From Ignavibacteria bacterium (GTDB taxonomy: Bacteria; Bacteroidota; Ignavibacteria; Ignavibacteriales; Ignavibacteriaceae): DNA of 64,000 nucleotides. Below, one piece after another: positions 1 to 64,000 of this stretch (its first letter is position 1; every line of letters begins with the position of its first letter). Both the position numbers and the translations under genes were made by a program. The DNA lies in contig JAFLBV010000001.1 of NCBI GenBank assembly GCA_017302895.1, positions 1,302,001 to 1,366,000 on the forward strand. Reading direction: 5' to 3'. The notes below the pieces were generated by a model. It did no database searches and was not told the origin of the DNA. It saw only the letters and a program-made list of their open reading frames with translations.

Positions 1-39
1 AATAGCGACAATCTGTCTTATATCCACAGAGGTACATTT

Positions 40-1755
40 ATGAAAAACTTCAAGTTCAAAGCTTTATTTATCACAGTGTTGTTTTTATGCACTACTTTCA
101 CACAGGCTCAACCCCGCACTGTTGGTCTGTTTGTTCACGACACATTGCAGGCGTGGAAGGGTTATACACTTCTGGCTCCAAAATTATACACAGCCACATA
201 TCTCCTTAACAATGAGGGAAGAGTCGTCCACAAATGGACAAAGAGCACTCTCCCCCCCGGTCAATCCGTCTATTTGCTTCCAAACGGTCATCTTTTACGC
301 TCCTGCATGACCCACGGGTCTCTCAGCAGCGGTGGAGGTGAAGGAGGGAGGGTTGAGGAGTATGACTGGAATGATTCCCTCGTGTGGCAGTTTGACTATT
401 CAACCGCGAATTATATGTCGCACCATGACATTCGACCTCTTCCAAACGGAAATATTATCATGCTGGCGGTTGAGAAAAAAACCGTTGCCCAATTGCTGGC
501 ATCAGGATTTAATTCAGCCAAGTTCCAACCTGAAATAAACACCAAAGGGTACATGCTCCCCGATTTCGTGGTTGAGGTTCAAAAAACCTTCCCCGTTGGA
601 GGAAATGTTGTCTGGGAGTGGCATACATGGGACCATTTAATTCAGGATTTCGACTCGACAAAGCTGAACTATGGTGTGGTGGTTAATCATCCTGAATTGA
701 TTGATGCCGATGGCGACGGAAAACAACTTCCTGTTTTTTGGAATCACATGAACTCGGTCAATTATAATGCACAGTTTGATCAGATTATTATGAGCGTCAG
801 AGGCAACAGTGAGGTCTGGGTAATCGATCACTCGACTACGACTGCCCAGTCGGCAGGGCACTCCGGAGGAAGATATGGAAAAGGTGGTGACCTTTTGTAC
901 AGGTGGGGAAATCCAATCTGCTACAAAATGGGAAATGCAGGCAATCAAAAACTGTTCCAGCAACATGATGCACAATGGATCGACCCGGGTTTACCTGGCC
1001 AGGGAAATATCCTTGTCTTCAACAACGGGCTGGGAAGAAATTACTCGTCGGCAGATGAGTTCGTTCCGCCCGTTGACAGTCTTGGTTTCTACTCGAGAGT
1101 GTCGGGAACAGCTTTTGGTCCTGCAGGTTTAACCTGGACCTGGTTTGCCAGTCCACCAGCCTCCATGTATTCCTGGGCTATCTCGGGAGCCCAGAGATTA
1201 CAAAACGGCAACACACTCGTTTGCGACGGAATTCATGGTATTCTGACTGAGGTCACATCTGCAGGTCAGATTGTCTGGAAATATGTCAGTCCCGTAATCA
1301 ATACAGGACCCGTGTTTCAGGGTGACAGCATCCCGGATGACCCGACACACCCGGGAGAAAAATTGAATATGGTGTTCCGTGCACAAAGGTACTCGCCTTC
1401 GCACCCCGGACTTGTTGGAAAAGATCTCACTCCGGGCGATTTTTTGGAGAAATACCCTGTATCAATCAAAGAAGAGGATGGAGAGCTCCCTTCATCAATA
1501 GTTTTGTATCAGAATTATCCAAACCCGTTTAATCCCTCTACCGTAATTGAATACAGTCTGAAAGAGGCATCGCATGTAAAGATAAGTGTTTTCGATGTTT
1601 TGGGAACAGAGGTGATGAGCCTTGTCGATGGCATGGTCCAAGCCGGAAGACACAGGCTGGAATTTAACGGTGAATCATTGCCCGGAGGAGTCTATTTCTA
1701 CAGAATTATGGCAGGAGACTTTGTACAAACGAAGAAAATGTTATTCTTGAAATAA
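40..1755 (+). CDS. T9SS-exported arylsulfotransferase-like (ASST family) protein
   Basis: Residues 1-23 form a signal peptide (basic start, hydrophobic core, end at TQAQ). The body, about residues 40-450, resembles the bacterial arylsulfotransferase (ASST/AssT) propeller: repeated LPNG turns (YLLPNGHLL, RPLPNGNII), HHDIRPLPNG, QQHDAQW and many Trp residues. Residues ~485-571 contain YQNYPNPFNPSTVIEY and end in KKMLFLK, the type A sorting domain that the type IX secretion system recognises and removes at the outer membrane. So the protein is expected at the cell surface or outside. Known ASSTs move sulfate between phenolic compounds, but I cannot show that the catalytic His is conserved, so the activity is inferred. 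The gene stands alone, and the next gene has its own promoter. Confidence 0.8.
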   Translation: MKNFKFKALFITVLFLCTTFTQAQPRTVGLFVHDTLQAWKGYTLLAPKLYTATYLLNNEGRVVHKWTKSTLPPGQSVYLLPNGHLLRSCMTHGSLSSGGGEGGRVEEYDWNDSLVWQFDYSTANYMSHHDIRPLPNGNIIMLAVEKKTVAQLLASGFNSAKFQPEINTKGYMLPDFVVEVQKTFPVGGNVVWEWHTWDHLIQDFDSTKLNYGVVVNHPELIDADGDGKQLPVFWNHMNSVNYNAQFDQIIMSVRGNSEVWVIDHSTTTAQSAGHSGGRYGKGGDLLYRWGNPICYKMGNAGNQKLFQQHDAQWIDPGLPGQGNILVFNNGLGRNYSSADEFVPPVDSLGFYSRVSGTAFGPAGLTWTWFASPPASMYSWAISGAQRLQNGNTLVCDGIHGILTEVTSAGQIVWKYVSPVINTGPVFQGDSIPDDPTHPGEKLNMVFRAQRYSPSHPGLVGKDLTPGDFLEKYPVSIKEEDGELPSSIVLYQNYPNPFNPSTVIEYSLKEASHVKISVFDVLGTEVMSLVDGMVQAGRHRLEFNGESLPGGVYFYRIMAGDFVQTKKMLFLK

Positions 1756-1760
1756 ATATT

Positions 1761-1790
1761 TTGCAGATCGTGCAAATATCCTTATTTTTG
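1761..1790 (+). promoter_or_regulatory. Bacteroidota-type promoter (TTG-N19-TATTTTTG)
   Basis: TTG at 1761-1763 and TATTTTTG at 1783-1790 are separated by 19 nt, matching the -33 TTG / -7 TAnnTTTG consensus of the Bacteroidota housekeeping sigma factor. It lies 27 nt before the ATG of the small DUF4295-like gene and just after the stop of the preceding gene. Confidence 0.6.
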
Positions 1791-1816
1791 TAGTCTTGAT
1801 AATTGGAGAATAAAAA

Positions 1817-1981
1817 ATGGCAAAAGTTCAATCCTTCGGCGATAAAGCAAAAGGCAAGAAAAAAGATCCGTTTACATCGGTTAAGGTGATCAAGTCGGTG
1901 AAGACTGACAAAGGTTCCTTCAAGTTTAACGAGAAATTCGTAAAACTTGACGACATGTCAAAAGTAACGGACATAAAATAA
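1817..1981 (+). CDS. DUF4295-like small basic protein
   Basis: A 54-residue lysine-rich protein beginning MAKVQSF, with a central VKVIKSVKTDKGSFKF segment and ending KVTDIK. The layout (MAK start, VKVIK-V-K-G-(Y/F)-FKE/N, short acidic-polar tail) resembles the DUF4295 family, about 50 residues long. In Bacteroidota that family is normally encoded beside rpmB and rpmG and is thought to be ribosome-associated. The Shine-Dalgarno sequence is GGAGAA at 1805-1810. A promoter lies directly upstream and a strong hairpin terminator directly downstream, so this is a monocistronic, probably well-expressed gene. It is not next to L28/L33 genes here. The family call rests on remembered similarity and needs a profile search. 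Confidence 0.7.
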   Translation: MAKVQSFGDKAKGKKKDPFTSVKVIKSVKTDKGSFKFNEKFVKLDDMSKVTDIK

Positions 1982-1986
1982 GTTTT

Positions 1987-2020
1987 AAAAGGCGTCCGTT
2001 CCCCCGGACGCTTTTTTTTT
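1987..2020 (+). terminator. Intrinsic terminator after the DUF4295-like gene
   Basis: Seven-bp perfect stem GCGTCCG/CGGACGC (1992-1998 and 2005-2011), loop TTCCCC, followed by nine T (2012-2020). Confidence 0.9.
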
Positions 2021-2204
2021 GTTTTACAGATTCTTTTCCTAAATTGCAACTCGAAAAACTCATCACTTTCTTTACATCAAAAAAATAACGATCATCACAC
2101 AAATATGCCGTTTGTCACACGGATGAAACAACCCCGGAACATGTTTCTTCCCTGTAAGTAGAAATATTAAACAATTTCAAATTTAATAACCCGGAGACAC
2201 CACA

Positions 2205-4013
2205 ATGAAAACATCATTCAACTTTGTAGCAGCGCTTTTTGCTTTGCTTATAATCGCATCCTTTGTATCCCCCGACTTAACGGCACAGAGGAAGAAAAAC
2301 CAGGTCGAGATTAATCACGACAGTATCGTTATTGCAACTTATGGAAAACCTGTTTACGGAACAGAACAGTACAAAAAAATCCAGGAGATTGCCAAAGTAC
2401 TTAACAAGGCAGCCGGACTTACCGGAAGCAGCATCATTAAGTTTAAGCTGATTCAAAACGAAGAGATCAACGCTTTTGCTTACATCAACGACAGCATCTA
2501 TGTTCACACCGGATTGTTCAAATCGGTTGGAAACAGCATCGATCAGCTCGCATTTGTACTTGCCCATGAACTTGCACATGTTCTGATGAAACACCCTGCA
2601 AAAGGCGACGAATTTTTGAATAAGAACCCCAATGCCACAGAAGAGCAATTCCTGAAACTGAGCCGTGAGATGGAATTCGAAGCTGACAAATATGCAGTAC
2701 TTTACACAATGAGAGCCGGATATTCACCATTAGGCGGAATCGAATGGTTCAACTTCATGACTAATCAGGGATACGAGTACACACCTCACACCATGAGTTA
2801 TGTAACACATCCTAACTTTACTGCAAGAGTCGTTGAAGTCTTCAAACACATCGCTACCTACTATGAATACGCAAGAAATTTCGAATTTGGTTTGATCTAC
2901 CTTAACTCAGGTGACTACAAAAACTCGATCACAGCTTTCAACAAATTCATCTCTGCATATCCTAACTTCAAAGAAGGATACAACAACCTCGCTGTTGCAG
3001 TACTTTCACAGAAATTGAATCAAAAGGGAATCCAGCTTGAAGTGCTGCTCCCGACAACACTTTCAAAAGTTGACTTCTTCACAAACATATTCACCGTAAA
3101 TACTAAGAGAGGCGAATATAATTTGAAGAACGCCGAACTTGCAGAGGCTGAAAAAGCTCTTACAAAGGCTCTTGAACTCGATCCTAAATACATCCAGGCT
3201 TATGTTAACCTTGCAGTATTGAACACACTGACCAAAAATACAAAAGCAGCAACCGAAGCAATTACCAAGGCTGAATCTGTTTCCAAGAAATCATACGATG
3301 TGATGATTGCAAAAGGATTCCTGCAGCTCGAGCTGAACAAATACAAAGAAGCGGCCGATATCTTTAAGACTGCCAACACAACTGATCCGAGCAGACCTGA
3401 GGCTCTCTACAACATGGGACTTGCTTACACCTACGGTCAGATGAAAAATGAAGCCATCAGCACCTGGAAAAACTTCATCCAGAAGTTCAAGGACAGCTAT
3501 TATGCTCAGCAGGCTAAAGAGAAACTTGATGTACTCGAAGGCAAAAAAGCTCCGACTGCTGACAAGAAAAAAGACCCTGCTCCAAAGAAAGATGACAGAC
3601 CAAACACCAGACCTAAAAACAAATTCAAAGCCGGTGCCACCAAGAACGCTCCTTCACTCGCCGGTCTGAACATGGGAATGAGCCAGAGTGATGTACTTAA
3701 CAAACTGAAACTCCCTGCTTCAAAGACCAAAGATGAATACGGCGACATCTGGTCATACGATACACCAGCAGCTATCATCTACTTCGACAGTGACAATAAA
3801 GTTGTAGGAGTTGTATCTTTCGATCCTTCACTTAAACTGACCATAAACGGTAAATCATTCAGCGTAAATGATGATCTTCAGGATGCACTAAATCTGCTCG
3901 GCGAAGCTTCATATGTTGACGATTTTGGATCAGAACAGCAACTGGTATTCGAAGATTACGGTGTAATTATCTACGCTATCGACGGAATAATTGCAGGAAT
4001 AATGGTCTACTAA
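2205..4013 (+). CDS. M48 family metalloprotease with TPR repeats
   Basis: Exported zinc protease with a TPR region, similar in plan to BepA-like periplasmic quality-control proteases. A signal peptide covers residues 1-27. The zinc motif HELAH is at 121-125 and the third ligand is probably the Glu in EFEADKYA near 157. TPR-type helices follow (~215-250 and ~300-440, e.g. ALELDPKYIQAYVNLAVL and EALYNMGLAYTYG). A Lys/Pro/Asp-rich linker (~450-485) leads to a C-terminal module of about 110 residues (GMSQSDVLNKLKLP onward) with the look of a SmpA/BamE-type fold; that last point is inference. The gene has its own 5' region and shares a bidirectional terminator with the convergent gene. Start ATG follows CCCGGAGACACC. 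Confidence 0.85.
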   Translation: MKTSFNFVAALFALLIIASFVSPDLTAQRKKNQVEINHDSIVIATYGKPVYGTEQYKKIQEIAKVLNKAAGLTGSSIIKFKLIQNEEINAFAYINDSIYVHTGLFKSVGNSIDQLAFVLAHELAHVLMKHPAKGDEFLNKNPNATEEQFLKLSREMEFEADKYAVLYTMRAGYSPLGGIEWFNFMTNQGYEYTPHTMSYVTHPNFTARVVEVFKHIATYYEYARNFEFGLIYLNSGDYKNSITAFNKFISAYPNFKEGYNNLAVAVLSQKLNQKGIQLEVLLPTTLSKVDFFTNIFTVNTKRGEYNLKNAELAEAEKALTKALELDPKYIQAYVNLAVLNTLTKNTKAATEAITKAESVSKKSYDVMIAKGFLQLELNKYKEAADIFKTANTTDPSRPEALYNMGLAYTYGQMKNEAISTWKNFIQKFKDSYYAQQAKEKLDVLEGKKAPTADKKKDPAPKKDDRPNTRPKNKFKAGATKNAPSLAGLNMGMSQSDVLNKLKLPASKTKDEYGDIWSYDTPAAIIYFDSDNKVVGVVSFDPSLKLTINGKSFSVNDDLQDALNLLGEASYVDDFGSEQQLVFEDYGVIIYAIDGIIAGIMVY

Positions 4014-4028
4014 AAACAAGACAATTCC

Positions 4029-4066
4029 AAAAAAAAGAGGCTGCCCGAAAAGGCAGCCTCTTTTTG
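4029..4066. terminator. Bidirectional intrinsic terminator
   Basis: Nine-bp perfect stem GAGGCTGCC/GGCAGCCTC (4037-4045, 4052-4060) with loop CGAAAA, preceded by a run of A and followed by a run of T. It can stop transcription from both convergent genes. Confidence 0.9.
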
Positions 4067-4089
4067 TTTTAAACAATTCTGCTGAAAAA

Positions 4090-4770
4090 TTACTCAATAA
4101 CAGGTTTCGATTTTCGTCTTTTAAGCACGAAGAATACCAAAGCCGCAACCACAACCAGAGCACCAAGGATGTAGAAAACGATATAATTCGGTTCCTGTGG
4201 AGCGAAAGTGGCTTCGATATATTTACCATCACCAATATCGTTGAATTTGAATTCCCAGATATACTTGCTTTCATCAACTTTGTGAGCATTGTGTGTGATA
4301 ACTTCGCCGTCGAACTCAAAGATGAAAGTTCTTGTAAATTCGATTCGGGGGTCAGGTCTTTCAGAAGATGGTCTTATAAATTGGAGGAATTTTTTTTGAC
4401 CCGGAGCCCCGTCCTGAAACGAGATATCGAACATGTTGAAGAGACGGGTGTTGTTTAGCGCCTCTATCGATTTGAAACCGATTTCGAGCTGAACAGACCA
4501 GGCACCGCCCTCTCCCGTTTTGGTGGAGATTTTATTAATGGTAAAGAGGGTATCCTGAACCTGTTTCCTGATTTCAGCAGTGTCAAGTTGCTGTGACAGT
4601 TCTCTTCCCTGTTGAGAGCCTGCGGGAAAGGAGTAGCTCAGCTTCATATTGCCACTGCCATCCCTGTTCAGTTGAGTTTCCTGTGAATAATTCAGGCAAC
4701 CTGCAATCATGAGGGAACTGACAAGGATGATGTAAAAAGATAACCCGTTCAATTTCATTTTATCCGTCAT
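4090..4770 (-). CDS. Membrane-anchored lipoprotein of unknown function
   Basis: A 226-residue protein with a lipobox MIAGC giving a lipidated Cys25, a soluble domain (about 30-195), and a single C-terminal membrane helix (~198-216, FYILGALVVVAALVFF) followed by a basic tail RRKSK. This resembles LppM-type domain proteins (N-terminal lipid, C-terminal helix), but the similarity is only in layout. The domain starts with ETQLNRDGSGNMKLSYSF, a phrase typical of lipoproteins that collect 'RDGSG' hairpins. It follows the ATP-grasp gene with only 2 nt between them, so both are probably in one transcript. No enzymatic motif is visible. Confidence 0.7.
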   Translation of the reverse strand: MTDKMKLNGLSFYIILVSSLMIAGCLNYSQETQLNRDGSGNMKLSYSFPAGSQQGRELSQQLDTAEIRKQVQDTLFTINKISTKTGEGGAWSVQLEIGFKSIEALNNTRLFNMFDISFQDGAPGQKKFLQFIRPSSERPDPRIEFTRTFIFEFDGEVITHNAHKVDESKYIWEFKFNDIGDGKYIEATFAPQEPNYIVFYILGALVVVAALVFFVLKRRKSKPVIE

Positions 4771-4772
4771 AG

Positions 4773-5984
4773 TCAGTTCGCCGCCTTGTCACCCATCGGA
4801 ACAAAATGGAAGAAGTCGACATAGAATCTCTTCACATATTCATCGAGGAGATTTGTAATCCTGTCATATTTGGGGGACGAGATAACGAGTCCGGCATGAT
4901 ACTGCTTATTTAGTCTCCACACTACTTCAGGATCATTGTAAGCGTGAAGGTCCGGGTACTCCTGTTTTGCGAGGGAATTCAGTAGTGCAGCGTAATTTTT
5001 TTTCACTTTCGGTAATTTATATTTCTTTCCTTTATCGAGGGTTTCAAGTTTTGCCCACTCAGCCCAGAGATTGATTCCGCTGGCAGCCATTACGAGTTCC
5101 ACTATGTTCGCACCACCAACTCTGGCTGAAGTTTCCAGGAAGTAGAGGTGCCCGTCTTTTCCTTTGATAAATTCAGTATGGTTGACACCTGTTTTCATAC
5201 CGAGAGCTTTAAGTACTGTCTCATTCAATTTTAGAAGTGCGGCTTCATCATCACTCCCTCTGAGCACCGTGCGGGTAGTAAAAACCCTTCCCTGGTGTGC
5301 AACCTCGAGGGGAGGGAGGCCGTAAACACTGCAGATAGCAAACTTGATCTCATGATCCTGAATAATGGTATCGACATGATAAATGTCACCGGGGATGAAT
5401 TTCTCCATCAGGTAGCCTGACTGTTCGTCACCCAGTTGATTAATTACATCCCAGGCATGAGTTTTCGATTCAAGTTTTTTCATCCCGATCGAACCAGCCT
5501 GCATTCTGGGTTTCATAATATAGGGGGGTTCTGTTGAGTCCATAAATTTATTGATTTCATCGTAGTTCAGGACATGGATGAAGTCTGGAACGAGTACCCC
5601 CTTTTCCCTTGCAAGCATTCTCATCGAGAATTTGTCCCTAAAGTATCTCATGGTGGTTTCACCCATACCGGGGACACGGAGGTGCTCCCGAAGTGCGGCA
5701 GCTTTTTCAACATCAAAATCGTCGAGGGCTACAATTCTGTCGATAACGACATGCCGTGCGAGATAGCTTACCGCTTTAATAAGGTCGGGAAGATGCCATT
5801 CCTTATTGTTGTCGGGCATATAATAGATTTCATCGATGCTTTCTCTCGGCCAGTTTTCATACTCGAGGCTTCTCGAAGTGATAAAAATAACATGCCAGCC
5901 GGTTTCATGAGCAGCGACCAAAAAGTCGGAACCTTTATAAAAACTTGAGATACAAAGGATTGTTTTCTTCTTTAAGTTTGACAT
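4773..5984 (-). CDS. ATP-grasp domain carboxylate ligase-like protein
   Basis: A 403-residue cytosolic ATP-grasp protein. The N-terminal part (to ~110) looks like a preATP-grasp Rossmann-like region (ILCISSFYKGSDFLVAAHETG, IVALDDFDVEKAA). The ATP-grasp core follows: PYIMKPRMQAGSIGMKKL with the nucleotide-binding Lys and a Gly/Ser loop (~150-165), LMEKFIPGDIYHVDTII (~190-205), and the metal-binding stretch HLYFLETSARVGGANI (~280-300), where E and N would bind Mg-ATP. Such enzymes join a carboxylate to an amine or thiol; the substrate cannot be read from sequence. It is the first gene of a two-gene unit with the downstream lipoprotein gene. It is transcribed divergently from pepT. Confidence 0.8.
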   Translation of the reverse strand: MSNLKKKTILCISSFYKGSDFLVAAHETGWHVIFITSRSLEYENWPRESIDEIYYMPDNNKEWHLPDLIKAVSYLARHVVIDRIVALDDFDVEKAAALREHLRVPGMGETTMRYFRDKFSMRMLAREKGVLVPDFIHVLNYDEINKFMDSTEPPYIMKPRMQAGSIGMKKLESKTHAWDVINQLGDEQSGYLMEKFIPGDIYHVDTIIQDHEIKFAICSVYGLPPLEVAHQGRVFTTRTVLRGSDDEAALLKLNETVLKALGMKTGVNHTEFIKGKDGHLYFLETSARVGGANIVELVMAASGINLWAEWAKLETLDKGKKYKLPKVKKNYAALLNSLAKQEYPDLHAYNDPEVVWRLNKQYHAGLVISSPKYDRITNLLDEYVKRFYVDFFHFVPMGDKAAN

Positions 5985-6090
5985 CTGGTTACCTGTTAAT
6001 TTTTGATATTAAAAAGTAAAAGATAAGGAATAATTAAGATTTATGGCATCCATTTGTGAAAAATAAAATGGGTGAGGAATAAAAAAACAA

Positions 6091-6121
6091 TTGAAAATGG
6101 TGTAAATTTTCTCTATTATTG
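6091..6121 (+). promoter_or_regulatory. Probable pepT promoter (TTG-N20-TATTATTG)
   Basis: TTG at 6091-6093 and TATTATTG at 6114-6121 are exactly 20 nt apart. The -7 box differs from TAnnTTTG at one position. The start of transcription would fall near 6127, which supports ATG 6155 and argues against an upstream TTG as the pepT start. Confidence 0.5.
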
Positions 6122-6154
6122 AAGTCTATTTTGAAAATAAATCGGGAGAAAGAG

Positions 6155-7405
6155 ATGTTTGACCCAAATTATAAGTTTACAGTAACAGACCGTTTTTTAG
6201 ACTATGTAAAAGTGGATACACAATCTGATGATGATGCTCCGGGGTTCCCAACCACTGCGAAGCAAATGGACCTTTCGCGCATACTCGTAGAGGAGCTGAA
6301 GGCTATCGGACTTGAAGATGCAGTTCTTGACGAACACGGATATGTTTACGCCACACTTCCTTCAAACAGTGAGAAGGATGTGCCGGTAATAGGATTTATC
6401 GCCCATGTTGACACATCCCCGGCAATCAGCGGAAAGGATGTGAAGCCTGTAATCCATAGAAATTATCAGTGTACGGATATTGTTCTGCCCGGAGACCCTA
6501 CAAAGGTAATTGATGTGGAATCGAATCCGGAATTGAAGGAAATGGCAGGATTTGATATCATTACAACAGATGGAACCACACTTCTTGGAGCCGATGACAA
6601 AGCCGGAATTGCTGAAATAATGGACGCAATGAACTATCTTGTTACACATCCTGAAGTTAAGCACGGAAAAATCAGAATCTGCTTCACTCCAGATGAGGAA
6701 GTTGGCAGAGGAACCGAACACTTTGATGTAAAGGGTTTTGGTGCGAAGTATGCCTACACAATCGATGGCTCAACCCGTGGCGAAGTGGAGACAGAGACAT
6801 TCAGTGCTGACGCTGTGGCGATCACAATTCTCGGAAAGAATGTCCATCCCGGTTACGCAAAAGGTAAAATGATCAATTCGATTCGGGTTGCTTCCCGTTT
6901 CATGGAAAAATTGCCGAAAGATTCACTCTGTCCTGAGACCACCGAGGGCAGGGAAGGATATGTCCATTGTGTAGCTTTTAACGGAACTGAAGAAAAGACA
7001 GTGATGAAATTTATCATTCGTGACTTCATAGATGATAAACTGAAAGAATACGAGAGATTCCTCGAGAACCTGTTGAAGGATGTTATTGCTGAATATCCTG
7101 GCGCTAATTACGAGTTTCAGGTTATGGAACAGTACAGAAACATGAAATACATACTTGATCAGCATCCAGAAATTGAGAACAATGCGCTTGAATCACTAAA
7201 ACGGCTTGGCATAAAACCAATCCAGTCAGCGATAAGAGGAGGCACAGACGGTTCGAGACTCAGCTTTATGGGTTTGCCCACTCCTAATCTTTTTGCCGGA
7301 GGGCATAATTTCCACGCAGCGACAGAATGGGTCGCAATTCAGGATATGGAAATGTCGGTAAAGAACATTGTTACTTTGGCAAATGTCTGGGAAACAAATT
7401 CCTGA
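6155..7405 (+). CDS. pepT: Peptidase T (tripeptide aminopeptidase)
   Basis: A zinc-dependent M20B enzyme that removes the N-terminal residue from tripeptides in the cytosol. The 416 residues match the family length (~410). Seen in order: FIAHVDTSP (metal His and the Asp beside it), DGTTLLGADDKAGIAE (bridging Asp), TPDEEVGRG (catalytic and metal Glu), the dimerisation domain with ILGKNVHPGYAKG, and GGTDGSRLSFMGLPTPNLFAGGHNFH with the last metal His. The start is ATG 6155: it has GGGAGAAAGAG just before it, and an upstream in-frame TTG would lie inside the promoter -7 box. Monocistronic, with a convergent neighbour beyond a shared terminator. Confidence 0.95.
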   Translation: MFDPNYKFTVTDRFLDYVKVDTQSDDDAPGFPTTAKQMDLSRILVEELKAIGLEDAVLDEHGYVYATLPSNSEKDVPVIGFIAHVDTSPAISGKDVKPVIHRNYQCTDIVLPGDPTKVIDVESNPELKEMAGFDIITTDGTTLLGADDKAGIAEIMDAMNYLVTHPEVKHGKIRICFTPDEEVGRGTEHFDVKGFGAKYAYTIDGSTRGEVETETFSADAVAITILGKNVHPGYAKGKMINSIRVASRFMEKLPKDSLCPETTEGREGYVHCVAFNGTEEKTVMKFIIRDFIDDKLKEYERFLENLLKDVIAEYPGANYEFQVMEQYRNMKYILDQHPEIENNALESLKRLGIKPIQSAIRGGTDGSRLSFMGLPTPNLFAGGHNFHAATEWVAIQDMEMSVKNIVTLANVWETNS

Positions 7406-7430
7406 TCCTTCGTTTAGAGTCCTAAAATTG

Positions 7431-7465
7431 AAAAAGGCTGTCTCTTTCGGGGCAGCCTTTTTTTG
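7431..7465. terminator. Bidirectional intrinsic terminator
   Basis: Stem AAAGGCTG/CAGCCTTT with four further GC or GU pairs (7433-7444 and 7449-7460), loop TTTC, A-run before and T-run after. It serves pepT and the convergent gene ending at 7467. Confidence 0.85.
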
Positions 7466-7466
7466 T

Positions 7467-9743
7467 TTAAGCTTTCTTTTTGCGTGTTCTGCGTCGTCTT
7501 GGCAGGTCTTTCGGAACCGGAGTTTTTCCCCGAATCCAGCAGTATTCTTTTGCCACTTCGATGCCAAGAGCATAAAAGTTTATTTTTGGCAGAACTGCTG
7601 AATCATATCCCAGTGGCTGCATATAACTGTTGAGTTCATCGAGTGTGATAGCCCGTTTCTGAGCGTACAGAATGATATAGAACAGTTTATTCCTTTTCCA
7701 GTTTTTGGAGAGGATGAGTTTATCCCGTACACCAGGATGATCGAAGAGAATGAAAAGATCACTCGTCAGGATTGTATTTGTAATGGTTTCCACATCGAAT
7801 TCTTTAAAGAGTTCGGGTACCTTCGATAATCTCATATCGGGATATGCCGACTGGAAGAGGAAGTTGCTAATGAACAGGGGATCTTTCGCGATGGTTTTTT
7901 TATTCTCTTCCCTGTGGTCTTTCAAACCGTAATAGTTTCCACCGTAGGAATCGATAAAATCGACATGCTGTAGTTTGCTGGAGAACCCGGTAACGCTGAC
8001 AACCCTCTTTTTATTGATCTCAGCCAGAAGTTCTTTCCCGTGCATTACAAAGTTGTTTTTACTCAATACTTCGACAAGGTACTCATTCACAATCTTCCTT
8101 TGGTCCATTTTTACAGAACTGTGAATGAAGCAGAAGAATCCCAGATCGACAATATCCTTCCCTCTTCTAAGAATTTGTACCAGCTCATATTTTGACCTGA
8201 TCCGGGGGAACTGTTTTTTAGCGAGCTTAAAAAGAACGGAGGCATCAACAATTTTCTTCTGTTCTTCGAGAAAATCTGCAACAAGTTTTTGGATAGCAAG
8301 CGACTCATCACCCTGATAGGAAAGATGTTTTTCTACGCCGAAAGTATCCCGGTCGAGCTGCAGCACATTGGGGTTCATTCTGATGTGGCACAGGGAGACT
8401 TTCAAATCATGGTACTCTCTGCCGTATAGATCTTTGATAAGAGAGATGAGGTCTTTTATTTTCATCGCCTCATTCCTGCCCTGAAGGGTGTGTTCAGCCA
8501 TTTCTGGCAGACTCAATCTCCCTCTGAGGATACATGTGTTGTTTTTTCGGATAATTTTAAAATATTTGATAGCCAGAAGGATTCTGAAAATATTAAGTTT
8601 TTCCCATCCCTTAACATCAGAGAAGTCTTCCATGAATTGTTCCATGGTGACGCCATCTTTTTCCTTGAAATATTCACGGAGTCTCAGATAATGGGCGTAG
8701 AGAGGGTTTTCTTCGCGATAAATATTTTGGGATACAAAAAACTTGTTACAATATGATGGAATACTCGGGTAGATTGTATTCAACATTCTGACGAAAGTAT
8801 CCACTTCCATTATATCATTGTGAAAAAACTCAGGTTGCAGCACTTCGGGTTGCTTGACCAGTTGGTTCAGTATGTGAGCCTGCAGTTTTCTTTCGAGCGG
8901 AGAAATGTCGTGACGGGCATCATCGATGAAAGCGACAAGTTTCTGCCTTACTCTTTCTGATGAGATACCGTGTTTTTTACCAATAACCTTCATATCCAGA
9001 CCCTGGCCAAAACGAAGGTGAATGAAGTCTTTGGTTCTGTCATCCTGGATGTCGTGCAGTGCCTGAAGAATAAGAGCTGCTTCAGCGATTACATCTTTGT
9101 GGGAAGTTTTTGAAGAGTAAACATCCGTGGTCTGGTTCGAGATAATCGACATGAAAGAGCGAATCATATCAGTCAGGCTTTCCTTGGGTACTGTTACATT
9201 TTTAAGGTATTCATCGGGATAGAAAGCGAGCAGGTTGTGGATGTGGTAAACTTTTTTGATCCAGAGATTGCTGGAAATATATTTTTTATTTTTTGTACTG
9301 AACTTCAGGAGGTATCTTTTTGCCGGATGATCCAGGATTTCCCTTAAAACGGGAGTAATTTCCATTTCATGACCGTCAAGAAATATTTTTTCAGGGAATG
9401 TTTCCTTTAGTTTGAGAGCACTTCTCTTATCAATTTCCTTCAGAAACCTGCCCGGTTCACCGTAAAAAAGTTCGGCAATCAGGTTACGGGTCTGATCGAT
9501 GGTCACCTTTCTGACTCTGCGGTCCCTTAATAAGGTAACATAATGAATATTCAGTATGTCCCTGTACTCTTTCGCCCCGGTCAGTTCAAAGAGTCTTTGT
9601 GAATTCTTTGGAAACAGTGACGCATCAATTTCCACAGGGAAAATTGATTCATCCGGGGTTATTGGGTTGATTCCGCAAAAAAGTGGTGTAGAAAGAAGTC
9701 TGAATTCCTGGTTTTCATCACCGGATGTAATTGAATATCTCAT
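7467..9743 (-). CDS. Large protein with sigma-70 region 4-like HTH and repeated winged-helix-like modules
   Basis: A 758-residue soluble protein of unknown function. The clearest element (~240-285) is a sigma region 4-like helix-turn-helix: FIHLRFGQGLDMKVIGKKHG followed by ISSERVRQKLVAFIDDAR, very like the tail of primary sigma factors. Residues ~45-90 (LTGAKEYRDILNIHYVTLL) resemble the helix-hairpin-helix of RNA polymerase alpha C-terminal domains. In the second half, units ending in patterns such as DRDTFGVEKH and YGGNYYGLKDH recur, like HARE-HTH or other winged-helix modules. The C-terminus is very basic (PRRRRTRKKKA). No catalytic motif is seen. The gene is alone between convergent pepT and a 177-nt AT-rich gap. 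Likely a nucleic-acid-binding regulator; alternatives cannot be excluded. Confidence 0.65.
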   Translation of the reverse strand: MRYSITSGDENQEFRLLSTPLFCGINPITPDESIFPVEIDASLFPKNSQRLFELTGAKEYRDILNIHYVTLLRDRRVRKVTIDQTRNLIAELFYGEPGRFLKEIDKRSALKLKETFPEKIFLDGHEMEITPVLREILDHPAKRYLLKFSTKNKKYISSNLWIKKVYHIHNLLAFYPDEYLKNVTVPKESLTDMIRSFMSIISNQTTDVYSSKTSHKDVIAEAALILQALHDIQDDRTKDFIHLRFGQGLDMKVIGKKHGISSERVRQKLVAFIDDARHDISPLERKLQAHILNQLVKQPEVLQPEFFHNDIMEVDTFVRMLNTIYPSIPSYCNKFFVSQNIYREENPLYAHYLRLREYFKEKDGVTMEQFMEDFSDVKGWEKLNIFRILLAIKYFKIIRKNNTCILRGRLSLPEMAEHTLQGRNEAMKIKDLISLIKDLYGREYHDLKVSLCHIRMNPNVLQLDRDTFGVEKHLSYQGDESLAIQKLVADFLEEQKKIVDASVLFKLAKKQFPRIRSKYELVQILRRGKDIVDLGFFCFIHSSVKMDQRKIVNEYLVEVLSKNNFVMHGKELLAEINKKRVVSVTGFSSKLQHVDFIDSYGGNYYGLKDHREENKKTIAKDPLFISNFLFQSAYPDMRLSKVPELFKEFDVETITNTILTSDLFILFDHPGVRDKLILSKNWKRNKLFYIILYAQKRAITLDELNSYMQPLGYDSAVLPKINFYALGIEVAKEYCWIRGKTPVPKDLPRRRRTRKKKA

Positions 9744-9920
9744 AATGGCATCGTTTAAATAGTTCGGTTAAAAATTGATATTAAATATGAATTGAGAATA
9801 ATCAAAACATATCAACTTTATCAACGGCAAAATACTAATAAATTAGATTGCTTCCAAAAAATATTTGAGGGAAGGGAATAAAATATCCTTTAATGGTAAA
9901 ACTTTGTATTATAAATCATA

Positions 9921-10904
9921 TCAGGAGCCGACCGGAGTGAGAGGTCTGTTGCCGTTAAGAACCGCAATAATGTTGTCAGCAGCGAGGTGAGCCATCGCTT
10001 TTCTGGTCTCAAATGTGGCACTTCCGAGATGGGGGAGGAGTACAGCATTGTCCAGCAGGAGGAGTTCGGGGTCAATTGCGGGTTCATTTGTGTAGACATC
10101 AAATCCTGCTGAATATATTTTATTATTCTTCAAAATTCCAATTAAATGTTTTTCATCCACTACTTCACCTCTGGATGTATTAATGAAAACCGCATCTTTT
10201 TTCATCATGTCGAGCAACGGGGCGGAAATTAGTCCTCTGGTTTCCGGATTAAGCGGGATGTGGAGGGAAATGAAATCGGAGGTTCGCATCAGGTTTTCCA
10301 AATCTGTGAATTCTCCAGGCATATCAGGTTTCCTGCTCCGGGAATAATAAATCACCCTCATTTTGAACGCAACCGCTATCCGTGCAACTGCCTGTGCAAT
10401 TCTTCCTGCTCCGACCACTCCCAAGGTTTTCCCGGTAAGACCCGGACCCGTCAGTAATTCCGGTTTCCATCCGGTGAATCGGTTTTCCCTGACCATCATT
10501 TCGCCGGCTCTTAGGTTCCTTGAAGCAGCCAGAATGAGGGCGAATGTGATTTCCGCGGTGGCATCAGTCAGAATACCCGGGGTATTTGTTACCACGATAT
10601 CATGTGCTTTTGCTGAATCCAGATCGATATTGTTGAATCCAACTGCATAGTTTGCAATTATTTTGCAGTTGGTCAAGGAACCGATGACCTCATTGTCTAT
10701 GTTATCACTAAGAAGGGCTATTAGTCCGTCGCAGTCTTTTGCCATTTGAATTATTTCGTCTTTGGCTAATGAGCGGTTAAACGGATTTTCAGAATATTGA
10801 ATGTTGTGTTTCTGAAACTTTTCTTCGAGGTTGCCGGGAAGGTGATATGTTGAAAATACTTTCACAGGTGTATCTTTAGGGAATAAATTTATGAATTTGA
10901 CCAT
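9921..10904 (-). CDS. D-2-hydroxyacid dehydrogenase (glyoxylate/hydroxypyruvate reductase-like)
   Basis: A 327-residue NAD(P)-dependent enzyme of the D-isomer 2-hydroxyacid dehydrogenase family. Seen: the Rossmann motif LGVVGAGRIAQAVARIA (~145-160), the catalytic Arg in INTSRGEVVDE (~235), the catalytic Glu in GFDVYTNEPAI (~264), and the catalytic His in LLPHLGSAT (~283). Overall order and spacing fit GyaR/GhrB-like enzymes that interconvert glyoxylate or hydroxypyruvate and glycolate or D-glycerate; substrate is inferred. It stands divergent from the TlpA-like gene with a 53-nt intergenic region. It is distinct from PdxB further on, which has an extra C-terminal domain. Confidence 0.88.
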   Translation of the reverse strand: MVKFINLFPKDTPVKVFSTYHLPGNLEEKFQKHNIQYSENPFNRSLAKDEIIQMAKDCDGLIALLSDNIDNEVIGSLTNCKIIANYAVGFNNIDLDSAKAHDIVVTNTPGILTDATAEITFALILAASRNLRAGEMMVRENRFTGWKPELLTGPGLTGKTLGVVGAGRIAQAVARIAVAFKMRVIYYSRSRKPDMPGEFTDLENLMRTSDFISLHIPLNPETRGLISAPLLDMMKKDAVFINTSRGEVVDEKHLIGILKNNKIYSAGFDVYTNEPAIDPELLLLDNAVLLPHLGSATFETRKAMAHLAADNIIAVLNGNRPLTPVGS

Positions 10905-10957
10905 TCAAATTTAATTTATATCATGGTTTTTATTTCAACCAAATTAATGGAGCAAAA

Positions 10958-11443
10958 ATGACGCGTAAATCCGGCTTAATATTTTTGACGGCAGTGGTTA
11001 CCGTTTTATTCTCATTCGGATTTAAAGTGTATGACAAGGCACCCGATTTCGAGCTGAAAGCCACTGACGGCAAGATGATTAAACTTTCCGATTACAAGGG
11101 AAAGATAGTGATCATAGATTTTTGGGCTACCTGGTGCCCTCCCTGCAGAAAAGGGATACCTGATCTGGTTGAATTACAGGAGAAGTACGGAAGGGACCTG
11201 GTTATTATCGGGATAAGTCTCGATGACAAAAGAACCATTAAGGATGTGGAACCGTTTGTAACCAAGTATAAAATAAACTATCCTGTGGTTTATGGTGACG
11301 AAAAGACAGTCGCTTTGTTTGGGAATATCGAGTCGATACCAACAAGTTTTGTAATTGATCGTGATGGTAATATCGTGAAAACACATGTGGGGCTGATTCC
11401 CAAGGCGGAATACGAAAAAGACATTGAAGGATTACTGAAGTAG
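10958..11443 (+). CDS. TlpA-family thiol-disulfide oxidoreductase
   Basis: A 161-residue exported thioredoxin-fold protein. Residues 1-24 form a signal peptide or membrane anchor. The AhpC/TSA-Redoxin-type domain starts at KAPDFELKATDGKMIKLSDYKG. The active site is WATWCPPCRKG with Cys60 and Cys63, and the cis-Pro is in SIPTSFVID. TlpA/ResA-type proteins reduce disulfides in the periplasm, for example during cytochrome c maturation; no such genes are nearby, so the partner is unknown. It is single and convergent with the ATP-binding protein gene, only 11 nt apart. Confidence 0.9.
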   Translation: MTRKSGLIFLTAVVTVLFSFGFKVYDKAPDFELKATDGKMIKLSDYKGKIVIIDFWATWCPPCRKGIPDLVELQEKYGRDLVIIGISLDDKRTIKDVEPFVTKYKINYPVVYGDEKTVALFGNIESIPTSFVIDRDGNIVKTHVGLIPKAEYEKDIEGLLK

Positions 11444-11454
11444 GTTAAAACCTC

Positions 11455-12027
11455 TCAGGGGAGGGATTTTTTCAGGCTGAAAAAGTTCTTCCCTTCCTTG
11501 TCCCTTTTATAATGTACATCGTGTCCAAGCATTGTAATAATAAACAATCCGAAATGCTCGGGGATTGAAAACCTGTCTTCCGCTTTTGGTGAGGTTCGTT
11601 CCCTGTTCTTAAGAGTAAGTTCATGCTCTCCCGTCACTTCACACACCACTTCAAAATCAGCATCGAGATGGAGGATGAAATTTTCGCCCTGGAGTCCCTT
11701 GTATGGCGGCTGATGTTTTACGGCTCCCGGAGTGCTGTCTTCCTTTACCGGTTTTATTGTGAATCCGGCTCCTTCAAAAATCATTTCGATACTAAACCAG
11801 TTTTCCTCGAATGAAAATTGAAATTCCACCTCCGGGGTGCCGGAATGGTTTATTGCATTGGTGAAAAGTTCGTGGAGAAGGAGCTTGCAGTCTGAAAGGT
11901 ATTTTGTGTTATCCGCAGATTTCTCAATTCCGGCGAAGGACTCAATAATCCTGATTCCCGTTTCCGAGAAGAAGACTTGATGTTTGGCAGAAGCCGGTAA
12001 TTTAAGAGATACCTTGCAGGGGTCCAT
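11455..12027 (-). CDS. ATP-binding protein of the anti-sigma kinase (RsbW/HATPase_c_2) type
   Basis: A 190-residue soluble protein. The N-box-like segment LLHELFTNAINHSG (~47-60) is characteristic of GHKL anti-sigma factors (RsbW, SpoIIAB), where it binds Mg-ATP, and FGLFIITMLGHDVHYKRD near the C-terminus fits the G2 and last strand. Between them lies an insert of ~60 residues. In partner-switching systems such a kinase phosphorylates a STAS-domain antagonist; a STAS gene overlaps its start by one base (12027), so the two are co-translated. No PP2C phosphatase or sigma factor gene lies alongside, so the output is unknown. Confidence 0.8.
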   Translation of the reverse strand: MDPCKVSLKLPASAKHQVFFSETGIRIIESFAGIEKSADNTKYLSDCKLLLHELFTNAINHSGTPEVEFQFSFEENWFSIEMIFEGAGFTIKPVKEDSTPGAVKHQPPYKGLQGENFILHLDADFEVVCEVTGEHELTLKNRERTSPKAEDRFSIPEHFGLFIITMLGHDVHYKRDKEGKNFFSLKKSLP

Positions 12028-12368
12028 TATTCCAGTGTTTTCTTGAGCTGTGTAAAGTTTTTGAATATTTCGAACAAATTGTAAAGCTTTGTCGACTCGA
12101 ATGTTGATTCAACTCTTTCCTGTGTCCCAAAAACTTTTATTGTAACATTGTACTTGAGAGATTCCTTATATCCGGCTACAAGTGACCCGATAAAAGAGGA
12201 ATCGATATAGTCAACTTTGGAAAAATCAATTGCTATTATCGCTCCCGGGTTCATGGTAATCTCCTCGATAAGAAGGTTCCTGAATTCAGGTGCAATCGTT
12301 GAAGTGGCGCGCGGGTTATGAATACGGAAAACCTTAATTCCGCTGTGTATCATTATGTCGAAGTTCAT
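12027..12368 (-). CDS. STAS-domain anti-sigma factor antagonist
   Basis: A 113-residue single STAS domain (SpoIIAA/RsbV type). The switch segment is IDFSKVDYIDSSFIGSLV (~47-65); the Ser pair in YIDSSF is where the kinase would phosphorylate. The strand-helix order (VFRIHNP, GAIIAIDFSKV, VTIKVFGTQERVESTFESTKL) is as in the family. It is the first gene of the pair, with the ATP-binding protein following. No promoter was identified in the AT-rich 138-nt gap shared with the divergent pdxB. Confidence 0.88.
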   Translation of the reverse strand: MNFDIMIHSGIKVFRIHNPRATSTIAPEFRNLLIEEITMNPGAIIAIDFSKVDYIDSSFIGSLVAGYKESLKYNVTIKVFGTQERVESTFESTKLYNLFEIFKNFTQLKKTLE

Positions 12369-12506
12369 TTTGTCAACTCTGTTGAAGAAATAAAAACCAT
12401 ATCCTAAACTTAAGTTGATTTCGTGAACAAATCAAATATAATTGTATCATAAATTAAAAAAGATTAAATTTATTAATTGATTTTCAAGCAAAACTAATTA
12501 TACTGA

Positions 12507-13652
12507 ATGAAATTGAATATTATTTTAGACGAAAACATAGAAAACGCCCGACAAACATTCGAATATCTCGGACAAACAGAACTTGTACATGGAAGAAAAA
12601 TCACTTCCGACATTGTCAGGGATGCCGACATTCTGATTGTAAGGTCGATAACGCAGGTAAACAAGGATCTCCTTGATGGGAGCAGGGTTCGGTTTGTAGG
12701 GACTGCAACGATAGGAACCGACCATATCGATACCGGATACCTCGCCGAAAAGGGGATTGGATTTTCATCAGCAAAAGGGTGCAATTCAGATGCTGTTGCT
12801 GAGTATGTTTTTATTTCGATATTCCGTGCCGCCGTTAGAAAAGGGATTACACTAAAAGGGAAATCAATTGGAATTGTGGGGTGTGGCAACATCGGGAGTC
12901 GTGTCGAGAGAATAGCTAAAGCATTCGGATTTGAGACGGTTGTTAATGATCCGCCACTTCAGCGGGAGACGGGAGATCCAAAATTCCGCAGCCTCGAGGA
13001 AGCTCTAAGGTGTGACATAATTACTTTTCATACACCACTTAACCGCACGGGAGTTGATCGCACATTTCACCTTCTTGATGAGGGGGGGATGAAACTCCTT
13101 AAAAACGATGCGATCGTAATCAACGCTTCAAGAGGAGAGGTGATTGACAACACTGCTTTTGACCTCAAACTTTCGGAGAGTAATGTTACTGCCATTTTGG
13201 ATGTATGGGAGGGGGAACCTGTTTTTTCACCTTCACTTCTTGCCAAAACTTTCATAGCATCACCCCATGTCGCAGGTTACTCGCTTGAAGGAAAGATAAA
13301 TGGGACTGTGATTATTCATGATGCCTTGTGCGACTTCCTCGGTTTGGAAAGGCAACTGCCTCCGGCCTTGCCTGTAGTGGAAAACAATGTTGTGGAGTAC
13401 ATGGATACAGGAAGTTTCGAGGAAACTGTCGAGAGGATTCTCTGTTCTTATTATGATCCTGATTTGGATACCACAGCTATGCGTGAAACTGCCAAGCTTC
13501 CTGACCTCGAGAGAGGTGCTGCTTTTGACGGACTGAGAAAAAACTACAAACTGAGGCGGGAGTATACAAATTATATCATTAAAGGGGAAATTGTTGACCC
13601 GGTGATAAAAGCGGGGCTTCAGTCCCTCAGATACAATTTTACCGGGAGTTAA
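12507..13652 (+). CDS. pdxB: 4-phosphoerythronate dehydrogenase PdxB
   Basis: Oxidises 4-phospho-D-erythronate in the DXP-dependent route to pyridoxal phosphate. The 381 residues match PdxB length. Motifs: MKLNIILDENIENARQTFE at the start, the NAD-binding IVGCGNIGSRVERIAKAFG (~120-137), catalytic Arg in INASRGEVIDN, Glu in LDVWEGEPVF and His in ASPHVAGYSLEGK (the last phrase is typical of PdxB). A C-terminal dimerisation region (DUF3410-like, ~290-381) sets it apart from other hydroxyacid dehydrogenases. Its stop overlaps the stop of the convergent TonB-like gene by 4 nt. Confidence 0.93.
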   Translation: MKLNIILDENIENARQTFEYLGQTELVHGRKITSDIVRDADILIVRSITQVNKDLLDGSRVRFVGTATIGTDHIDTGYLAEKGIGFSSAKGCNSDAVAEYVFISIFRAAVRKGITLKGKSIGIVGCGNIGSRVERIAKAFGFETVVNDPPLQRETGDPKFRSLEEALRCDIITFHTPLNRTGVDRTFHLLDEGGMKLLKNDAIVINASRGEVIDNTAFDLKLSESNVTAILDVWEGEPVFSPSLLAKTFIASPHVAGYSLEGKINGTVIIHDALCDFLGLERQLPPALPVVENNVVEYMDTGSFEETVERILCSYYDPDLDTTAMRETAKLPDLERGAAFDGLRKNYKLRREYTNYIIKGEIVDPVIKAGLQSLRYNFTGS

Positions 13653-14461
13653 TTCCCTTTTCCGGGTAACTTAAAGTTGACTGTTATATCGGTGTATGCG
13701 TTTACTTCTCGACCCTTTAATTTTGCGGGGAGGAATGAGGTATATCGCACAGTGATTGCTGCAGACTCATCGCATCCCAGCCCGAGAGATTTTATCACTT
13801 CTGTTTTTTCGACTGCTCCTTCGGTGTTAATCAGGGCACGGATGACAACAGTTCCCTCAAGTCCGTCTTCGAGTGCACGGGAAGGATAGAACAACCTGCT
13901 GTAGAATTCCTCTTCACCTCTTAGAAAACGGGCGGGCTCATCATATGAGTCGTAAATCGCGGGATCTCCGGGAGGAATTACAGGTTTGTATTTTTGAAGA
14001 AACGCCACTTCCTCTTTGGTAAGTTTTACCGAGGCGAGATCATATTTTTTGTTGTCACTTTCATCTCCGGCAAACTGATTGTCGGGAGAAACGGGGTCTG
14101 ACTTTTTTATGGCGCCGTTATAAAAATTAAGTGTGGCAACCAGGTTTCCAAGCGAGTCATATTTCTCATATATCCCCGTTCTTCTTCCGTCAACTATCTG
14201 AAAAGATTCCATGACGCTTCCGTTGCTGTAATAGTTTTTTACAACTCCTTCAACTCTCCCTGATATATAGGGTATTTCGGAAACAAGATTACCTGCAGGG
14301 TCGAAAATCCTGCCGACTCCGTCTCTTACTTTGTTTTTAAGAACAAATATTTCGGAAACAGCACCATTGGGGTGAAAATTTTTTAATGTGTCCTGAGCAT
14401 TCAGCAATGGTGAAATAGCGGCAATGAAAACCGTCAGGATAAAGAGTTTTTTAGTCGTAAT
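13649..14461 (-). CDS. TonB-like C-terminal domain protein with YwqK/MORN-type repeats; probable ATT start
   Basis: Exported protein of about 270 residues. The middle has YwqK/MORN-like beta-hairpin repeats (NFHPNGAVSEIF, KNYYSNGSVMESF, EKYDSLGNLVATLNFYNG). The C-terminal ~90 residues (YPSRALEDGLEGTVVIRALI, VIKSLGLGCDESA, FLPAKLKGREV, TVNFKLP) are a TonB C-terminal fold. The first ATG/GTG/TTG in frame is a TTG at 14407, which would cut off a good signal peptide. Reading upstream gives ITTKKLFILTVFIAAISP then LLNAQ, beginning at ATT 14459-14461 with AGGAG 8 nt before it and a TGA stop not far upstream. I therefore place the start at that ATT, overlapping the trhO stop by 11 nt. Without a TM anchor it may act as a periplasmic or outer-membrane-associated protein. 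Confidence 0.75.
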   Translation of the reverse strand: MTTKKLFILTVFIAAISPLLNAQDTLKNFHPNGAVSEIFVLKNKVRDGVGRIFDPAGNLVSEIPYISGRVEGVVKNYYSNGSVMESFQIVDGRRTGIYEKYDSLGNLVATLNFYNGAIKKSDPVSPDNQFAGDESDNKKYDLASVKLTKEEVAFLQKYKPVIPPGDPAIYDSYDEPARFLRGEEEFYSRLFYPSRALEDGLEGTVVIRALINTEGAVEKTEVIKSLGLGCDESAAITVRYTSFLPAKLKGREVNAYTDITVNFKLPGKGN

Positions 14462-15350
14462 ACTTCGATCTCCTGTGGGGTGATTTCATGCACTCTTCAC
14501 TGCATGAATAATCCATTTCCTTACGGCAGTCTTCGCAGCATACAAAAATCCGGTCGCAGATCAGATTGTGGCAATTGATGTATTTGGAGGTTGGTTTGCC
14601 GCAGTGTTCGCACTGTGCAACATGTTTCAACTCCTCCTTGGTATTTACTTCGACAACCCTCCGGTTATCGAACACAAACATGCCGCCTTCCCAGTAGGTA
14701 TCGGGATATTTGTGGAGGTAACTGACGATTCCGCCATCGAGCTGCCAGACATCCTTAAAACCTTTTTCTACCATAACAGCGGATGCCTTTTCGCATCTGA
14801 TGCCGCCTGTGCAGTATGTGATGACGGTTTTGTCCTTCAGGTCTTCAATCTGGTCAACGAAACCGGGCCAGTCCCTGAAGTTTTCGATATGGGGTGTCAG
14901 AGCGTTTTTGAATCTGCCGATCTTGCTTTCATACCAGTTGCGGGTGTCGATAATTACAAATTCCTTCCCCTCTTCGTAGAATTTCAGGAGCTGTTCAGGA
15001 GAGAGTCTCTTGCCACCGAGGCTAAGGTCGATATCCCTTGCCCCCGAGTTGACGAGCTCTTTTCGCACTCTCACGAACATTTTTTCGTGGCAGAGTCCGG
15101 TTATCGGATCTTCCTTGAAAATAATCTCGCCAATGAAGGGAAAAGCCTGAAGATACTGCTTGAAAATTTCGATCTTCTTTCTCTCACCTGAAATGGAACC
15201 GTTAATTCCTTCATTGGCGAGATAGATTTTCCCCTTAATCTCTTCCTGCAGGCAGAAATTAAGGAGAACCGGCTGAAATTCTTCAGGGTCTTCAATTTTT
15301 GTGTATTTGTAAAAAGTAATAACTACACAGCTGTTGTTATCGGACAGAAT
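14451..15350 (-). CDS. trhO: tRNA uridine 5-hydroxylation protein TrhO (rhodanese-like, YceA family)
   Basis: TrhO makes 5-hydroxyuridine at tRNA position 34 with prephenate-derived chemistry. The reading frame is open up to a stop at 15360-15362. The N-terminal domain, which lies before the first ATG at 15080, is clearly present: VVITFYKYTKIEDPEEF, KIYLANEGINGSISG and FKEDPITGLCHEKMFV match YceA. The rhodanese domain follows with YCTGGIRCEKA (active Cys about residue 180) and DVWQLDGGIVSYL. A Cys-rich tail comes last (CEHCGKPTSKYINC, CCEDCRKEMDYSC). No ATG/GTG/TTG exists between the stop and the domain, so translation must begin at ATT 15348-15350 or CTG 15345-15347, behind AAGGA. The span given uses ATT. 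It is followed by the overlapping TonB-like gene. Confidence 0.88.
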   Translation of the reverse strand: MLSDNNSCVVITFYKYTKIEDPEEFQPVLLNFCLQEEIKGKIYLANEGINGSISGERKKIEIFKQYLQAFPFIGEIIFKEDPITGLCHEKMFVRVRKELVNSGARDIDLSLGGKRLSPEQLLKFYEEGKEFVIIDTRNWYESKIGRFKNALTPHIENFRDWPGFVDQIEDLKDKTVITYCTGGIRCEKASAVMVEKGFKDVWQLDGGIVSYLHKYPDTYWEGGMFVFDNRRVVEVNTKEELKHVAQCEHCGKPTSKYINCHNLICDRIFVCCEDCRKEMDYSCSEECMKSPHRRSKYYD

Positions 15351-15428
15351 GGCTTCCTTTTAAAATAGAAAAGCAGTACAAAATAATATACAAACTACTG
15401 TGTACTGCCAAAACTCAAAAAAAACTGA

Positions 15429-15560
15429 CTATTTTGCTGAGGTTTCGCCTTGGGCAGTTTCTTTTTTCGCCCTGTTGATGTTCTTCAGGGTAGGTCTGAA
15501 TTTGCCGTTGGATCCTTTAAAGATCTTTCCTCTTTTTGTTCTTGGGTCGCCTTTGCCCAT
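15429..15560 (-). CDS. 30S ribosomal protein bTHX
   Basis: A 43-residue very basic protein starting MGKGDPRTKRGKIFKGSNGK, which is the signature of the bTHX (Thx) family that lies in a pocket at the top of the 30S head. The extension after RPTLKNI is polar. It has its own promoter upstream (15591-15621) and GGTGC before the ATG. No hairpin terminator is obvious before trhO 78 nt downstream, so read-through into trhO is possible. Confidence 0.9.
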   Translation of the reverse strand: MGKGDPRTKRGKIFKGSNGKFRPTLKNINRAKKETAQGETSAK

Positions 15561-15590
15561 TATGCACCTTTTTAATTGATAAACAGTCTG

Positions 15591-15621
15591 CAAAAATACA
15601 CTTTAATCAGTTAATAATCAA
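15591..15621 (-). promoter_or_regulatory. Bacteroidota-type promoter of the bTHX gene (TTG-N20-TATTTTTG)
   Basis: On the minus strand, TTG at 15621-15619 and TATTTTTG at 15598-15591 are 20 nt apart, a full match to the -33/-7 consensus. It sits 30 nt before the bTHX ATG. Confidence 0.65.
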
Positions 15622-15741
15622 GAGGGAAATAAAAATACGCCTGCCCCGGGCAAGGCAGCATTAAATATTGGATGATAGGAGAGAATCTTACTTAAATTCT
15701 GCAACTGTTTACATTTAGTTGTGAATTTCAATCAAGGTTTC

Positions 15742-16050
15742 TTACGCAGCGTATAGAATTTTACCATTTTTTACAACAGACTCAGCGAAACCACTATTAT
15801 CATTTTCAAGAGACAGGATTACGGGTTCAATACGGGCATCCACCTCCCAGGCCAGTCGAAATAAAAAAGCATTATCTTCCAAAATGTTCTTGCCTTCGTA
15901 CTTTTCAAAAACTACAGCAATATCTATGTCACTAAATTCCTTCTGCTCTCCCCTTAAATACGAACCGAATAAAATGACATATTTGGGACTGAAAGATTGT
16001 TTTATTTTTAATATGAATCTGTCGATTACTGAGATTGTTTCAGTATCCAA
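15742..16050 (-). CDS. MNT-type nucleotidyltransferase domain protein (antitoxin-like)
   Basis: A 102-residue minimal nucleotidyltransferase. The catalytic GSYLRGEQKEFSDIDIAVV (~27-46) holds the GSxxxG...DxD pattern of the MNT/MntA group. A further acidic residue (EVDARIEPVIL, ~70) would complete the triad. In HEPN/MNT systems the MNT protein adenylylates and silences the HEPN ribonuclease. The HEPN gene lies immediately upstream and the two overlap by 25 nt, so they are co-translated. AT-rich compared with flanking genes, suggesting recent arrival. Confidence 0.85.
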   Translation of the reverse strand: MDTETISVIDRFILKIKQSFSPKYVILFGSYLRGEQKEFSDIDIAVVFEKYEGKNILEDNAFLFRLAWEVDARIEPVILSLENDNSGFAESVVKNGKILYAA

Positions 16051-16427
16051 TTTGCCAACTCCTCAGTTTTATTTAACAATAAATTACAATGTTCTTTTGT
16101 CAGGATTTTTCCAATTTCTTCTTTTTCATGCGAATATCTACCCGCAATGTTAAGAGGCATCAACTCAGATAAAAGTATTTTTTGTTCAATCGTGAGCAAA
16201 TTCGACAGACCTGAACGGTCACTTAAAATTACCAGATTGTGAGTGAATGGCGGCTCTTCTTGAATTTTAAACCAAAAATGACCCTTAAGAGCCTTTTCAA
16301 TAATTAGATGGCAAAAAAATCCGACATAAAGATACCTCTTTGACTCAAGCATGGCTTTTGCAGTTTCCAAATCATAGAAAACCATTTCAAACCAATAGTT
16401 AACTTTTTTTTTGATCTCTTCGGTCAA
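16026..16427 (-). CDS. HEPN domain protein (toxin-like partner of MNT)
   Basis: A protein of about 133 residues, nearly all helical, matching the HEPN domain of pfam05168 type: KKKVNYWFEMVFYDLETAKAML, FFCHLIIEKALKGHFW, PFTHNLVILSDRSGL and IAGRYSHEKEEI. The last segment occupies the place of the ARYPD motif of this subgroup, so the RNase Rx4-6H motif of HepT is not clear (R-Y-S-H is shorter). The start is taken as TTG 16425-16427. The open frame runs further upstream to 16622, but that part reads as a Cys/Pro-rich then hydrophobic stretch unrelated to HEPN. Overlaps the MNT gene by 25 nt. Confidence 0.8.
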   Translation of the reverse strand: MTEEIKKKVNYWFEMVFYDLETAKAMLESKRYLYVGFFCHLIIEKALKGHFWFKIQEEPPFTHNLVILSDRSGLSNLLTIEQKILLSELMPLNIAGRYSHEKEEIGKILTKEHCNLLLNKTEELANWILKQSQ

Positions 16428-16804
16428 GAAATATCCAAAATGAATTGTAAATGAACCTAAACTTAATAAATAAGCGATTAATAAAAAAGCTATGGCACAG
16501 AGGAGGGTTGGATATTCACCTGTTTCTCTTGTTTCCGTAGGACAGTTCTTTTGTAGAGTGATCAAGAAGGTTGGGACAGTTTTTCGCCCGTCTATGAATC
16601 GAGCCGCATTACATTTTGTCATGGTTTTTCATCATGTTAAGCAGGGTAAAAGAAGAAAACATGTCAGACTGCCGCAGGGAAAAGGAATCCCCTAAACGAA
16701 CGGCAAAATAAAGTTACGGGCGGTTAAAAAAAGGTGGAATATAAAGCAACCTTTTATGATATTTCGTGGTCAAAAGATCAGAACTTAATAACAAGGAAAA
16801 TCAC

Positions 16805-17746
16805 ATGAAATCTTCAATTAACACAATCAAAAAAACGATCTTTTTACTCCCTCTGTTGGCGGTATCCCTGATCTCATCCTCATGCTCAACCCACTACAGC
16901 GACTATGATCACAAGGATGTAGTAGCCAAACTGCTTCTTGAAAAGTCATTTCAGGTTACGGCAGGCGGGAAGCTGGGAGTTGAAGTAGTGGCGGCTGATG
17001 TCGAAGTAACCACATGGAACCAGAATGAAGTAAGCGTAAAGATTTACGGTGATGAGGATGCTCTTGACAAGGTGGACATCGCAGTCGAACAGTCAGGTAA
17101 CACAGTTTCGGTATCCATAGAGAAGAAAAGTTTTTTGAAAAGCCTGAGCAATCTCGATTTAAGGGTTGAAGTGAAAACACCCGCAAGCTACAGTGCTGAA
17201 GTGAAGACCAGCGGCGGATTTATCAAATTGAAAGACATGAACGGAAGCTTTGCTCTTAAAACCTCGGGCGGAAACATCGGAGTTGCCAATTCTTCAGGAT
17301 CACTTGATGCCAGAACAAGTGGCGGTGATGTGAAGCTTGGTAAATTCAAAGGTTCTGCAAAACTTCATACATCAGGTGGAAATGTTCAGGTTAAGGATGT
17401 TGAAGGTTCTGTTGAAGCAGGCACTTCGGGTGGAGATGTCGAGATTGATAGTCAGTCAGGCTCCATCGTTGCAAAGACATCAGGCGGAAGCATTCGCCTC
17501 AAATATACGGGAGAGAATCAGGGAATTGAATGCTCAACCTCAGGCGGTGACATTGATGTATATGTCCCTGAATCCTTCAAGGCAGATGTGATGCTGAAAA
17601 CCTCAGGCGGATCGGTAAGTTGCGAACTTCCAGCATCGAATGTAAAGACAGGCAACAGCAGTTTCACAGGCAGCGTAAACGGTGGTGGTGTTCCCCTCAT
17701 TTGCAAAACCAGCGGTGGATCAATATCGCTGAACAAGCTCAAATAG
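16805..17746 (+). CDS. DUF4097-type beta-repeat lipoprotein
   Basis: A 313-residue lipoprotein with lipobox SSSC (Cys27). The body is a right-handed beta-type repeat protein of the DUF4097/DUF4098 kind. It has nine TSGG motifs spaced about 17-25 residues apart (KTSGGFIKLKD, KTSGGNIGVAN, RTSGGDVKLGK, HTSGGNVQVKD, and so on to KTSGGSISLNK at the very end). These families act as putative adhesins or envelope scaffold proteins; no enzymatic residue is expected. Start is ATG 16805, after AACAAGGAAAATCAC. Its own terminator follows at 17774. Confidence 0.88.
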   Translation: MKSSINTIKKTIFLLPLLAVSLISSSCSTHYSDYDHKDVVAKLLLEKSFQVTAGGKLGVEVVAADVEVTTWNQNEVSVKIYGDEDALDKVDIAVEQSGNTVSVSIEKKSFLKSLSNLDLRVEVKTPASYSAEVKTSGGFIKLKDMNGSFALKTSGGNIGVANSSGSLDARTSGGDVKLGKFKGSAKLHTSGGNVQVKDVEGSVEAGTSGGDVEIDSQSGSIVAKTSGGSIRLKYTGENQGIECSTSGGDIDVYVPESFKADVMLKTSGGSVSCELPASNVKTGNSSFTGSVNGGGVPLICKTSGGSISLNKLK

Positions 17747-17773
17747 TTTTCCAAAGAGAACAACCGAATAAAG

Positions 17774-17805
17774 AGCATGCTGGAGAAATCCGGCATGCTT
17801 TTTCC
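17774..17805 (+). terminator. Intrinsic terminator after the DUF4097 gene
   Basis: Ten-bp stem AGCATGCTGG/CCGGCATGCT (17774-17783, 17790-17799; one GU pair), loop AGAAAT, then TTTTTCCTTTT. Confidence 0.85.
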
Positions 17806-17918
17806 TTTTAAACGGGTTATTCTGATATTCAGAGAAAGAACCCCAATTCTATACTTTGTAGTGATGCAAATTTGATTTATTTTGAACTTTGGTTTTAACA
17901 AATTCACGATACAAATAA

Positions 17919-19700
17919 ATGCAGCAAACAAGCGACTTTCTAATTGATCTCGACGACCGGTTAAGGATAAAAAGTGTTGAAACAAAGGGGAAAGAAAGAA
18001 GACTTTCTGCATCAGCACTTCACGGAAGAAGTTTCAGGGAAGTTTTTCGTCCTGTTACGAGCGCCGCAGCTTTCGACATAGAATCGATATTAAAAAACGG
18101 TTTTGCCGGATCCTTTTTATCGAGGGAAATTCCGGGCAATGGAATGTTCATAAAGATAGTGCCCAAAGAAGAAGGATTCACAGCCTACGGTTTTTTTCTC
18201 ACCACTTCTGAAAATGAACTCAGTGACCCGGTACTGAAGGACCTGCTTTCGGCTCACACCGATATCGATTTTTTCCTGTGGCAGGACAGCGATCCAATGA
18301 ATCCCAATGCACCCGTCAGTTTTAATGATCAGGTGGAAAAAATAACAGGCTACACTTCCGTTGAGTTGAATAAAATGCACGGACGGCTCTTCTCGATAAT
18401 TCACCGGGCAGATGTTACGAATGTTCTACGGGTATTGAATGAAGCGAAAAACAACCATGCCCAGCACAAAGTAAAACTTGAATTCAGACTGGTTACGAAA
18501 AGTGAAGAGGTTATTTGGGTATCAGAGCAACGGACCATCACGAGAAACAGCAAGGGTGATCCTGAAAAAGTGTCGGGAATTGTTACCGATATTACAAAGC
18601 TCAAGCTCAAGCAGTTCAACCTCGAGGAATCGGAGACAAACCTTAAACGGTTGAACGATTCCAAAGACAGATTTATCAATATACTATCTCACGATCTCAG
18701 GGGTCCATATACAAGTATCCTGGGGTTTGCAGAGATCCTTCTGAATGAGCCCGATCTCCCTGAACATGAGAAGATTGAATATCTTACATATATCTATGAG
18801 GCATCGGTCAGTCAGTTGCAGTTCATTAACTATCTGCTGGACTGGTCACGACTTAGAACGGGAAAATTAAAACCCGAGAGTCAGAGATTGCCGGCTCATG
18901 CACTGATTCATAACTGTGTTTCAAATCTTACGGGAAATGCCATCAGGAAAAATATTGAGATTGTGCTTGATGTGCCTATAGATTTATATGTCCATGCCGA
19001 TGAGAGACTCGCAGGTCAGGTGATTTCAAATCTCCTGAACAACGCAATTAAATTCTCTTACGAGAACAGTAAAGTGGAGATTACCGCAGGGCTATTCAAT
19101 ACCCGTCAGGTGGAATTTATCGTAAAAGATCACGGTATGGGAATTTCACCTGATGACAAGGCGAAACTCTTCAACCTCGACAAGATTGTTTCGAAAGAGG
19201 GTTCGAAAGGGGAAAAAGGGAGCGGCTTTGGCCTGACCCTTGTGAAAGAGATAGTGGAAAAACACGGCGGGGAGATATGGTTTTATTCGGAGGAGGACAG
19301 CGGAAGTGAGTTCCACTTCACCCTGCCTGTACCTGCGAACACCATAATGATAGTCGATTCAGAACCGGACGAAGAGAAATCCCTCAGGGAGATGATTCAT
19401 ACGGAATTTAAGGATTACGAACTGGTGAGTGTGGATAACGGCTACGAGGCAGTCGATCTGTTAAAAGAGAGTGCCCCGGCACTGATTATTGCGGGGAAAA
19501 ACATGCCGCTTATGTCGTGCGAGCAATTTATCGAAGCTGTAAATCCTTCAGACAGCCACTTCAAAACTCCTGTTGTCCTGCTAAGCGATGACGGGAGAGT
19601 GGATTCAGATTTCCATTCGGAGCGGGGAGTAAAAGCAATTCTTCAGAGACCAATAGACAAGACCAAACTAACAGAGGCAGTAAAATCAATAATCAACTAA
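17919..19700 (+). CDS. Soluble hybrid sensor histidine kinase (PAS-PAS?-HisKA-HATPase-degenerate receiver)
   Basis: A 593-residue cytosolic kinase with no membrane helix. A first sensory region (1-~90) is poorly recognisable. A PAS domain with PAC tail spans ~105-230 (VSFNDQVEKITGYTSVELNK, RTITRNSKGDPEKVSGIVTDITKLK). HisKA follows with the phospho-acceptor His258 in LSHDLRGPYTSILGFAE. The N box is NLLNNAIKFSYENS, G1 is DHGMGIS, and G2 is GSGFGLTLVKEIVEKHGG. Residues ~478-593 look like a receiver (IMIVDSEPDEEKSLREM ... LQRPIDKTKL), but the phosphorylatable Asp position reads IIAGKNMP (Gly), and the usual KP Lys is replaced by QRP. It is therefore likely a pseudo-receiver. Directly upstream of a TPR gene (30 nt). 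Confidence 0.9.
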   Translation: MQQTSDFLIDLDDRLRIKSVETKGKERRLSASALHGRSFREVFRPVTSAAAFDIESILKNGFAGSFLSREIPGNGMFIKIVPKEEGFTAYGFFLTTSENELSDPVLKDLLSAHTDIDFFLWQDSDPMNPNAPVSFNDQVEKITGYTSVELNKMHGRLFSIIHRADVTNVLRVLNEAKNNHAQHKVKLEFRLVTKSEEVIWVSEQRTITRNSKGDPEKVSGIVTDITKLKLKQFNLEESETNLKRLNDSKDRFINILSHDLRGPYTSILGFAEILLNEPDLPEHEKIEYLTYIYEASVSQLQFINYLLDWSRLRTGKLKPESQRLPAHALIHNCVSNLTGNAIRKNIEIVLDVPIDLYVHADERLAGQVISNLLNNAIKFSYENSKVEITAGLFNTRQVEFIVKDHGMGISPDDKAKLFNLDKIVSKEGSKGEKGSGFGLTLVKEIVEKHGGEIWFYSEEDSGSEFHFTLPVPANTIMIVDSEPDEEKSLREMIHTEFKDYELVSVDNGYEAVDLLKESAPALIIAGKNMPLMSCEQFIEAVNPSDSHFKTPVVLLSDDGRVDSDFHSERGVKAILQRPIDKTKLTEAVKSIIN

Positions 19701-19729
19701 CATTGTCAAACCAACAGAGGCAATCAGGC

Positions 19730-20500
19730 ATGAAACAAACCAAACTTTTTTTCTTTTTGCTGGCAGCACTTGTCATTCTCAACGCAGGAAGTTTACAATC
19801 CCAGGACTGGAAAAAACTCGTCGAAGAGGGAGATAAACTTGCTACAAAGCAGTTTAAAAACAACGATGCTCTTAAGAAGTTTAAAGAAGCAGACAAACTT
19901 TCACCCAACAACTGGGAGATCTATTGGAGACTCAGCAGAACCTATGTTGACATCGGTGAGCACTCCGGCGGAAATTCACAGCTTTCAAACTTTGAAACCG
20001 CTGAGAGCTATGCCTCGAAAGCGATAAAACTTGCTCCGGACAAATCTGTCAACTACCTCAGACGGGCTATTGCAAACGGCAGAATTGCACTCTTTAAAAA
20101 TGTGTTCAGCGCAGCAGGAATAGTTAATTCGGTAAAAGCTGATGTGGAAAAAGCTCTTCAGCTCGGTAACGGCGGATCAGAGATTCAGGCCACAGCGAAT
20201 TATGTTCTGGGCAGAACTCACAATAAACTTTGTGAAAAAGCTTATATCTTTAGAGCTCCTCTTGGTCTGGGCTGGGGTGATATTGATGAAGCAATAAAGT
20301 ATTTGAATAAAGCGATCAAGCTCCGTCCAAATTTCAGAATGTTCCATCTTGAGATAGCAAAAGCATATATTGAAGATGATCAGTATGACAAAGCCCGCAC
20401 ACATTTGAATAAAATAGCGGGGATTCCTTTCCTTGATGAAGATGATGCGACAGTTCTCGCAGAGGCAAAAAACCTGCTTAATGAGATCAAAGGAAAATAA
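19730..20500 (+). CDS. Exported TPR-repeat protein
   Basis: A 256-residue protein with signal peptide (residues 1-22, LLAALVILNAGSLQSQ). At least four TPR-like helical pairs follow (DALKKFKEADKLSPNNWEIYWRLSRTYV, ESYASKAIKLAP, DEAIKYLNKAIKLRPNFRMFHLEIAKAY, DKARTHLNKIAGI). Proteins of this layout in Bacteroidota are periplasmic scaffolds; no specific partner is indicated. Start is ATG 19730 with AGAGG nine bases before it; an in-frame TTG at 19703 would add nine polar residues ahead of the signal peptide and is less likely. Probably co-transcribed with the kinase upstream. Confidence 0.8.
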   Translation: MKQTKLFFFLLAALVILNAGSLQSQDWKKLVEEGDKLATKQFKNNDALKKFKEADKLSPNNWEIYWRLSRTYVDIGEHSGGNSQLSNFETAESYASKAIKLAPDKSVNYLRRAIANGRIALFKNVFSAAGIVNSVKADVEKALQLGNGGSEIQATANYVLGRTHNKLCEKAYIFRAPLGLGWGDIDEAIKYLNKAIKLRPNFRMFHLEIAKAYIEDDQYDKARTHLNKIAGIPFLDEDDATVLAEAKNLLNEIKGK

Positions 20501-20538
20501 CTTTCAGGTATGAAGTTTTACGGGAGAACAAAACTTTA

Positions 20539-21291
20539 ATGTCTTATGATATAGTAATACCGAAGGAGTTGATAAACAGACTGGCTGATTCGAGGAAAGT
20601 GGTTTTTTTTACAGGTTCGGGTGTCAGTGCCGAAAGTGGTATCCCCACATTTCGCGGTGATGATGGCTTGTGGAAAAAATTCAGTGCCCAGGAACTGGCA
20701 AATTTCGACTCTTTCATGAAGAATCCGGAGTTGGTGTGGGAATGGTACCAGTACAGGCGCCGAATAATTAATGAAGCCCGGCCCAACTCCGGTCATCGTG
20801 CAATCAAAGATTTTGAGAAATATTTCGATGTCACCGTTGTCACCCAGAATGTGGATAATCTTCACCAGAGAGCGGGAAGTTCCCGCGTGCATGAGCTGCA
20901 CGGCAACATCACCCGCAATAAATGCACCCTCTGCGGCAAAAGATATGACACCGAAATCGATTTGAACGACAATAAACCGCCAAGATGCGACTGTGGAGCG
21001 CTCATCAGACCCGATGTGGTGTGGTTTGGAGAAAACCTCCCCGGTGGTGTCTATGAGATGGCTGAGGAAGACTGTGAATCGTGTGATGTGATGATAGTCG
21101 TGGGAACCTCGGGTGTGGTATATCCTGCCGCACTTCTCCCCTCTGCTGCCCTTTCATCGGGAGCAATGGTGGTCGATATCAACATTGACGAATCGGACCA
21201 TCACCAGGGAAGACGACTTTTTATCAACGGCAGATCGGGTGATGTGTTACCGGCAATATTCGACGAAGTGAAAAGACTGAAAGAATATTGA
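20539..21291 (+). CDS. cobB: NAD-dependent protein deacylase, sirtuin (SIR2) family
   Basis: Removes acetyl or longer acyl groups from lysine using NAD+. The 250 residues fit bacterial CobB. Seen: FFTGSGVSAESGIPTFRG (NAD-binding loop, ~22-40), VTQNVDNLHQRAG (TQNVD), ELHGNITRNKC with the catalytic His, zinc Cys pairs C-T-L-C and C-D-C (~132-155), RPDVVWFGENLP (FGE), and VVGTSGVVYPAALLPS. Its stop overlaps the radA start (21288-21291), so translation is coupled to radA. Class II/III substrate preference cannot be settled from what I can see. Confidence 0.93.
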   Translation: MSYDIVIPKELINRLADSRKVVFFTGSGVSAESGIPTFRGDDGLWKKFSAQELANFDSFMKNPELVWEWYQYRRRIINEARPNSGHRAIKDFEKYFDVTVVTQNVDNLHQRAGSSRVHELHGNITRNKCTLCGKRYDTEIDLNDNKPPRCDCGALIRPDVVWFGENLPGGVYEMAEEDCESCDVMIVVGTSGVVYPAALLPSAALSSGAMVVDINIDESDHHQGRRLFINGRSGDVLPAIFDEVKRLKEY

Positions 21292-22628
21292 AAAAGGATA
21301 AAACAAAATTTGTTTGTGCCTCCTGCGGTTACGAGAGCATCAGGTGGCTTGGGAAGTGTCCCGAGTGCGATTCGTGGAACAGTTTCAGTGAGGAACTCGT
21401 TGTAAAAGAGGAGCCGAAAGGGAAAAGGCCCTTTTCTGGTTCGTTGAACATGAGCAAACTTGAAAAGATAGAATCCTCTTCAATTGCCCGTTTCTCTTCC
21501 GGTATTGGTGAACTTGACCGGACACTCGGCGGTGGATTTGTGCCCGGTTCGGTGATCCTTCTTGGTGGTGAACCGGGAATAGGGAAGTCGACCATCCTGC
21601 TTCAGTCGCTTGCACTTCTTGCAAAACCCTCATTGTATGTTACGGGTGAGGAATCGCTCCAGCAGATCAAGATGCGGGCGGAGAGACTGGGTATTCGTTC
21701 TGACCTTATCACCATCCTTGCAGAAACCGATGTGAACAAGATTTTGGGTGCCATAAACGACACTTCCCCCTCACTTTTCGTGATCGACTCCATTCAAACC
21801 GTCCACAATCCCGAACTTATGAGCTCGCCCGGAACTGTTTCCCAGATCAGGGAATCAGCCTACGCGCTCATGGAAAATGCCAAGACCACGGGAAGAACCG
21901 CCGTGATCATTGGTCATGTCACAAAAGAGGGTTCGCTTGCGGGTCCCAAGATACTCGAACATATGGTCGACACCGTTCTGCAGTTTGAGGGAGACAGCAA
22001 CAATCTCTTCAGGATTATCAGGGCGATCAAAAACAGGTTTGGCAGCTCCAATGAAATCGGCGTTTTTGAAATGCAAGGGAGCGGACTCATGGAGGTTTTG
22101 AATCCATCGGGCGTCTTCCTTAACGAAGATAAAACCGTAAATTCAGGGAGTTGCATCACTGCCGTTTTCGAGGGGACGAGGGCTATTCTTACGGAAGTTC
22201 AGGCACTTGTGGTTCCTTCCTATTTCGGGAATCCCTCTCGAATCACCAGCGGATTCGACCAGAGAAAACTCTCGATACTTCTCGCAGTCCTCGAAAAGAG
22301 AGCGAAAATAAACCTTTCCAACAAAAATGTCTTCATAAATGTTTCGGGTGGCATGCGCATTGACGAACCTGCCTCCGATCTGCCTATATGCCTCAGTGTA
22401 ATCTCATCAGCTCAGGAGAAGACACTACCCGCAGGAATGATCGTAATCGGGGAAGTCGGTCTCGGAGGGGAAATAAGGGGAGTTTCGCAAATCATTGCCC
22501 GTCTAAAGGAAGCGGAAAAACTCGGTTTCACCTCCGCAATCATCCCAAAAGCCAATCTCCCCGAAACCAAAGGGAAAACCGGCGTGAAAATCAAAGCCGT
22601 TGCCACGATAGAGGAGGCGGTGGGTTAG
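21288..22628 (+). CDS. radA: DNA repair protein RadA (Sms)
   Basis: A RecA-like branch migration helicase acting on recombination intermediates; 446 residues. An N-terminal zinc finger CASCGYESIRWLGKCPEC (4 Cys, ~10-27) is followed by the RecA core with Walker A GGEPGIGKST (~92-101), the Walker B region LFVIDSIQTVH, and the diagnostic KNRFGSSNEIGVFEM (KNRFG motif). The C-terminal Lon-like domain spans ~290-446 (GGMRIDEPASDLPICLSVIS, GEVGLGGEIRGVSQI). The start is TTG 21288, overlapping the sirtuin stop. Downstream is a repeat-rich gap. Confidence 0.95.
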   Translation: MKKDKTKFVCASCGYESIRWLGKCPECDSWNSFSEELVVKEEPKGKRPFSGSLNMSKLEKIESSSIARFSSGIGELDRTLGGGFVPGSVILLGGEPGIGKSTILLQSLALLAKPSLYVTGEESLQQIKMRAERLGIRSDLITILAETDVNKILGAINDTSPSLFVIDSIQTVHNPELMSSPGTVSQIRESAYALMENAKTTGRTAVIIGHVTKEGSLAGPKILEHMVDTVLQFEGDSNNLFRIIRAIKNRFGSSNEIGVFEMQGSGLMEVLNPSGVFLNEDKTVNSGSCITAVFEGTRAILTEVQALVVPSYFGNPSRITSGFDQRKLSILLAVLEKRAKINLSNKNVFINVSGGMRIDEPASDLPICLSVISSAQEKTLPAGMIVIGEVGLGGEIRGVSQIIARLKEAEKLGFTSAIIPKANLPETKGKTGVKIKAVATIEEAVG

Positions 22629-22678
22629 AGGAGTTCTTCAGCCTTCCCCAACAAATCTCTTAACAAAGTTTAAAAGCT

Positions 22679-22711
22679 GGACAAATTTGCAATCGGATTG
22701 CAAAATTGTCC
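22679..22711. repeat. 33-nt near-perfect inverted repeat
   Basis: GGACAAATTTGCAATC and GATTGCAAAATTGTCC (16 nt each; one mismatch) are separated by a single G. No T-run follows, so it is not a typical terminator; it could be a short interspersed palindrome or a protein-binding site. Confidence 0.7.
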
Positions 22712-22738
22712 GGATATTTCATACAGATAATGGCTGTT

Positions 22739-22860
22739 TTCTACCCATGTGTCGCCCAGAGGGCTTTTTTGGGTTGGGTGCCGGGGTTCTACTCACATGT
22801 CGCTGCAAGGGCTCTGATTTGATTTGTTGTTTATTCTACCCACATATTGCCGCAAATTTT
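22739..22860 (+). repeat. ~50-bp interspersed repeat, cluster of three copies
   Basis: Copies start near 22739, 22788 and 22834 (period 46-49). Each has the core TTCTACCCA(C/T)(A)TGTCGC followed by a GC-rich palindrome-like stretch (CCCAGAGGGC, GCAAGGGC). Same family and orientation as the cluster at 35.73-36.03 kb. Confidence 0.8.
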
Positions 22861-22878
22861 CATTAACATTTTCGGTAG

Positions 22879-22898
22879 GACAATCGAGGACGATTGTC
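22879..22898. repeat. Short perfect hairpin
   Basis: GACAATCG / CGATTGTC with loop AGGA. It is embedded in an interspersed-looking segment; no T-run follows. Confidence 0.6.
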
Positions 22899-23056
22899 GC
22901 TCCTTTTCCGAGGATGAGGTTTTGTTACAAAATAATATTGTATTCTGAGGATGAGGTTTAGATTAAATAAAACATGAAAAAACCCCGAATTTAGCCCCAA
23001 ATCAAAGCAAATCAAAAAAAATAATACCTAATACCTAAAACCTAATACCTAAATCG

Positions 23057-24319
23057 TCAGGTTTTCTGTTTTTTCTTTTTGGCTGCGGGGAAGAGGATAT
23101 TATTGAGAATCAGGCGGTAGCCCGGGGAGTTTTTGAAGAGGTTGAGGTCGGTCGGAGGATCGGAGACTGCGTGCTGGTAGTCTTCGGGGTCGTGACCGCC
23201 GTAGAAGGTGAAGAAACCTCTGCCGAAGGTGCCGTGAAGGTATTTGAGCTGGTCGGTATCTTTTCTTTCACCGAGGACGATGATCGATTTTTTAACACGG
23301 TTTCTTCTGAACATGGTGGTTTGTCCCATGAAGCCTTTCACCACATTTGTGTGGCACTGTGTAAGCATTGTGGGAATGGGGTCGTATTTTGCGGAAAACT
23401 CAAACAGGGTGAAGTAGTCATTTCCGAAGTCGAGAATCTCGGTTGGCTGAATGTCGATGTCGCTGTACTCGTAAACATAGGGATTTTGTTCGAGAATAAA
23501 ATCGGTGAATGCGAGTGTGGTGCTGTAGTTGAGTCTAGATTGCGCCTGGGGGTCTGCAGCGTCTCCGTCGAACATTTGAGCGGCGATGTCGGTACCCTCG
23601 GCGGAGAGTGCGATATCGTAAGAATCTGTCGCCGAACACATTGCAAAGAGGAACCCGCCTGAAGCCACAAAACTTTTGATTCCCTTCGCCACATCGAGCA
23701 TCATTTTTGAGACCTTGGCATACCCCAGTCTTTTAGCATCAGCTTCGTATCTTCTTTGATTTTCGATGTACCAGGGAGCATTTGCGTAACTTGCGTAAAA
23801 TTTTCCGTACTGTCCCGTAAAATCTTCATGGTGGAGGTGGAGCCAGTCATATTTTGAGAGGTCTCCTTTTAGAATTTCCTCATTCCAGAATTTGTCGTAG
23901 GGGATACCCGAGTATTCGAGTGCAAGGGTAACGGCATCATCCCACGGGTGGAAGCCGGGTGGAACATATACCGCCACTTTGGGAGCCTTCTCCATTCTGA
24001 CAACATCCATGTTCTGATCCTCCTGCTGCACAAAAGAGTAAATTTCGACAGCAGCACCGGGATCAAGCACTTCAAAAGCTACACCCTGAAGCCGGCAGTC
24101 GAGCAGCACTTCATCTGATTTATCGATCGCAAAAGAACCGCCCCGGTAGTTCAGGAGCCAATCGGCTGTATAGCCTTTGGCGAGGGCACGATAAGTAACT
24201 CCATAAGCTTTCAGGTGGTCTGTTTGGGCGAGATCCATGGGGATGAGAATCTTGCTTTGGGGAAGGGCATTCACCCAAAGCAAGATGACAAAAAATAATA
24301 TGGGGAGAGGCTTTGACAT
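23057..24319 (-). CDS. Conserved exported protein of the family often labelled 'asparagine synthetase B'
   Basis: A 420-residue protein with a signal peptide (residues 1-~20, ILFFVILLWVNALPQ). It reads KILIPMDLAQTDHLKAYGV, ALAKGYTADWLLNYRGGSF and YDWLHLHHEDFTGQYGKFY, a pattern I associate with a Bacteroidota/Ignavibacteria family carrying the database name asparagine synthetase B. However, no Ntn-glutaminase N-terminal Cys and no PP-loop SGGxDS motif can be seen, so that name is not supported by the sequence. MCSATDSYDIAL and TQCHTNVVKGF stretches suggest a fold akin to glutamine amidotransferase-like or ThuA-like domains, but this is speculation. It ends the clpX transcription unit, 2 nt after clpX. 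Confidence 0.7.
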   Translation of the reverse strand: MSKPLPILFFVILLWVNALPQSKILIPMDLAQTDHLKAYGVTYRALAKGYTADWLLNYRGGSFAIDKSDEVLLDCRLQGVAFEVLDPGAAVEIYSFVQQEDQNMDVVRMEKAPKVAVYVPPGFHPWDDAVTLALEYSGIPYDKFWNEEILKGDLSKYDWLHLHHEDFTGQYGKFYASYANAPWYIENQRRYEADAKRLGYAKVSKMMLDVAKGIKSFVASGGFLFAMCSATDSYDIALSAEGTDIAAQMFDGDAADPQAQSRLNYSTTLAFTDFILEQNPYVYEYSDIDIQPTEILDFGNDYFTLFEFSAKYDPIPTMLTQCHTNVVKGFMGQTTMFRRNRVKKSIIVLGERKDTDQLKYLHGTFGRGFFTFYGGHDPEDYQHAVSDPPTDLNLFKNSPGYRLILNNILFPAAKKKKQKT

Positions 24320-24321
24320 TA

Positions 24322-25572
24322 TCAGGCTGATTTCTTTTCTCTTTCAAGGTAGATTGGTTCTGCGCCATCAAACACGACATCTCGGGTGATGATGCATCTG
24401 CCGATTTCCTTTTTCTCGGGGAGATCGAACATAATATCAACCATAAACTCTTCGACAATGGAGCGGAGAGCACGGGCGCCTGTTTTCCGTTCGATTGCTT
24501 TTTGAACGATTGCGTCAATAGCGAACGGATCGAACTCAAGTTCCACATCTTCGAGGGCGAAAATCTTTTTATACTGCTTCAAAATGGCATTTTTAGGTTC
24601 GAGGAGTATGCTCGACAGAGCCTCTTTACTCAATGAGTGAAGCGGAGCGAGAACGGGGATTCTTCCGATAAGCTCGGGGATAAGTCCGAATCTCAGGAGA
24701 TCCTCGGGTTTTACCATTCCGATGAGATCATCGTCGGAGAGATGGTCGGTGCTGATGGCGTCTGCACCAAATCCCATTTTGCTCTGATTTATTCTGTTCG
24801 AGATAATTTTTTCAATTCCCTCGAAAGCACCGCCTACAATGAAGAGTATGTTCTTGGTGTTTACATAAATAAGGCTCTGTTCGGGGTGTTTTCTTCCGCC
24901 TTTTGGGGGGACACCGGCTACAGTTCCTTCGAGAATTTTCAGGAGTGCCTGCTGAACGCCTTCGCCCGACACATCACGGGTAATTGATGAACCTTCGCTT
25001 TTGCGGGCAATTTTGTCGATTTCATCGATGTAAACTATGCCGCGCTGTGCTTTTTCAAGATTGTAATCGGAAGCCTGGAGGAGGTGGACAAGAACGGTCT
25101 CGACATCATCACCGACATATCCTGCTTCTGTAATGGTTGTGGCATCTGCAATTGCAAAAGGGACATCAAGGATTTTTGAGAGTGTTTTTGCGAGCAGGGT
25201 TTTGCCCGTTCCGGTCGGACCGATAAGCATAATATTGCTTTTTTCGATTTCGACATCGCTAAGAGTCATGAATGAATCCATCTGATTCACTCTTTTATAA
25301 TGGTTATAGACGGCGACGGCGAGAGTTTTTTTGGCTCTTTCCTGTCCGATTACATGTTCACCGAGTGTGTCGAAGATGAATCTCGGAGTGACATCCATCG
25401 CTTTTTTTTGTTTTGGTCTTACAGCGCTGATATTTGAGCGGAGGATTTCGACACTGCTTTCGACGCAAACTTCACAAATGTAAACATCGGGACCGGCAAT
25501 GAGGCTGACTTCGCCTGAGTCTCTTCCGCAGAAAGAGCACCTGGCATTTTTATCTGAAAGTCTTTTGGACAT
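24322..25572 (-). CDS. clpX: ATP-dependent protease ATP-binding subunit ClpX
   Basis: AAA+ unfoldase feeding substrates to ClpP. The 416 residues are typical. The N-terminal zinc-binding domain is [16 protein letters not shown] ... CEVCV (~12-40). Walker A is [14 protein letters not shown] (~117-130), Walker B is [11 protein letters not shown], and the pore/processing stretch [13 protein letters not shown] and sensor-like [12 protein letters not shown] follow in order; sensor 2 is in [15 protein letters not shown]. The zinc domain distinguishes it from ClpA/HslU. clpP is not adjacent here. It lies between an upstream TPR gene (6 nt gap) and a downstream exported-protein gene (2 nt gap), all on one strand. 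Confidence 0.97.
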
Positions 25573-25578
25573 ATTTTC

Positions 25579-27396
25579 TCAGTTGGTTTTAATTGACAAG
25601 ATAGTTTCCCTGGCTTTATCGTACAAGATGGACTTTGGGAAGTTTATGAGGATTTGTTCATAAGCCGCGATAGCTTTTGGGATATCCTTTTTACCAAAAT
25701 TATAAATTTCTCCCTGTAAAAATAACGATTTATCCGCATATATGTTCATTGGATCCTTGACAGATTCATTGATAACGGCGATGGCATCATCGTAACGGTC
25801 GAGAGAGGCTGCAAGTTCCGCGGTACGAAAAACCGCCACAGACGCAACTATTTTTGAATTAGCGGTTCTTAATCCGGAGAAGATTTTATAGGCATCCTCC
25901 AGGTTTCCCTTCATGATTTCCTCTTCCCCTTTAGCGAAAGAGATCAGGGAAAGTGAGTCCGCCATGTTTTTATTCAGCAGAGGGGAGAGTTCGAGGGCAT
26001 CGTTTGCAAGATTATCCGACGGGACACTCAAAATTTCGGCAAGAAGTGCAGTCGTTGCAGGGATATCGTTTTTGAAAAGATTGCACATCATCAGGTTGAA
26101 TTTCGCCCTGTTTTTTACATCGGGATCGGTTGTGAAAGAGGTGATTGCCGCGTTGAAAGCGTGTTCAGCCTGTGCAAGTTCACCCTTTCTGAGGGCAATC
26201 AGTCCTTTAAATAATCTGCAATTTGCAGTAAACTGGGAATTTGGTCTCTCTTCAATCAGTTTGTCGAAAAACGATTCGGCTTCGTCGTAGTCCTTTAACT
26301 TAAACCACAGATAGCCGGTTCTGAAGATGGCTTCGGAGGCGGTTTCCGAATTTTTGAATGTGGAAATTATTTCGCTGTATTTCCCGATTACCTTTTCATA
26401 TTCACTCTTTGGGGGAAGGATTTCCCTGTCGTAAGGCTTCCATTCGGGATTCAGCTCACGGTATTTCAGATTTAACAGTTCTTCGAGAGCTTTTACAAGA
26501 TTCAGATTGATGACCGGTTTATCGGGCCTCCCCGGGTATTTTTCGAGGAGTGTCGAATAGGCTGTCACAGCCGAAGGGTAATCGCCCGCATAAAAAGATT
26601 CTTCACCGAGTCTGAAGAGGGAGACACCGTTTTCCTTGCCAAAAGATTCAAGCTTGAGAGCGGTTTGGAGCCCTTTTTCGAACAATCTTTGATCGATATA
26701 AAGCGAAAAGAGGACACGGAGAGCAGCCTCGCCGGGGTCGTCAACCTTCTCAAAAGCCTTGATATATTCCTTTACGGCATCGGGGTTGTTGGAGGTCGAT
26801 TTTATTCTGCCTTCAATCTGACCTGCCTGCCCGGGCTCGAGTTGCAGCAATTCGACATATGCTTCGGCGGCTTTGTCGAACTGCATGACATAACCGTAGA
26901 GGTAACCGAGGTCGAGAAGGAAATAGATTGGCTTGCCCGACACTTCCTTTCCCTTTTCGAGGAGAGAGATGGCGGTTTCGAAACCCTTCACTTCTATGGC
27001 AGAGTAGGCGAGAATTTTTGTGTAATTTATGTCATAACCGGCGTTATTAAGGAATCCGTGCCACAAATCGAGAGCATCTTTTTCCTTTCCCGAAAGAAAG
27101 AGTGTTTTCCCCGTGAGATTCACGCCGTTGATGTCACCCGGGGAGCGTTCGTTCCATTTAGCAAGCCAAGTGAGCGACTCGTCAAACTGCTTCAGGCGGT
27201 TGCATACTCTGACCACCGACTCGAGTAACATGTAATCCGCAGGATTGGCTTTGTACAGATCAAGATAAATGGTTTTTGCCTTTTCGATCTGGTTCAACTG
27301 CTCAAACTGCTGGGCGAGCATAATTTTATTGCCGATATCACCCGGCTGGGCAAAAATCGTTAAAGCAAAAAGGGTTAGAATGATCAGGAGGCGCAA
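25579..27396 (-). CDS. Exported TPR-repeat protein, 605 residues
   Basis: A short signal peptide (residues 1-16, RLLIILTLFALTIFAQ) is followed by a long array of TPR-like helical pairs throughout (e.g. QIEKAKTIYLDLYKANPADY, YDEAESFFDKLIEERPNSQF, IPKAIAAYEQILINFPKSILYDKARETI). The final repeat resembles the YbgF/BamD style of tandem 'NFPKS..Y..A' helices. It is probably a periplasmic or outer-membrane-associated scaffold. First gene of the clpX unit; no close promoter consensus was found in the 62 nt upstream. No catalytic residue is apparent. Confidence 0.8.
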   Translation of the reverse strand: MRLLIILTLFALTIFAQPGDIGNKIMLAQQFEQLNQIEKAKTIYLDLYKANPADYMLLESVVRVCNRLKQFDESLTWLAKWNERSPGDINGVNLTGKTLFLSGKEKDALDLWHGFLNNAGYDINYTKILAYSAIEVKGFETAISLLEKGKEVSGKPIYFLLDLGYLYGYVMQFDKAAEAYVELLQLEPGQAGQIEGRIKSTSNNPDAVKEYIKAFEKVDDPGEAALRVLFSLYIDQRLFEKGLQTALKLESFGKENGVSLFRLGEESFYAGDYPSAVTAYSTLLEKYPGRPDKPVINLNLVKALEELLNLKYRELNPEWKPYDREILPPKSEYEKVIGKYSEIISTFKNSETASEAIFRTGYLWFKLKDYDEAESFFDKLIEERPNSQFTANCRLFKGLIALRKGELAQAEHAFNAAITSFTTDPDVKNRAKFNLMMCNLFKNDIPATTALLAEILSVPSDNLANDALELSPLLNKNMADSLSLISFAKGEEEIMKGNLEDAYKIFSGLRTANSKIVASVAVFRTAELAASLDRYDDAIAVINESVKDPMNIYADKSLFLQGEIYNFGKKDIPKAIAAYEQILINFPKSILYDKARETILSIKTN

Positions 27397-27458
27397 AAGA
27401 TTCCCGTTAATTATTTGATTCTTTAAATATTAGACAACAAATGAAGCAAAATGGTTTC

Positions 27459-28595
27459 CTAATCGAGGAAATGGTGAAGTGCTTCAATCAGTTTGTCGAG
27501 GTCACCGAGTGTATTATAGCCATTGATCGAAACCCTGATGAATCTTTCACCATTGTGGCTGAACACAGGGATCTCGATATTAAACTCATCATAAAGCTTT
27601 TGCTTCAGGTCTTCGGGAGCTGATTTGGGAAGTTTTACCGAAGCCATCTGTTTGATCAGTGAACTGTCGGAGGGATAAATGCTCTCCATTCCCTTAATCT
27701 GCTCCATTCTTTCTTTCGTTTCGAGGACCAGTTTGTGGCATTTAAGAGAAATTTGCTCCCAGTCGTGAAACTTCATAAACTTGATTGCGGCAGGAACTGC
27801 GAGGAATCCCGAAATGTCGCGGGTGCCCTGGTATTCGAATTCATCGATGAAGCGGGAAGAAGTCGGTGCTTTGTGTGTCATTCCCCAACTTATTACCGAG
27901 GGAATAAGAAGGTGCTGCATATCCTTCCTGGCATAGAGGAAAGCGGTTCCCTTGGGAGCCATCATCCACTTATGGCAGTTGCCCGTATAAAAATCGGGAT
28001 CGATATCGCTGATATTTACCGGGATTTGTCCGGGTGCATGCGCAGCATCGATAACGGTATAAATATTTTTCCCGCGAAGTGCGTCCACAATCTCTATTAC
28101 CGGAAAAATGAGAGCGGTTGCAGAGGTAATGTGGCTGATGAATACAACTTTTGTTGCGGGCGTTACAGCCGCAAGCATGGCGTCACGAATCTCTGAACTT
28201 TTGGATACAGGAAGGGGAATTGTGGCTTTCACGAGCTTCGCACCCGTTTCTTCACATCTGAATTTCCACATCTTTTCGAGGGCACCGTATTCCTGGTCGC
28301 TGATCAGCACCTCGTCACCCGGTTTAAGGGGAAGTGACCTTGCGACCGAATTTACTCCGGTTGTAGCATTGGATACATATACGATGTCTTCTTTTTCACA
28401 TCCCAAATAACCGGCGAGGCAGCCTCTGGCAGAGGAAAGAAGTTCGTCATGCCGTCTGTCCATAAACTCGACAGGTTGTTGTTCGAGCTCGATTTGTCTC
28501 GTCTGGTATTCCTTCATCACAGGCATGGGACATGCACCGAAGGAACCATGGTTGAGAAATATGACATTTTCGCGTAAAAAGAAGATGGACTTCAT
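27459..28595 (-). CDS. Class V aminotransferase (isopenicillin-N epimerase/cysteine desulfurase-like)
   Basis: A 378-residue PLP enzyme. Seen: FLNHGSFGACPMPVM near the N-terminus, SNATTGVNSVARSL (~72-85), DQEYGALEKMW, the PLP-ring Asp in VIDAAHAPGQIP (~190), and the Schiff-base Lys in YTGNCHKWMMAPKGTAF (~218). The 'NHGSFG' start and GNCHKW region are closest to CefD-like epimerases and other class V enzymes of unknown substrate rather than IscS. Start is ATG 28593-28595, giving MKSIFFLRENVIFLNHG; the open frame extends 15 codons further, but that reads MLFGSEYNN, which is not family-like. Divergent from the MscS gene. Confidence 0.85.
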   Translation of the reverse strand: MKSIFFLRENVIFLNHGSFGACPMPVMKEYQTRQIELEQQPVEFMDRRHDELLSSARGCLAGYLGCEKEDIVYVSNATTGVNSVARSLPLKPGDEVLISDQEYGALEKMWKFRCEETGAKLVKATIPLPVSKSSEIRDAMLAAVTPATKVVFISHITSATALIFPVIEIVDALRGKNIYTVIDAAHAPGQIPVNISDIDPDFYTGNCHKWMMAPKGTAFLYARKDMQHLLIPSVISWGMTHKAPTSSRFIDEFEYQGTRDISGFLAVPAAIKFMKFHDWEQISLKCHKLVLETKERMEQIKGMESIYPSDSSLIKQMASVKLPKSAPEDLKQKLYDEFNIEIPVFSHNGERFIRVSINGYNTLGDLDKLIEALHHFLD

Positions 28596-28660
28596 TATTT
28601 TTGTTGTTCCTGTATTATTATATTCTGATCCAAACAGCAAAGATACGAAATGGAGATGAA

Positions 28661-29812
28661 ATGCCGGAGTTTTTAGACTTCAGTGTGGCTGACAAAAATC
28701 TTTTTTTATACATTGGCATACTGGCTGTTGCAATAATTGCATGGGCAATTCTGCAGGCAATTGCAATAAAAGTGGTGAGCAAACTTGTCAGAAAAACAGC
28801 GACAAAGTTTGATGATGTTATACTGAACAAAAAATTTGTTCGGCGGGCAATTTTTATTCTCCCCACGATAGTTGCGAACAGATTTGCCTATCTGCTTGGT
28901 GGAGACACAGCCGAAGTAAAAACTTTCCTCTATGTCTGGTATTCCATACTCGCCACGCTGATAGTGTTTTCCGCTATTGATGCACTGATTGAGATCTACG
29001 AGAAAAACGAGAATCTGAACAGAAAACCTGTGAAAGGATATCTTCAGATTATCAAGATAGTGATAGGATTTTGGGCATTAGTGGTGATTGCGGGTATTTT
29101 CACAGACCAAAGCCCGTGGTCGATACTAACCGGTCTGAGTGCTCTAACTGCCATTCTGATGCTGGTTTTCCGTGATACAATTCTTTCATTTATCGTTAAT
29201 ATCCAGATAAATTCTTACGATCTGGTGGAAAAAGGGGATTGGATAGAAGTGCCGGCATTTGGAGCAGACGGCTCGGTAACCGACATTTCACTCCATACAA
29301 TCAAGGTTCAAAACGGGGACAATACCATTTCCATAATCCCGACCTACAAACTGATGGAAGTGGGATACAAAAACTGGAGACGGATACAGGAATTGAATGC
29401 CCGCCGGATCAAGAGGTCTTTAATAATAGATGTCTCGTCGGTGAGAGCTGTTGATACCGAAATACTCGCTGCTCTTAACGAAAAAGAGGGAATTAAACCC
29501 TTTCTCGATGAGTTTTTGATGAGTGACGCATACTTGAGTTCCAAGGATATAGATGTTACCAATCTGATGCTTTTCAGAAACTACATCAGATGGTTCCTAA
29601 TGCGGCAGGAAAAAATTCGGGGTGATCTGAATGTCTCTGCCAGACTTCTCCAGCCCGTCGAGTCGGGTATTCCTTTAGAGATATATGCCTTCACTTCAGA
29701 GACCACATTTCTGAAATATGAAGATTTTCAGGCCCAGATTTTGGAACATATAATAGCTTCGTCACACTATTTTAAGATAGTTCTTTATCAGAAGCAATCA
29801 GGGGGTGTTTAG
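28661..29812 (+). CDS. Mechanosensitive ion channel, MscS family (YbdG-like)
   Basis: A 383-residue membrane channel that opens on membrane tension. The N-terminal half has about four hydrophobic helices (~15-40, ~65-80, ~88-110, ~130-150). The MscS pore helix and beta domain follow: LTALTAILMLVFRDTILSF-type (SALTAILMLVFRD) then VEKGDWIEVPAFGADGSVTDI and SIIPTYKLMEVGYKNWRR. The C-terminal RRIKRSLIIDVSSVRAVD and the length match the YbdG (MscM) subfamily. Start is ATG 28661 behind GGAGATGA; a TATTTTTG box at 28596-28603 may be its promoter -7 element. Confidence 0.92.
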   Translation: MPEFLDFSVADKNLFLYIGILAVAIIAWAILQAIAIKVVSKLVRKTATKFDDVILNKKFVRRAIFILPTIVANRFAYLLGGDTAEVKTFLYVWYSILATLIVFSAIDALIEIYEKNENLNRKPVKGYLQIIKIVIGFWALVVIAGIFTDQSPWSILTGLSALTAILMLVFRDTILSFIVNIQINSYDLVEKGDWIEVPAFGADGSVTDISLHTIKVQNGDNTISIIPTYKLMEVGYKNWRRIQELNARRIKRSLIIDVSSVRAVDTEILAALNEKEGIKPFLDEFLMSDAYLSSKDIDVTNLMLFRNYIRWFLMRQEKIRGDLNVSARLLQPVESGIPLEIYAFTSETTFLKYEDFQAQILEHIIASSHYFKIVLYQKQSGGV

Positions 29813-29881
29813 TTTTCAATTTTTTCGTTTTAATAAATCGTGAAAAGATATTAATTTAGTGCGTTAAATAATAAATTTAAT

Positions 29882-30082
29882 AAGCGTCGTATAGCTACCT
29901 CGTGCGAACTGCGAGGCATGTGCTGATTTCAATTTTTGTAATCAGTTCTGTATTACTTAATATCTGTCGGTAATTATCACAGGTAAGGATGGGTCATTCT
30001 TTGGATTACGAGTGCGAGGGTTTTGTAAGAAATTTTAGACTCTTAAATCTGACTGCACGGCTCTCGAAAGTATACGACGCTT
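29882..30082 (+). ncRNA. Retron msr-msd RNA
   Basis: a1 (AAGCGTCGTATA, 29882-29893) and a2 (TATACGACGCTT, 30071-30082) are perfect 12-bp inverted repeats. The base after a1 is G29894 in the context AGC, the place where retron reverse transcriptases prime from the 2'-OH of a guanosine. The msr follows with hairpins CCTCG...CGAGG (29898-29916) and CTGATT...AATCAG (29923-29945). The msd should lie in about 29950-30070, with a possible stem using CGAGTGC near 30009 and GCAC...CTCG near 30054-30066. The reverse transcriptase gene starts 16 nt after a2. Exact msd limits are not visible. Confidence 0.85.
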
Positions 30083-30098
30083 TTAAATCAAGGGACAT

Positions 30099-31250
30099 AT
30101 GCTCACTGCAATTCTTGATGGAATAAGGAAAAATTATACTAAAGCCACTTTTTACACTTATAGACAGATCGTTGTTAATAAGAAAAAAGGGGGCAAAAGA
30201 ATAATAAGTATTCCAGGTCTACTCCTTCGGAAATCACAACGGTCGCTTCTTCCGTTTTTCCAACAACTGCGCACACACAGTTGTGCCCATGGCTTTGTCG
30301 TTGGAAAAAGCATAATCACTCATGCAAGTTTACATCTTGCAAAAGAATCAATCCTCACTCTCGATATTCAAGATTTTTTCGGAAGCATCACATCTGAACA
30401 CTTAGAGAAAATTTTTCGTTCTCATGGTGTTCAAAAAAGCGAAGACTTAGAACTATTAATAAAGTTGACGACAATTAATGGGAAGCTCCCTCAGGGAGCC
30501 CCTACCAGCCCTATACTGTCAAATGCAGTCGTATTTGAAATGGATTTCGAACTTAACGAATGGGCAACTAAGAACAATTTAATTTATAGCAGATACGCTG
30601 ATGATATGGTTTTTTCGTCAGAGACCAGGACTATTGAAAAAACATGTATTGATGAAGTATCTCAGATCACTCAGAAATTTGGATTTAAATTAAATAATTC
30701 AAAATCCAGGATTATGCCTCGAGGCAAAAGGCAAGTGGTCACGGGTTTAGTTGTTAACACAAAGTTGAATGTTAAGAGGGAGTATTTGCGAAATACAAGT
30801 GCCATTCTCCATAATATCTCAAATAACCCATTCAGCGCATTAAGTCAGGTCTCAAGGGGATCGGTTTTTGCGACATATCAGAGTTATGAAAAGGAATACT
30901 TAAGTAGAAATTTGTCTTTGAGTTCTTTTCATTATTTGATCCGGAACCAAAAACAACAACAAAAATTAATAAATCCAACCAAAATCAGGCTACACCGAAA
31001 AAGTCACTTTTCAAACTACCCCATATTCCGTTTGCTTCTTTTACTTCAAGGAGTTAACGGGAGGATTTCTTTTATTTCTTCGGTTATTGGTGAAAATCAA
31101 ATATCTGTACAAAAACTACGGAACCAATTTAAAGAAATTGAAAAAGAGCTGTTTGGTAATTACTCAATCAACTGGTCAACGAATACAACGCGTCTTTATA
31201 AAATTATTCTGAGAGAATGTCCACAACTTCGTACTCGAATAAAAGGATAG
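30099..31250 (+). CDS. Retron reverse transcriptase
   Basis: A 383-residue group II-like reverse transcriptase that copies the msd of its own RNA. Motifs in order: RIISIPGLLLRKSQRSLLPFF, HGFVVGKSIITHASLHL (retron region with NAxxH-like ...THASLH), catalytic Asp89 in LTLDIQDFFGS, GKLPQGAPTSPILSN, YADD at 166-169 in YSRYADDMVF, and VTGLVVN at ~214-220, the retron-specific VTG motif. The C-terminal thumb contains LQGVNGRISFISSVIGE, similar to the RGKINFIGxVRG found in several retron RTs. ATG follows AAGGGACAT. The preceding non-coding RNA is intact. The gene is AT-rich relative to its neighbours. Its stop is 8 nt from the stop of the convergent helicase gene. Confidence 0.95.
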   Translation: MLTAILDGIRKNYTKATFYTYRQIVVNKKKGGKRIISIPGLLLRKSQRSLLPFFQQLRTHSCAHGFVVGKSIITHASLHLAKESILTLDIQDFFGSITSEHLEKIFRSHGVQKSEDLELLIKLTTINGKLPQGAPTSPILSNAVVFEMDFELNEWATKNNLIYSRYADDMVFSSETRTIEKTCIDEVSQITQKFGFKLNNSKSRIMPRGKRQVVTGLVVNTKLNVKREYLRNTSAILHNISNNPFSALSQVSRGSVFATYQSYEKEYLSRNLSLSSFHYLIRNQKQQQKLINPTKIRLHRKSHFSNYPIFRLLLLLQGVNGRISFISSVIGENQISVQKLRNQFKEIEKELFGNYSINWSTNTTRLYKIILRECPQLRTRIKG

Positions 31251-31258
31251 AAAATACA

Positions 31259-33805
31259 TTATCTGGGTTGTTGTATTTTACATTCCAATGACCCGTTTGG
31301 TTGTGGTTTGGGGACATTCCAATTCTCAAATTTCATGACATTTTTTTGAGTTGGCACCGAGCGCGTCTGTTTGCATTGAGGAAAGTTTGTGCAACCAAGA
31401 AATATCGAATTATCTTTATTGTTTATCCGTGTTACAAGTATCCCATTACAATCTGGTGAAGGGCAGGACTGATAATTGACATAGATTCCTTGCATTTCCT
31501 CTATGAATGGTGACAGATTATTCACAGTATAAAGAACATATACTATATTTTTGGTTCGAGTAAGCGCTACATAAAATAGTCGTCTTTCTTCGGCGTTCAT
31601 GATTTCATCGTTTTGTGCTAACACAAGATTCAGAACCGGATCATCCTCTTTTGAGCAAGGGAAGGTATTCCCGTTCACATTCCAAAGAATTGTGAAATCA
31701 GCTTCTGCACCTTTTGCCGCATGCACAGTCCTGTACGCAATATCATATTTATGATATTTCCTAAAAACAGGTTGTATAAAATGCTGAATATCTGTTTTGA
31801 ATCTGCCGAGGATTAATATTGAAGTCTTGTTGTCACCCCTCGTTTTGTGTATTTCATCTAGGATATAATTCAGGGGATCATTAACTGGCAAAGAAGAACC
31901 AGGTTTGGAATAAAAATAGTCCGGATAAACTGACACAAGCTTTATTGAACCATTTATCTGCGTCTTTGTGGATGTAATTTTTTTCTTGATCTGAGACGGA
32001 TTTTTCATTACAAAATTTGAGGAAGCATCAGCAATTTCCTGCGAGAACCTGAATGTAGTTTCGAGTCTGGTTATCTCTGCTTTACCGAAATAGTTCTCAA
32101 AGTTAGTCATCATGCTAACATCCACACCAGCGAATCGGTATATTGATTGCCAATCATCTCCGACGCCGAATAATTTAATGCTTGGATTGTTTTGTAGAAT
32201 TGCCTTGATAAGTCTCATTTGTCCAACGGAAAGATCCTGAAACTCATCAATAAGTATATAATCAATTGCTAAGTCGGGTTTTTCCTCAATGATAAAGTCG
32301 GTGGCTTTATTCACCATATCGGAAAAATCAATCAGATTATTGATCCGTAAATATTCTTCATATCCTATCAACAGGGGTTCTATCAGGTTGACAAATACCT
32401 CATATCTTCTTCCCAATTTATTCTTTGAGATCTTTTCGCGTAAATCGTCTACTGAAAGGGAACATGACCTGATTAGAGTAATAAAAGTTGATATGAGGGT
32501 TATCATATTCTTGAAAGAACTTGACTCTTTCAATCTAATGTAAACTTCTTCCGGATTCTTCAGCTTGATACCATACCTTGATAAACTTTTTCCAAGTTCC
32601 TTAAGAAGAGTACCATCCTTTACTTGAAAAGAAAATGTCTGAATTAGTAAGGTACCATTTGCTTTATGAAGTTTTAGTTTCCAATTCCTTTGTTCGTTAT
32701 ACAGTTGACTCGCCGATTTTCGTCCCTGTCCTGAAAAAAATGGGGGTACATCCCCACGCTCATTAATTAAAGCGAAATGCTCAATCCAGATGCCATAATC
32801 TTTTAGATAAAAATCAGGTTTGTAATTCTCATACTGGGTACGGTCATTGGTGGTGTAACACTTCTCATACTCGTATTTCACACCATTCAAATAGAGAAAA
32901 TTAGCAATGATAATTTCCTCATTACTACGGTAAATTTTGCCGTCAAGGGCTAATTCTTTTTGAGTTGCTCGAATTTGCTCAGATTCTTTTCTGTATTCGT
33001 CAGTTGTTTTTGGAAACGGAAGGTGCACCATCAGGAACTCAACAAATTCTCCCTGATAATTCAGATCACTAACATTTTTATTGATCTCGGTTTCGAAGAA
33101 CTTTCCGAATTGTGAAGAATCTTTTTGTTCAGGGGCCATTTCGGAAACTTTGGAAATATTTCCTGCTAATTCCCGAATGACATTTAGTCCAAATGAACTT
33201 ATAGTCCTGACTGCTATCTCTTTTCCAGTTATCGCTTTTAAACGCTGTCTCATTTCATCAACAGCGACCTTGGTAAAAGAAAGTGCAAGAATTCTAGAAG
33301 GGTTAACCCCCAACCTCTCTGTCAAATAAACAATTTTTGCAACAAGGGTACTTGTTTTTCCAGTACCAGCCCCCGCGACCACCAAGTGTCTGAACTCATC
33401 AATAATCACAGCCTCGCACTGCTTCTCTGTGAGAGGAAGACCGTTAACTCTTTGAAAAAGAGCGGTGCATAATTCGGTTTCGTTTTGGATGAAAGTCCTA
33501 TTAAAAACACTTCGAGTTTGATCCAAGGCAGCAAATTCATTCTTGTATCTATCTATCAGGTCAATATTTATTCTTTTGACAGGAAATATCTTGAGGATAG
33601 GCGGCGTCCAAGGCGGGTCGATTGATTTAGCTTTGAGTTCAATTAAAGTACGAAAAGTCCAGTACCTAAGCCCCTGAGTTATCTTTTCTAATTCCGAAAA
33701 AAAACCTCTTATCGGAGCAATACTTTTGCTTGTCTTTTTAGAGAAATAGAACCAAACTCCAATGTACAATATTGACAAAATGAGTGCGGAAATGTAAAAG
33801 ATCAT
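31259..33805 (-). CDS. HelD-like (helicase IV) UvrD-family helicase with PD-(D/E)XK-like insertion and zinc ribbon
   Basis: An 848-residue superfamily 1 helicase. A predicted membrane helix (1-20, FYISALILSILYIGVWFYF) precedes a HelD-like N-terminal region. Walker A is VAGAGTGKTS (Lys150), Walker B is ILIDEFQDL (~518), then GVGDDWQSIYRFAG, LETTFRFSQEIA, RTVHAAKGAEADF and FYVALTRTKN. Between the first helicase motifs and motif II (~295-400) lies an inserted nuclease-like domain: SNEEIIIANFLYLNGVKYEYE, then YKPDFYLKDYGIWIEHFAL. This is a PD...(E)xH-like version of the PD-(D/E)XK core. A topoisomerase-type zinc ribbon ends the protein (CPSPDCNG ... CTNFPQCKQTR). It converges with the retron RT gene. 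It may be a general repair helicase or a defence partner. Confidence 0.85.
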   Translation of the reverse strand: MIFYISALILSILYIGVWFYFSKKTSKSIAPIRGFFSELEKITQGLRYWTFRTLIELKAKSIDPPWTPPILKIFPVKRINIDLIDRYKNEFAALDQTRSVFNRTFIQNETELCTALFQRVNGLPLTEKQCEAVIIDEFRHLVVAGAGTGKTSTLVAKIVYLTERLGVNPSRILALSFTKVAVDEMRQRLKAITGKEIAVRTISSFGLNVIRELAGNISKVSEMAPEQKDSSQFGKFFETEINKNVSDLNYQGEFVEFLMVHLPFPKTTDEYRKESEQIRATQKELALDGKIYRSNEEIIIANFLYLNGVKYEYEKCYTTNDRTQYENYKPDFYLKDYGIWIEHFALINERGDVPPFFSGQGRKSASQLYNEQRNWKLKLHKANGTLLIQTFSFQVKDGTLLKELGKSLSRYGIKLKNPEEVYIRLKESSSFKNMITLISTFITLIRSCSLSVDDLREKISKNKLGRRYEVFVNLIEPLLIGYEEYLRINNLIDFSDMVNKATDFIIEEKPDLAIDYILIDEFQDLSVGQMRLIKAILQNNPSIKLFGVGDDWQSIYRFAGVDVSMMTNFENYFGKAEITRLETTFRFSQEIADASSNFVMKNPSQIKKKITSTKTQINGSIKLVSVYPDYFYSKPGSSLPVNDPLNYILDEIHKTRGDNKTSILILGRFKTDIQHFIQPVFRKYHKYDIAYRTVHAAKGAEADFTILWNVNGNTFPCSKEDDPVLNLVLAQNDEIMNAEERRLFYVALTRTKNIVYVLYTVNNLSPFIEEMQGIYVNYQSCPSPDCNGILVTRINNKDNSIFLGCTNFPQCKQTRSVPTQKNVMKFENWNVPKPQPNGSLECKIQQPR

Positions 33806-34090
33806 TTAAAGTAGCCAACTAAAATAGATATTTTAAAGAATTGTAAATTTTATATATAATTTAAGCAATTCGATCAAAATGTCAAAAATCTTGTCATAAC
33901 CCGTGAGGTCGAACTGGAATTTTTCAATTTTATTTTATTTCAGTCTCAAATTTTTTCCTGTTTTCTCGGATTTCCTAATTCTGGAACTCTGTCGGTTTAT
34001 TTACATTACCATTTTTGCTTCAAAAGCCTTATATTCTACACTAAAAGAATAGATTTTTTATTCCTCGTTTTAGAACAATTGCATGACCCT

Positions 34091-35323
34091 ATGAAAAGAA
34101 AACCGATAATATTATTGATGTGCCTTTTACTTTTCTTCGCCGGGTGTGAAGAGGAGCCACCGGTACTTCCGGGTTTGAAATTCAGCAGTCTTACTGTTGT
34201 TTCACAACCTCCGGGCGCTGTTGTCTTCTTCAACAATAAAAATACGGGGAAAACCACACCAACCGTACTTGAGGGGCTCGAACCGGGATTCTATAAAATT
34301 GATCTGAAATTGAGCAAATATGTTGACACCACTTTCTACACACTCGTAGCCCGTGACCAGCAGGACACAATGGCATTGGAAATGAAGGAAAATCCCGCTG
34401 ACTGGTGGCAAAACTGGAACTCCTCCAATTCACCACTGCCGATGAATACGATCAATAAAATTCTGATCGATTATCAGGACAACAAGTGGCTCGCTACCAA
34501 CGGGAAGGGACTTGTGAAGTATGACGGTCAAGCATGGACCATTTTTGACCGCTCCAATTCAGGGATACCCGACAATTACATTCTCGATTTTGTAATTGAG
34601 AAGCAAAACAGAATCTGGGTTGCCACAACTGAAGGTTTTGGCAGATATGACAACGGTGTTTGGACAGTTTTTAACAAAGCGAACAGCAACCTTCCCGATA
34701 ACTACATCAACTCGATAGATATCGATATTTACGGAAATGTCTGGCTTGGCACCTATTCTGCCGGTTTGGTGAAGTTTGACGGAGTCTCATTCAAGGTTTA
34801 TAATTCAGGCAACAGCGGACTTCCAACAAACAGAATTAATGCCGTAAAATCAGACGGCACCGGTAATGTTTTCATTGGAACACACGGCGAAGGTATTGCC
34901 CTGTTATCTCAGGCTACAGGCAACTGGACAATCTACAATACAGTTACCTCAAACATTCCCGGTCAGTATGTTAACAGGATTGTCATCGACCAAAAGGGTG
35001 ATCTTTGGATCGGGTACATTGGGACCGTTTCTCCCGTTGGTGTCTCAGCCTTCAACGGCAAGTATTTCACAAATTACACTCCGGGAAATTCAGGATTTAA
35101 CGGTTCCATAGTCTCCGGAATTGCAGTATCCAATCTCGGAAATGTATGGGTCTCCACCGCCGATGCAGGAGTTTTCTTCCTCACTCACGGTAAATTCAAA
35201 CGATACACCACCGCAAACTCGGGAATAAAAGACAATTCCGCCCTCTCCATAGCTATCGACAGAAATGAAAACAAGTGGATTGGAGCAGGAGGATTGAATT
35301 TTTATGTGGGAGGGAAAGAGTAG
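34091..35323 (+). CDS. PEGA-domain lipoprotein with two-component-regulator-type propeller repeats
   Basis: A 410-residue lipoprotein. The lipobox FFAGC gives Cys19. A PEGA domain follows (~30-90: LTVVSQPPGAVVFFNNKNTG, LEGLEPGFYKIDLKL), a beta module of surface proteins. From ~115 to the end are six or seven propeller-type units of the Reg_prop kind: NKWLATNGKGLVKYDG, NRIWVATTEGFGRYDNG, GNVWLGTYSAGLVKFDG, GDLWIGYIG, GNVWVSTADAGVFF and NKWIGAGGLNF. Usual Reg_prop sensors are followed by a kinase; none is present, so this is likely a stand-alone surface or periplasmic propeller. Start ATG 34091; an upstream in-frame TTG is less likely. Confidence 0.85.
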   Translation: MKRKPIILLMCLLLFFAGCEEEPPVLPGLKFSSLTVVSQPPGAVVFFNNKNTGKTTPTVLEGLEPGFYKIDLKLSKYVDTTFYTLVARDQQDTMALEMKENPADWWQNWNSSNSPLPMNTINKILIDYQDNKWLATNGKGLVKYDGQAWTIFDRSNSGIPDNYILDFVIEKQNRIWVATTEGFGRYDNGVWTVFNKANSNLPDNYINSIDIDIYGNVWLGTYSAGLVKFDGVSFKVYNSGNSGLPTNRINAVKSDGTGNVFIGTHGEGIALLSQATGNWTIYNTVTSNIPGQYVNRIVIDQKGDLWIGYIGTVSPVGVSAFNGKYFTNYTPGNSGFNGSIVSGIAVSNLGNVWVSTADAGVFFLTHGKFKRYTTANSGIKDNSALSIAIDRNENKWIGAGGLNFYVGGKE

Positions 35324-35403
35324 GTTTTAGTTATGAGTTTTGAATTATGAGTTATGAGTTTTTAGGTATTAGCTATTAGCTATGATCTATGAGCTATTAG
35401 CTG

Positions 35404-35590
35404 AGTTGAAATAGTTCTTGTGGCGACATATGTGTAGAGACCCGGTGACAAATCTTCAGAGAGCCCTTGCGGCGACATATGGGTAGAATCCTGCCGACCT
35501 GTTCACAGAGAGCCCTTGCGGCGACATGTGGGTAGAAACCTGCCGACCCGTTCGAAGAGAGCCCTTGTGGCGACATATGTGTAGAGATTC
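35404..35590 (-). repeat. ~50-bp interspersed repeat, cluster A (four copies, minus orientation)
   Basis: Four copies of the core (CTTG(T/C)GGCGACAT(A/G)TG(T/G)GTAGA on the plus strand, starting about 35413, 35465, 35515 and 35564). Their spacing is about 50 bp. Linkers such as GACC(T/C)GTTC.(A/C)AGAGAG are partly conserved too. Read on the minus strand they are TCTACCCATATGTCGCC-GCAAGGGC, the same unit as at 22.7 and 35.7 kb. Confidence 0.85.
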
Positions 35591-35729
35591 GCAACCAATC
35601 CCAAAACTATAAAAAAACGACTTAGCGGTGTTTTTTGTTCAAAAGAATAATCCTTACCTCAATCAGAGTCTCCCCTTCGAAATTAACTCCATCTTTTCAG
35701 GAGAAATTTACTTTGCTTCAAAAAACATT

Positions 35730-36026
35730 TTCTATCCATATGTCGCCCTAAAGGGCTTTCCTGGGGTTTGTCATTAGATTCTATCCATATGTCGCCCCTA
35801 AAGGGCTTTCTTGTGGTTTGTCGCCGGATTCTATCCATATGTCGCCCTAAAGGGCCATCTTGGGGTTGGTCGCTCTATTCTATCCATATGCCACCCCTGC
35901 GGGGTTGTGATTAACTAATAACTGATAATTCATAAATCATAACTGGCATTCTATCCATATGTCGCCCAGAGGGCTTTCTTGGGGTTTTGACGCCGAATTC
36001 TATCCATATTTCGCCCTAAAGGGCTG
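35730..36026 (+). repeat. ~50-bp interspersed repeat, cluster B (six copies, plus orientation)
   Basis: Copies start near 35731, 35780, 35830, 35879, 35949 and 35999. All share TTCTATCCATAT(G/T)TCGCCC or a close variant, followed by a palindrome: GCCCTAAAGGGC in three copies, GCCCCTAAAGGGC, CCCAGAGGG, and CCCCTGCGGGG in the fourth copy. The linkers are ~20 nt (e.g. TTTCTTGGGGTTTG) and vary. One copy is 70 rather than 50 nt from its neighbour because of a low-complexity insert. Confidence 0.88.
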
Positions 36027-36054
36027 GGAAATTGGTCATATTTGACGGTATGAA

Positions 36055-36092
36055 AATAGAAAAGGCCGCCTCTTTTGAGACAGCCTTTTAAT
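36055..36092 (-). terminator. Intrinsic terminator of the prs-rplI operon
   Basis: On the minus strand AAAGGCTGTCTC, loop AAAA, GAGGCGGCCTTT (12 pairs including two GU), followed by TTTCTATTTTC. Confidence 0.75.
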
Positions 36093-36161
36093 ATTTTCAG
36101 TATTCACTACTGACTTTCGTCAAAAACTCATAACTAATAAGTCATAAGTAATAACTTGATC

Positions 36162-36611
36162 TTAGCTCTGCTCTTTCACAACAAAGACTTTGATCTTTGC
36201 GGTTACGGATGAGTGAAGTTTCACGGGTACATCGTAGATGCCGAGAGCTTTGATAGGTTCGTGGAGTTCGATAGATCTTTTGTCGAGGTCGAATCCTTTT
36301 TCTTTCAAACCGTCAGCAATCATCTGTGAAGTAACGGATCCAAAGAGTTTGTCTTCTTCGCCGGCTTGAACGGTGAGTTCAATTTTCACATTTTCGATGG
36401 CAGTAGCGAGCTGGGTGGCTGCGGCCACTTCTTTTTCTCTTCTCTTAACGATAAGTTTTTTCTCATCTTCAATAGCTCTAAGGTTGCCTTTGAGGGCAGC
36501 ATAGGCATATTTTTTTGGGATGAGGTAGTTGAGAGCGTAGCCTTCGTTTACATCGATGGTATCGCCAACCTTTCCAAGAGAATCGATATTTTGTCTTAAT
36601 ATTACTTTCAT
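36162..36611 (-). CDS. rplI: 50S ribosomal protein bL9
   Basis: A 149-residue L9. The N-terminal RNA-binding domain is MKVILRQNIDSLGKVGDTIDVNEGYALNYLIPKKYA, with the family signature around GxVxxVxxGYxRNxLxP. The long connecting helix (~45-75, NLRAIEDEKKLIVKRREKEVA) and C-terminal domain (GKLFGSVT-type: EEDKLFGSVTSQMIADGL) follow. Start is ATG 36609-36611 with AGGAG eight bases before it; the reading frame extends two codons further to a GTG. Last gene of the operon. Confidence 0.96.
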   Translation of the reverse strand: MKVILRQNIDSLGKVGDTIDVNEGYALNYLIPKKYAYAALKGNLRAIEDEKKLIVKRREKEVAAATQLATAIENVKIELTVQAGEEDKLFGSVTSQMIADGLKEKGFDLDKRSIELHEPIKALGIYDVPVKLHSSVTAKIKVFVVKEQS

Positions 36612-36629
36612 GATCACTTCTCCTGTTGG

Positions 36630-36902
36630 TTATTTCAAAGAATCAGCGACATAAGGCAGAATCGCCATGTGTCTTGCTCTTTTGATAGCAGTTGTTAATT
36701 GGCGGTGATATTTAGCGCAGGTTCCGGTGATTCGCTTAGGGATAATTTTTCCCTGTTCGGTAACGAATTTCTGGAGGAGTTTTACATCTTTGTAATCGAT
36801 GTATTTGATGCCCATCTGAGTAAATCTGCAGACTTTATTGGGCTTCAACATACGCATTTTGTTTCTGTTGTTGCTAAAGTTATTGTTGTTGTTATGTATC
36901 AT
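36630..36902 (-). CDS. rpsR: 30S ribosomal protein bS18
   Basis: A 90-residue S18 that pairs with S6 on the 30S platform. The core [61 protein letters not shown] carries all expected features ([25 protein letters not shown]). The N-terminus is unusually Asn-rich ([12 protein letters not shown]), adding about 15 residues. It lies between ssb and rplI with 2 and 18 nt gaps. Confidence 0.96.
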
Positions 36903-36904
36903 AA

Positions 36905-37378
36905 TTACTCTTTAATAAGTTTAGATTCTTCTTCAGTAAGGAACTTGTCGAAAGAATCGGATGTGTAACCGGCAGAATCGTCGTCATAATCAGAAATAGC
37001 TTCTTCATAGACCTCTTCACCGGTCGGTTTAAATCGTTTATTAAGGAATTGAATCCGTCTTGCTTTGATTTCAACGATACTGCGGCTGCTGCCATCTTCA
37101 CCTCTCCAGGTTCGTGATTGCAGTTCGCCATCGACGAGTACGGCTGAACCCTTTCTTACACGCTCACGGCAACTTTCAGCCAGTTTGTTCCAAGCAACAA
37201 TTCCAACAAAACAGACATCTTCCTGCCACTGGCTTCCGGAATCCTTAAATTTTCTGTTGGATGCGATGGTAAAATTGACTACAGGTGTACCATTGGTAGT
37301 GTGCCTGTAAACAGGGTCTTTTGTCAAATTACCGGCAATAACCACATAGTTAATTTCCGGCATCTTCAACTCAGCCAT
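36905..37378 (-). CDS. ssb: Single-stranded DNA-binding protein
   Basis: A 157-residue SSB. The OB fold covers residues 1-~110 ([70 protein letters not shown]). A linker follows and the tail reads [24 protein letters not shown]. The usual acidic tip DDDIPF, which binds replication and repair partners, is not present at the end. In this operon position (rpsF-ssb-rpsR) SSB is normally the main replicative protein, so the altered tip is notable. Some groups keep a second SSB elsewhere. Confidence 0.93.
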
Positions 37379-37400
37379 AATTGATCTCCTCTGTTCATAT

Positions 37401-37952
37401 CTACTTCGACTGTTCGTCGGTATCGTCTGTCTTCTCTGCTACAACTTCTTCTGCTGCTTCAATAACGGGAGTTTCGACGACTTTTTCAGCCACCGGCTCC
37501 TCTACAACCGCAACGGGTTCAGCTTCAACTTCGACCTCGGCTTCATCAGCTTCGGTTTCAATTACATCTGCTTCATCATCAGCCACCACTTCAAATTCGA
37601 CTGCTTCAAGTTCAGCAGCTTCAGCTTCGGTTTTCTTGTTGGCAAAATATTCGAGAGCCTCTTTTTCGAGTCTGATGGTAAGGAACCTTACAACAGCCTC
37701 ATCGATTTTAAGAAGTCTTTCGAATTCTGCGATGAGATCCACGGGTGCTTCGAACCTGTAGATAACATAGTAGCCAATTCTGTTTTTGTTGATAGTGTAA
37801 GCAAGTCTTTTCCTGCCCCACTTTTCAGTTTCCGATATAACGCCACCACCATCGGTGATTATACCGCTGATCTTCACCAATTCGGCTTCGATCTGTTCGT
37901 CATCCAGAGCCGCATTAATAATAACGGCTGTTTCATAGTGATTTCTTCTCAA
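37401..37952 (-). CDS. rpsF: 30S ribosomal protein bS6 with acidic C-terminal extension
   Basis: A 183-residue S6. The normal S6 fold is residues 1-~98 (MRRNHYETAVIINAALDDEQIEAEL, GGGVISETEKWGRKRLAYTINKNRIGYYVIYRFEAP, RLLKIDEAVVRFLTIRLE). The remaining ~85 residues are Glu/Ala/Val-rich (ADEAEVEVEAEPVAVVEEPVAEKVVETPV) and probably unstructured. The start is TTG 37950-37952, just behind a very strong AGGGAGG (37957-37963). A 9-bp hairpin sits upstream in the leader. First gene after hppA in the operon; the S6:S18 complex is known to autoregulate such leaders in other bacteria. Confidence 0.95.
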   Translation of the reverse strand: MRRNHYETAVIINAALDDEQIEAELVKISGIITDGGGVISETEKWGRKRLAYTINKNRIGYYVIYRFEAPVDLIAEFERLLKIDEAVVRFLTIRLEKEALEYFANKKTEAEAAELEAVEFEVVADDEADVIETEADEAEVEVEAEPVAVVEEPVAEKVVETPVIEAAEEVVAEKTDDTDEQSK

Positions 37953-37973
37953 GAATCCTCCCTATGGGCAATG

Positions 37974-37995
37974 ACCCGGTTTTGGGAAACCGGGT
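37974..37995 (-). promoter_or_regulatory. Perfect hairpin in the rpsF leader, possible S6:S18 site
   Basis: ACCCGGTTT and AAACCGGGT (9 bp perfect) with a four-base loop, 10 nt upstream of the AGGGAGG of rpsF. There is no T-run, so it is not a standard terminator. In several phyla a leader hairpin with a CCG element binds the S6:S18 complex to repress the rpsF operon. The CCGG in the stem and the location fit that idea, but the fine motif was not verified. Confidence 0.4.
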
Positions 37996-38026
37996 AGGGT
38001 TAATAAATAAATGAACAATAAAAAAA

Positions 38027-40252
38027 TTATTTGATTACTTTAATCAATGGTGCGATAACCAAAGCCACAACCGACATCAATTTGATGAGGATGTTGAGTG
38101 ATGGACCGGAGGTATCCTTGAATGGATCACCCACAGTGTCACCAACAACAGCGGCTTTATGCGGTTCAGAACCTTTGTAATACATTTGTCCGTTGTATTC
38201 AACGCCTTCTTCAAACATTTTCTTTGCGTTATCCCAGGCACCACCGGCGTTTGACTGAAAGATAGCCATCAAAACGCCAGTTACCGTTACACCTGCGAGC
38301 AGGCCGCCGAGCATTTCGGGACCACCGAGGAATCCGGTAAGTACAGGTACAATAACAGCGAGCAAGCTTGGAAGTACCATCTGTTTGATGGCAGAAGCTG
38401 TTGAAATCTCAACGCATTTTCCGTACTCTGCCTTACCCTCTGCTGAATCAAAAGTATCCTGGTCAGCTTTTGACCATGTGTCTCTCTCTTTTCCGTCGTT
38501 TTTACGCATCACATTTAGTGCTGCTTTCAACTCGGGAATTGAAGCAAACTGTCTTCTTACCTCTTCGATCATTGACATGGCAGCTTTACCAACCGCCATC
38601 ATAGCCATAGCCGAAAAGAGGAACGGAACAGCGCCACCGAGGAACAGGCCCGCGATTACTTTCGCTTTCGAAATATCAATTACCTTCAAATCTGCAGCGG
38701 TCATAAAAGCACCAAACAAAGCCAGTGCTGTTAGTGCGGCAGAACCTATCGCAAAACCTTTACCGATTGCAGCAGTGGTGTTACCGACTGCATCAAGTTT
38801 ATCTGTTCTTTCCCTTACTTCCTTTGGCAGATCAGCCATTTGAGCGATACCGCCTGCGTTATCGGAAATTGGTCCGTAAGCATCAACTGCGAGCTGAATT
38901 CCAAGATTGGAGAGCATACCCACAGCAGAAATTGCGATACCATAAAGGCCCGCGAGTTCGAAAGAAACCACAATAGCAAAAGCTATGATGATAATCGGGA
39001 TTGCTGTTGACATCATACCGGTACTAAGTCCGGCGATAATGTTGGTTGCAGTTCCTGTCATTGACTGACGGACGATGTTCATAACGGGACCTTTTCCGGT
39101 ACCTGTGTAGTATTCGGTTACAAGTCCGATCAGGAGACCGGAAACAAGACCGATTACAGTAGCTATGAAAACGCCGTTGGCAGTATATTCCCTTACCTGA
39201 CCATAAAGGGGATCGTCATACGACCATGAGCCCGGCAGCATATACTGAATCAGGAACCAAAGACCGATTATTGTAAAGAACGAAGATAAAAATTCACCCG
39301 TGTTAAGAGCTTTTTGAGGATTTCCACCCTCTTTTACCTTAACAAAATAGGTGCCAATGATTGACATTACAATTCCGAGCGCGGCAATTGCGAGAGGCAA
39401 AAGCACAGCACCAAGTCCCCCAAAATGTTCAGAAAAAGTCTGAACCGGGATAAAAGCGGCGCCGAGAACCATGGTTCCCACTATAGCACCGACATAGCTT
39501 TCAAAAAGATCTGCACCCATACCGGCAACATCACCGACATTATCGCCGACATTGTCAGCAATGGTTGCGGGGTTAAGCGGATGATCTTCAGGAATACCTG
39601 CTTCCACTTTTCCGACAAGGTCAGCACCGACATCGGCTGCTTTAGTATAGATTCCACCGCCGACTCTTGCGAAAAGGGCAATCGAAGAGGCGCCGAACGA
39701 AAATCCTGTAATAACTGTGATTACTTTACTTACAGCATTTGCAAGTTGTGCTTTATCAGCAAAAACTTCCTGCGGTAGCCATAATTGCGAGTAGATGGCT
39801 AAAAGCAAGCCAAGACCCAAAACACCAAGACCCACAACGCCGAGACCCATAACCGAGCCACCGGTGAATGCGATGTTAAGTGCTGCACCGAGGCTTTTCC
39901 GCGCTGCATTTGTTGTTCTTACATTTGCTTTTGTAGCGGCTCTCATGCCAATAAAGCCTGCAAGTGCTGAACAAAACGCTCCCAAAACAAAAGAAACAGC
40001 AACCAATGGATGCGAATCTTCTTTCATGTTAGCGGTTACAGCCAGCAGGACAGCTACAATAGCAACAAAAATTGCCAGTACTCTGTACTCCGCCTTCAGG
40101 AAAGCCATCGCACCCTCTGCTATGTATCCTGAAATGCGCTTCATCTTTTCAGTGCCCACTTCCTGTTTGGATATCCAGTTTGCTTTCATATAGGTGAAGA
40201 GCAGACTTAGAATACCAAAGAGGGGCAAAATATAGATGATATATTTTTCCAT
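38027..40252 (-). CDS. hppA: Membrane-bound pyrophosphatase (ion-pumping, HppA)
   Basis: A 741-residue integral membrane enzyme that couples pyrophosphate hydrolysis to pumping of H+ or Na+. About 16 hydrophobic helices. The substrate-binding core contains [13 protein letters not shown] (~215-230) and [18 protein letters not shown]. Later come [10 protein letters not shown] (~455) and the ion-selectivity region [15 protein letters not shown]. The Ala in GNTTAA, instead of Lys, marks the K+-dependent subclass; the ion is probably Na+ or H+, unsettled here. It sits between pth and rpsF in the prs-rplI unit, 17 nt from pth and 74 nt from rpsF. This gene is not normally part of that operon. Confidence 0.96.
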
Positions 40253-40269
40253 TTAATCTCCCGGATTAA

Positions 40270-40857
40270 TTATTCGCCGTTTGTTTTTTTATTTATCGTT
40301 TTACTGTTGGCATCGAGAAGCCCTTTTACTCCCGAAGCAACGAAACTGTTCATTAACACAAAACAACTTTCCATGATGCCTGACAGCAGTTCTTCCTCCT
40401 CTTTGGTAAAAGGCTCAAGAACGAAGTCTGCCATTTCACCGGGGCGGAAGGAGTTACCGATACCGATCCGGATTCGCGGGAAGTTGTCGTCTTCGATGGC
40501 ATAAATAATTGAGCTGATGCCATTATGACCACCATCGCCGCCATTTTTTTTGACTTTGAAGGTGCCGGGCATCAGATTGATCTCATCATGGATAACAAGC
40601 AGGTCCTCAGGTGAGGCGCCATACTCGTCGAGTACATTTTTAACGGCGTTACCGCTTAAATTTACATAAGTAACAGGCTTAACCAGCAAGAAGGGGTTCC
40701 CGTTTATGGAGCCCCGTGCCTGGTAATAATCATGTTTAGAGGGAGAAAACTTTAAAGAATGCAAAGTTGCGAACGAGTCAAGAAAGATAAAACCCGCGTT
40801 ATGCCGGGTTTTCTCATATCTTTTGCCGGGATTCCCCAGCCCAACAATGATCTTCAA
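40270..40857 (-). CDS. pth: Peptidyl-tRNA hydrolase
   Basis: A 195-residue Pth that frees peptide from stalled peptidyl-tRNA. The motifs are IVGLGNPGKRYEKTRHNAGFIFLD (~3-26, with the catalytic His in RHNAGF), the Asn in VTYVNLSGNAV, LVIHDEINLMPGTFKVKKNGGDGGHNGISSI (catalytic Asp and GGHNG), and IRIGIG-x-P-like FRIGIGNSFRPGE. The short C-terminal tail is Lys-rich. 2 nt from rplY upstream, in operon order as in many bacteria. Confidence 0.97.
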   Translation of the reverse strand: MKIIVGLGNPGKRYEKTRHNAGFIFLDSFATLHSLKFSPSKHDYYQARGSINGNPFLLVKPVTYVNLSGNAVKNVLDEYGASPEDLLVIHDEINLMPGTFKVKKNGGDGGHNGISSIIYAIEDDNFPRIRIGIGNSFRPGEMADFVLEPFTKEEEELLSGIMESCFVLMNSFVASGVKGLLDANSKTINKKTNGE

Positions 40858-40859
40858 AG

Positions 40860-41489
40860 TTATTCGTCGTCTTTATCCTTGCCTCTCGAGATAACCTCGG
40901 GCTCTTTCATTTCTTCTTCAGTCTCGACAGGGATTTCAACACCGCGAGGAATTGTAATGGTGCAAAGCACTGTTTCAGCAGGGTGAAGAATGGTAATATT
41001 TTCCACATTCAATTTGCCGACATTAAAGCTGTGTCCAAGTTTCAATGGTGAAATGTCCACAGTAAATGCGTTTGGCAGATCTTTTGGCAAGCACTGAATG
41101 GTAAGCTTGTGAAGATTGATCTGGAGCTGACCGCCCTGGATGACGCCGATGGAGTTTCCTTCATATTTAACAGGAACATCAATAGTAACTTTTTCACCTT
41201 TGGTGAGACCGTACATGTCGAAGTGGATAATTCTGTCGGTTACAGGGTCAACCTGCACATCTTTAAGCACGCACTGCTGAGTTTCTTTCCCTTCAATCTC
41301 GAGATTGATAAGGTAGCTTTTAGAAGTGAAGTAGATTTGTTTTATGGAATTTTCAAGTGCTTCTATTGCAACAGGCTCTGTCTTGTTAGCGTAGAAGATG
41401 CCCGGTACTTTAGCTTGGCTCTTTAATTGATTCCTTCCTGATTTTCCGAAAAGTGTCCTTACAGACGCGTTTACAACCTTTGTTTCCAT
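40860..41489 (-). CDS. rplY: 50S ribosomal protein bL25 (long CTC form)
   Basis: A 209-residue two-domain L25/CTC that binds 5S rRNA. The N-terminal domain starts METKVVNASVRTLFGKSGRNQLKSQAKVPGIFYANKTEP, and the C-terminal beta domain (~95-185) contains VTIDVPVKYEGNSIGVIQGGQLQINLHKLTIQCLP. The tail is charged (EEEMKEPEVISRGKDKDDE). Located between prs and pth, 20 and 2 nt away. Confidence 0.96.
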   Translation of the reverse strand: METKVVNASVRTLFGKSGRNQLKSQAKVPGIFYANKTEPVAIEALENSIKQIYFTSKSYLINLEIEGKETQQCVLKDVQVDPVTDRIIHFDMYGLTKGEKVTIDVPVKYEGNSIGVIQGGQLQINLHKLTIQCLPKDLPNAFTVDISPLKLGHSFNVGKLNVENITILHPAETVLCTITIPRGVEIPVETEEEMKEPEVISRGKDKDDE

Positions 41490-41509
41490 TTGTTTCTCCG
41501 TTAAGGCAA

Positions 41510-42481
41510 CTATCCTTTATCCTTGTCGAATAAAGAACTGATTGACTCGTGTTTGTTGATTCTTAATATAGCCTCACCAAAAATGGCTGAAGCGCTAAGT
41601 ACCTGAATTTTGTTTCCTAATTTTTCGATTTTGTCCTCTCCGAGTGGGATAGTATCGAGGACAAATATTTTTTCAATATCTGATTCCAGAATTCTGTCAC
41701 ATGCCGGACCTGAAAGTACGGGATGTGTAACAGAGGCATAAATTTTGTTGGCACCTCTTTTTTTGAGAGATTCAACAGTTCCCTTGAATGTTCCTGCGGT
41801 ATCGATGAGATCATCGACAATGAGGACATCCTTCCCTTCGACATCACCGATAATATGTGCTATCTCGGCGACATTCTGGGTGGGGCGTCGTTTATCGCTC
41901 ACCACAAGAGATGCATCAAGCTTGTTGGCATAGGCTCTTGCCATTTTTATTCCACCTACATCGGGTGAAATAACAGCAAGATTACTGCTGAGATGCTTAA
42001 GCTCGTTATAAAATACAATTGAACCATAAAGGTGATCGAAGGGGATATCAAAGAATCCCTGGATCTGAGGGGTATGCAAATCCATTGTGATCACACGGTC
42101 GGCACCTGCAGAAGTAATCAGGTTAGCTACAAGTTTGGCAGTAATTGCCACCCTTGGCTGATCTTTTCTGTCTTGCCGGGCATATCCAAAATATGGAATT
42201 ATAGCCGTGATCCGCTTAGCGGAAGCCCTTTTGGCTGCATCAAGCATTATGAGCAGCTCCATCAAATTTTCAGCAGGGGGGTTGGTTGACTGGACGAGGT
42301 AAACATCGCTTCCGCGAACATTTTCACCGTATTTCACCCAGATCTCGCCATCGCTGAACTTTTTGATCTCTAATGCCCCAAGTCGTTTATCGACATCCAA
42401 ACGCCTGCCCATATAGTTTACAATTTTTTCGGCAAGCGGACGATTTGATCTTCCTGAGAAGACCTTAATTTCGGAATCCAT
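41510..42481 (-). CDS. prs: Ribose-phosphate pyrophosphokinase (PRPP synthetase)
   Basis: A 323-residue PRPP synthetase making 5-phosphoribosyl diphosphate from ribose-5-phosphate and ATP. Seen: FSGRSNRPLAEKIVNYMG, FSDGEIWVKYGENVRGSDVYLVQST, the flexible-loop region and metal site DLHTPQIQGFFDIPFDHLYG, SPDVGGIKMARAYA, and the PRPP loop VLIVDDLIDTAGTFKG (~222). The consensus promoter 32 nt upstream indicates that it leads the operon prs-rplY-pth-hppA-rpsF-ssb-rpsR-rplI. Confidence 0.97.
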   Translation of the reverse strand: MDSEIKVFSGRSNRPLAEKIVNYMGRRLDVDKRLGALEIKKFSDGEIWVKYGENVRGSDVYLVQSTNPPAENLMELLIMLDAAKRASAKRITAIIPYFGYARQDRKDQPRVAITAKLVANLITSAGADRVITMDLHTPQIQGFFDIPFDHLYGSIVFYNELKHLSSNLAVISPDVGGIKMARAYANKLDASLVVSDKRRPTQNVAEIAHIIGDVEGKDVLIVDDLIDTAGTFKGTVESLKKRGANKIYASVTHPVLSGPACDRILESDIEKIFVLDTIPLGEDKIEKLGNKIQVLSASAIFGEAILRINKHESISSLFDKDKG

Positions 42482-42513
42482 GGTGTTCCAAAAATTTAAA
42501 GAAATATAGCTTA

Positions 42514-42544
42514 CAAATATAGGGAATGGCGATCAGGAAATCAA
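42514..42544 (-). promoter_or_regulatory. Bacteroidota-type promoter of the prs operon (TTG-N20-TATATTTG)
   Basis: On the minus strand TTG at 42544-42542 and TATATTTG at 42521-42514 are 20 nt apart and match both boxes fully. It lies 32 nt before the prs ATG. Confidence 0.7.
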
Positions 42545-42581
42545 GAAAAATTATTAATGATTAAAATGAGCCTCTTACCGT

Positions 42582-43418
42582 TCAATTGGAGGTGGAAATT
42601 TTTATTTTTGGGATGGGTTTTCCGCCGCAATATTTGGTAAAAATGCCGGTAAGTTGTCTCTCCACTTCCTCGGGAGTAGAATCGGGAGTCTTGTAGGGGA
42701 TGTAACCGTGTTTCAGCCGATAGTAGCGGGAAAATATTCTAAACCAAAGCATAAAGGAGAAATTATTTTTTCTGATGGAGCTTTTGGAGAGGTCCTGGTC
42801 TTGATCACCGATCAGCAGGTCGCTGCCAAAAATATCCGCAAACCACCAAAAAGGGGTGTGAGCTGAAAGTTTGGTTATTCTGGTTGTAAGGTCAACATGC
42901 TCCCAAGCGTTGTAATACCACTCGTCGATCAATCCGGTTTGCTCGAGAATTTCCCTTGTGAAGTAGGAAAAAGCTCCCGGAATATGTTCATTCAGAATCA
43001 CGAGAGGTTCCCCGTCATAGGTTGCCAAACCTCTTGTCTTTGGTGAGCCGTCCTTATTTTTGTTGAGGGGACCGTGATAAGCGTAGTTGAAGTGCTGAAT
43101 GCCCGTTTTTTTTGAAATGGAAATGTATTTTTCGAAAACGGAGGGGTCTTTTATCAGGATGTCATCTTCGAGTATAAATATGTGTTTGCATCCCTTTTCA
43201 AGCAGGTATCTCATTGCATCGTTTTTAGATTTGCCAACACCCTTGTTTTTTTTGTGCTGAATTATTTCAGCTTTTCTTCCGCTGTATGCTTCGGCAGGAT
43301 ATGATGCTCCATCATTCACGACCACAAGCTCATCACAAGCGGGGATGGATACAAACAAATTCCGGAAAAACTCCTGTCGCTGGTAAGTAACGATACCGAC
43401 GCCAATCTTTTCGATCAT
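42582..43418 (-). CDS. Family 2 glycosyltransferase
   Basis: A 278-residue GT-A fold glycosyltransferase. IGVGIVTYQRQEFFRNLFVSI at the start, DELVVVNDG (nucleotide-sugar site) and HIFILEDDILI (the DxD-like EDD, ~98) are visible. YNAWEHVDLTTRI later contributes an ED-like acceptor-side motif. Substrate unknown. Its start overlaps the end of the next-upstream glycosyltransferase gene by 4 nt (ATGA), so they are translationally coupled. Last gene of the polysaccharide transcript. Followed by the divergent prs promoter region. Confidence 0.85.
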   Translation of the reverse strand: MIEKIGVGIVTYQRQEFFRNLFVSIPACDELVVVNDGASYPAEAYSGRKAEIIQHKKNKGVGKSKNDAMRYLLEKGCKHIFILEDDILIKDPSVFEKYISISKKTGIQHFNYAYHGPLNKNKDGSPKTRGLATYDGEPLVILNEHIPGAFSYFTREILEQTGLIDEWYYNAWEHVDLTTRITKLSAHTPFWWFADIFGSDLLIGDQDQDLSKSSIRKNNFSFMLWFRIFSRYYRLKHGYIPYKTPDSTPEEVERQLTGIFTKYCGGKPIPKIKISTSN

Positions 43419-44419
43419 ATTACCCCCTTCGCAGTGAGATGTTTCTCATAATTTTGGATATAGACAGCTTTTGGGAATTTTTTGAATCGGGATATAATTT
43501 TTTTCACAGTCTTGTAATCACCTTCTCTTTCGGCTGACACTGCAATTATCCAGTAGATGGTCTCGTAATTGATCACAGGCTCTGCTGATATTTTCCAGAA
43601 CAGGGCTGAAATTCTCACAGGGAGAGAACGAAAAAGCCGCATTAAATTTGTCACACCGGAATCTGAGTCGATAACACCATTATCAAGAAAGTGATTAATC
43701 AGCTCCAGCTTTATCTTAAATGCTTCGTGTATGGTTTTGTCAAGATTCTGGTATTCTTTGTTTTCATCCGCTGGTGATCTGAAATAGACACCGAGATTGG
43801 AATTTATCTTCCTGATTTCGTACACTTTACTTACATCAGCAACGAACTTGTAGTCGCCTGTTACTTCAAAAGAGCCATCAAAATGAATTTTATGGAAGGT
43901 GTGAACTTCCCGCCGCCAGAGTGACTGGGGTCCGCACATGTAGCCGTTTAACAACCTGAGTGGGGAATACATGTCGGTGATGTGGATTGTTCTTTCATTC
44001 CGGGATGCCTCATCGAACGATTCATTTTCAACGGGGGAGACAAAATAGTCACCGTAGACAAGACCTGTTTTTTCATCCTTTTCGATTTCGGCGACAAGTT
44101 TTTCGAGAGCGAACGGAGCCAAACGGTCGTCAACATTTGCGTTGGTTATGTACCTGCCTGACGACATTTCAATACCCCTGTTCCAGGATGTGTACATCGA
44201 TTCGGTTTCCGGAGTTCGAAGGTATTTAATATTGTCGTTCCCGGGGAGATATTCATCGATTATCTTTTTTTCATTTTGGGGAGAGTTGCTGTCGACAATT
44301 ATAATCTCAACTTCCTTGCCGAGGGTCTGGGCGAGAAGGTCTTCGATTCTGCCTCTGATAAATTTTTCACCTTTGAAGAGTGAGATTACAGCGGATACTG
44401 TGTATTTATGTTTTGCCAA
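43415..44419 (-). CDS. Family 2 glycosyltransferase
   Basis: A 334-residue protein. The GT2 domain is at residues 1-~220: VSAVISLFKGEKFIRGRIEDLLAQTL, VEIIIVDSNSPQNE, YLRTPETESMYTSWNRGIEMSSGRYITNANVDDRLAP with the DxD-like NVDD, and SLWRRE. The remaining ~110 residues are helical and unassigned. Coupled to both neighbours (4-nt overlap downstream, 2 nt gap upstream). Confidence 0.85.
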   Translation of the reverse strand: MAKHKYTVSAVISLFKGEKFIRGRIEDLLAQTLGKEVEIIIVDSNSPQNEKKIIDEYLPGNDNIKYLRTPETESMYTSWNRGIEMSSGRYITNANVDDRLAPFALEKLVAEIEKDEKTGLVYGDYFVSPVENESFDEASRNERTIHITDMYSPLRLLNGYMCGPQSLWRREVHTFHKIHFDGSFEVTGDYKFVADVSKVYEIRKINSNLGVYFRSPADENKEYQNLDKTIHEAFKIKLELINHFLDNGVIDSDSGVTNLMRLFRSLPVRISALFWKISAEPVINYETIYWIIAVSAEREGDYKTVKKIISRFKKFPKAVYIQNYEKHLTAKGVI

Positions 44420-44421
44420 AA

Positions 44422-45897
44422 TTAACCTTGTTTTGCCGGTTTTAACAGGTTTGATAAAATTTCAATGAGACTTTTGAGGTTTGAACCGAAAAGTATCAGC
44501 CATGCGGCAGTCAGCCCGAAAGCAATATAAAATGGATTTAACTCCAGATTGTAAAGAGCAATGAAAGCCGCACATATTATCCCGAACTGGGCGATCAGTT
44601 TAATTCCTCCCGCATCAAGAAGATATCGGAGTCGGGAGTAATCGACCGTATGTTTTATCCACGAAAGCATGAAGAAATTTCCGAGAATTATTGTCAGCGC
44701 ATATCCGGCGATTCCCGTGTAGGAACCCGTTATTTTAATGCCAAAATAGAGGAAAACCGCCACTCCGATCAGGTTAATCAACTGAATAAGTGCAAGGAAT
44801 TTCGCTTTCCCCGTTCCCATTAACATCGAATAATAAGAATAGCCAAAGAGATTTACCGACTCAACAAGTGTGAGTAGAAGGAAAATGTTGTATGAGAGGG
44901 GTGAAGAATAGAAATAGATAAAAATGGCAGCAAAAAGGGGAGAAGCCGCCATGAAGACGAGACCGCCGTACAGAATTCCTTTTTTGGAGAGGGAAAGAAC
45001 TTCGTTGAGGAGGAACCCCTTTTCCTCTTCTTTTTCGATTCTCGCCGCTTTTGGGTAGATGGTTCTGAAAGCTGCAAAGAAAAGTCCCGATGATGCCTGC
45101 GAGAACCGTTTCGCTATGTCATAATATCCTACAAAGGAGACATTCAGTCCGCTGCCAATAATATATTTCAGGACGGGGTCGACGGCAGTTCCCAAAATTG
45201 TAGCACCCTGAACTCCAATACTGAAACTGAAAAGCCCTTTGAAAATGTCAAAATTGAAGTTTGTCGGTTTGAATCCGGGGAGCATCTTTGATGTTCTGCT
45301 GAAAGTTGCAAGAAGTAAGAGCTGAATTGTAGCTGCTGCCAGCATCAGGGCTGCAAGTCCCGCAATATCCAGAGCAAAAAGCCACGAAAAAAATGCAGCC
45401 AGAAGAGTAAGCAGGCTGTAGCTTATCGCTATTTTGCTGTAGAATATGAATTTTCCCAGTCCCTCATAAACAGATCTGAAGAAGGTGGAAATATAGTTGA
45501 CATAGAAAAAGATACCGAGAAGGAGGTTGGTATTCGTCGCAGAAAGTTTAATTGAGCCGTTGATGAGAGAAGGATTTTCTATGTAGTAATAATTACCAAT
45601 AAGAAAACCTATGGAGAGAATTACAAATCCGAAGAGGAAAAAGAACACAAAACCGGTGGAAGTCACTTTGCCGAGAATATCGGGATTGTCTCTTTCTTTT
45701 GATACTGCTCTGATCAGCGCGAGTCCGAAGCCGAGATCGACAACATTACTCAGTCCCCAGATGGAGGAGATCAGCACCCAGACTCCGAAAATATCGCTTC
45801 CAAAGTTCATAAGATTGAATTTGAGCGACACCAGTGAAGCGATCATTGTGAAGATGTAATGAGCGGCAAGCCAGAGGTTGTCCCGTTTTTCACTCAT
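44422..45897 (-). CDS. Wzx-type flippase (polysaccharide repeat-unit exporter)
   Basis: A 491-residue polytopic membrane protein with about 12-14 hydrophobic helices, of the MATE/polysaccharide transporter superfamily. N-terminal FGSDIFGVWVLISSIWGLSNVVDLGFGLALIRAVSKE and FSIGVQGATILGTAVDPVLKYIIG are typical of Wzx/RfbX. It should move lipid-linked saccharide units across the inner membrane. Start ATG overlaps the stop of the O-antigen ligase gene by 4 nt. Confidence 0.85.
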   Translation of the reverse strand: MSEKRDNLWLAAHYIFTMIASLVSLKFNLMNFGSDIFGVWVLISSIWGLSNVVDLGFGLALIRAVSKERDNPDILGKVTSTGFVFFFLFGFVILSIGFLIGNYYYIENPSLINGSIKLSATNTNLLLGIFFYVNYISTFFRSVYEGLGKFIFYSKIAISYSLLTLLAAFFSWLFALDIAGLAALMLAAATIQLLLLATFSRTSKMLPGFKPTNFNFDIFKGLFSFSIGVQGATILGTAVDPVLKYIIGSGLNVSFVGYYDIAKRFSQASSGLFFAAFRTIYPKAARIEKEEEKGFLLNEVLSLSKKGILYGGLVFMAASPLFAAIFIYFYSSPLSYNIFLLLTLVESVNLFGYSYYSMLMGTGKAKFLALIQLINLIGVAVFLYFGIKITGSYTGIAGYALTIILGNFFMLSWIKHTVDYSRLRYLLDAGGIKLIAQFGIICAAFIALYNLELNPFYIAFGLTAAWLILFGSNLKSLIEILSNLLKPAKQG

Positions 45898-47309
45898 TGT
45901 TGTGATGCTTCCCGTTCCCTTTTGTTGATATTATTTATTGCAGAGATTACTCCGAGAACAGTTCCCCACATCACAATTCCCCTTCCCCAAAACCAGGCAT
46001 CTGTGAACATCAGGGAAGTCATTATGTAAATCAGCACCCAAAACGCAATAAATGCGTGGAGGAACTGCGGGGTATTTTCCGCTTCAATGTAAACTCTTCT
46101 CGATTTCCGAAACAGCACCGTGAGAAAGATCAGGAGTCCGGTAAATCCGAAGATACCCGTTTCAACCAGCATTGAATAAAATCCCTGATGGAGTGTGAGT
46201 CCGGAAACAAACTTTTTATAAATATTGTCGGGGAGTTCGTTGTAAAACTTTGAGGAATAGGCAAAAGAATACATGCCGATGCCAAAAACAGGGTTGTCTT
46301 TGAAGCCGTTGTACCCGGTACTCCAGATAAAGTAACGGGTAACGAGGGAATTGTTTACATCAGCCACTTCAAGACTTTCTGCTGAGAGTTTCTGCTTCTC
46401 TTCAATCCGGAAAAATGTTGTTCCGTAGAAACTGATAAGGAGTCCCCCCGAGAGAGCAACAAAAAGGAGTGCAACGGTACCGTAGCGGAGGATTTTTGTT
46501 CTGTCCATCTGCAGGAACCGGGCTTTAACCGCCACATGGATGAAAGAGATCATCATAACAAAAGCAACATTTATCCAGACATTTCTCGTCTTGTTGAATA
46601 TCATTGCAAGTATGAGAAGAGCAAACAGGGCACCATATCCTGCTTTTGTTTTTCCTTTTGCATGGAGCAGCAGAATAAAAACAATGATAATCGCGATTCC
46701 AAGAATATCGACGAACATAATTCCTGCGAAACCAAATGCTCTTCTTCCTGTGGTTATCCCCTGAAAAATTGCATAGACGGAGTTCAAAGCGACCAAGGTG
46801 AGGTAGGCTTTTGTGAGGAAATTGATTTTGTCGAGATCTTTCAGAGCCACTGCAAGAAGTGTGAAGAGCAGAACAAATCCGGGCCACATGAACATGTTAA
46901 AACCGCCGTTTGTCTTCGCCAGACTGTTGAAAAAGGAGGGGAGCATGAAACTTACGAAAACAACGGTTATGACAAAAAACGGAGTTTTAAGTTCATCGAG
47001 GCTGAATCCTTTATTCAGTACAACAAAAACAAGAAGGAGATATGGAATTACAAGGAAAGAGAGGCTGTATAGAAAAACGGGATTAATGTCGATGAAGAGA
47101 GAGCCAACAAAAATTACAAGTGCGAGTCTGAAATTCAGAAAACCGAGGAGGAGGAAGGGGAGACCTAGGAGGATCACCTGGGTGGTTCGCTTTTCACCAA
47201 AATCACCGAGTAAAAAAGTAAGCGGAAGAACAAGCAGAAGGACAAAACCGGTCAGAAAAAAGTTATTCCTGAGGTCCCGCCCGAATTCCGGTGAAGTGCC
47301 TGCTTTAAT
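45894..47309 (-). CDS. O-antigen ligase/polymerase family protein (Wzy/WaaL-like); probable ATT start
   Basis: About 471 residues with about ten membrane helices. The family segment is the large periplasmic loop with RYFIWSTGYNGFKDNPVFGIGMYSF (~290-350) and the following LHQGFYSMLVETGIFGFTGLL, which match the Wzy_C/WaaL H-xx-E pattern. The in-frame TTG at 47348 has no Shine-Dalgarno sequence and would give a Cys/Ser-rich leader overlapping 44 nt of wzz. Behind it AGGAG lies eight bases before ATT 47307-47309, after which the product reads IKAGTSPEFGRDLRNNFFLTG with the first helix. I take the ATT as the start; it overlaps the wzz stop by 5 nt. Confidence 0.75.
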   Translation of the reverse strand: MKAGTSPEFGRDLRNNFFLTGFVLLLVLPLTFLLGDFGEKRTTQVILLGLPFLLLGFLNFRLALVIFVGSLFIDINPVFLYSLSFLVIPYLLLVFVVLNKGFSLDELKTPFFVITVVFVSFMLPSFFNSLAKTNGGFNMFMWPGFVLLFTLLAVALKDLDKINFLTKAYLTLVALNSVYAIFQGITTGRRAFGFAGIMFVDILGIAIIIVFILLLHAKGKTKAGYGALFALLILAMIFNKTRNVWINVAFVMMISFIHVAVKARFLQMDRTKILRYGTVALLFVALSGGLLISFYGTTFFRIEEKQKLSAESLEVADVNNSLVTRYFIWSTGYNGFKDNPVFGIGMYSFAYSSKFYNELPDNIYKKFVSGLTLHQGFYSMLVETGIFGFTGLLIFLTVLFRKSRRVYIEAENTPQFLHAFIAFWVLIYIMTSLMFTDAWFWGRGIVMWGTVLGVISAINNINKREREASQQ

Positions 47310-48480
47310 CTTCTTTTCTCCTGATCGACAAGATATTCCGGAGCACAAATTTTACTTTTGGATCGGACACATTACCCGCAACTTCCTTCATTACAAGACC
47401 AAAAGCAATAATACCCGTGGCAAAAAGGGAAATCAAAATGGCATAGACCATCCTCGGGGGATACACTTTTTTATCCGAGGGAACCGCTTTGTCGATTGAG
47501 AGAATTACAGGAATTTCCTTTTGCTCATCGAATTTTGCCTGCTCATAAACAGGGAGAAGAAACTCGATCATCTCGGAGTTGATCTTTACATCTCTGTAAA
47601 GCCTGAAATACTCAATCGCTTTTGTGGGGAGTGAACCCATCGGAATCAGAACTGACTTCCCGTTCTTTCCGTTTTTGATGTCATTTACTTTTTTCTCGAG
47701 GGAGGCAAGTGCATCTTTAAGGTTTTTAACAGAAGGAGTGTTTTCACCCAGCATTTTCTCGGCTGTTTCATATTCAACCTGTTTTCTTGCAAGCTCCATT
47801 TCGAGATCTGCAAATGCGGTCACGCTCGCTTTTACCTGCTGCTCAGCTTCAAAGACACCATTTTTTTTCTGGTATTCTTCAAGTCTGTCTTCGGCATCTT
47901 TAAGTTCGGCAACCACTTCTTTGTATCTTTTTTCGAGGAAAATTCTGTTGTCCTTGGTTTTCCGGGTATTGATTTCGAGGACTTTTTTGTTCAGAACATC
48001 AACTATATAATTTGCTATATCCGCTGCTTTTTTGGGACTTTTATTCCTTACAGCAACTGAAACCGAGAGATCATCGTTGTTTACTACAGTAATATCTTCG
48101 ATCACCCTTTTGAGCACATCGGCGAAGTACTTCTGGTCATACTCCTTTCGAAGGTCGAATTTATCGATTATTTCAGTAAGAGTCGATCTGCTGTAAACTA
48201 TTGTGAGATAAAAATCGAGATTTGAAGTGGAACCGCCAAGATTTGAGAGCCCGCCTATCGGCAAGCCTGAGATGTTTTTAAGGAGGGATGACATTCCTCC
48301 CGATTTCCCTGACTCGTAGGGGACAACAACGGCTGTGGATTCAAATTTTTCATCGATAAAGTAATAGACTGACAAGTATCCCAGTGCTGCAGTGAGGACT
48401 GCAACAAACAAGAGGAGGAATTTTTTCCTGACAAGTACAACCAGGATATCAAGCATTTCAATTTTTCGCTCTTCAGTCAT
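47305..48480 (-). CDS. Wzz/GumC-type polysaccharide chain-length regulator
   Basis: A 391-residue inner-membrane protein of the PCP (Wzz) family. An N-terminal helix (~20-35, LLLFVAVLTAALGYLSVYY) and a C-terminal helix (~350-370) flank a long coiled-coil periplasmic domain (DAEDRLEEYQKKNGVFEAEQQ, AFADLEMELARKQVEYETAEKML). A Pro-containing end, AVPSDKKVYPPRMVYAIL, comes before the second helix. There is no tyrosine-kinase domain fused. It leads this transcript and overlaps the O-antigen ligase gene. Confidence 0.9.
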   Translation of the reverse strand: MTEERKIEMLDILVVLVRKKFLLLFVAVLTAALGYLSVYYFIDEKFESTAVVVPYESGKSGGMSSLLKNISGLPIGGLSNLGGSTSNLDFYLTIVYSRSTLTEIIDKFDLRKEYDQKYFADVLKRVIEDITVVNNDDLSVSVAVRNKSPKKAADIANYIVDVLNKKVLEINTRKTKDNRIFLEKRYKEVVAELKDAEDRLEEYQKKNGVFEAEQQVKASVTAFADLEMELARKQVEYETAEKMLGENTPSVKNLKDALASLEKKVNDIKNGKNGKSVLIPMGSLPTKAIEYFRLYRDVKINSEMIEFLLPVYEQAKFDEQKEIPVILSIDKAVPSDKKVYPPRMVYAILISLFATGIIAFGLVMKEVAGNVSDPKVKFVLRNILSIRRKED

Positions 48481-48674
48481 TTCTGTTTTCTGTTATTTTT
48501 CAAATTATGGTCTGCGGATAAAAAGAATTTTAAATCAAACTGCAATATAATTATTTTGTAAGCTAAAAATTGAGAAGGAGTTCGGGCACCCCCCGTTCAG
48601 GTTCCTTTTATACTTTTATACCCGAAACATTATTGATATATTTCCCCGATTAAATTTTTAAATTAGAACGATCA

Positions 48675-50141
48675 ATGATGTCCGGAACCAAAAACAGAAG
48701 TGCTGTATTATTGCTCCTGCCGTTGCTTTCACTGCTTTTCGCATCATGCAACAACTCAATTGTGAACCCCGTCGCTGAAGAATTACCAAACCGGAATGAC
48801 ACCGTCACTTCCCCGGGAATAGAGAATGTTTATCCTGTGCCATCAGAGCCTCAACTTGCCTGGCAGGATGCTGAACTTGTAATGTTCATTCATTACGGAA
48901 TGAATACATTTACGGGCAAGGATATCGGAGAGGGGAACGAAAGTCCATCCCTTTTTAATCCGCCCAAAGTTGATGTGAAGCAATGGGTATCTGTTGCAAA
49001 AGCGGCAGGTTTCAAATATCTCATTCTTACTGCGAAACACCACGACGGATTTTGCATCTGGCAGACCGATTACACCGAACATTCCATTAAAAACAGTCCT
49101 TATCAGGTTGGAAGAGGGGACATAGTAAAGGAGTTTTCCGATGAGTGTGCCGCACAGGGAATGAAATTCGGCTACTATCTTTCGATGTGGGACAGGAACT
49201 CCCCACTCTACGGTACTCCCGCTTATAACGATTATTACAGAGATCAAACAAGAGAGCTTTGCACAAAATATGGTGAAGTAAACGAGATTTGGCTTGACGG
49301 ATACCTGGGGAGGAATCCGGTAATTACACATCCGATGTTCGACTGGTTGAGTTTCGCCCAACTTTCGAAGGCACTTCAACCGAAGTCTCTAATGGCGATA
49401 ATGGGCCCTGATATAAGATGGGTTGGTAACGAGGACGGTCTCGGGTCGGAAACCGACTGGTCATTCACTTATTCACATCCTGCACACCACGGAGTTTCAA
49501 ATGTGGATGTCTGGTGGCCCACAGAATGTGATGTTTCGATAAGACCTGCCTGGTTTTACCATGATTATCAGGACAATGAAGTGAAATCTCCCGCCTACCT
49601 TGCCGATTTATACCTTAAGTCGGTTGGACGGAACAGTCAGCTTCTTCTAAATGTTCCTCCCACTCCTGATGGAGTCTTTCATGAGAATGATGTAAACAGT
49701 CTGCTCGGTTTTAGAAGAATTATCGATGATATATTCAGAACCAATCTTTTGCGGGGCGGAATTGCTTCAGCCAGTAATACCAGACTTGATGACACGCTTT
49801 TCTCACCTGCAATGGCAATCGACGGCAGCAGGGGTACTTTCTGGGTTACTGAAAGGGGAGTTGTGAGTGCTGACCTGACGGTGGATTTGGGGACTTCGAA
49901 GCGGATCAACTATTTTAGAATAGAGGAAGCTATAAGATACGGACAAAGAGTGAAGGGGTTCGAGATAGAGGGCTTCGTGAACGGTTCCTGGATTTTTCTC
50001 GCTGACGGGACTACCATTGGGAGGTCAAGAATACTAAAACTTGAGACTCCGGCAGAAGTAACCAAGGTAAGACTAAAAATTAAAGACGCACGGGGAGCCC
50101 CCGCAATCCGCCTTTTTGGTGCCTACTACTACGAAAATTAA
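48675..50141 (+). CDS. Lipoprotein alpha-L-fucosidase (GH29) with C-terminal discoidin-like domain
   Basis: A 488-residue surface-anchored glycosidase. The lipobox FASC gives Cys25. The GH29 barrel spans ~55-360 with FIHYGMNTFTGKD, YLILTAKHHDGFCIW, KFGYYLSMWDRNSP and the nucleophile Asp208 in EIWLDGYLGRN. The last ~120 residues (ISASNTRLDDTLFSPAMAIDG-like, TFWVTE, LGTSKRINYFRIEEA) form an F5/8 type C-like carbohydrate-binding domain. It hydrolyses terminal L-fucose. Divergent from wzz (194 nt), with its stop overlapping the DegT stop by 4 nt. Confidence 0.88.
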   Translation: MMSGTKNRSAVLLLLPLLSLLFASCNNSIVNPVAEELPNRNDTVTSPGIENVYPVPSEPQLAWQDAELVMFIHYGMNTFTGKDIGEGNESPSLFNPPKVDVKQWVSVAKAAGFKYLILTAKHHDGFCIWQTDYTEHSIKNSPYQVGRGDIVKEFSDECAAQGMKFGYYLSMWDRNSPLYGTPAYNDYYRDQTRELCTKYGEVNEIWLDGYLGRNPVITHPMFDWLSFAQLSKALQPKSLMAIMGPDIRWVGNEDGLGSETDWSFTYSHPAHHGVSNVDVWWPTECDVSIRPAWFYHDYQDNEVKSPAYLADLYLKSVGRNSQLLLNVPPTPDGVFHENDVNSLLGFRRIIDDIFRTNLLRGGIASASNTRLDDTLFSPAMAIDGSRGTFWVTERGVVSADLTVDLGTSKRINYFRIEEAIRYGQRVKGFEIEGFVNGSWIFLADGTTIGRSRILKLETPAEVTKVRLKIKDARGAPAIRLFGAYYYEN

Positions 50142-51292
50142 CTCTGTTTTAGAATATCTTCGAGAGCCTCGACAACATCGTTTACATCCTGATCCGTCAG
50201 TTTGGCAGAGAACGGAATTGAGAGGGTTCTTGCCGAAATGAAGTCAGAATTCGGGAAATCGCCGATTTTGTAGCCAAATTCCTGCTGATAGAACGGATGC
50301 CAGTTGAGTCCGAGGTAATGGACACCTGTTCCGATTTTCCTTTTGTGCATTTCGAAAATGAGCTGGTCACGGGTAACGGAGGTTTTTGTGTCGTCCACAA
50401 GTATAATGTAGAGGTGGAGTCCGTGCCGGGATTCCGGGTCTGCCGCAGCAGGAAGAATCAAGGGGAGATGCTTCAATCTTTCGTTGTAAGTGTTCCAGAT
50501 TTCCTCTCTCCGCTGGTGTAGTCTTTCAACCTTCCGGAGCTGGTGAATTCCGAGGGAAGCCTGAATGTCGGTCATGTTATACTTGAAGCCGGGAAAAACC
50601 ACCTGATAGTGTTTATAACCATCATCCGAGAACCGTTTCCACGCATCCTTGCTCATTCCGTGGAGAGCATAAATTTTTAATCTGTTCGCAATAGCTTCAT
50701 TGTTTGTTACGATCATTCCGCCTTCGCCTGTGGTCAGATTTTTTGTTACATAGAAGCTGTAGCTTGAAATGTCGTCGAAGCAACCTATCTTTTTCCCTTT
50801 GAATTCTGTTTCTATCGCATGTGCGGTGTCATTGATGATATGGATACCGTATTCATGGGCAATTTCATAAAGCTTTTCCATGTCCACTGCTCTTCCGGCG
50901 AAGTGAACGGGGATTATTGCCTTGGTGCGGGAGGTTATCTTGCGTCTAACATCATCGAAATCGAGAGTCATTGTATCGCGGTCAACATCAGCGAAAACGG
51001 GTTTGGCACCTGAATGTATAACTGCATTGGCGGTTGCTGCGAAGGTAAGAGCCGGAACGATTACCTCGTCACCCTCTTTAATTCCGAGAGCCACTACACT
51101 AAGGTGGAGCCCTGCCGTGCAGCTTGCAACTGCTATTGCATACTTTGCACCGACATATTCTTTGAATTCTTCTTCAAACTGTGCAACTTTTGGACCCGTT
51201 CCAATCCAACCCGACTTTAATGTATTTACTACTTCGTCAATTTCTTCCTGTTCTATAACGGGACTGCCAAATACAAGATAGTTTTCTCTCAT
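50138..51292 (-). CDS. DegT/DnrJ/EryC1-family sugar aminotransferase
   Basis: A 384-residue PLP enzyme that transaminates a nucleotide-linked keto-sugar. Typical features: FGSPVIEQEEIDEVVNTLKSGWIGTGPKVAQFEEEF, AVASCTAGLHLSVVALGI, EVIVPALTFAATANAV, the Asp/His pair IPVHFAGRAVDMEKL, IINDTAHAI, and the Lys Schiff base in SFYVTKNLTTGEGGMIVTN (~185). It is similar to ArnB/PglE/PseC-type proteins that aminate hexoses for surface polymers. It stands apart from the other cluster genes on the minus strand, converging on the fucosidase. Confidence 0.9.
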   Translation of the reverse strand: MRENYLVFGSPVIEQEEIDEVVNTLKSGWIGTGPKVAQFEEEFKEYVGAKYAIAVASCTAGLHLSVVALGIKEGDEVIVPALTFAATANAVIHSGAKPVFADVDRDTMTLDFDDVRRKITSRTKAIIPVHFAGRAVDMEKLYEIAHEYGIHIINDTAHAIETEFKGKKIGCFDDISSYSFYVTKNLTTGEGGMIVTNNEAIANRLKIYALHGMSKDAWKRFSDDGYKHYQVVFPGFKYNMTDIQASLGIHQLRKVERLHQRREEIWNTYNERLKHLPLILPAAADPESRHGLHLYIILVDDTKTSVTRDQLIFEMHKRKIGTGVHYLGLNWHPFYQQEFGYKIGDFPNSDFISARTLSIPFSAKLTDQDVNDVVEALEDILKQS

Positions 51293-51386
51293 TTTCTCTG
51301 TGCTTTACAAATTTCGAATAAATTGAAACGACAAGTTAAGGAATTTTACGGTTTGAATTTGCACCATAAGAGGGGTGCAACACAAA

Positions 51387-52118
51387 TCACAGGTCGAGTT
51401 TTTGGAAAATTTTCTCGGGAATCGATCTGACAACGAACATAATCAGTCGCCAGTAACCGGGTGTGTAAATCACCGGTTTCCTTGCTTTCCAGCCGTTGTA
51501 GATAAGTTTTGCGACCTGTTCCGGCTGTGCTGTCAGGGGTTTTGGAGTTTCGAGACCCTCTATCATTTTTGTATTCACAAATCCCGGTTGAACCGACATT
51601 ACAAAAACGCCTTTTTTGTTGAGGCGTTGCCTCATACCTGAAAGATATGCAGTAAAGCCCGCTTTTGCTGCTCCGTAGATGTAGTTTTTCATTCTTCCGC
51701 GGTCACCTGCCACACTGGAAATGCCGATTATCGAGCCTTTTCCTTCAGCCTCGAAGTGGTTCGCTGCGATGTTCAGGATGCTTACGAGCCCGGTAAGATT
51801 AGTATCCAGAGTTTTCTGAGCTGCGGCAAAATCATTTTGAGCTTCTGTCTGGTCACCGAGAAGTCCCGCGGCGGTTATTACTATCGAAGGCTTCGGGTCG
51901 AGTTCGTCGAAAAAAGATTTGTGGGAGTTGTAGTCGAGCACATCAAAATGGAGGGCTTTGGCATCTGTGTTGTGTCTGATTGCAAGGTCGGAGGCCGTTT
52001 TTTTGAGGTCGTCCATGTTTCGCCCGGCGAGATAGAGACCATAGCAGGCTTTTGCAAATTCAGCAGCGGTAGCCTTGGCTATTCCACTTCCGGCACCTAT
52101 GATTAGAACAAATTTCAT
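51387..52118 (-). CDS. SDR oxidoreductase, DprE2-like
   Basis: A 243-residue short-chain dehydrogenase. VLIIGAGSGIAKATAAEFA (NAD(P) GxGxxx), SIIGISSVAGDRGRMKNYIYGAAKAGFTAYLSGM (Ser-Tyr-x3-Lys: S...YGAAK) and VMSVQPGFVNTKMI are present. It belongs to the subgroup like mycobacterial DprE2, which reduces the keto intermediate in decaprenyl-phosphoryl arabinose formation. Its start overlaps the stop of the FAD enzyme (4 nt), supporting the pairing. Confidence 0.8.
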   Translation of the reverse strand: MKFVLIIGAGSGIAKATAAEFAKACYGLYLAGRNMDDLKKTASDLAIRHNTDAKALHFDVLDYNSHKSFFDELDPKPSIVITAAGLLGDQTEAQNDFAAAQKTLDTNLTGLVSILNIAANHFEAEGKGSIIGISSVAGDRGRMKNYIYGAAKAGFTAYLSGMRQRLNKKGVFVMSVQPGFVNTKMIEGLETPKPLTAQPEQVAKLIYNGWKARKPVIYTPGYWRLIMFVVRSIPEKIFQKLDL

Positions 52119-53449
52119 GTCAACTCCAGCCTTTTTGATTGTGTAGATGCAAAGATATTTTGCGGGTCATATTTTCGTTTTATTTCGAGAAAGTCGTTCA
52201 GATGCGGATAACCCTTCTTAAAAACATCCGCTTTCAGGCGGGAATCCTTCGTAAAGTAGAATCTGCCGTCATATTTCAGGACAATTTCATCAAGTCTGGT
52301 GAGGAATTTCATCAGTCCCGGCATAATCGGAAAATCGAGAGCCAGGGTGTAACCCTCCATCGGGAAGGAGATCAGGGAATCCTGTCTGCCGAACAGTTTA
52401 AGTACGGCGAGGAACGAGCCTCTGCCTTCTTTAGCGATGGTCTGCAGCACTTCTGTCATCCCCTCAAAACTTTTGTTCAGCGGAAGTACGAACTGATATT
52501 GCAGGAAGCCTTTTTTGCCATAGATGCGGTTCCAGTTGTTCACGGAATCCAGAGGATAAAAGAAAGGATCAAGGTGGACTATGCCGTTTCCCTTCAGTTT
52601 GTTCATTTCATAATAAAGACCGTTGAACATTTTAACCGTCAGGGAGTTAAGCGAACCCGAGGGAAAATCAAAGGGGACTCCGAGCTTTCCTTTTCCGTGA
52701 TACCAAAGCGGAATATCTTTGAAAACTGTCTCCTCAATGGTGGATAATGGTGCGTGTTCACCGAGATAAAGGATCGATTTTCCCAGATTTTTCCCTTTTG
52801 CCAGACAGTCGATCCACGCTACCGAATAAGTGAATTTCTTTGATTCGCTGAAAAGCTGCATCACTTTTTCAAGATTCTCAGCGGGAAGTGTCTCCTGCGA
52901 AATGAAGGAAGTCTCGATTTTCTTCAGCGCAAATTCCGCTTCGAGTATCACACCCGTAAGCCCCATACCGCCGATTGTAGCAAAAAAGAGATCCTCGTTT
53001 TGGGAGGGGGAGCAGAGCAGAACTTCACCCGAAGCCACCAGAATTTTCATCTCCCTTACCCAGTCGCCAAAAGAACCCTCTTTGTGGTGATTTTTACCGT
53101 GGACATCGGATGCAATTGCGCCGCCAACCGTTATATACTTTGTTCCGGGCGTAACAGGCAAAAACCACCCTTTTGGCACAAAAACCTCCAGAATGTCAGC
53201 AAACGAGACCCCGGCTTCACATTTCAGAACCCCCGCAGCCTCGTCAAAAGAGATAAAACGGTTGTAATCGACAGTCGAAATGATGTTCTCACCGAGGGAG
53301 CTGTCGCCGTAGGATCTGCCAAGACCCCGCGCAATTACAGGATTGAGGGATTTTACTCGTTGCCGGGCACGAACCTCGTCGGTCAGGTCATAAATTTCAG
53401 CTTCAACCGAGGGGAATCTGCCCCAGTTGGATATTTTTTGCTTTTTCAT
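52115..53449 (-). CDS. FAD-linked oxidase, DprE1-like
   Basis: A 444-residue VAO-type FAD enzyme similar to DprE1. FAD-binding elements VIARGLGRSYGDSSLGE (~38-54) and TPGTKYITVGGAIASDVHGKNHHKEGSFGDWV (~120-150) match the DprE1 HGKNHH motif. Then GGMGLTGVILEAEF, and a C-terminal substrate domain with FPLDSVNNWNRIYG-like and the end LNDFLEIKRKYDPQNIFAS. DprE1 and DprE2 convert decaprenyl-phosphoryl ribose to arabinose in mycobacteria. Here the lipid substrate is unknown. Divergent from hsdR (128-nt gap). Confidence 0.85.
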   Translation of the reverse strand: MKKQKISNWGRFPSVEAEIYDLTDEVRARQRVKSLNPVIARGLGRSYGDSSLGENIISTVDYNRFISFDEAAGVLKCEAGVSFADILEVFVPKGWFLPVTPGTKYITVGGAIASDVHGKNHHKEGSFGDWVREMKILVASGEVLLCSPSQNEDLFFATIGGMGLTGVILEAEFALKKIETSFISQETLPAENLEKVMQLFSESKKFTYSVAWIDCLAKGKNLGKSILYLGEHAPLSTIEETVFKDIPLWYHGKGKLGVPFDFPSGSLNSLTVKMFNGLYYEMNKLKGNGIVHLDPFFYPLDSVNNWNRIYGKKGFLQYQFVLPLNKSFEGMTEVLQTIAKEGRGSFLAVLKLFGRQDSLISFPMEGYTLALDFPIMPGLMKFLTRLDEIVLKYDGRFYFTKDSRLKADVFKKGYPHLNDFLEIKRKYDPQNIFASTQSKRLELT

Positions 53450-53577
53450 TTTACAATTGAACCGGTTGAAATAATCTCTTTTTGAACGATTCCAAATATA
53501 ACTATTTTTTAGGGGATGATGGAGGGGGGAGGTGTGAGTGGTACGGAATGAAAATAAAGCTTTAACCGGCTTTAGAG

Positions 53578-56448
53578 ATGTTTGGATATTCCAACAATAT
53601 TCATAATTTAGCAGAATCTAAATTATTGAATTTTATTATGAACGAAGCTAAAACGCGCCAGGATATAATTGACCATCGGCTCGCCAAAGCCGGTTGGAAT
53701 GTAAACAATCCTGCCCAAGTCAAAAGAGAACTGGATATAAAGATCAAAAGCCCGGATTCCGTACAGGAAGATGGGCATCTGTATGACGGGCATCGTTATG
53801 CTGACTATGCTCTTCTCGGTGATGACGGTTATCCTTTGGCGGTTGTTGAAGCAAAAAAATCCTCCCGTGATGCAAGAATTGGCCAGGAACAGGCTAAGCA
53901 ATACGCAAAAAACATTCAGGCTCAACTAAAAGGTAGACTTCCGTTCGTTTTTTACACTAACGGCAATGACATCTATTTCTGGGATACCGAGAAATACCCC
54001 CCACGCAAAGTTTATGGATTCCCCACAAAAAAAGACCTCGAAAGGTTGATGTTCCTGCGGGAACATGAAAAACCTCTCTCCAAAGAACTTATCAATACTG
54101 AGATCAGTGGCAGACCATATCAAATTGAGGCGATCCGTTCTGTATTTGAAGGAATCGACCACGCAAGAAGGAAATTTCTTTTGGTGATGGCAACAGGTAC
54201 CGGAAAAACCCGTACCTGTGTGTCGATGATTGATGTTCTCATGAGGACAAACAGGGTGCAAAGAGTTTTGTTTCTGGTTGACAGAATTGCCCTGATGAAT
54301 CAGGCACTTGATGCGTTCAGGGAATATCTCCCCAATGCTCCCCTTTGGCCTCAGAGGGGTGAAACCAAATTTGTCACAAACCGGAGAGTTTATGTGACAA
54401 CCTACCAGACAATGCTCAATATCATTGAAGATGACGATTACAGGCTGAGTCCCTTCTTTTTTGATTTGATTGTTGCCGACGAAAGTCACCGGTCGATTTA
54501 CAATGTTTACAAAAACATATTCGATTATTTTGATGCCCTTCAAACTGGTTTAACGGCCACCCCAAAAGATGCTCTTGAACGGAATACATTTAAACTTTTT
54601 CAGTGTGAAGACGGACTCCCGACATTTGCGTATTCCTATGAAGAGGCATTAAAAAACAATCCTCCCTATCTCTGCGATTTTGAGGTTCTGAAAATCAGAA
54701 CGAGATTCTTAAAAGAGGGGATCAGAAAAGAGACAATTTCGATTGAGGATCAAAAGCGATTACTCAAAGCCGGGAAAGAACCCGAGGAAATTAATTTCGA
54801 AGGTACCGAAATCGAGAAAAGTGTCACAAATCTTGGCACCAATACCCTGATTGTCAGGGAATTTATGGAAGAGTGTATAAAGGACGAAAGTGGAGTTCTT
54901 CCGGGGAAAACCATATTTTTTGCAATGACAATCGCACATGCCCAAAGACTTCGGGAAGTTTTTGATGACCTGTTTCCCGAGTATAAAGGGGAGATCGCAA
55001 AAGTAATTGTATCGGAGGACCCAAAGGTTTACGGCAAGGGGGGATTACTCGATCAATTTGTGAATAAAAACTTCCCCCGCATCGCAATCAGTGTTGATAT
55101 GCTCGACACGGGTCTTGATGTCAGGGAACTGGTCAATCTTGTTTTTGCTAAACCTGTCTTTTCATACACCAAATTCTGGCAGATGATCGGACGGGGAACC
55201 CGCCTTCTCGAACCAAAAAAGATAAAACCCTGGTGTAAAACAAAAGATAAATTTTTGATAATCGACTGCTGGGGAAACTTTGACTATTTCATGATTGAAC
55301 CCGGCGGGGTAACTGAGAAACCATCCATTCCGTTACCCGTCAGACTGTTTTTAACCCGGCTTCAAAAACTGACTTTGGCTCAGTCGTTAAAAAAGACCCC
55401 GGTCATTGAAGATTGCATAAACAGGCTGAAAGCTGAAATAGCCTCCTTGCCCCAAAACAATGTGGTGATCCTTGATGCAAAAACGAAACTTGACCGGATC
55501 GATGATAATTACTGGTCAGACCTGACAAAAGAAAAAACGGAGTTCCTGCAGAATGAGATAGCTCCTCTGATGCGTACCCGTTCGGGTGAAGATTTTGATG
55601 CAATGTATTTCGAATTGAAGGTGCTGTTATACTCAATCGCAAAAATTGATGAAAAGCAGGAAAAGAAGTTAAGGGAGAACCTGCTTTTGAGAACTTCAAA
55701 TGCAATAATCGAAATGGTTGCTGATCTTCCTCTGAATGTAAATGTGGTGGCAAAAGAGAAGGATTTGATTAATTACGTCCTCACAGGCGGTTATCTGCAA
55801 AAAGGGGGTGAGCCTGAGTTAAACAACCTTGTTGAAAAACTGGGTCCCCTGATGAAGTTGCGTGACCCCGTAAAACAAAGCCAGGTGTCACTCGATCTGG
55901 AGGATGTTACACATGAGAAAGGATACATCAAGTTTGGTGCCGGACACGAAAGAATCACCGTGCAAAAATACCGTGACCGTGTGGAAGCTCTCATCAAAAA
56001 CCTTGAACAAAAAAATGTCGTGCTTCGCAAAATCAAACTTGGTGAAAGCATAACGGATGAAGAATTAAACCAGCTCGCTGCCACCTTACAGGAAAATGAT
56101 CCGTATCCCACTGAGGAAAATTTACAAAAGGCGTATGAAGCACGAAAAGTTAAATTTCTCGACCTGATAAAATATATCATGGGTGTCAGCGGACTGGTTA
56201 CTTTCCCGCAAAAGGTAACAACCGCTTTTGACGGATTTATAGCCGAACACAATAATTTAACAACAAAACAGATTCAGTTTATTCAGACTCTTCAATCATT
56301 TATCATTGAAAATGGAGAACTAAGTAAAAAGGATCTGGTTTCCGAACCATTCACAAAATTCCACAATAACGGCTTTTTGGGGCTGTTTGATCATCAACTG
56401 CAACAGGAAATTTTACAATTAACGGACAGAATTTTAAACTATGCTTAA
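53578..56448 (+). CDS. hsdR: Type I restriction enzyme R subunit HsdR (EcoEI type)
   Basis: Up to 956 residues; the motor and nuclease of a type I system. Nuclease domain ~55-130 (YADYALLGDDGYPLAVVEAKKSSRDARIGQEQAKQYA: D...(E)AKK core of PD-(D/E)XK). Helicase: Walker A ATGTGKT (~205-212), DESH at ~300, LTATP, then MIGRGTRLLEP late in motif VI. C-terminal EcoEI_R_C-like domain follows with GFIAEHNNLTTKQIQFIQTL (~890). The first ATG (53578) is used here, but homologues begin near MNEAKTRQDIIDHRL, so ATG 53638 is the likelier start. Overlaps hsdM by 8 nt. Confidence 0.94.
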   Translation: MFGYSNNIHNLAESKLLNFIMNEAKTRQDIIDHRLAKAGWNVNNPAQVKRELDIKIKSPDSVQEDGHLYDGHRYADYALLGDDGYPLAVVEAKKSSRDARIGQEQAKQYAKNIQAQLKGRLPFVFYTNGNDIYFWDTEKYPPRKVYGFPTKKDLERLMFLREHEKPLSKELINTEISGRPYQIEAIRSVFEGIDHARRKFLLVMATGTGKTRTCVSMIDVLMRTNRVQRVLFLVDRIALMNQALDAFREYLPNAPLWPQRGETKFVTNRRVYVTTYQTMLNIIEDDDYRLSPFFFDLIVADESHRSIYNVYKNIFDYFDALQTGLTATPKDALERNTFKLFQCEDGLPTFAYSYEEALKNNPPYLCDFEVLKIRTRFLKEGIRKETISIEDQKRLLKAGKEPEEINFEGTEIEKSVTNLGTNTLIVREFMEECIKDESGVLPGKTIFFAMTIAHAQRLREVFDDLFPEYKGEIAKVIVSEDPKVYGKGGLLDQFVNKNFPRIAISVDMLDTGLDVRELVNLVFAKPVFSYTKFWQMIGRGTRLLEPKKIKPWCKTKDKFLIIDCWGNFDYFMIEPGGVTEKPSIPLPVRLFLTRLQKLTLAQSLKKTPVIEDCINRLKAEIASLPQNNVVILDAKTKLDRIDDNYWSDLTKEKTEFLQNEIAPLMRTRSGEDFDAMYFELKVLLYSIAKIDEKQEKKLRENLLLRTSNAIIEMVADLPLNVNVVAKEKDLINYVLTGGYLQKGGEPELNNLVEKLGPLMKLRDPVKQSQVSLDLEDVTHEKGYIKFGAGHERITVQKYRDRVEALIKNLEQKNVVLRKIKLGESITDEELNQLAATLQENDPYPTEENLQKAYEARKVKFLDLIKYIMGVSGLVTFPQKVTTAFDGFIAEHNNLTTKQIQFIQTLQSFIIENGELSKKDLVSEPFTKFHNNGFLGLFDHQLQQEILQLTDRILNYA

Positions 56449-57958
56449 TCAGACTCTAAAATCATCGATCAACCGTTTATGGGATAAACTTTGGAGCGGG
56501 GGAATTGCAAATCCTCTTACCGCAATTGAACAGATTTCATACCTGTTGTTTATGAAACGACTGGACGAACTTGATCTTAAAAAGAAACAGGATTCGGATT
56601 TTACGGGAGAATCTTATCAATCCCTTTTTGAAGGGGAAAAAGAGGTTCTGAGGTGGAGCCATTTTCGACAACTGGAGGGGGGAGAGATGCGCGATCACAT
56701 TCAAAATAATGTCTTTCCGTTCCTCAAAAAACTGGGGAAAGATGATGCTCCATTTGCAAAATATATGACCAATGCTGTTTTTATCATTTCGAAACCCTCT
56801 CTCCTGGTTGAAGCTGTATCAATTATTGATGAAATTTTTGAAGAGATTTTAAAGCAACAGATGGAAGGGCAGGGCTTTCAGGATACACAGGGCGACCTCT
56901 ACGAGTTTTTACTTTCCGAAATCACTACTGCGGGTAAACTGGGGCAGTTCAGAACCCCAAGGCATATTATTCAACTTATGTGTGAACTGGTAAACCCCAA
57001 GCTGGGTGACACCATCTGTGACCCCGCAGCGGGAACCGCCGGCTTTTTACTGGGGGCATATCAACATATCATCACACAATTTACGAGTGATCAGAATCGA
57101 CAGGTTGATGAAAACGGCCTGGTGCGTGGACTGCTTGGCGACAAACTCACGGATGAAAGACAGTGGACTCATCTGAAGGAGAAGACTTTTTACGGATATG
57201 ATGCCGATGAAAGCATGGTTCGCATCGCTTTAATGAATCTTATGATGCATGGCATCTCAAGTCCGAATATCGAGCAGAAGGATACACTTTCCAAATACTA
57301 CAATGAGGACGGGATTTATGATGTTATCATGGCAAATCCGCCGTTTAAGGGGAGCATTGACAAGGGAGATATCAACGATTCCCTGTCGCTGCAAACCACA
57401 AAAACGGAGCTGCTGTTTTTGAACAGAATCATCAATTCCTTAAAAACCGGAGGCAGGGCAGGGGTAATTGTTCCTGACGGCGTTTTGTTCGGTTCGAGCA
57501 ATGCCCACAAGCAGGCGAGAAAAATGCTCCTTGATGACTGTGAACTTCAGGGGATTATTTCGATGCCAAGTGGAATATTTAAGCCCTATGCGGGAGTGAG
57601 TACCGCCATTTTGGTTTTCGTTAAAGGCGGAACTACCGAAAAAGTGTGGTTTTACGATATGCAGGCTGACGGTTACAGTCTTGATGACAAAAGGAATAAA
57701 ATTGATGCCAACGATCTGAGCGATATCGTTACAAAATGGAATTCAAGAACGGAACAAACAGAGAATGACAGAGGCAGTAAATTCTTCCATGTCGAAAAAA
57801 CCGAAATTGAAAATAACGACCTCGATTTAAGCATCAACCGGTATAAGGTGGCAGAACATAAAGAGGTTGTGTATCAAGACCCGAAGGAAATCTTGGCTAA
57901 GATTGAGGCTCTTGAGGAGGAGATTGTTCTGGGGATTAATGAGTTGAAGGGGTTATGA
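56441..57958 (+). CDS. hsdM: Type I DNA methyltransferase M subunit HsdM
   Basis: A 505-residue N6-adenine methylase. An N-terminal helical domain (LNQTLKSSINRLWDKLWSGGIANP) leads to the SAM-binding DPAAGTAGFLLGAY (~195) and the catalytic DVIMANPPFKGS (NPPF at 299-302). GGRAGVIVPDGVLFGSSNAHKQARKMLLDD follows. With HsdS it modifies the host site; with HsdR it completes restriction. Overlaps hsdR (8 nt) and hsdS (4 nt), so all three are one transcript. Confidence 0.96.
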   Translation: MLNQTLKSSINRLWDKLWSGGIANPLTAIEQISYLLFMKRLDELDLKKKQDSDFTGESYQSLFEGEKEVLRWSHFRQLEGGEMRDHIQNNVFPFLKKLGKDDAPFAKYMTNAVFIISKPSLLVEAVSIIDEIFEEILKQQMEGQGFQDTQGDLYEFLLSEITTAGKLGQFRTPRHIIQLMCELVNPKLGDTICDPAAGTAGFLLGAYQHIITQFTSDQNRQVDENGLVRGLLGDKLTDERQWTHLKEKTFYGYDADESMVRIALMNLMMHGISSPNIEQKDTLSKYYNEDGIYDVIMANPPFKGSIDKGDINDSLSLQTTKTELLFLNRIINSLKTGGRAGVIVPDGVLFGSSNAHKQARKMLLDDCELQGIISMPSGIFKPYAGVSTAILVFVKGGTTEKVWFYDMQADGYSLDDKRNKIDANDLSDIVTKWNSRTEQTENDRGSKFFHVEKTEIENNDLDLSINRYKVAEHKEVVYQDPKEILAKIEALEEEIVLGINELKGL

Positions 57959-59127
57959 GCTCAGATAGTCCAATAAAAAAAATAGGCGATATTTGTAAAG
58001 TGTTTAGCGGTGGAACGCCTCGCCGGGGTATTGATGGATATTATGGTGGTGATGTCCCATGGGCAAAAATTGGGGATATTGAAAATGCCGAGGGTGGTTA
58101 TCTTTTCACCACTAAAGAATCAATAACCCAAGATGGTCTTAAATCCATCAACAACAAAATATTTAAAAAGGACACAATCTTTTTGGCACTCTATGGCTCT
58201 GTTGGTAAGACTGCGATTGCTGGTAGAGAGATGTCAACGAATCAAGCAATTTTGGGTCTTATTCCGAAAAATCCGGAAGTGCTATACTTTAAGTATTTAA
58301 AGTATTGGCTAGATTATTCAAAATCTGAACTTATCGGCTTAGCACGAGGAGTGGCTCTTCAAAATATATCTGCCACGATTGTGAAAGAATACCCGATTCC
58401 TCTCCCAACAATCGAAGAACAACACCGCATTGTAAAAATTCTTGATCTGGCTCAATCACTCATTGAAAAACGAAAACAAGCAATTTCATATTTGGATGAC
58501 TATATAAAAGCAGTTTTCCTGGATATGTTTGGGGATCCGGTCAGTAATCCGAAGGGGTGGGAGAAAGTTAAATTTGAGGATATTTGCAAAATTGAGAAAG
58601 AACAAATATCTCCTATTAAAATTAAAAATAGTGACTATTATATTGGACTGGAAGATATTGAAAAGGAAACTGGAAGGATTATCAAAACTTCTTCATCCAA
58701 TTCTGCTTTATTAAAAAGTACAAAATTCGTATTCACAAACGAAAATGTGCTTTATGGAAAACTTCGTCCTTATTTGAATAAAGTAGCACTACCCCAGCGT
58801 GAAGGCATTTGCTCAACAGATATTTTGCCGTTAATGCCTATAAAAGATAAATCACAAAAGCATTTTATTTGTTATTTGATTCGGTCCGATTATTTCGTAT
58901 CACAAATGATAAAATGTACGGTAGGGGCAAATTTGCCTAGAGTAAATTCAAGGAGCTTGAATGAAACTTCTGTTTACTCTCCACCAATTGCATTGCAAAG
59001 TCAATTTTCAGAAATAGTTCAAAATACCGAATCGTTAAAACAAAAAATGCAAACCCAATTAAGAGAACTGCAAAACAATTTTCAGGCACAGCTTCAGAGG
59101 TCGTTTAGGGGGGGAGTAGAAGTTTAG
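57955..59127 (+). CDS. hsdS: Type I specificity subunit HsdS
   Basis: A 390-residue protein with two target recognition domains. TRD1 (1-~165: KIGDICKVFSGGTPRRGIDGYYGG, ARGVALQNISATIVKEYPIPLPTIEEQHRIV) is followed by the conserved helix and linker (EKRKQAISYLDDYIKAVFLDMFGDP), then TRD2 (~195-350, FEDICKIEKEQISPIKIKNSDYYIGLEDIE) and a final helix. The two TRDs define a bipartite site that cannot be read from sequence. Its start overlaps the hsdM stop by 4 nt. Slightly more AT-rich than hsdM, as usual for exchangeable TRDs. Confidence 0.94.
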   Translation: MSSDSPIKKIGDICKVFSGGTPRRGIDGYYGGDVPWAKIGDIENAEGGYLFTTKESITQDGLKSINNKIFKKDTIFLALYGSVGKTAIAGREMSTNQAILGLIPKNPEVLYFKYLKYWLDYSKSELIGLARGVALQNISATIVKEYPIPLPTIEEQHRIVKILDLAQSLIEKRKQAISYLDDYIKAVFLDMFGDPVSNPKGWEKVKFEDICKIEKEQISPIKIKNSDYYIGLEDIEKETGRIIKTSSSNSALLKSTKFVFTNENVLYGKLRPYLNKVALPQREGICSTDILPLMPIKDKSQKHFICYLIRSDYFVSQMIKCTVGANLPRVNSRSLNETSVYSPPIALQSQFSEIVQNTESLKQKMQTQLRELQNNFQAQLQRSFRGGVEV

Positions 59128-59427
59128 AGATGTGGATTGGATTTTATTAGAATCGTTTCAAGTGAAGAAAGAGAAAATAAATTGGTTGAAGCTCAACTAT
59201 TAAGATATCAACGAAACATCTTTAAATGGTATCCGTATTAATTAACTAACTATTCCACTTTTTGGTGACCAGGTAAAATATTACAATCCTGAAAGCAAGA
59301 GTTTTATGTTGAGCAAAGTACCAAGACCTTTTATAGAAAATATATATGCAGTACATGGGATATTTCTCAACTCCACCGTTAGAACACACCACATCCATAC
59401 AGTTCATGAATGATAAAAGAGGAATGT

Positions 59428-62400
59428 ATGAGCATTAACTGGCACAATATCAGACCAATAAATGGTGATCAAAAAGAAGGATTCGAAGAACTAGTTTCCC
59501 AGTTAGCTCGAAAAGAAGATATTTCGAATAAGAGACATTACTTCAGAATAGGTAAACCTGATGCTGGAGTTGAATGCCTATGGATTCTGAATGATGACAC
59601 AGAATGGGCTTGGCAGGCAAAATATTTCACATCCAGTCTTGATACTAGCCAATGGAAACAACTTGATGAATCTGTGAAAACAGTGATGAGTAAGCACCCA
59701 AAAGTTGTTAAATATATAATCGCAATCCCAATAGATCCTCCCGATGCGAGAGTTGAAGGAAGAAAATCTCTCCTTCAGAAATGGGATGAACATATTGTAA
59801 AATGGCAAGGATGGGCAAAATTGCGAAATCTTACCATTGAATTCATTCCTTGGTGGCATTCTGATTTCATTCAAAGATTTCAAAAACAGGAGAATGCGGG
59901 TTTTTTAAAATTTTGGTTTGATAAAGAATACTTTAATGACGAATGGTTTGAAGATAAACTTGAAATATCGATCGCTAACTTGGGAAATCGTTATACATCA
60001 GAGATAAACTTTGAATTAGATATTGTTAAAATATTTGATGGTATAGCTCGTGACAATAAATTTTATGCACAATTACACAAACAATTCGATGATCTCCTAA
60101 TCAGTCTCAAAAAAATTAAATCAGGATATGAGGATAGTGAATTATCAAAGCAATTTAGTACTTTGACTCGTTTTTGTGATTCTCTTAACCAGGAATATAT
60201 AAATATAATTTCGATTAAAGAGAACCAGTACGATTTTGGAATATTGGTATCTAAGATGAAAGAAGTAACATCAATTCTAAATAGTATTGATAAAATAATT
60301 GATGAGTTAATTCCTAAATTAAATCAAAGATCTAAAGAAAGTCTTGAGTATTTGAAATACAATTTAAGAAATGCTTATTCGCAAATTGTAAATTTTGAGT
60401 CATTTATAGTCAGCAAAACAGTAGGCTTATTTAATAAACCATACCTATTGTTAGACGGAGAGGCTGGTGTAGGTAAATCGCATCTACTAGCAGACATAGC
60501 CAATATTCGTCAAAAAGAAGGGAAATATTCAATTTTACTTCTTGGCCAACATTTCAATCGAGAGGAAAATCCGCAGAAACAAATATTAGATCAGTTGGAT
60601 TTAAATTGTAGATTTGACGAATTTCTTGAGGCGTTAAATTGTAAGGCCCAAATTTCAAGGACTAGATTAATGATAATAATTGATGCTATCAATGAGGGGG
60701 CTGGTAGAAAGTTTTGGCCGGATAACTTGAACGGCTTCATTAAATCGATTTCAAAGTACAGCTGGTTAGGATTGGTTATTTCAATTCGTTCATCCTATCT
60801 TAAATTATTTGAAGATAATATTAAAAATTTATCTAGGGAACTTATACAATTTACTCATTTTGGATTCAGGAATGTTGAGTATGAAGCATCAAAATTATTC
60901 TTCAAGAATTACAACATTGAATTGCCAAGTGTTCCACTTTTGCATCCTGAATTTCAGAATCCTCTCTTTTTAAAAATTTTCTGCGAGGGACTTAATAAGG
61001 CGGGGTTCACAAAAATTCCAGACGGGATTGACGGTATTACTCAAGTTTTTGATTTTTTTATCTCCAGTATTAATAAAAAGCTTTCTTTGCCCAAAAATTT
61101 TAATTATTTACAGGAATTAAATCTAGTTAAAAAAATTATACATGAAATAACAAAGTATAAATCGATTCACAATTTATTTTATGTGCCACTCGATACTGCA
61201 GTTGAAATTATAACTGAAATCCAAAGAAAATATAATATTAATGGGAATTTGGCTGAAGAGTTGATTGCCGAAGGGATTTTTTCAAAAAATCTATTTTGGA
61301 AAGAAAAAGGAAGTTATGAAGAAGGTATATATATATCGTATGAGCGCTTTGATGATCATTTAGTCGTTTCTGAAATCTTAGAAAAAGTATCAAATGAAAA
61401 AATTAAGGAGTGTTTTGAATCTCAGGGTGCATTATTTAACTTTATAAAAGATGAATATGCGATTAATCAAAATAGAGGAATAATCGAAGCACTCTCAATT
61501 CAATTACCTGAAAAGTACGGAATTGAATTATTTGAGTTATTAAGAGAGAATGATAATTATGAAATAGCTGAAGCATTTGTTAGCAGCCTACTTTGGAGGA
61601 AGAACAAATCATTGATTGAGGAGAGAGTAGTTGACTATATAAATAATGTAGTTCTAAACTTTGAGGGGACGCATGATTATTATTGGGATACAATAATTGC
61701 AGTGGCTATCAATCCTAAACATTGCTTCAATGCAAATAAAACTCATGCGGTGCTTAGTCGTTATTCATTAGCTGGACGCGACGAATGGTGGACCCAATTA
61801 ATACATAGCTGGTATAATGATGATTGGTCAGTAAAGAGATTGATAGATTGGGCTTGGTCGTCAGAAGGTAAAAATCACATCTCTGATGAATCCATCGAAT
61901 TGGCCGCAACAATGCTCGCTTGGTTTCTAACAAGTTCCAATCGTAAACTAAGGGATTCAGCGACAAAAGCCCTCATTTGTATTCTGGAAAATAGAATTCA
62001 TATCGTGATCAATTTGCTGAAAAAATTTGCGGATGTCAATGATCCGTATGTCAATGAGCGTATCTATGCTTCTGCATATGGTTGTATCTTACGAAGTGAA
62101 ACAAGGCAAAACTTTAAAGAATTAAGTGAGTATATATACGAAACAATTTTCCATCAAGAGAAAGTATATCCACATGTGTTAATGAGAGATTATGCCCGAA
62201 ACATCATAGAATATACTTTAACCTTGGGAATAGAGTTGAATATTGATGTAAAATTGATTCAGCCCCCGTATAAAAGTAATTTCCCACCTATACCTCAGGA
62301 TATTGAAATAGAGAAATACGAAATTGATCATAATAGTTCTAACTTCAGAGATTATTATTGGAGTATCAATAAAATACTTTATTCAATGGAAGTTGAACAT

Positions 62401-63621
62401 TCAAGAAATGGTAAAAATGTGCATTACGGAGATTTTGGAAGGTATGTTTTTCAGAGTGCATTTAATTATTGGGAGGAACTTAATATCTCCGATCTGAAAA
62501 ACATTGCCATCAAAAAGATTTTTGATATGGGTTATTGTGCAGAGAAACATGGTTCGTTTGATCACAAAATAGGATATCGCGACCGTCATTACCATGAAGC
62601 AGAAAGAATTGGGAAAAAATACCAGTGGATTGCTTTGCATGAGCTTTTGGCACAGGTATCAGATAATTACCCAATGAAGGTACCTTGGTTATGGGGTGAT
62701 GAGATAGAATTGATAGATTATTGTGGTCCATGGGAACCTTTCTCAAGAGATATTGATCCTTCAACAATCGGTAAATACTCTGTAACCAATTTATTGAATA
62801 TCCAACCAAAAATTGAATATAACAATTGGAGCACAGATAATCATCAATGGTTGAAAAGCATTTCGGATATACCGGATCCAAAATTATTGATAGAAAATAG
62901 CTCAAAAGAATGGGTAATGCTTGAGGGTCATTATGATTTAACTGAAGAGAGAATATTGGGTCATGAATACTATTCAATTCCGCAGAAAAGTTTTTGGTAT
63001 ATTATCAAGAGCTATCTTGTCCCTGCAGACCAGTATGAAAATGTCTGCAAATGGTTGCTTGACAAAAACTTTATGGGAAGATGGATGCCAGAATCGCAGG
63101 ATAGATATGAAATATTTAACAGGGAATATTACTGGTCTCCGGCGCATCAGTTTTTCAAAAAAGAATATTACGGCGGAGAACATGTAAGCAAATTATATGA
63201 TAGAGAAAATGACAAAGAAATCGGAGATATTATCGTCACTACCGAATCGTATTTATGGGAAGCTGAATATGATTTTTCAAAAGAAAAAGTGTTACGATTA
63301 TTAAAGCCATGTGGTCGGATTGTTGAATTACTTAAGCTTTCATATAAAATCAATGAAAGTTATATGTATTCTGAAAATGGAGAATTGGTATGCTTTGACA
63401 ACTCAGAGGGGGATTCGGGTGATTCGTGCTTGTACTTTAGAAAATCTGCAATAATGGAATTTTTAGAGAGGCATGATTATAGAATAATCTGGACTGTTTT
63501 ATGTGAGAAAAACATTATGGGTGGGGATAATCGTAATAATTATGGGAAGTGGCCTACTGGGTCAGGAATATATACAATAATAGATGATGAAATAATAGGT
63601 AACATAAATCAGTTTAGTTAA
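59428..63621 (+). CDS. Avs-like STAND NTPase with N-terminal PD-(D/E)XK nuclease
   Basis: A 1,397-residue antiviral-type ATPase. N-terminal nuclease (1-~160): GKPDAGVE with Asp45 and Glu49, and WAWQAKYF with Gln63/Lys65, the D...(E/Q)xK core. A helical linker precedes the P-loop domain with Walker A DGEAGVGKS (Lys350) and Walker B LMIIIDAINEG (Asp419), and an RSSYL sensor-like turn near 455. The rest is helical repeats to ~950, then a unique C-terminal region rich in Trp/Tyr (YDLTEERILGHEYY, CKWLLDKNFMGRWMP). This is the build of Avs (AVAST) sensors. Start is ATG 59428 with AGAGGA upstream; an earlier ATG (59410) adds six residues. It follows hsdS by 300 nt. Confidence 0.85.
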   Translation: MSINWHNIRPINGDQKEGFEELVSQLARKEDISNKRHYFRIGKPDAGVECLWILNDDTEWAWQAKYFTSSLDTSQWKQLDESVKTVMSKHPKVVKYIIAIPIDPPDARVEGRKSLLQKWDEHIVKWQGWAKLRNLTIEFIPWWHSDFIQRFQKQENAGFLKFWFDKEYFNDEWFEDKLEISIANLGNRYTSEINFELDIVKIFDGIARDNKFYAQLHKQFDDLLISLKKIKSGYEDSELSKQFSTLTRFCDSLNQEYINIISIKENQYDFGILVSKMKEVTSILNSIDKIIDELIPKLNQRSKESLEYLKYNLRNAYSQIVNFESFIVSKTVGLFNKPYLLLDGEAGVGKSHLLADIANIRQKEGKYSILLLGQHFNREENPQKQILDQLDLNCRFDEFLEALNCKAQISRTRLMIIIDAINEGAGRKFWPDNLNGFIKSISKYSWLGLVISIRSSYLKLFEDNIKNLSRELIQFTHFGFRNVEYEASKLFFKNYNIELPSVPLLHPEFQNPLFLKIFCEGLNKAGFTKIPDGIDGITQVFDFFISSINKKLSLPKNFNYLQELNLVKKIIHEITKYKSIHNLFYVPLDTAVEIITEIQRKYNINGNLAEELIAEGIFSKNLFWKEKGSYEEGIYISYERFDDHLVVSEILEKVSNEKIKECFESQGALFNFIKDEYAINQNRGIIEALSIQLPEKYGIELFELLRENDNYEIAEAFVSSLLWRKNKSLIEERVVDYINNVVLNFEGTHDYYWDTIIAVAINPKHCFNANKTHAVLSRYSLAGRDEWWTQLIHSWYNDDWSVKRLIDWAWSSEGKNHISDESIELAATMLAWFLTSSNRKLRDSATKALICILENRIHIVINLLKKFADVNDPYVNERIYASAYGCILRSETRQNFKELSEYIYETIFHQEKVYPHVLMRDYARNIIEYTLTLGIELNIDVKLIQPPYKSNFPPIPQDIEIEKYEIDHNSSNFRDYYWSINKILYSMEVEHSRNGKNVHYGDFGRYVFQSAFNYWEELNISDLKNIAIKKIFDMGYCAEKHGSFDHKIGYRDRHYHEAERIGKKYQWIALHELLAQVSDNYPMKVPWLWGDEIELIDYCGPWEPFSRDIDPSTIGKYSVTNLLNIQPKIEYNNWSTDNHQWLKSISDIPDPKLLIENSSKEWVMLEGHYDLTEERILGHEYYSIPQKSFWYIIKSYLVPADQYENVCKWLLDKNFMGRWMPESQDRYEIFNREYYWSPAHQFFKKEYYGGEHVSKLYDRENDKEIGDIIVTTESYLWEAEYDFSKEKVLRLLKPCGRIVELLKLSYKINESYMYSENGELVCFDNSEGDSGDSCLYFRKSAIMEFLERHDYRIIWTVLCEKNIMGGDNRNNYGKWPTGSGIYTIIDDEIIGNINQFS

Positions 63622-64000
63622 GAATCTTTGTTATTCCCTCGTTTCGGCTGAAAAAAAGGTGGTGTTAAGAGTTTGGCTTATTTTGGAGGTGAAATTATGC
63701 CTATAGCCAACGCTAAATTGTAATGGTTCACCGATAAGTAGATTAATTGGTTAATGAATTAAGATATCATTGAATGAATATATCTCACTGATTTTAACTG
63801 TTGAGCCTCTAACAAGATAATTTTTCCTCCGTAATACTTTTATGAATTCTTCCAAGAAAAAAGTAATTAGGCATCAGGTAATGCAGAGAACAGTGTACCT
63901 TTCCGCCACTAAAGTATTACACATATTTATCGCCTGCTTGGATAGTCTCAACCCGGATTAAGCGTCACTTTCGAGACCGGGAGGATCCCTTTCTGAATAG
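63622..64000. other. Gene-free end of window (379 nt)
   Basis: AT-rich DNA after the Avs-like gene. A strong GGAGGTGAA (63685-63693) precedes an 8-codon frame MPIANAKL ending at TAA 63723. No other credible gene, RNA or hairpin terminator is apparent. Confidence 0.5.

What the first reader, a model, noticed from the sequence alone, without database searches (positions are those of the whole stretch)
29882..31250. Complete retron: msr-msd RNA with perfect a1/a2 repeat plus a VTG/YADD reverse transcriptase
Seen: 12-bp perfect a1/a2 repeats 177 nt apart, the branch G in AGC directly after a1, two short msr hairpins, and an RT with retron-type motifs starting 16 nt after a2. Established: retrons are anti-phage toxin/antitoxin-like systems using RT, msDNA and an effector. 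Inference: the element is intact and functional.
Basis: partly seen in the sequence, partly recalled or inferred. Interest (0 to 1): 0.8.

Follow-up and report, generated by a model that had tools for sequence, protein, structure and literature searches.

The report
Stand-alone retron with no visible effector
This is a genuine but incomplete-looking retron, a bacterial reverse transcriptase next to its own template RNA, in a 4-kb acquired insert beside a probably unrelated DNA helicase-nuclease gene; the toxic 'effector' that usually makes retrons into phage defences is not recognisable, so it is a fairly ordinary new member of a known class.

Summary
In detail: perfect 12-bp a1/a2 repeats (29882-29893 / 30071-30082, 177 nt apart; 15 of 17 positions when extended), two msr-like hairpins, and a 383-aa reverse transcriptase starting 16 nt after a2. 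The repeat is unlikely by chance (1 of 400 shuffles). The RT is a retron RT: PADLOC's best matches are all retron RTs, and the closest solved structures are Eco2/Ec67 and other retrons. 'Complete, intact and functional' is not supported. No effector domain is fused to the RT, although its best-matching families (types XI, XII, I-C) carry one, and no same-strand partner lies beside it. The proposed msd stem is no more stable than shuffled sequence. The RT's NAxxH motif reads HASLH. New: retron plus a convergent UvrD-type helicase with an embedded nuclease-like domain (31259-33805) form a ~4.3-kb low-GC insert that three congeners lack. That helicase family is widespread and had no RT beside it in 17 neighbourhoods, so it is probably an independent gene rather than the effector. 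Best reading: an effector-less or trans-acting retron of a deep, unclassified lineage. Side finding: a recurrent DnaB-ATPase/ncRNA/RT arrangement in relatives.

The parts
29877..29893 (+). a1 repeat (perfect core 29882-29893, AAGCGTCGTATA)
29894..29894 (+). candidate branching guanosine, directly after a1 (by analogy, untested)
   Evidence: analogy with validated retrons
29898..29916 (+). msr hairpin 1 (CCUCGU/GCGAGG, 6 bp, 7-nt loop)
29917..29950 (+). msr hairpin 2 (core CUGAUU/AAUCAG)
29955..30070 (+). presumed msd (template part); predicted hairpin 30015-30066, interrupted stem with wobbles, not more stable than shuffles
30071..30082 (+). a2 repeat (TATACGACGCTT; extended to 30087)
30099..31250 (+). 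retron reverse transcriptase, 383 aa, no fused effector; insert (about 252-307) and C-terminal tail (355-383) of low model confidence
31259..33805 (-). UvrD/helicase-IV-type helicase, 848 aa, with nuclease-like insert (conserved E297, E314, D331, E342, K376) and C-terminal zinc ribbon; convergent neighbour, 8 bp from the RT stop; shares the insert, not shown to be functionally linked
29813..34060 (.). approximate extent of the insert carrying retron and helicase; empty site in three congeners; no clear target duplication found

Best explanation
A genuine stand-alone retron (ncRNA plus RT) of a deep, unclassified lineage, acquired in a 4-kb insert. Mechanism, mostly inferred: the leader transcript pairs a1 with a2, exposing the G after a1; the RT binds the msr hairpins and copies the part 5' of a2 into cDNA joined 2'-5' to that G, giving an RT-msDNA-RNA complex. 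In known retrons this complex restrains an effector until phage infection disturbs it. Here the effector is not next to the RT: it has been lost or replaced, or lies elsewhere. The convergent helicase-nuclease is most likely an independent mobile defence or DNA-repair gene. Shown: repeats, hairpins, RT family and predicted fold, absence of a fused domain, empty sites. Inferred: msDNA production, branching, any defence role.
For: RT: PADLOC's 25 best matches are all retron RT models, led by RT-Protease_XI (2e-74) and RT-TIR_XII (3e-71), over the RT part only. NCBIfam retron models hit at 1e-55 to 2e-61, below their cut-offs. PDB sequence search is led by Ec67 and Ec86, and the 18 best Foldseek matches are all retron RTs, 9i2f Eco2 first at 8e-21. 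Leader: 12-bp repeat, 1 of 400 shuffles; msr z -2.0. No effector: the model is confident to about residue 352, then a short weak tail, and alignment shows many relatives continuing into further domains where this RT stops. Insert: the MscS and PEGA/propeller genes on either side are adjacent in three congeners without retron or helicase; GC is 36-39% against 41-49% in most windows outside. Helicase independent: no RT ORF in 17 neighbourhoods of full-length homologues, and no such helicase in the RT neighbourhoods fetched.
Against: The msd part has no stem above chance, in RNA or DNA, so the template function rests on a1/a2 and msr alone. No close homologue (best about 40% over the core) exists to test covariation or purifying selection. 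HASLH in place of NAxxH is a departure, though asparagine substitutions occur in two of 16 validated retrons (PMC6868368).
Confidence: 0.65

Rival explanations
1. The convergent helicase-nuclease is the retron's effector or accessory: the msDNA complex restrains or guides it, and infection frees it to unwind and cut DNA. This would be a new retron type.
For: Both genes lie in one insert absent from three congeners, are 8 bp apart tail to tail, and share low GC. The helicase has a conserved nuclease-like insert, a relative sits near defence-like genes (L157), and known retrons have captured other defence genes (Retron-Sda1, PMC12548924).
Against: Opposite strand, so no shared transcript, unlike usual retron operons. 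The family is common and had no RT in 17 of 17 neighbourhoods. None of the retron loci fetched carries such a helicase. In Retron-Sda1 itself the captured defence genes worked without the retron.
Confidence: 0.13
2. A decaying or non-functional retron remnant: the effector part was lost and the msd has degenerated, leaving an open RT frame.
For: No effector domain, where best-matching families have one; weak msd stem and unstructured cDNA; HASLH motif; RT ends 8 bp before the convergent gene.
Against: The RT frame and catalytic motifs are intact, the model is confident, and a1/a2 is perfect. Other stand-alone RTs occur in related lineages, so lack of a fused domain need not be loss. Several related retrons also have weak stems.
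Confidence: 0.15
3. The RT's own insert and tail (residues 252-307 and 355-383) are a small effector or effector-binding part peculiar to this lineage.
For: About 40 residues more than relatives between core and thumb; no domain match there.
Against: Low model confidence in both stretches, no fold, no homologue of the C-terminal part in the loci searched.
Confidence: 0.05

Closest known systems
Retron types XI (RT-protease), XII (RT-TIR) and I-C (RT-Toprim, e.g. Eco2/Ec67)
   Same: Best-matching RT models and structure; ncRNA directly upstream of the RT with a2 just before the start codon.
   Different: No fused effector; longer a1-a2 spacing (177 nt against about 86-140 in most related-clade leaders measured); tree position unresolved, basal with weak support.
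Retron-Sda1 and Retron-Bth1 (PMC12548924)
   Same: Retrons lacking their expected effector; Sda1 lies beside a defence module that works without it.
   Different: Type III-A1-like RT with HipA/DUF3037 (Sda1), or a group II intron in the RT gene (Bth1); no helicase.
DNA helicase IV / UvrD family; Gabija GajB (for the neighbouring gene)
   Same: The neighbouring helicase matches helicase IV (1e-104) and GajB models (1e-43).
   Different: Below the curated cut-off for helicase IV; embedded nuclease-like insert and zinc ribbon; no GajA partner gene beside it.

Membership tests
Retron | RT of the retron group with YADD and VTG | tested here: met
Retron | Region X NAxxH | tested here: inconclusive
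   HASLH; the first residue also varies in a few relatives and in two of 16 validated retrons (PMC6868368)
Retron | a1/a2 complementary ends of 8-30 nt flanking the ncRNA, next to the RT | tested here: met
Retron | msr with 1-3 stable hairpins | tested here: met
   two hairpins, z -2.0
Retron | msd folding into a long stem (10-50 bp) | tested here: inconclusive
   interrupted stem predicted, not above shuffles; cDNA barely folds; several relatives equally weak
Retron | branched msDNA product | not testable with these tools
   needs experiment
Retron as a tripartite defence system | effector fused or in the operon | tested here: not met
Retron type XI / XII / I-C | protease, TIR or Toprim domain C-terminal to the RT | tested here: not met
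   match to these models ends before the effector part; model
Gabija (GajB) for the neighbouring helicase | GajA nuclease gene beside it | tested here: not met
   neighbours are the RT and a PEGA/propeller gene

The most novel reading that the evidence does not exclude
A new retron type whose effector is the convergent helicase-nuclease: a retron controlling a UvrD-type helicase with an embedded nuclease.
Probability: 0.12. Interest if true: 0.65.

Novelty: new member of a known kind. Interest (0 to 1): 0.35.

Why it matters
It adds a deep-branching stand-alone retron without a recognisable effector, a kind for which it is open whether the retron acts alone, acts in trans or is decaying. The insert and its matching empty sites give a natural set of related genomes with and without it. 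Relatives found on the way show a recurrent DnaB-like ATPase/ncRNA/RT arrangement that looks like an undescribed retron type.

Tried and rejected
MscS channel gene upstream as effector: rejected, it is conserved in congeners without the retron. Rfam: nothing at gathering thresholds, and only a chance-level hit when relaxed. Hidden effector downstream in another frame: rejected, the convergent helicase gene ends 8 bp after the RT stop. Target duplications or terminal repeats of the insert: none convincing. Close relatives of the RT in viral contigs: none by single-protein scan, only distant ones by profile (not analysed further). Helicase in viral contigs: none. Firm assignment to type XI: rejected, the careful tree puts the RT at the base between two groups with 88/73 support, unlike the quick tree. 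An effector elsewhere in the genome was not looked for. Of 400 shuffles one did reach the observed repeat, so chance alone is not excluded by the repeat, only by repeat and RT together.

Full report
Observation. One of 400 dinucleotide shuffles of the leader gives such a repeat; extended, it matches at 15 of 17 positions. Two short hairpins follow a1 and fold better than shuffles (z -2.0). The rest is weaker: without a1/a2 the 177 nt fold no better than shuffles (z -0.2), the msd half has z -0.3, and the complementary DNA barely folds (z +1.0). As a control I folded the leaders of other RT loci with candidate repeats: the median z is -2.5, but several in the related clade are near -1 or 0, so a weak stem does not exclude a retron.

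The reverse transcriptase. PADLOC's 25 best families are all retron RTs, the best being type XI and XII fusions, matched over the RT part only. NCBIfam retron models hit below cut-off, and Pfam gives RVT_1. In the PDB the closest sequences are Ec67 and Ec86. An AlphaFold model (mean pLDDT 85) is confident for core and thumb and has Eco2/Ec67 as its best structural match; the first 18 matches are all retron RTs. YADD and VTG are present, and region X reads HASLH. The protein stops where many relatives continue into further domains; about 40 extra residues lie between core and thumb. It is the only such RT found in its genome, and the nearest relatives reach about 40% identity over the core. A quick tree places it among the type XI/XII/I-C-like RTs (SH-aLRT 97), but a careful tree places it at the base with weak support (88/73): a deep, unclassified lineage.

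The neighbourhood. Upstream is an MscS-type channel gene, downstream a convergent 848-aa helicase, then a PEGA/propeller gene. In three congeners the channel and propeller genes are adjacent, with about 90-130 unaligned bp between them in two; the window has 4.3 kb there. The insert has 36-39% GC, against 41-49% in most flanking windows. No clear target duplication is visible. So retron and helicase lie in one acquired segment, gained by one event or two (which, is not shown).

The helicase. It is a UvrD/helicase-IV type protein with an insert matching a Holliday junction resolvase family and conserved acidic and lysine residues of PD-(D/E)XK kind (the nuclease reading is inference). Full-length homologues at 33-40% identity occur in 13 other genomes of a 395-genome phylum sample and on many plasmids. 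None of 17 neighbourhoods examined encodes an RT; one of them is a 3.7-kb contig whose flanks say little. None of the fetched RT loci carries such a helicase. It is therefore probably an independent gene.

Mechanism. By established retron knowledge (PMC6868368; PMC12405507), the RT would bind msr, prime at the G after a1 and copy the region before a2. Whether the product is made, and what it controls, is not shown. Retron-Sda1, whose neighbouring defence genes work without it (PMC12548924), is a close precedent for a retron beside unrelated defence genes.

Side result. Five stand-alone RTs forming one clade (96/88) each have a DnaB_C-only ATPase gene directly upstream on the same strand, with an ncRNA whose msr part is visibly conserved in the four that were aligned. 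A search of open papers for retron with DnaB gave nothing relevant, which is weak evidence because the classification papers of subscription or non-commercial licence are not held.

Noticed in passing
L156:7577-9932, L270:3678-6010, L125:5653-7882, L082:5590-7945, L097:2496-4996: DnaB_C-only ATPase gene, then ncRNA with a1/a2 and a conserved msr, then stand-alone RT, in five members of one RT clade (Bacteroidota bins, a bin labelled Rhizobium, and the window's own family and class): candidate undescribed retron type.
   Followed up: partly
window 35457-35585 and 35730-36025: About 49-bp tandem repeats; the second array contains CCATATGTCGCCCTAAAGGGCT, dispersed in clusters at several genome sites (34 matches with up to one mismatch, none for the reversed control).
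   Followed up: partly
L155:2482-8630: Stand-alone retron RT (same order as the window's genome) followed on the same strand by a DUF2225 gene and a 1444-aa DEAD helicase gene.
   Followed up: partly
L269:6053-10337 and L092:6821-9355: Retron RTs with long C-terminal extensions; L092 matches the 'HisKin-conflict' family (PF22561), and L269 is followed by genes that look receiver-like by eye.
   Followed up: partly
L094:6878-8892: Stand-alone retron RT overlapping a downstream FRG-domain gene on the same strand.
   Followed up: no
L157:8721-17677: Homologue of the window's helicase near a methyltransferase-like gene and what look like DarT/DarG genes (by eye).
   Followed up: no

What the first reader, a model, noticed from the sequence alone, without database searches (positions are those of the whole stretch)
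59428..63621. Large Avs-like STAND NTPase with its own nuclease domain beside a type I restriction system
D45...E49...Q63xK65 nuclease, Walker A/B ATPase and a long C-terminal sensor region are directly visible. Avs proteins recognise phage proteins such as terminase or portal. The C-terminal ~450 residues are Trp/Tyr-rich and I cannot assign them to a known Avs type, so the sensed molecule may be new.
Basis: partly seen in the sequence, partly recalled or inferred. Interest (0 to 1): 0.75.

Follow-up and report, generated by a model that had tools for sequence, protein, structure and literature searches.

The report
An ordinary Avs2 anti-phage protein
This gene encodes a bacterial alarm protein of the already described Avs2 type, which probably detects a phage protein and then cuts DNA to stop the infection; its sensing end is recognisably the known Avs2 one and not a new kind.

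Summary
The open frame 59428-63621 (+) is real: 1,397 aa with a PD-(D/E)XK-like nuclease end (E20, D45, E49, Q63-x-K65), Walker A (K350), Walker B (D419) and a Trp/Tyr-richer C-terminus, 300 bases downstream of a complete hsdR-hsdM-hsdS set. All six PADLOC families hit by the whole protein are Avs2, one over residues 1-1396. The NCBIfam Avs2 equivalog scores 1304 bits (cut-off 1000). The C-terminal 394 residues alone hit only Avs2 models (best 323 bits) and the solved Avs2 chain 9o4e (262 bits). The C-terminus is no more diverged from E. coli Avs2 than the ATPase part (38% versus 37% identity), so a swapped sensor is unlikely. The one variation is known effector modularity: this protein has the nuclease end, as 18 of 20 compared relatives do, while E. 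coli and Vibrio Avs2 have a different N-terminus on the same core. The gene sits at a site of gain and loss between an FAD-oxidase gene and yceD-plsX and is absent from three congeners. New member of a known kind; low interest.

The parts
59428..63621 (+). avs2 gene, 1,397 aa
   Evidence: PADLOC Avs2 families to 1459 bits, NCBIfam NF041813 1304 bits (cut-off 1000)
59428..59925 (+). N-terminal PD-(D/E)XK-like nuclease effector (residues 1-166): E20, D45, E49, Q63, K65
   Evidence: E20/E49/Q63/K65 kept in 18 of 20 compared relatives, D45 in 16 of 20; Avs2 models to 180 bits, Avs4 model weakly (E 0.0007); predicted helix-strand-strand-strand-helix-strand order; weak top fold match Avs4 8dgf (E 0.017)
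59929..60435 (+). linker, mostly helical (about residues 168-336)
   Evidence: parts of low confidence; 9o4e match starts at residue 168
60436..62307 (+). STAND/NACHT ATPase with Walker A 344-351 and Walker B ending at D419, and the following region (residues 337-960)
   Evidence: NACHT, AAA_22 and AAA_16 below cut-off; K350 and D419 kept in 20 of 20 relatives; Avs2 models to 930 bits
62506..63618 (+). C-terminal sensor region (residues 1027-1397), Avs2 type
   Evidence: 262 bits to Avs2 9o4e; Avs2 models to 323 bits; 359 bits to NF041813 positions 937-1317
53578..56448 (+). hsdR, type I restriction subunit (neighbour)
56441..57958 (+). hsdM, type I methylase subunit (neighbour)
57955..59127 (+). 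hsdS, type I specificity subunit (neighbour)

Best explanation
It is a single-gene Avs2 anti-phage system. The C-terminal region binds a phage protein (inferred; most likely the large terminase subunit, possibly another protein as reported for other Avs2). Binding drives ATP-dependent oligomerisation of the STAND ATPase (inferred from Avs2 literature), which brings the N-terminal PD-(D/E)XK nuclease domains together to cut phage and host DNA and abort the infection (inferred). Shown here: family membership over the whole length, intact ATPase and nuclease motifs, the adjacent R-M set, and presence/absence variation in the genus. Not shown: activity, trigger or oligomer.
For: Only Avs2 models among PADLOC families for the whole protein, to 1459 bits, one end to end. 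NCBIfam Avs2 equivalog over its cut-off. The C-terminus alone matches Avs2 models and solved Avs2 9o4e. Motif conservation. The core tree groups it with E. coli Avs2 and nuclease-bearing relatives (support 99/99, midpoint root). Passages in PMC12931631, PMC12724215 and PMC13141931 report Avs1-3 sensing of large terminase, Ksap1 for a Klebsiella Avs2, and a portal protein for an Alcaligenes Avs2.
Against: Only about 37-43% identity to E. coli Avs2 over the core and C-terminus, so the trigger could differ. The N-terminus differs from E. coli Avs2. NCBIfam model positions 837-936 have no counterpart here. The C-terminal structure model failed (mean pLDDT 45.7) and the nuclease fold match is weak.
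Confidence: 0.9

Rival explanations
1. An Avs protein of a new type whose C-terminus senses a new kind of molecule.
For: The C-terminus is Trp/Tyr-enriched. The trigger of this protein is unknown, and Avs2 relatives are reported to sense several phage proteins.
Against: C-terminal residues match only Avs2 models (6 of 6 families) and Avs2 9o4e at 262 bits. Identity to E. coli Avs2 in the C-terminus (37.7%) is not lower than in the ATPase part (37.2%). The aromatic enrichment is shared by relatives.
Confidence: 0.05
2. An accessory of the type I R-M system rather than a stand-alone defence gene, working together with HsdRMS.
For: Same strand, 300 bases downstream of hsdS.
Against: Congener G003 has the same hsdR-hsdM at 94% DNA identity without Avs2. 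Four annotated Avs2 loci on plasmids or the E. coli chromosome (L010, L012, L048, L049) show no annotated R-M genes in the stretches read, up to about 4 kb on each side.
Confidence: 0.03
3. A decayed or inactive Avs2.
For: It lacks the segment that matches NCBIfam model positions 837-936.
Against: The frame is intact and all motifs are kept. The same short form occurs in relatives L015-L019, L011, L004, L013, L021, L024 and L026, and PADLOC model PDLC02162 aligns end to end.
Confidence: 0.02

Closest known systems
Avs2 (AVAST type 2), NCBIfam NF041813, PADLOC PDLC02161-02166
   Same: ATPase core and C-terminal sensor region over the whole length; four of the six PADLOC models also cover the nuclease end from residues 1-4
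   Different: Shorter by about 100 positions between core and C-terminus than the NCBIfam model
E. coli Avs2 (WP_044687640, 1484 aa; the 9o4e chain is also 1484 aa)
   Same: Residues 168-1037 and 1030-1392 align at 39% and 38% identity
   Different: The E. coli N-terminal about 165 residues are unrelated by sequence and lack the nuclease motif
Avs4 (8dgf)
   Same: Weak similarity of the N-terminal nuclease: top fold match E 0.017, PADLOC Avs4 E 0.0007
   Different: No Avs4 match for the core or C-terminus

Membership tests
Avs2 | Whole-protein score over the curated NCBIfam Avs2 equivalog cut-off | tested here: met
   1304 bits, cut-off 1000
Avs2 | STAND ATPase with Walker A and B | tested here: met
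   K350 and D419 kept in 20 of 20 relatives
Avs2 | Avs2-type C-terminal sensor region | tested here: met
Avs2 | N-terminal effector | tested here: met
   Nuclease-type end matched by four of six PADLOC Avs2 models; differs from the E. coli Avs2 end
Avs2 | Activation by phage large terminase subunit | not testable with these tools
   Reported for Avs1-3 in passages read
Avs4 | Avs4 core and portal sensor | tested here: not met
   Only the N-terminus hits an Avs4 model, weakly

The most novel reading that the evidence does not exclude
The nuclease-bearing, short Avs2 lineage to which this protein belongs (known here from Bacteroidota, Moraxella, Bisgaardia and others) senses a phage protein other than the large terminase, and the E. 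coli/Vibrio Avs2 lineage exchanged this nuclease for a different effector on the same sensor.
Probability: 0.15. Interest if true: 0.4.

Novelty: new member of a known kind. Interest (0 to 1): 0.15.

Why it matters
It adds a member to a described immune family. The modest point of use is that the solved E. coli-type Avs2 and this branch share sensor and ATPase but not the effector end, so the pair could serve to test effector exchange on one sensor.

Tried and rejected
New sensor type: rejected by C-terminal searches. R-M accessory: made unlikely by the congener with R-M but no Avs2 and by loci without annotated R-M nearby. A second defence gene downstream: the 1,411-aa ORF at L001:5762-9997 has a T9SS sorting domain and BNR repeats, and the genes next to avs2 are an FGE-sulfatase-like gene and an IS21-type pair (the istB-like protein also hits PADLOC DrmD, E 2e-46, taken as a shared IstB-like ATPase because Pfam IstB_IS21 scores 265 bits). 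The Pfam CAMP_factor hit (E 0.00074, below its cut-off, residues 218-300) lies in the helical linker and is taken as chance. Structure of the C-terminus: the model is unusable (pLDDT 45.7), so no fold search was made with it. Literature: neither the primary Avs papers nor a 9o4e paper was found in the library (searches; not held); of four papers only passages were read. That Avs2 was first described by Gao and colleagues, and details of the Klebsiella Avs2 work beyond those passages, are recalled.

Rows: of the loci that matched by blastp, 19 were aligned (20 relatives with E. coli Avs2 added, from then on). Dropped were the window's own copies L003 and L008, fragments L009 and L040-L045, L023 (same scores as L012), and distant L028, L030, L031 and L033. 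L020 was not among the matches (no frame of 800 aa).

Full report
The frame 59428-63621 (+) is open for 1,397 aa, with the nuclease residues D45, E49, Q63 and K65, Walker A at 344-351 and Walker B ending at D419. Upstream lie hsdR, hsdM and hsdS on the same strand.

The identity is Avs2. Whole-protein PADLOC search gives six families, all Avs2, the best 1459 bits; PDLC02162 covers residues 1-1396 of 1397 in one stretch. NCBIfam NF041813 (Avs2, equivalog) gives 1304 bits, cut-off 1000. The only significant solved structure is 9o4e, named Avs2, over residues 168-976 and 1027-1391.

Residues 1004-1397 hit Avs2 models only, 323 bits at best, and 9o4e at E 1e-76. Compared with E. coli Avs2, identity is 37.2% for residues 168-520, 43.0% for 521-960 and 37.7% for 1027-1397. 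The Trp/Tyr content (11.6%) is above chance for this protein (25 of 2000 shuffles reach it), but relatives share the trend.

The effector end deserves one remark. In 18 of 20 compared relatives the N-terminus is of the same nuclease type (E20, E49, Q63 and K65 kept in all 18; D45 in 16, the other two being the most distant rows L027 and L029). E. coli and Vibrio Avs2 share a different N-terminus without the motif. In the tree of residues 168-1397 these two form a clade (100/100) inside an 11-row group (99/99) with the window protein and nuclease-bearing relatives; the root is a midpoint and some branches are long, so the direction of exchange is not shown. Effector exchange on STAND proteins is described (passage of PMC9122126). 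The nuclease-end model (mean pLDDT 69.5, seven sequences) has a PD-(D/E)XK-like element order, and its best fold match is Avs4 8dgf, weakly (E 0.017, none at 0.001 or better).

Context. Over the family's cut-off there are matches in 3 of 59 relatives, the window's genome included, and in 4 of 395 genomes of the phylum sample, again including it. The three congeners held (G001-G003) have none; two of them are drafts of 82% and 90% completeness. In G003 the same site between the FAD-oxidase gene and yceD-plsX holds hsdR-hsdM at 94% DNA identity and no Avs2; in G002 the two flanking genes are about 0.6 kb apart, and in G001 about 1.9 kb apart with one ORF between them. Downstream of avs2 lie an FGE-sulfatase-like gene and an IS21-type istB/istA pair. 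The site is thus one of gain and loss.

Mechanism. From passages of papers on Avs proteins, the likely chain is phage-protein binding by the C-terminus, ATP-dependent oligomerisation and nuclease activation; large terminase is the most likely trigger, but Ksap1 and a portal protein are reported for other Avs2. None of this was tested for the window protein.

Noticed in passing
L001:12697-12982 (window genome, about 12 kb downstream of the window's end): A tandem array of about 5.4 copies of a 53-base unit (92% matches) shortly before yceD; congener G003 holds a related array.
   Followed up: no
L001:5762-9997: A 1,411-aa secreted-type protein with BNR repeats, an internal 126-base tandem repeat and a T9SS sorting domain; the search with it gave 140-158 matches per genome in the genus, those listed mostly to its C-terminal part.
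   Followed up: partly
L066:2091-6290 (congener G003): Two Reg_prop beta-propeller proteins sit between the FAD-oxidase gene and hsdR, where the window's genome has no room for them.
   Followed up: partly
L048 and L049: E. coli avs2 lies beside phage tail genes, the pinE recombinase and an integrase, on a chromosome and on a phage-like plasmid.
   Followed up: no
L013 (Haloplanus plasmid): An archaeal plasmid protein annotated as HNH endonuclease is a nuclease-type Avs2 relative (28% identity, 98% covered).
   Followed up: partly
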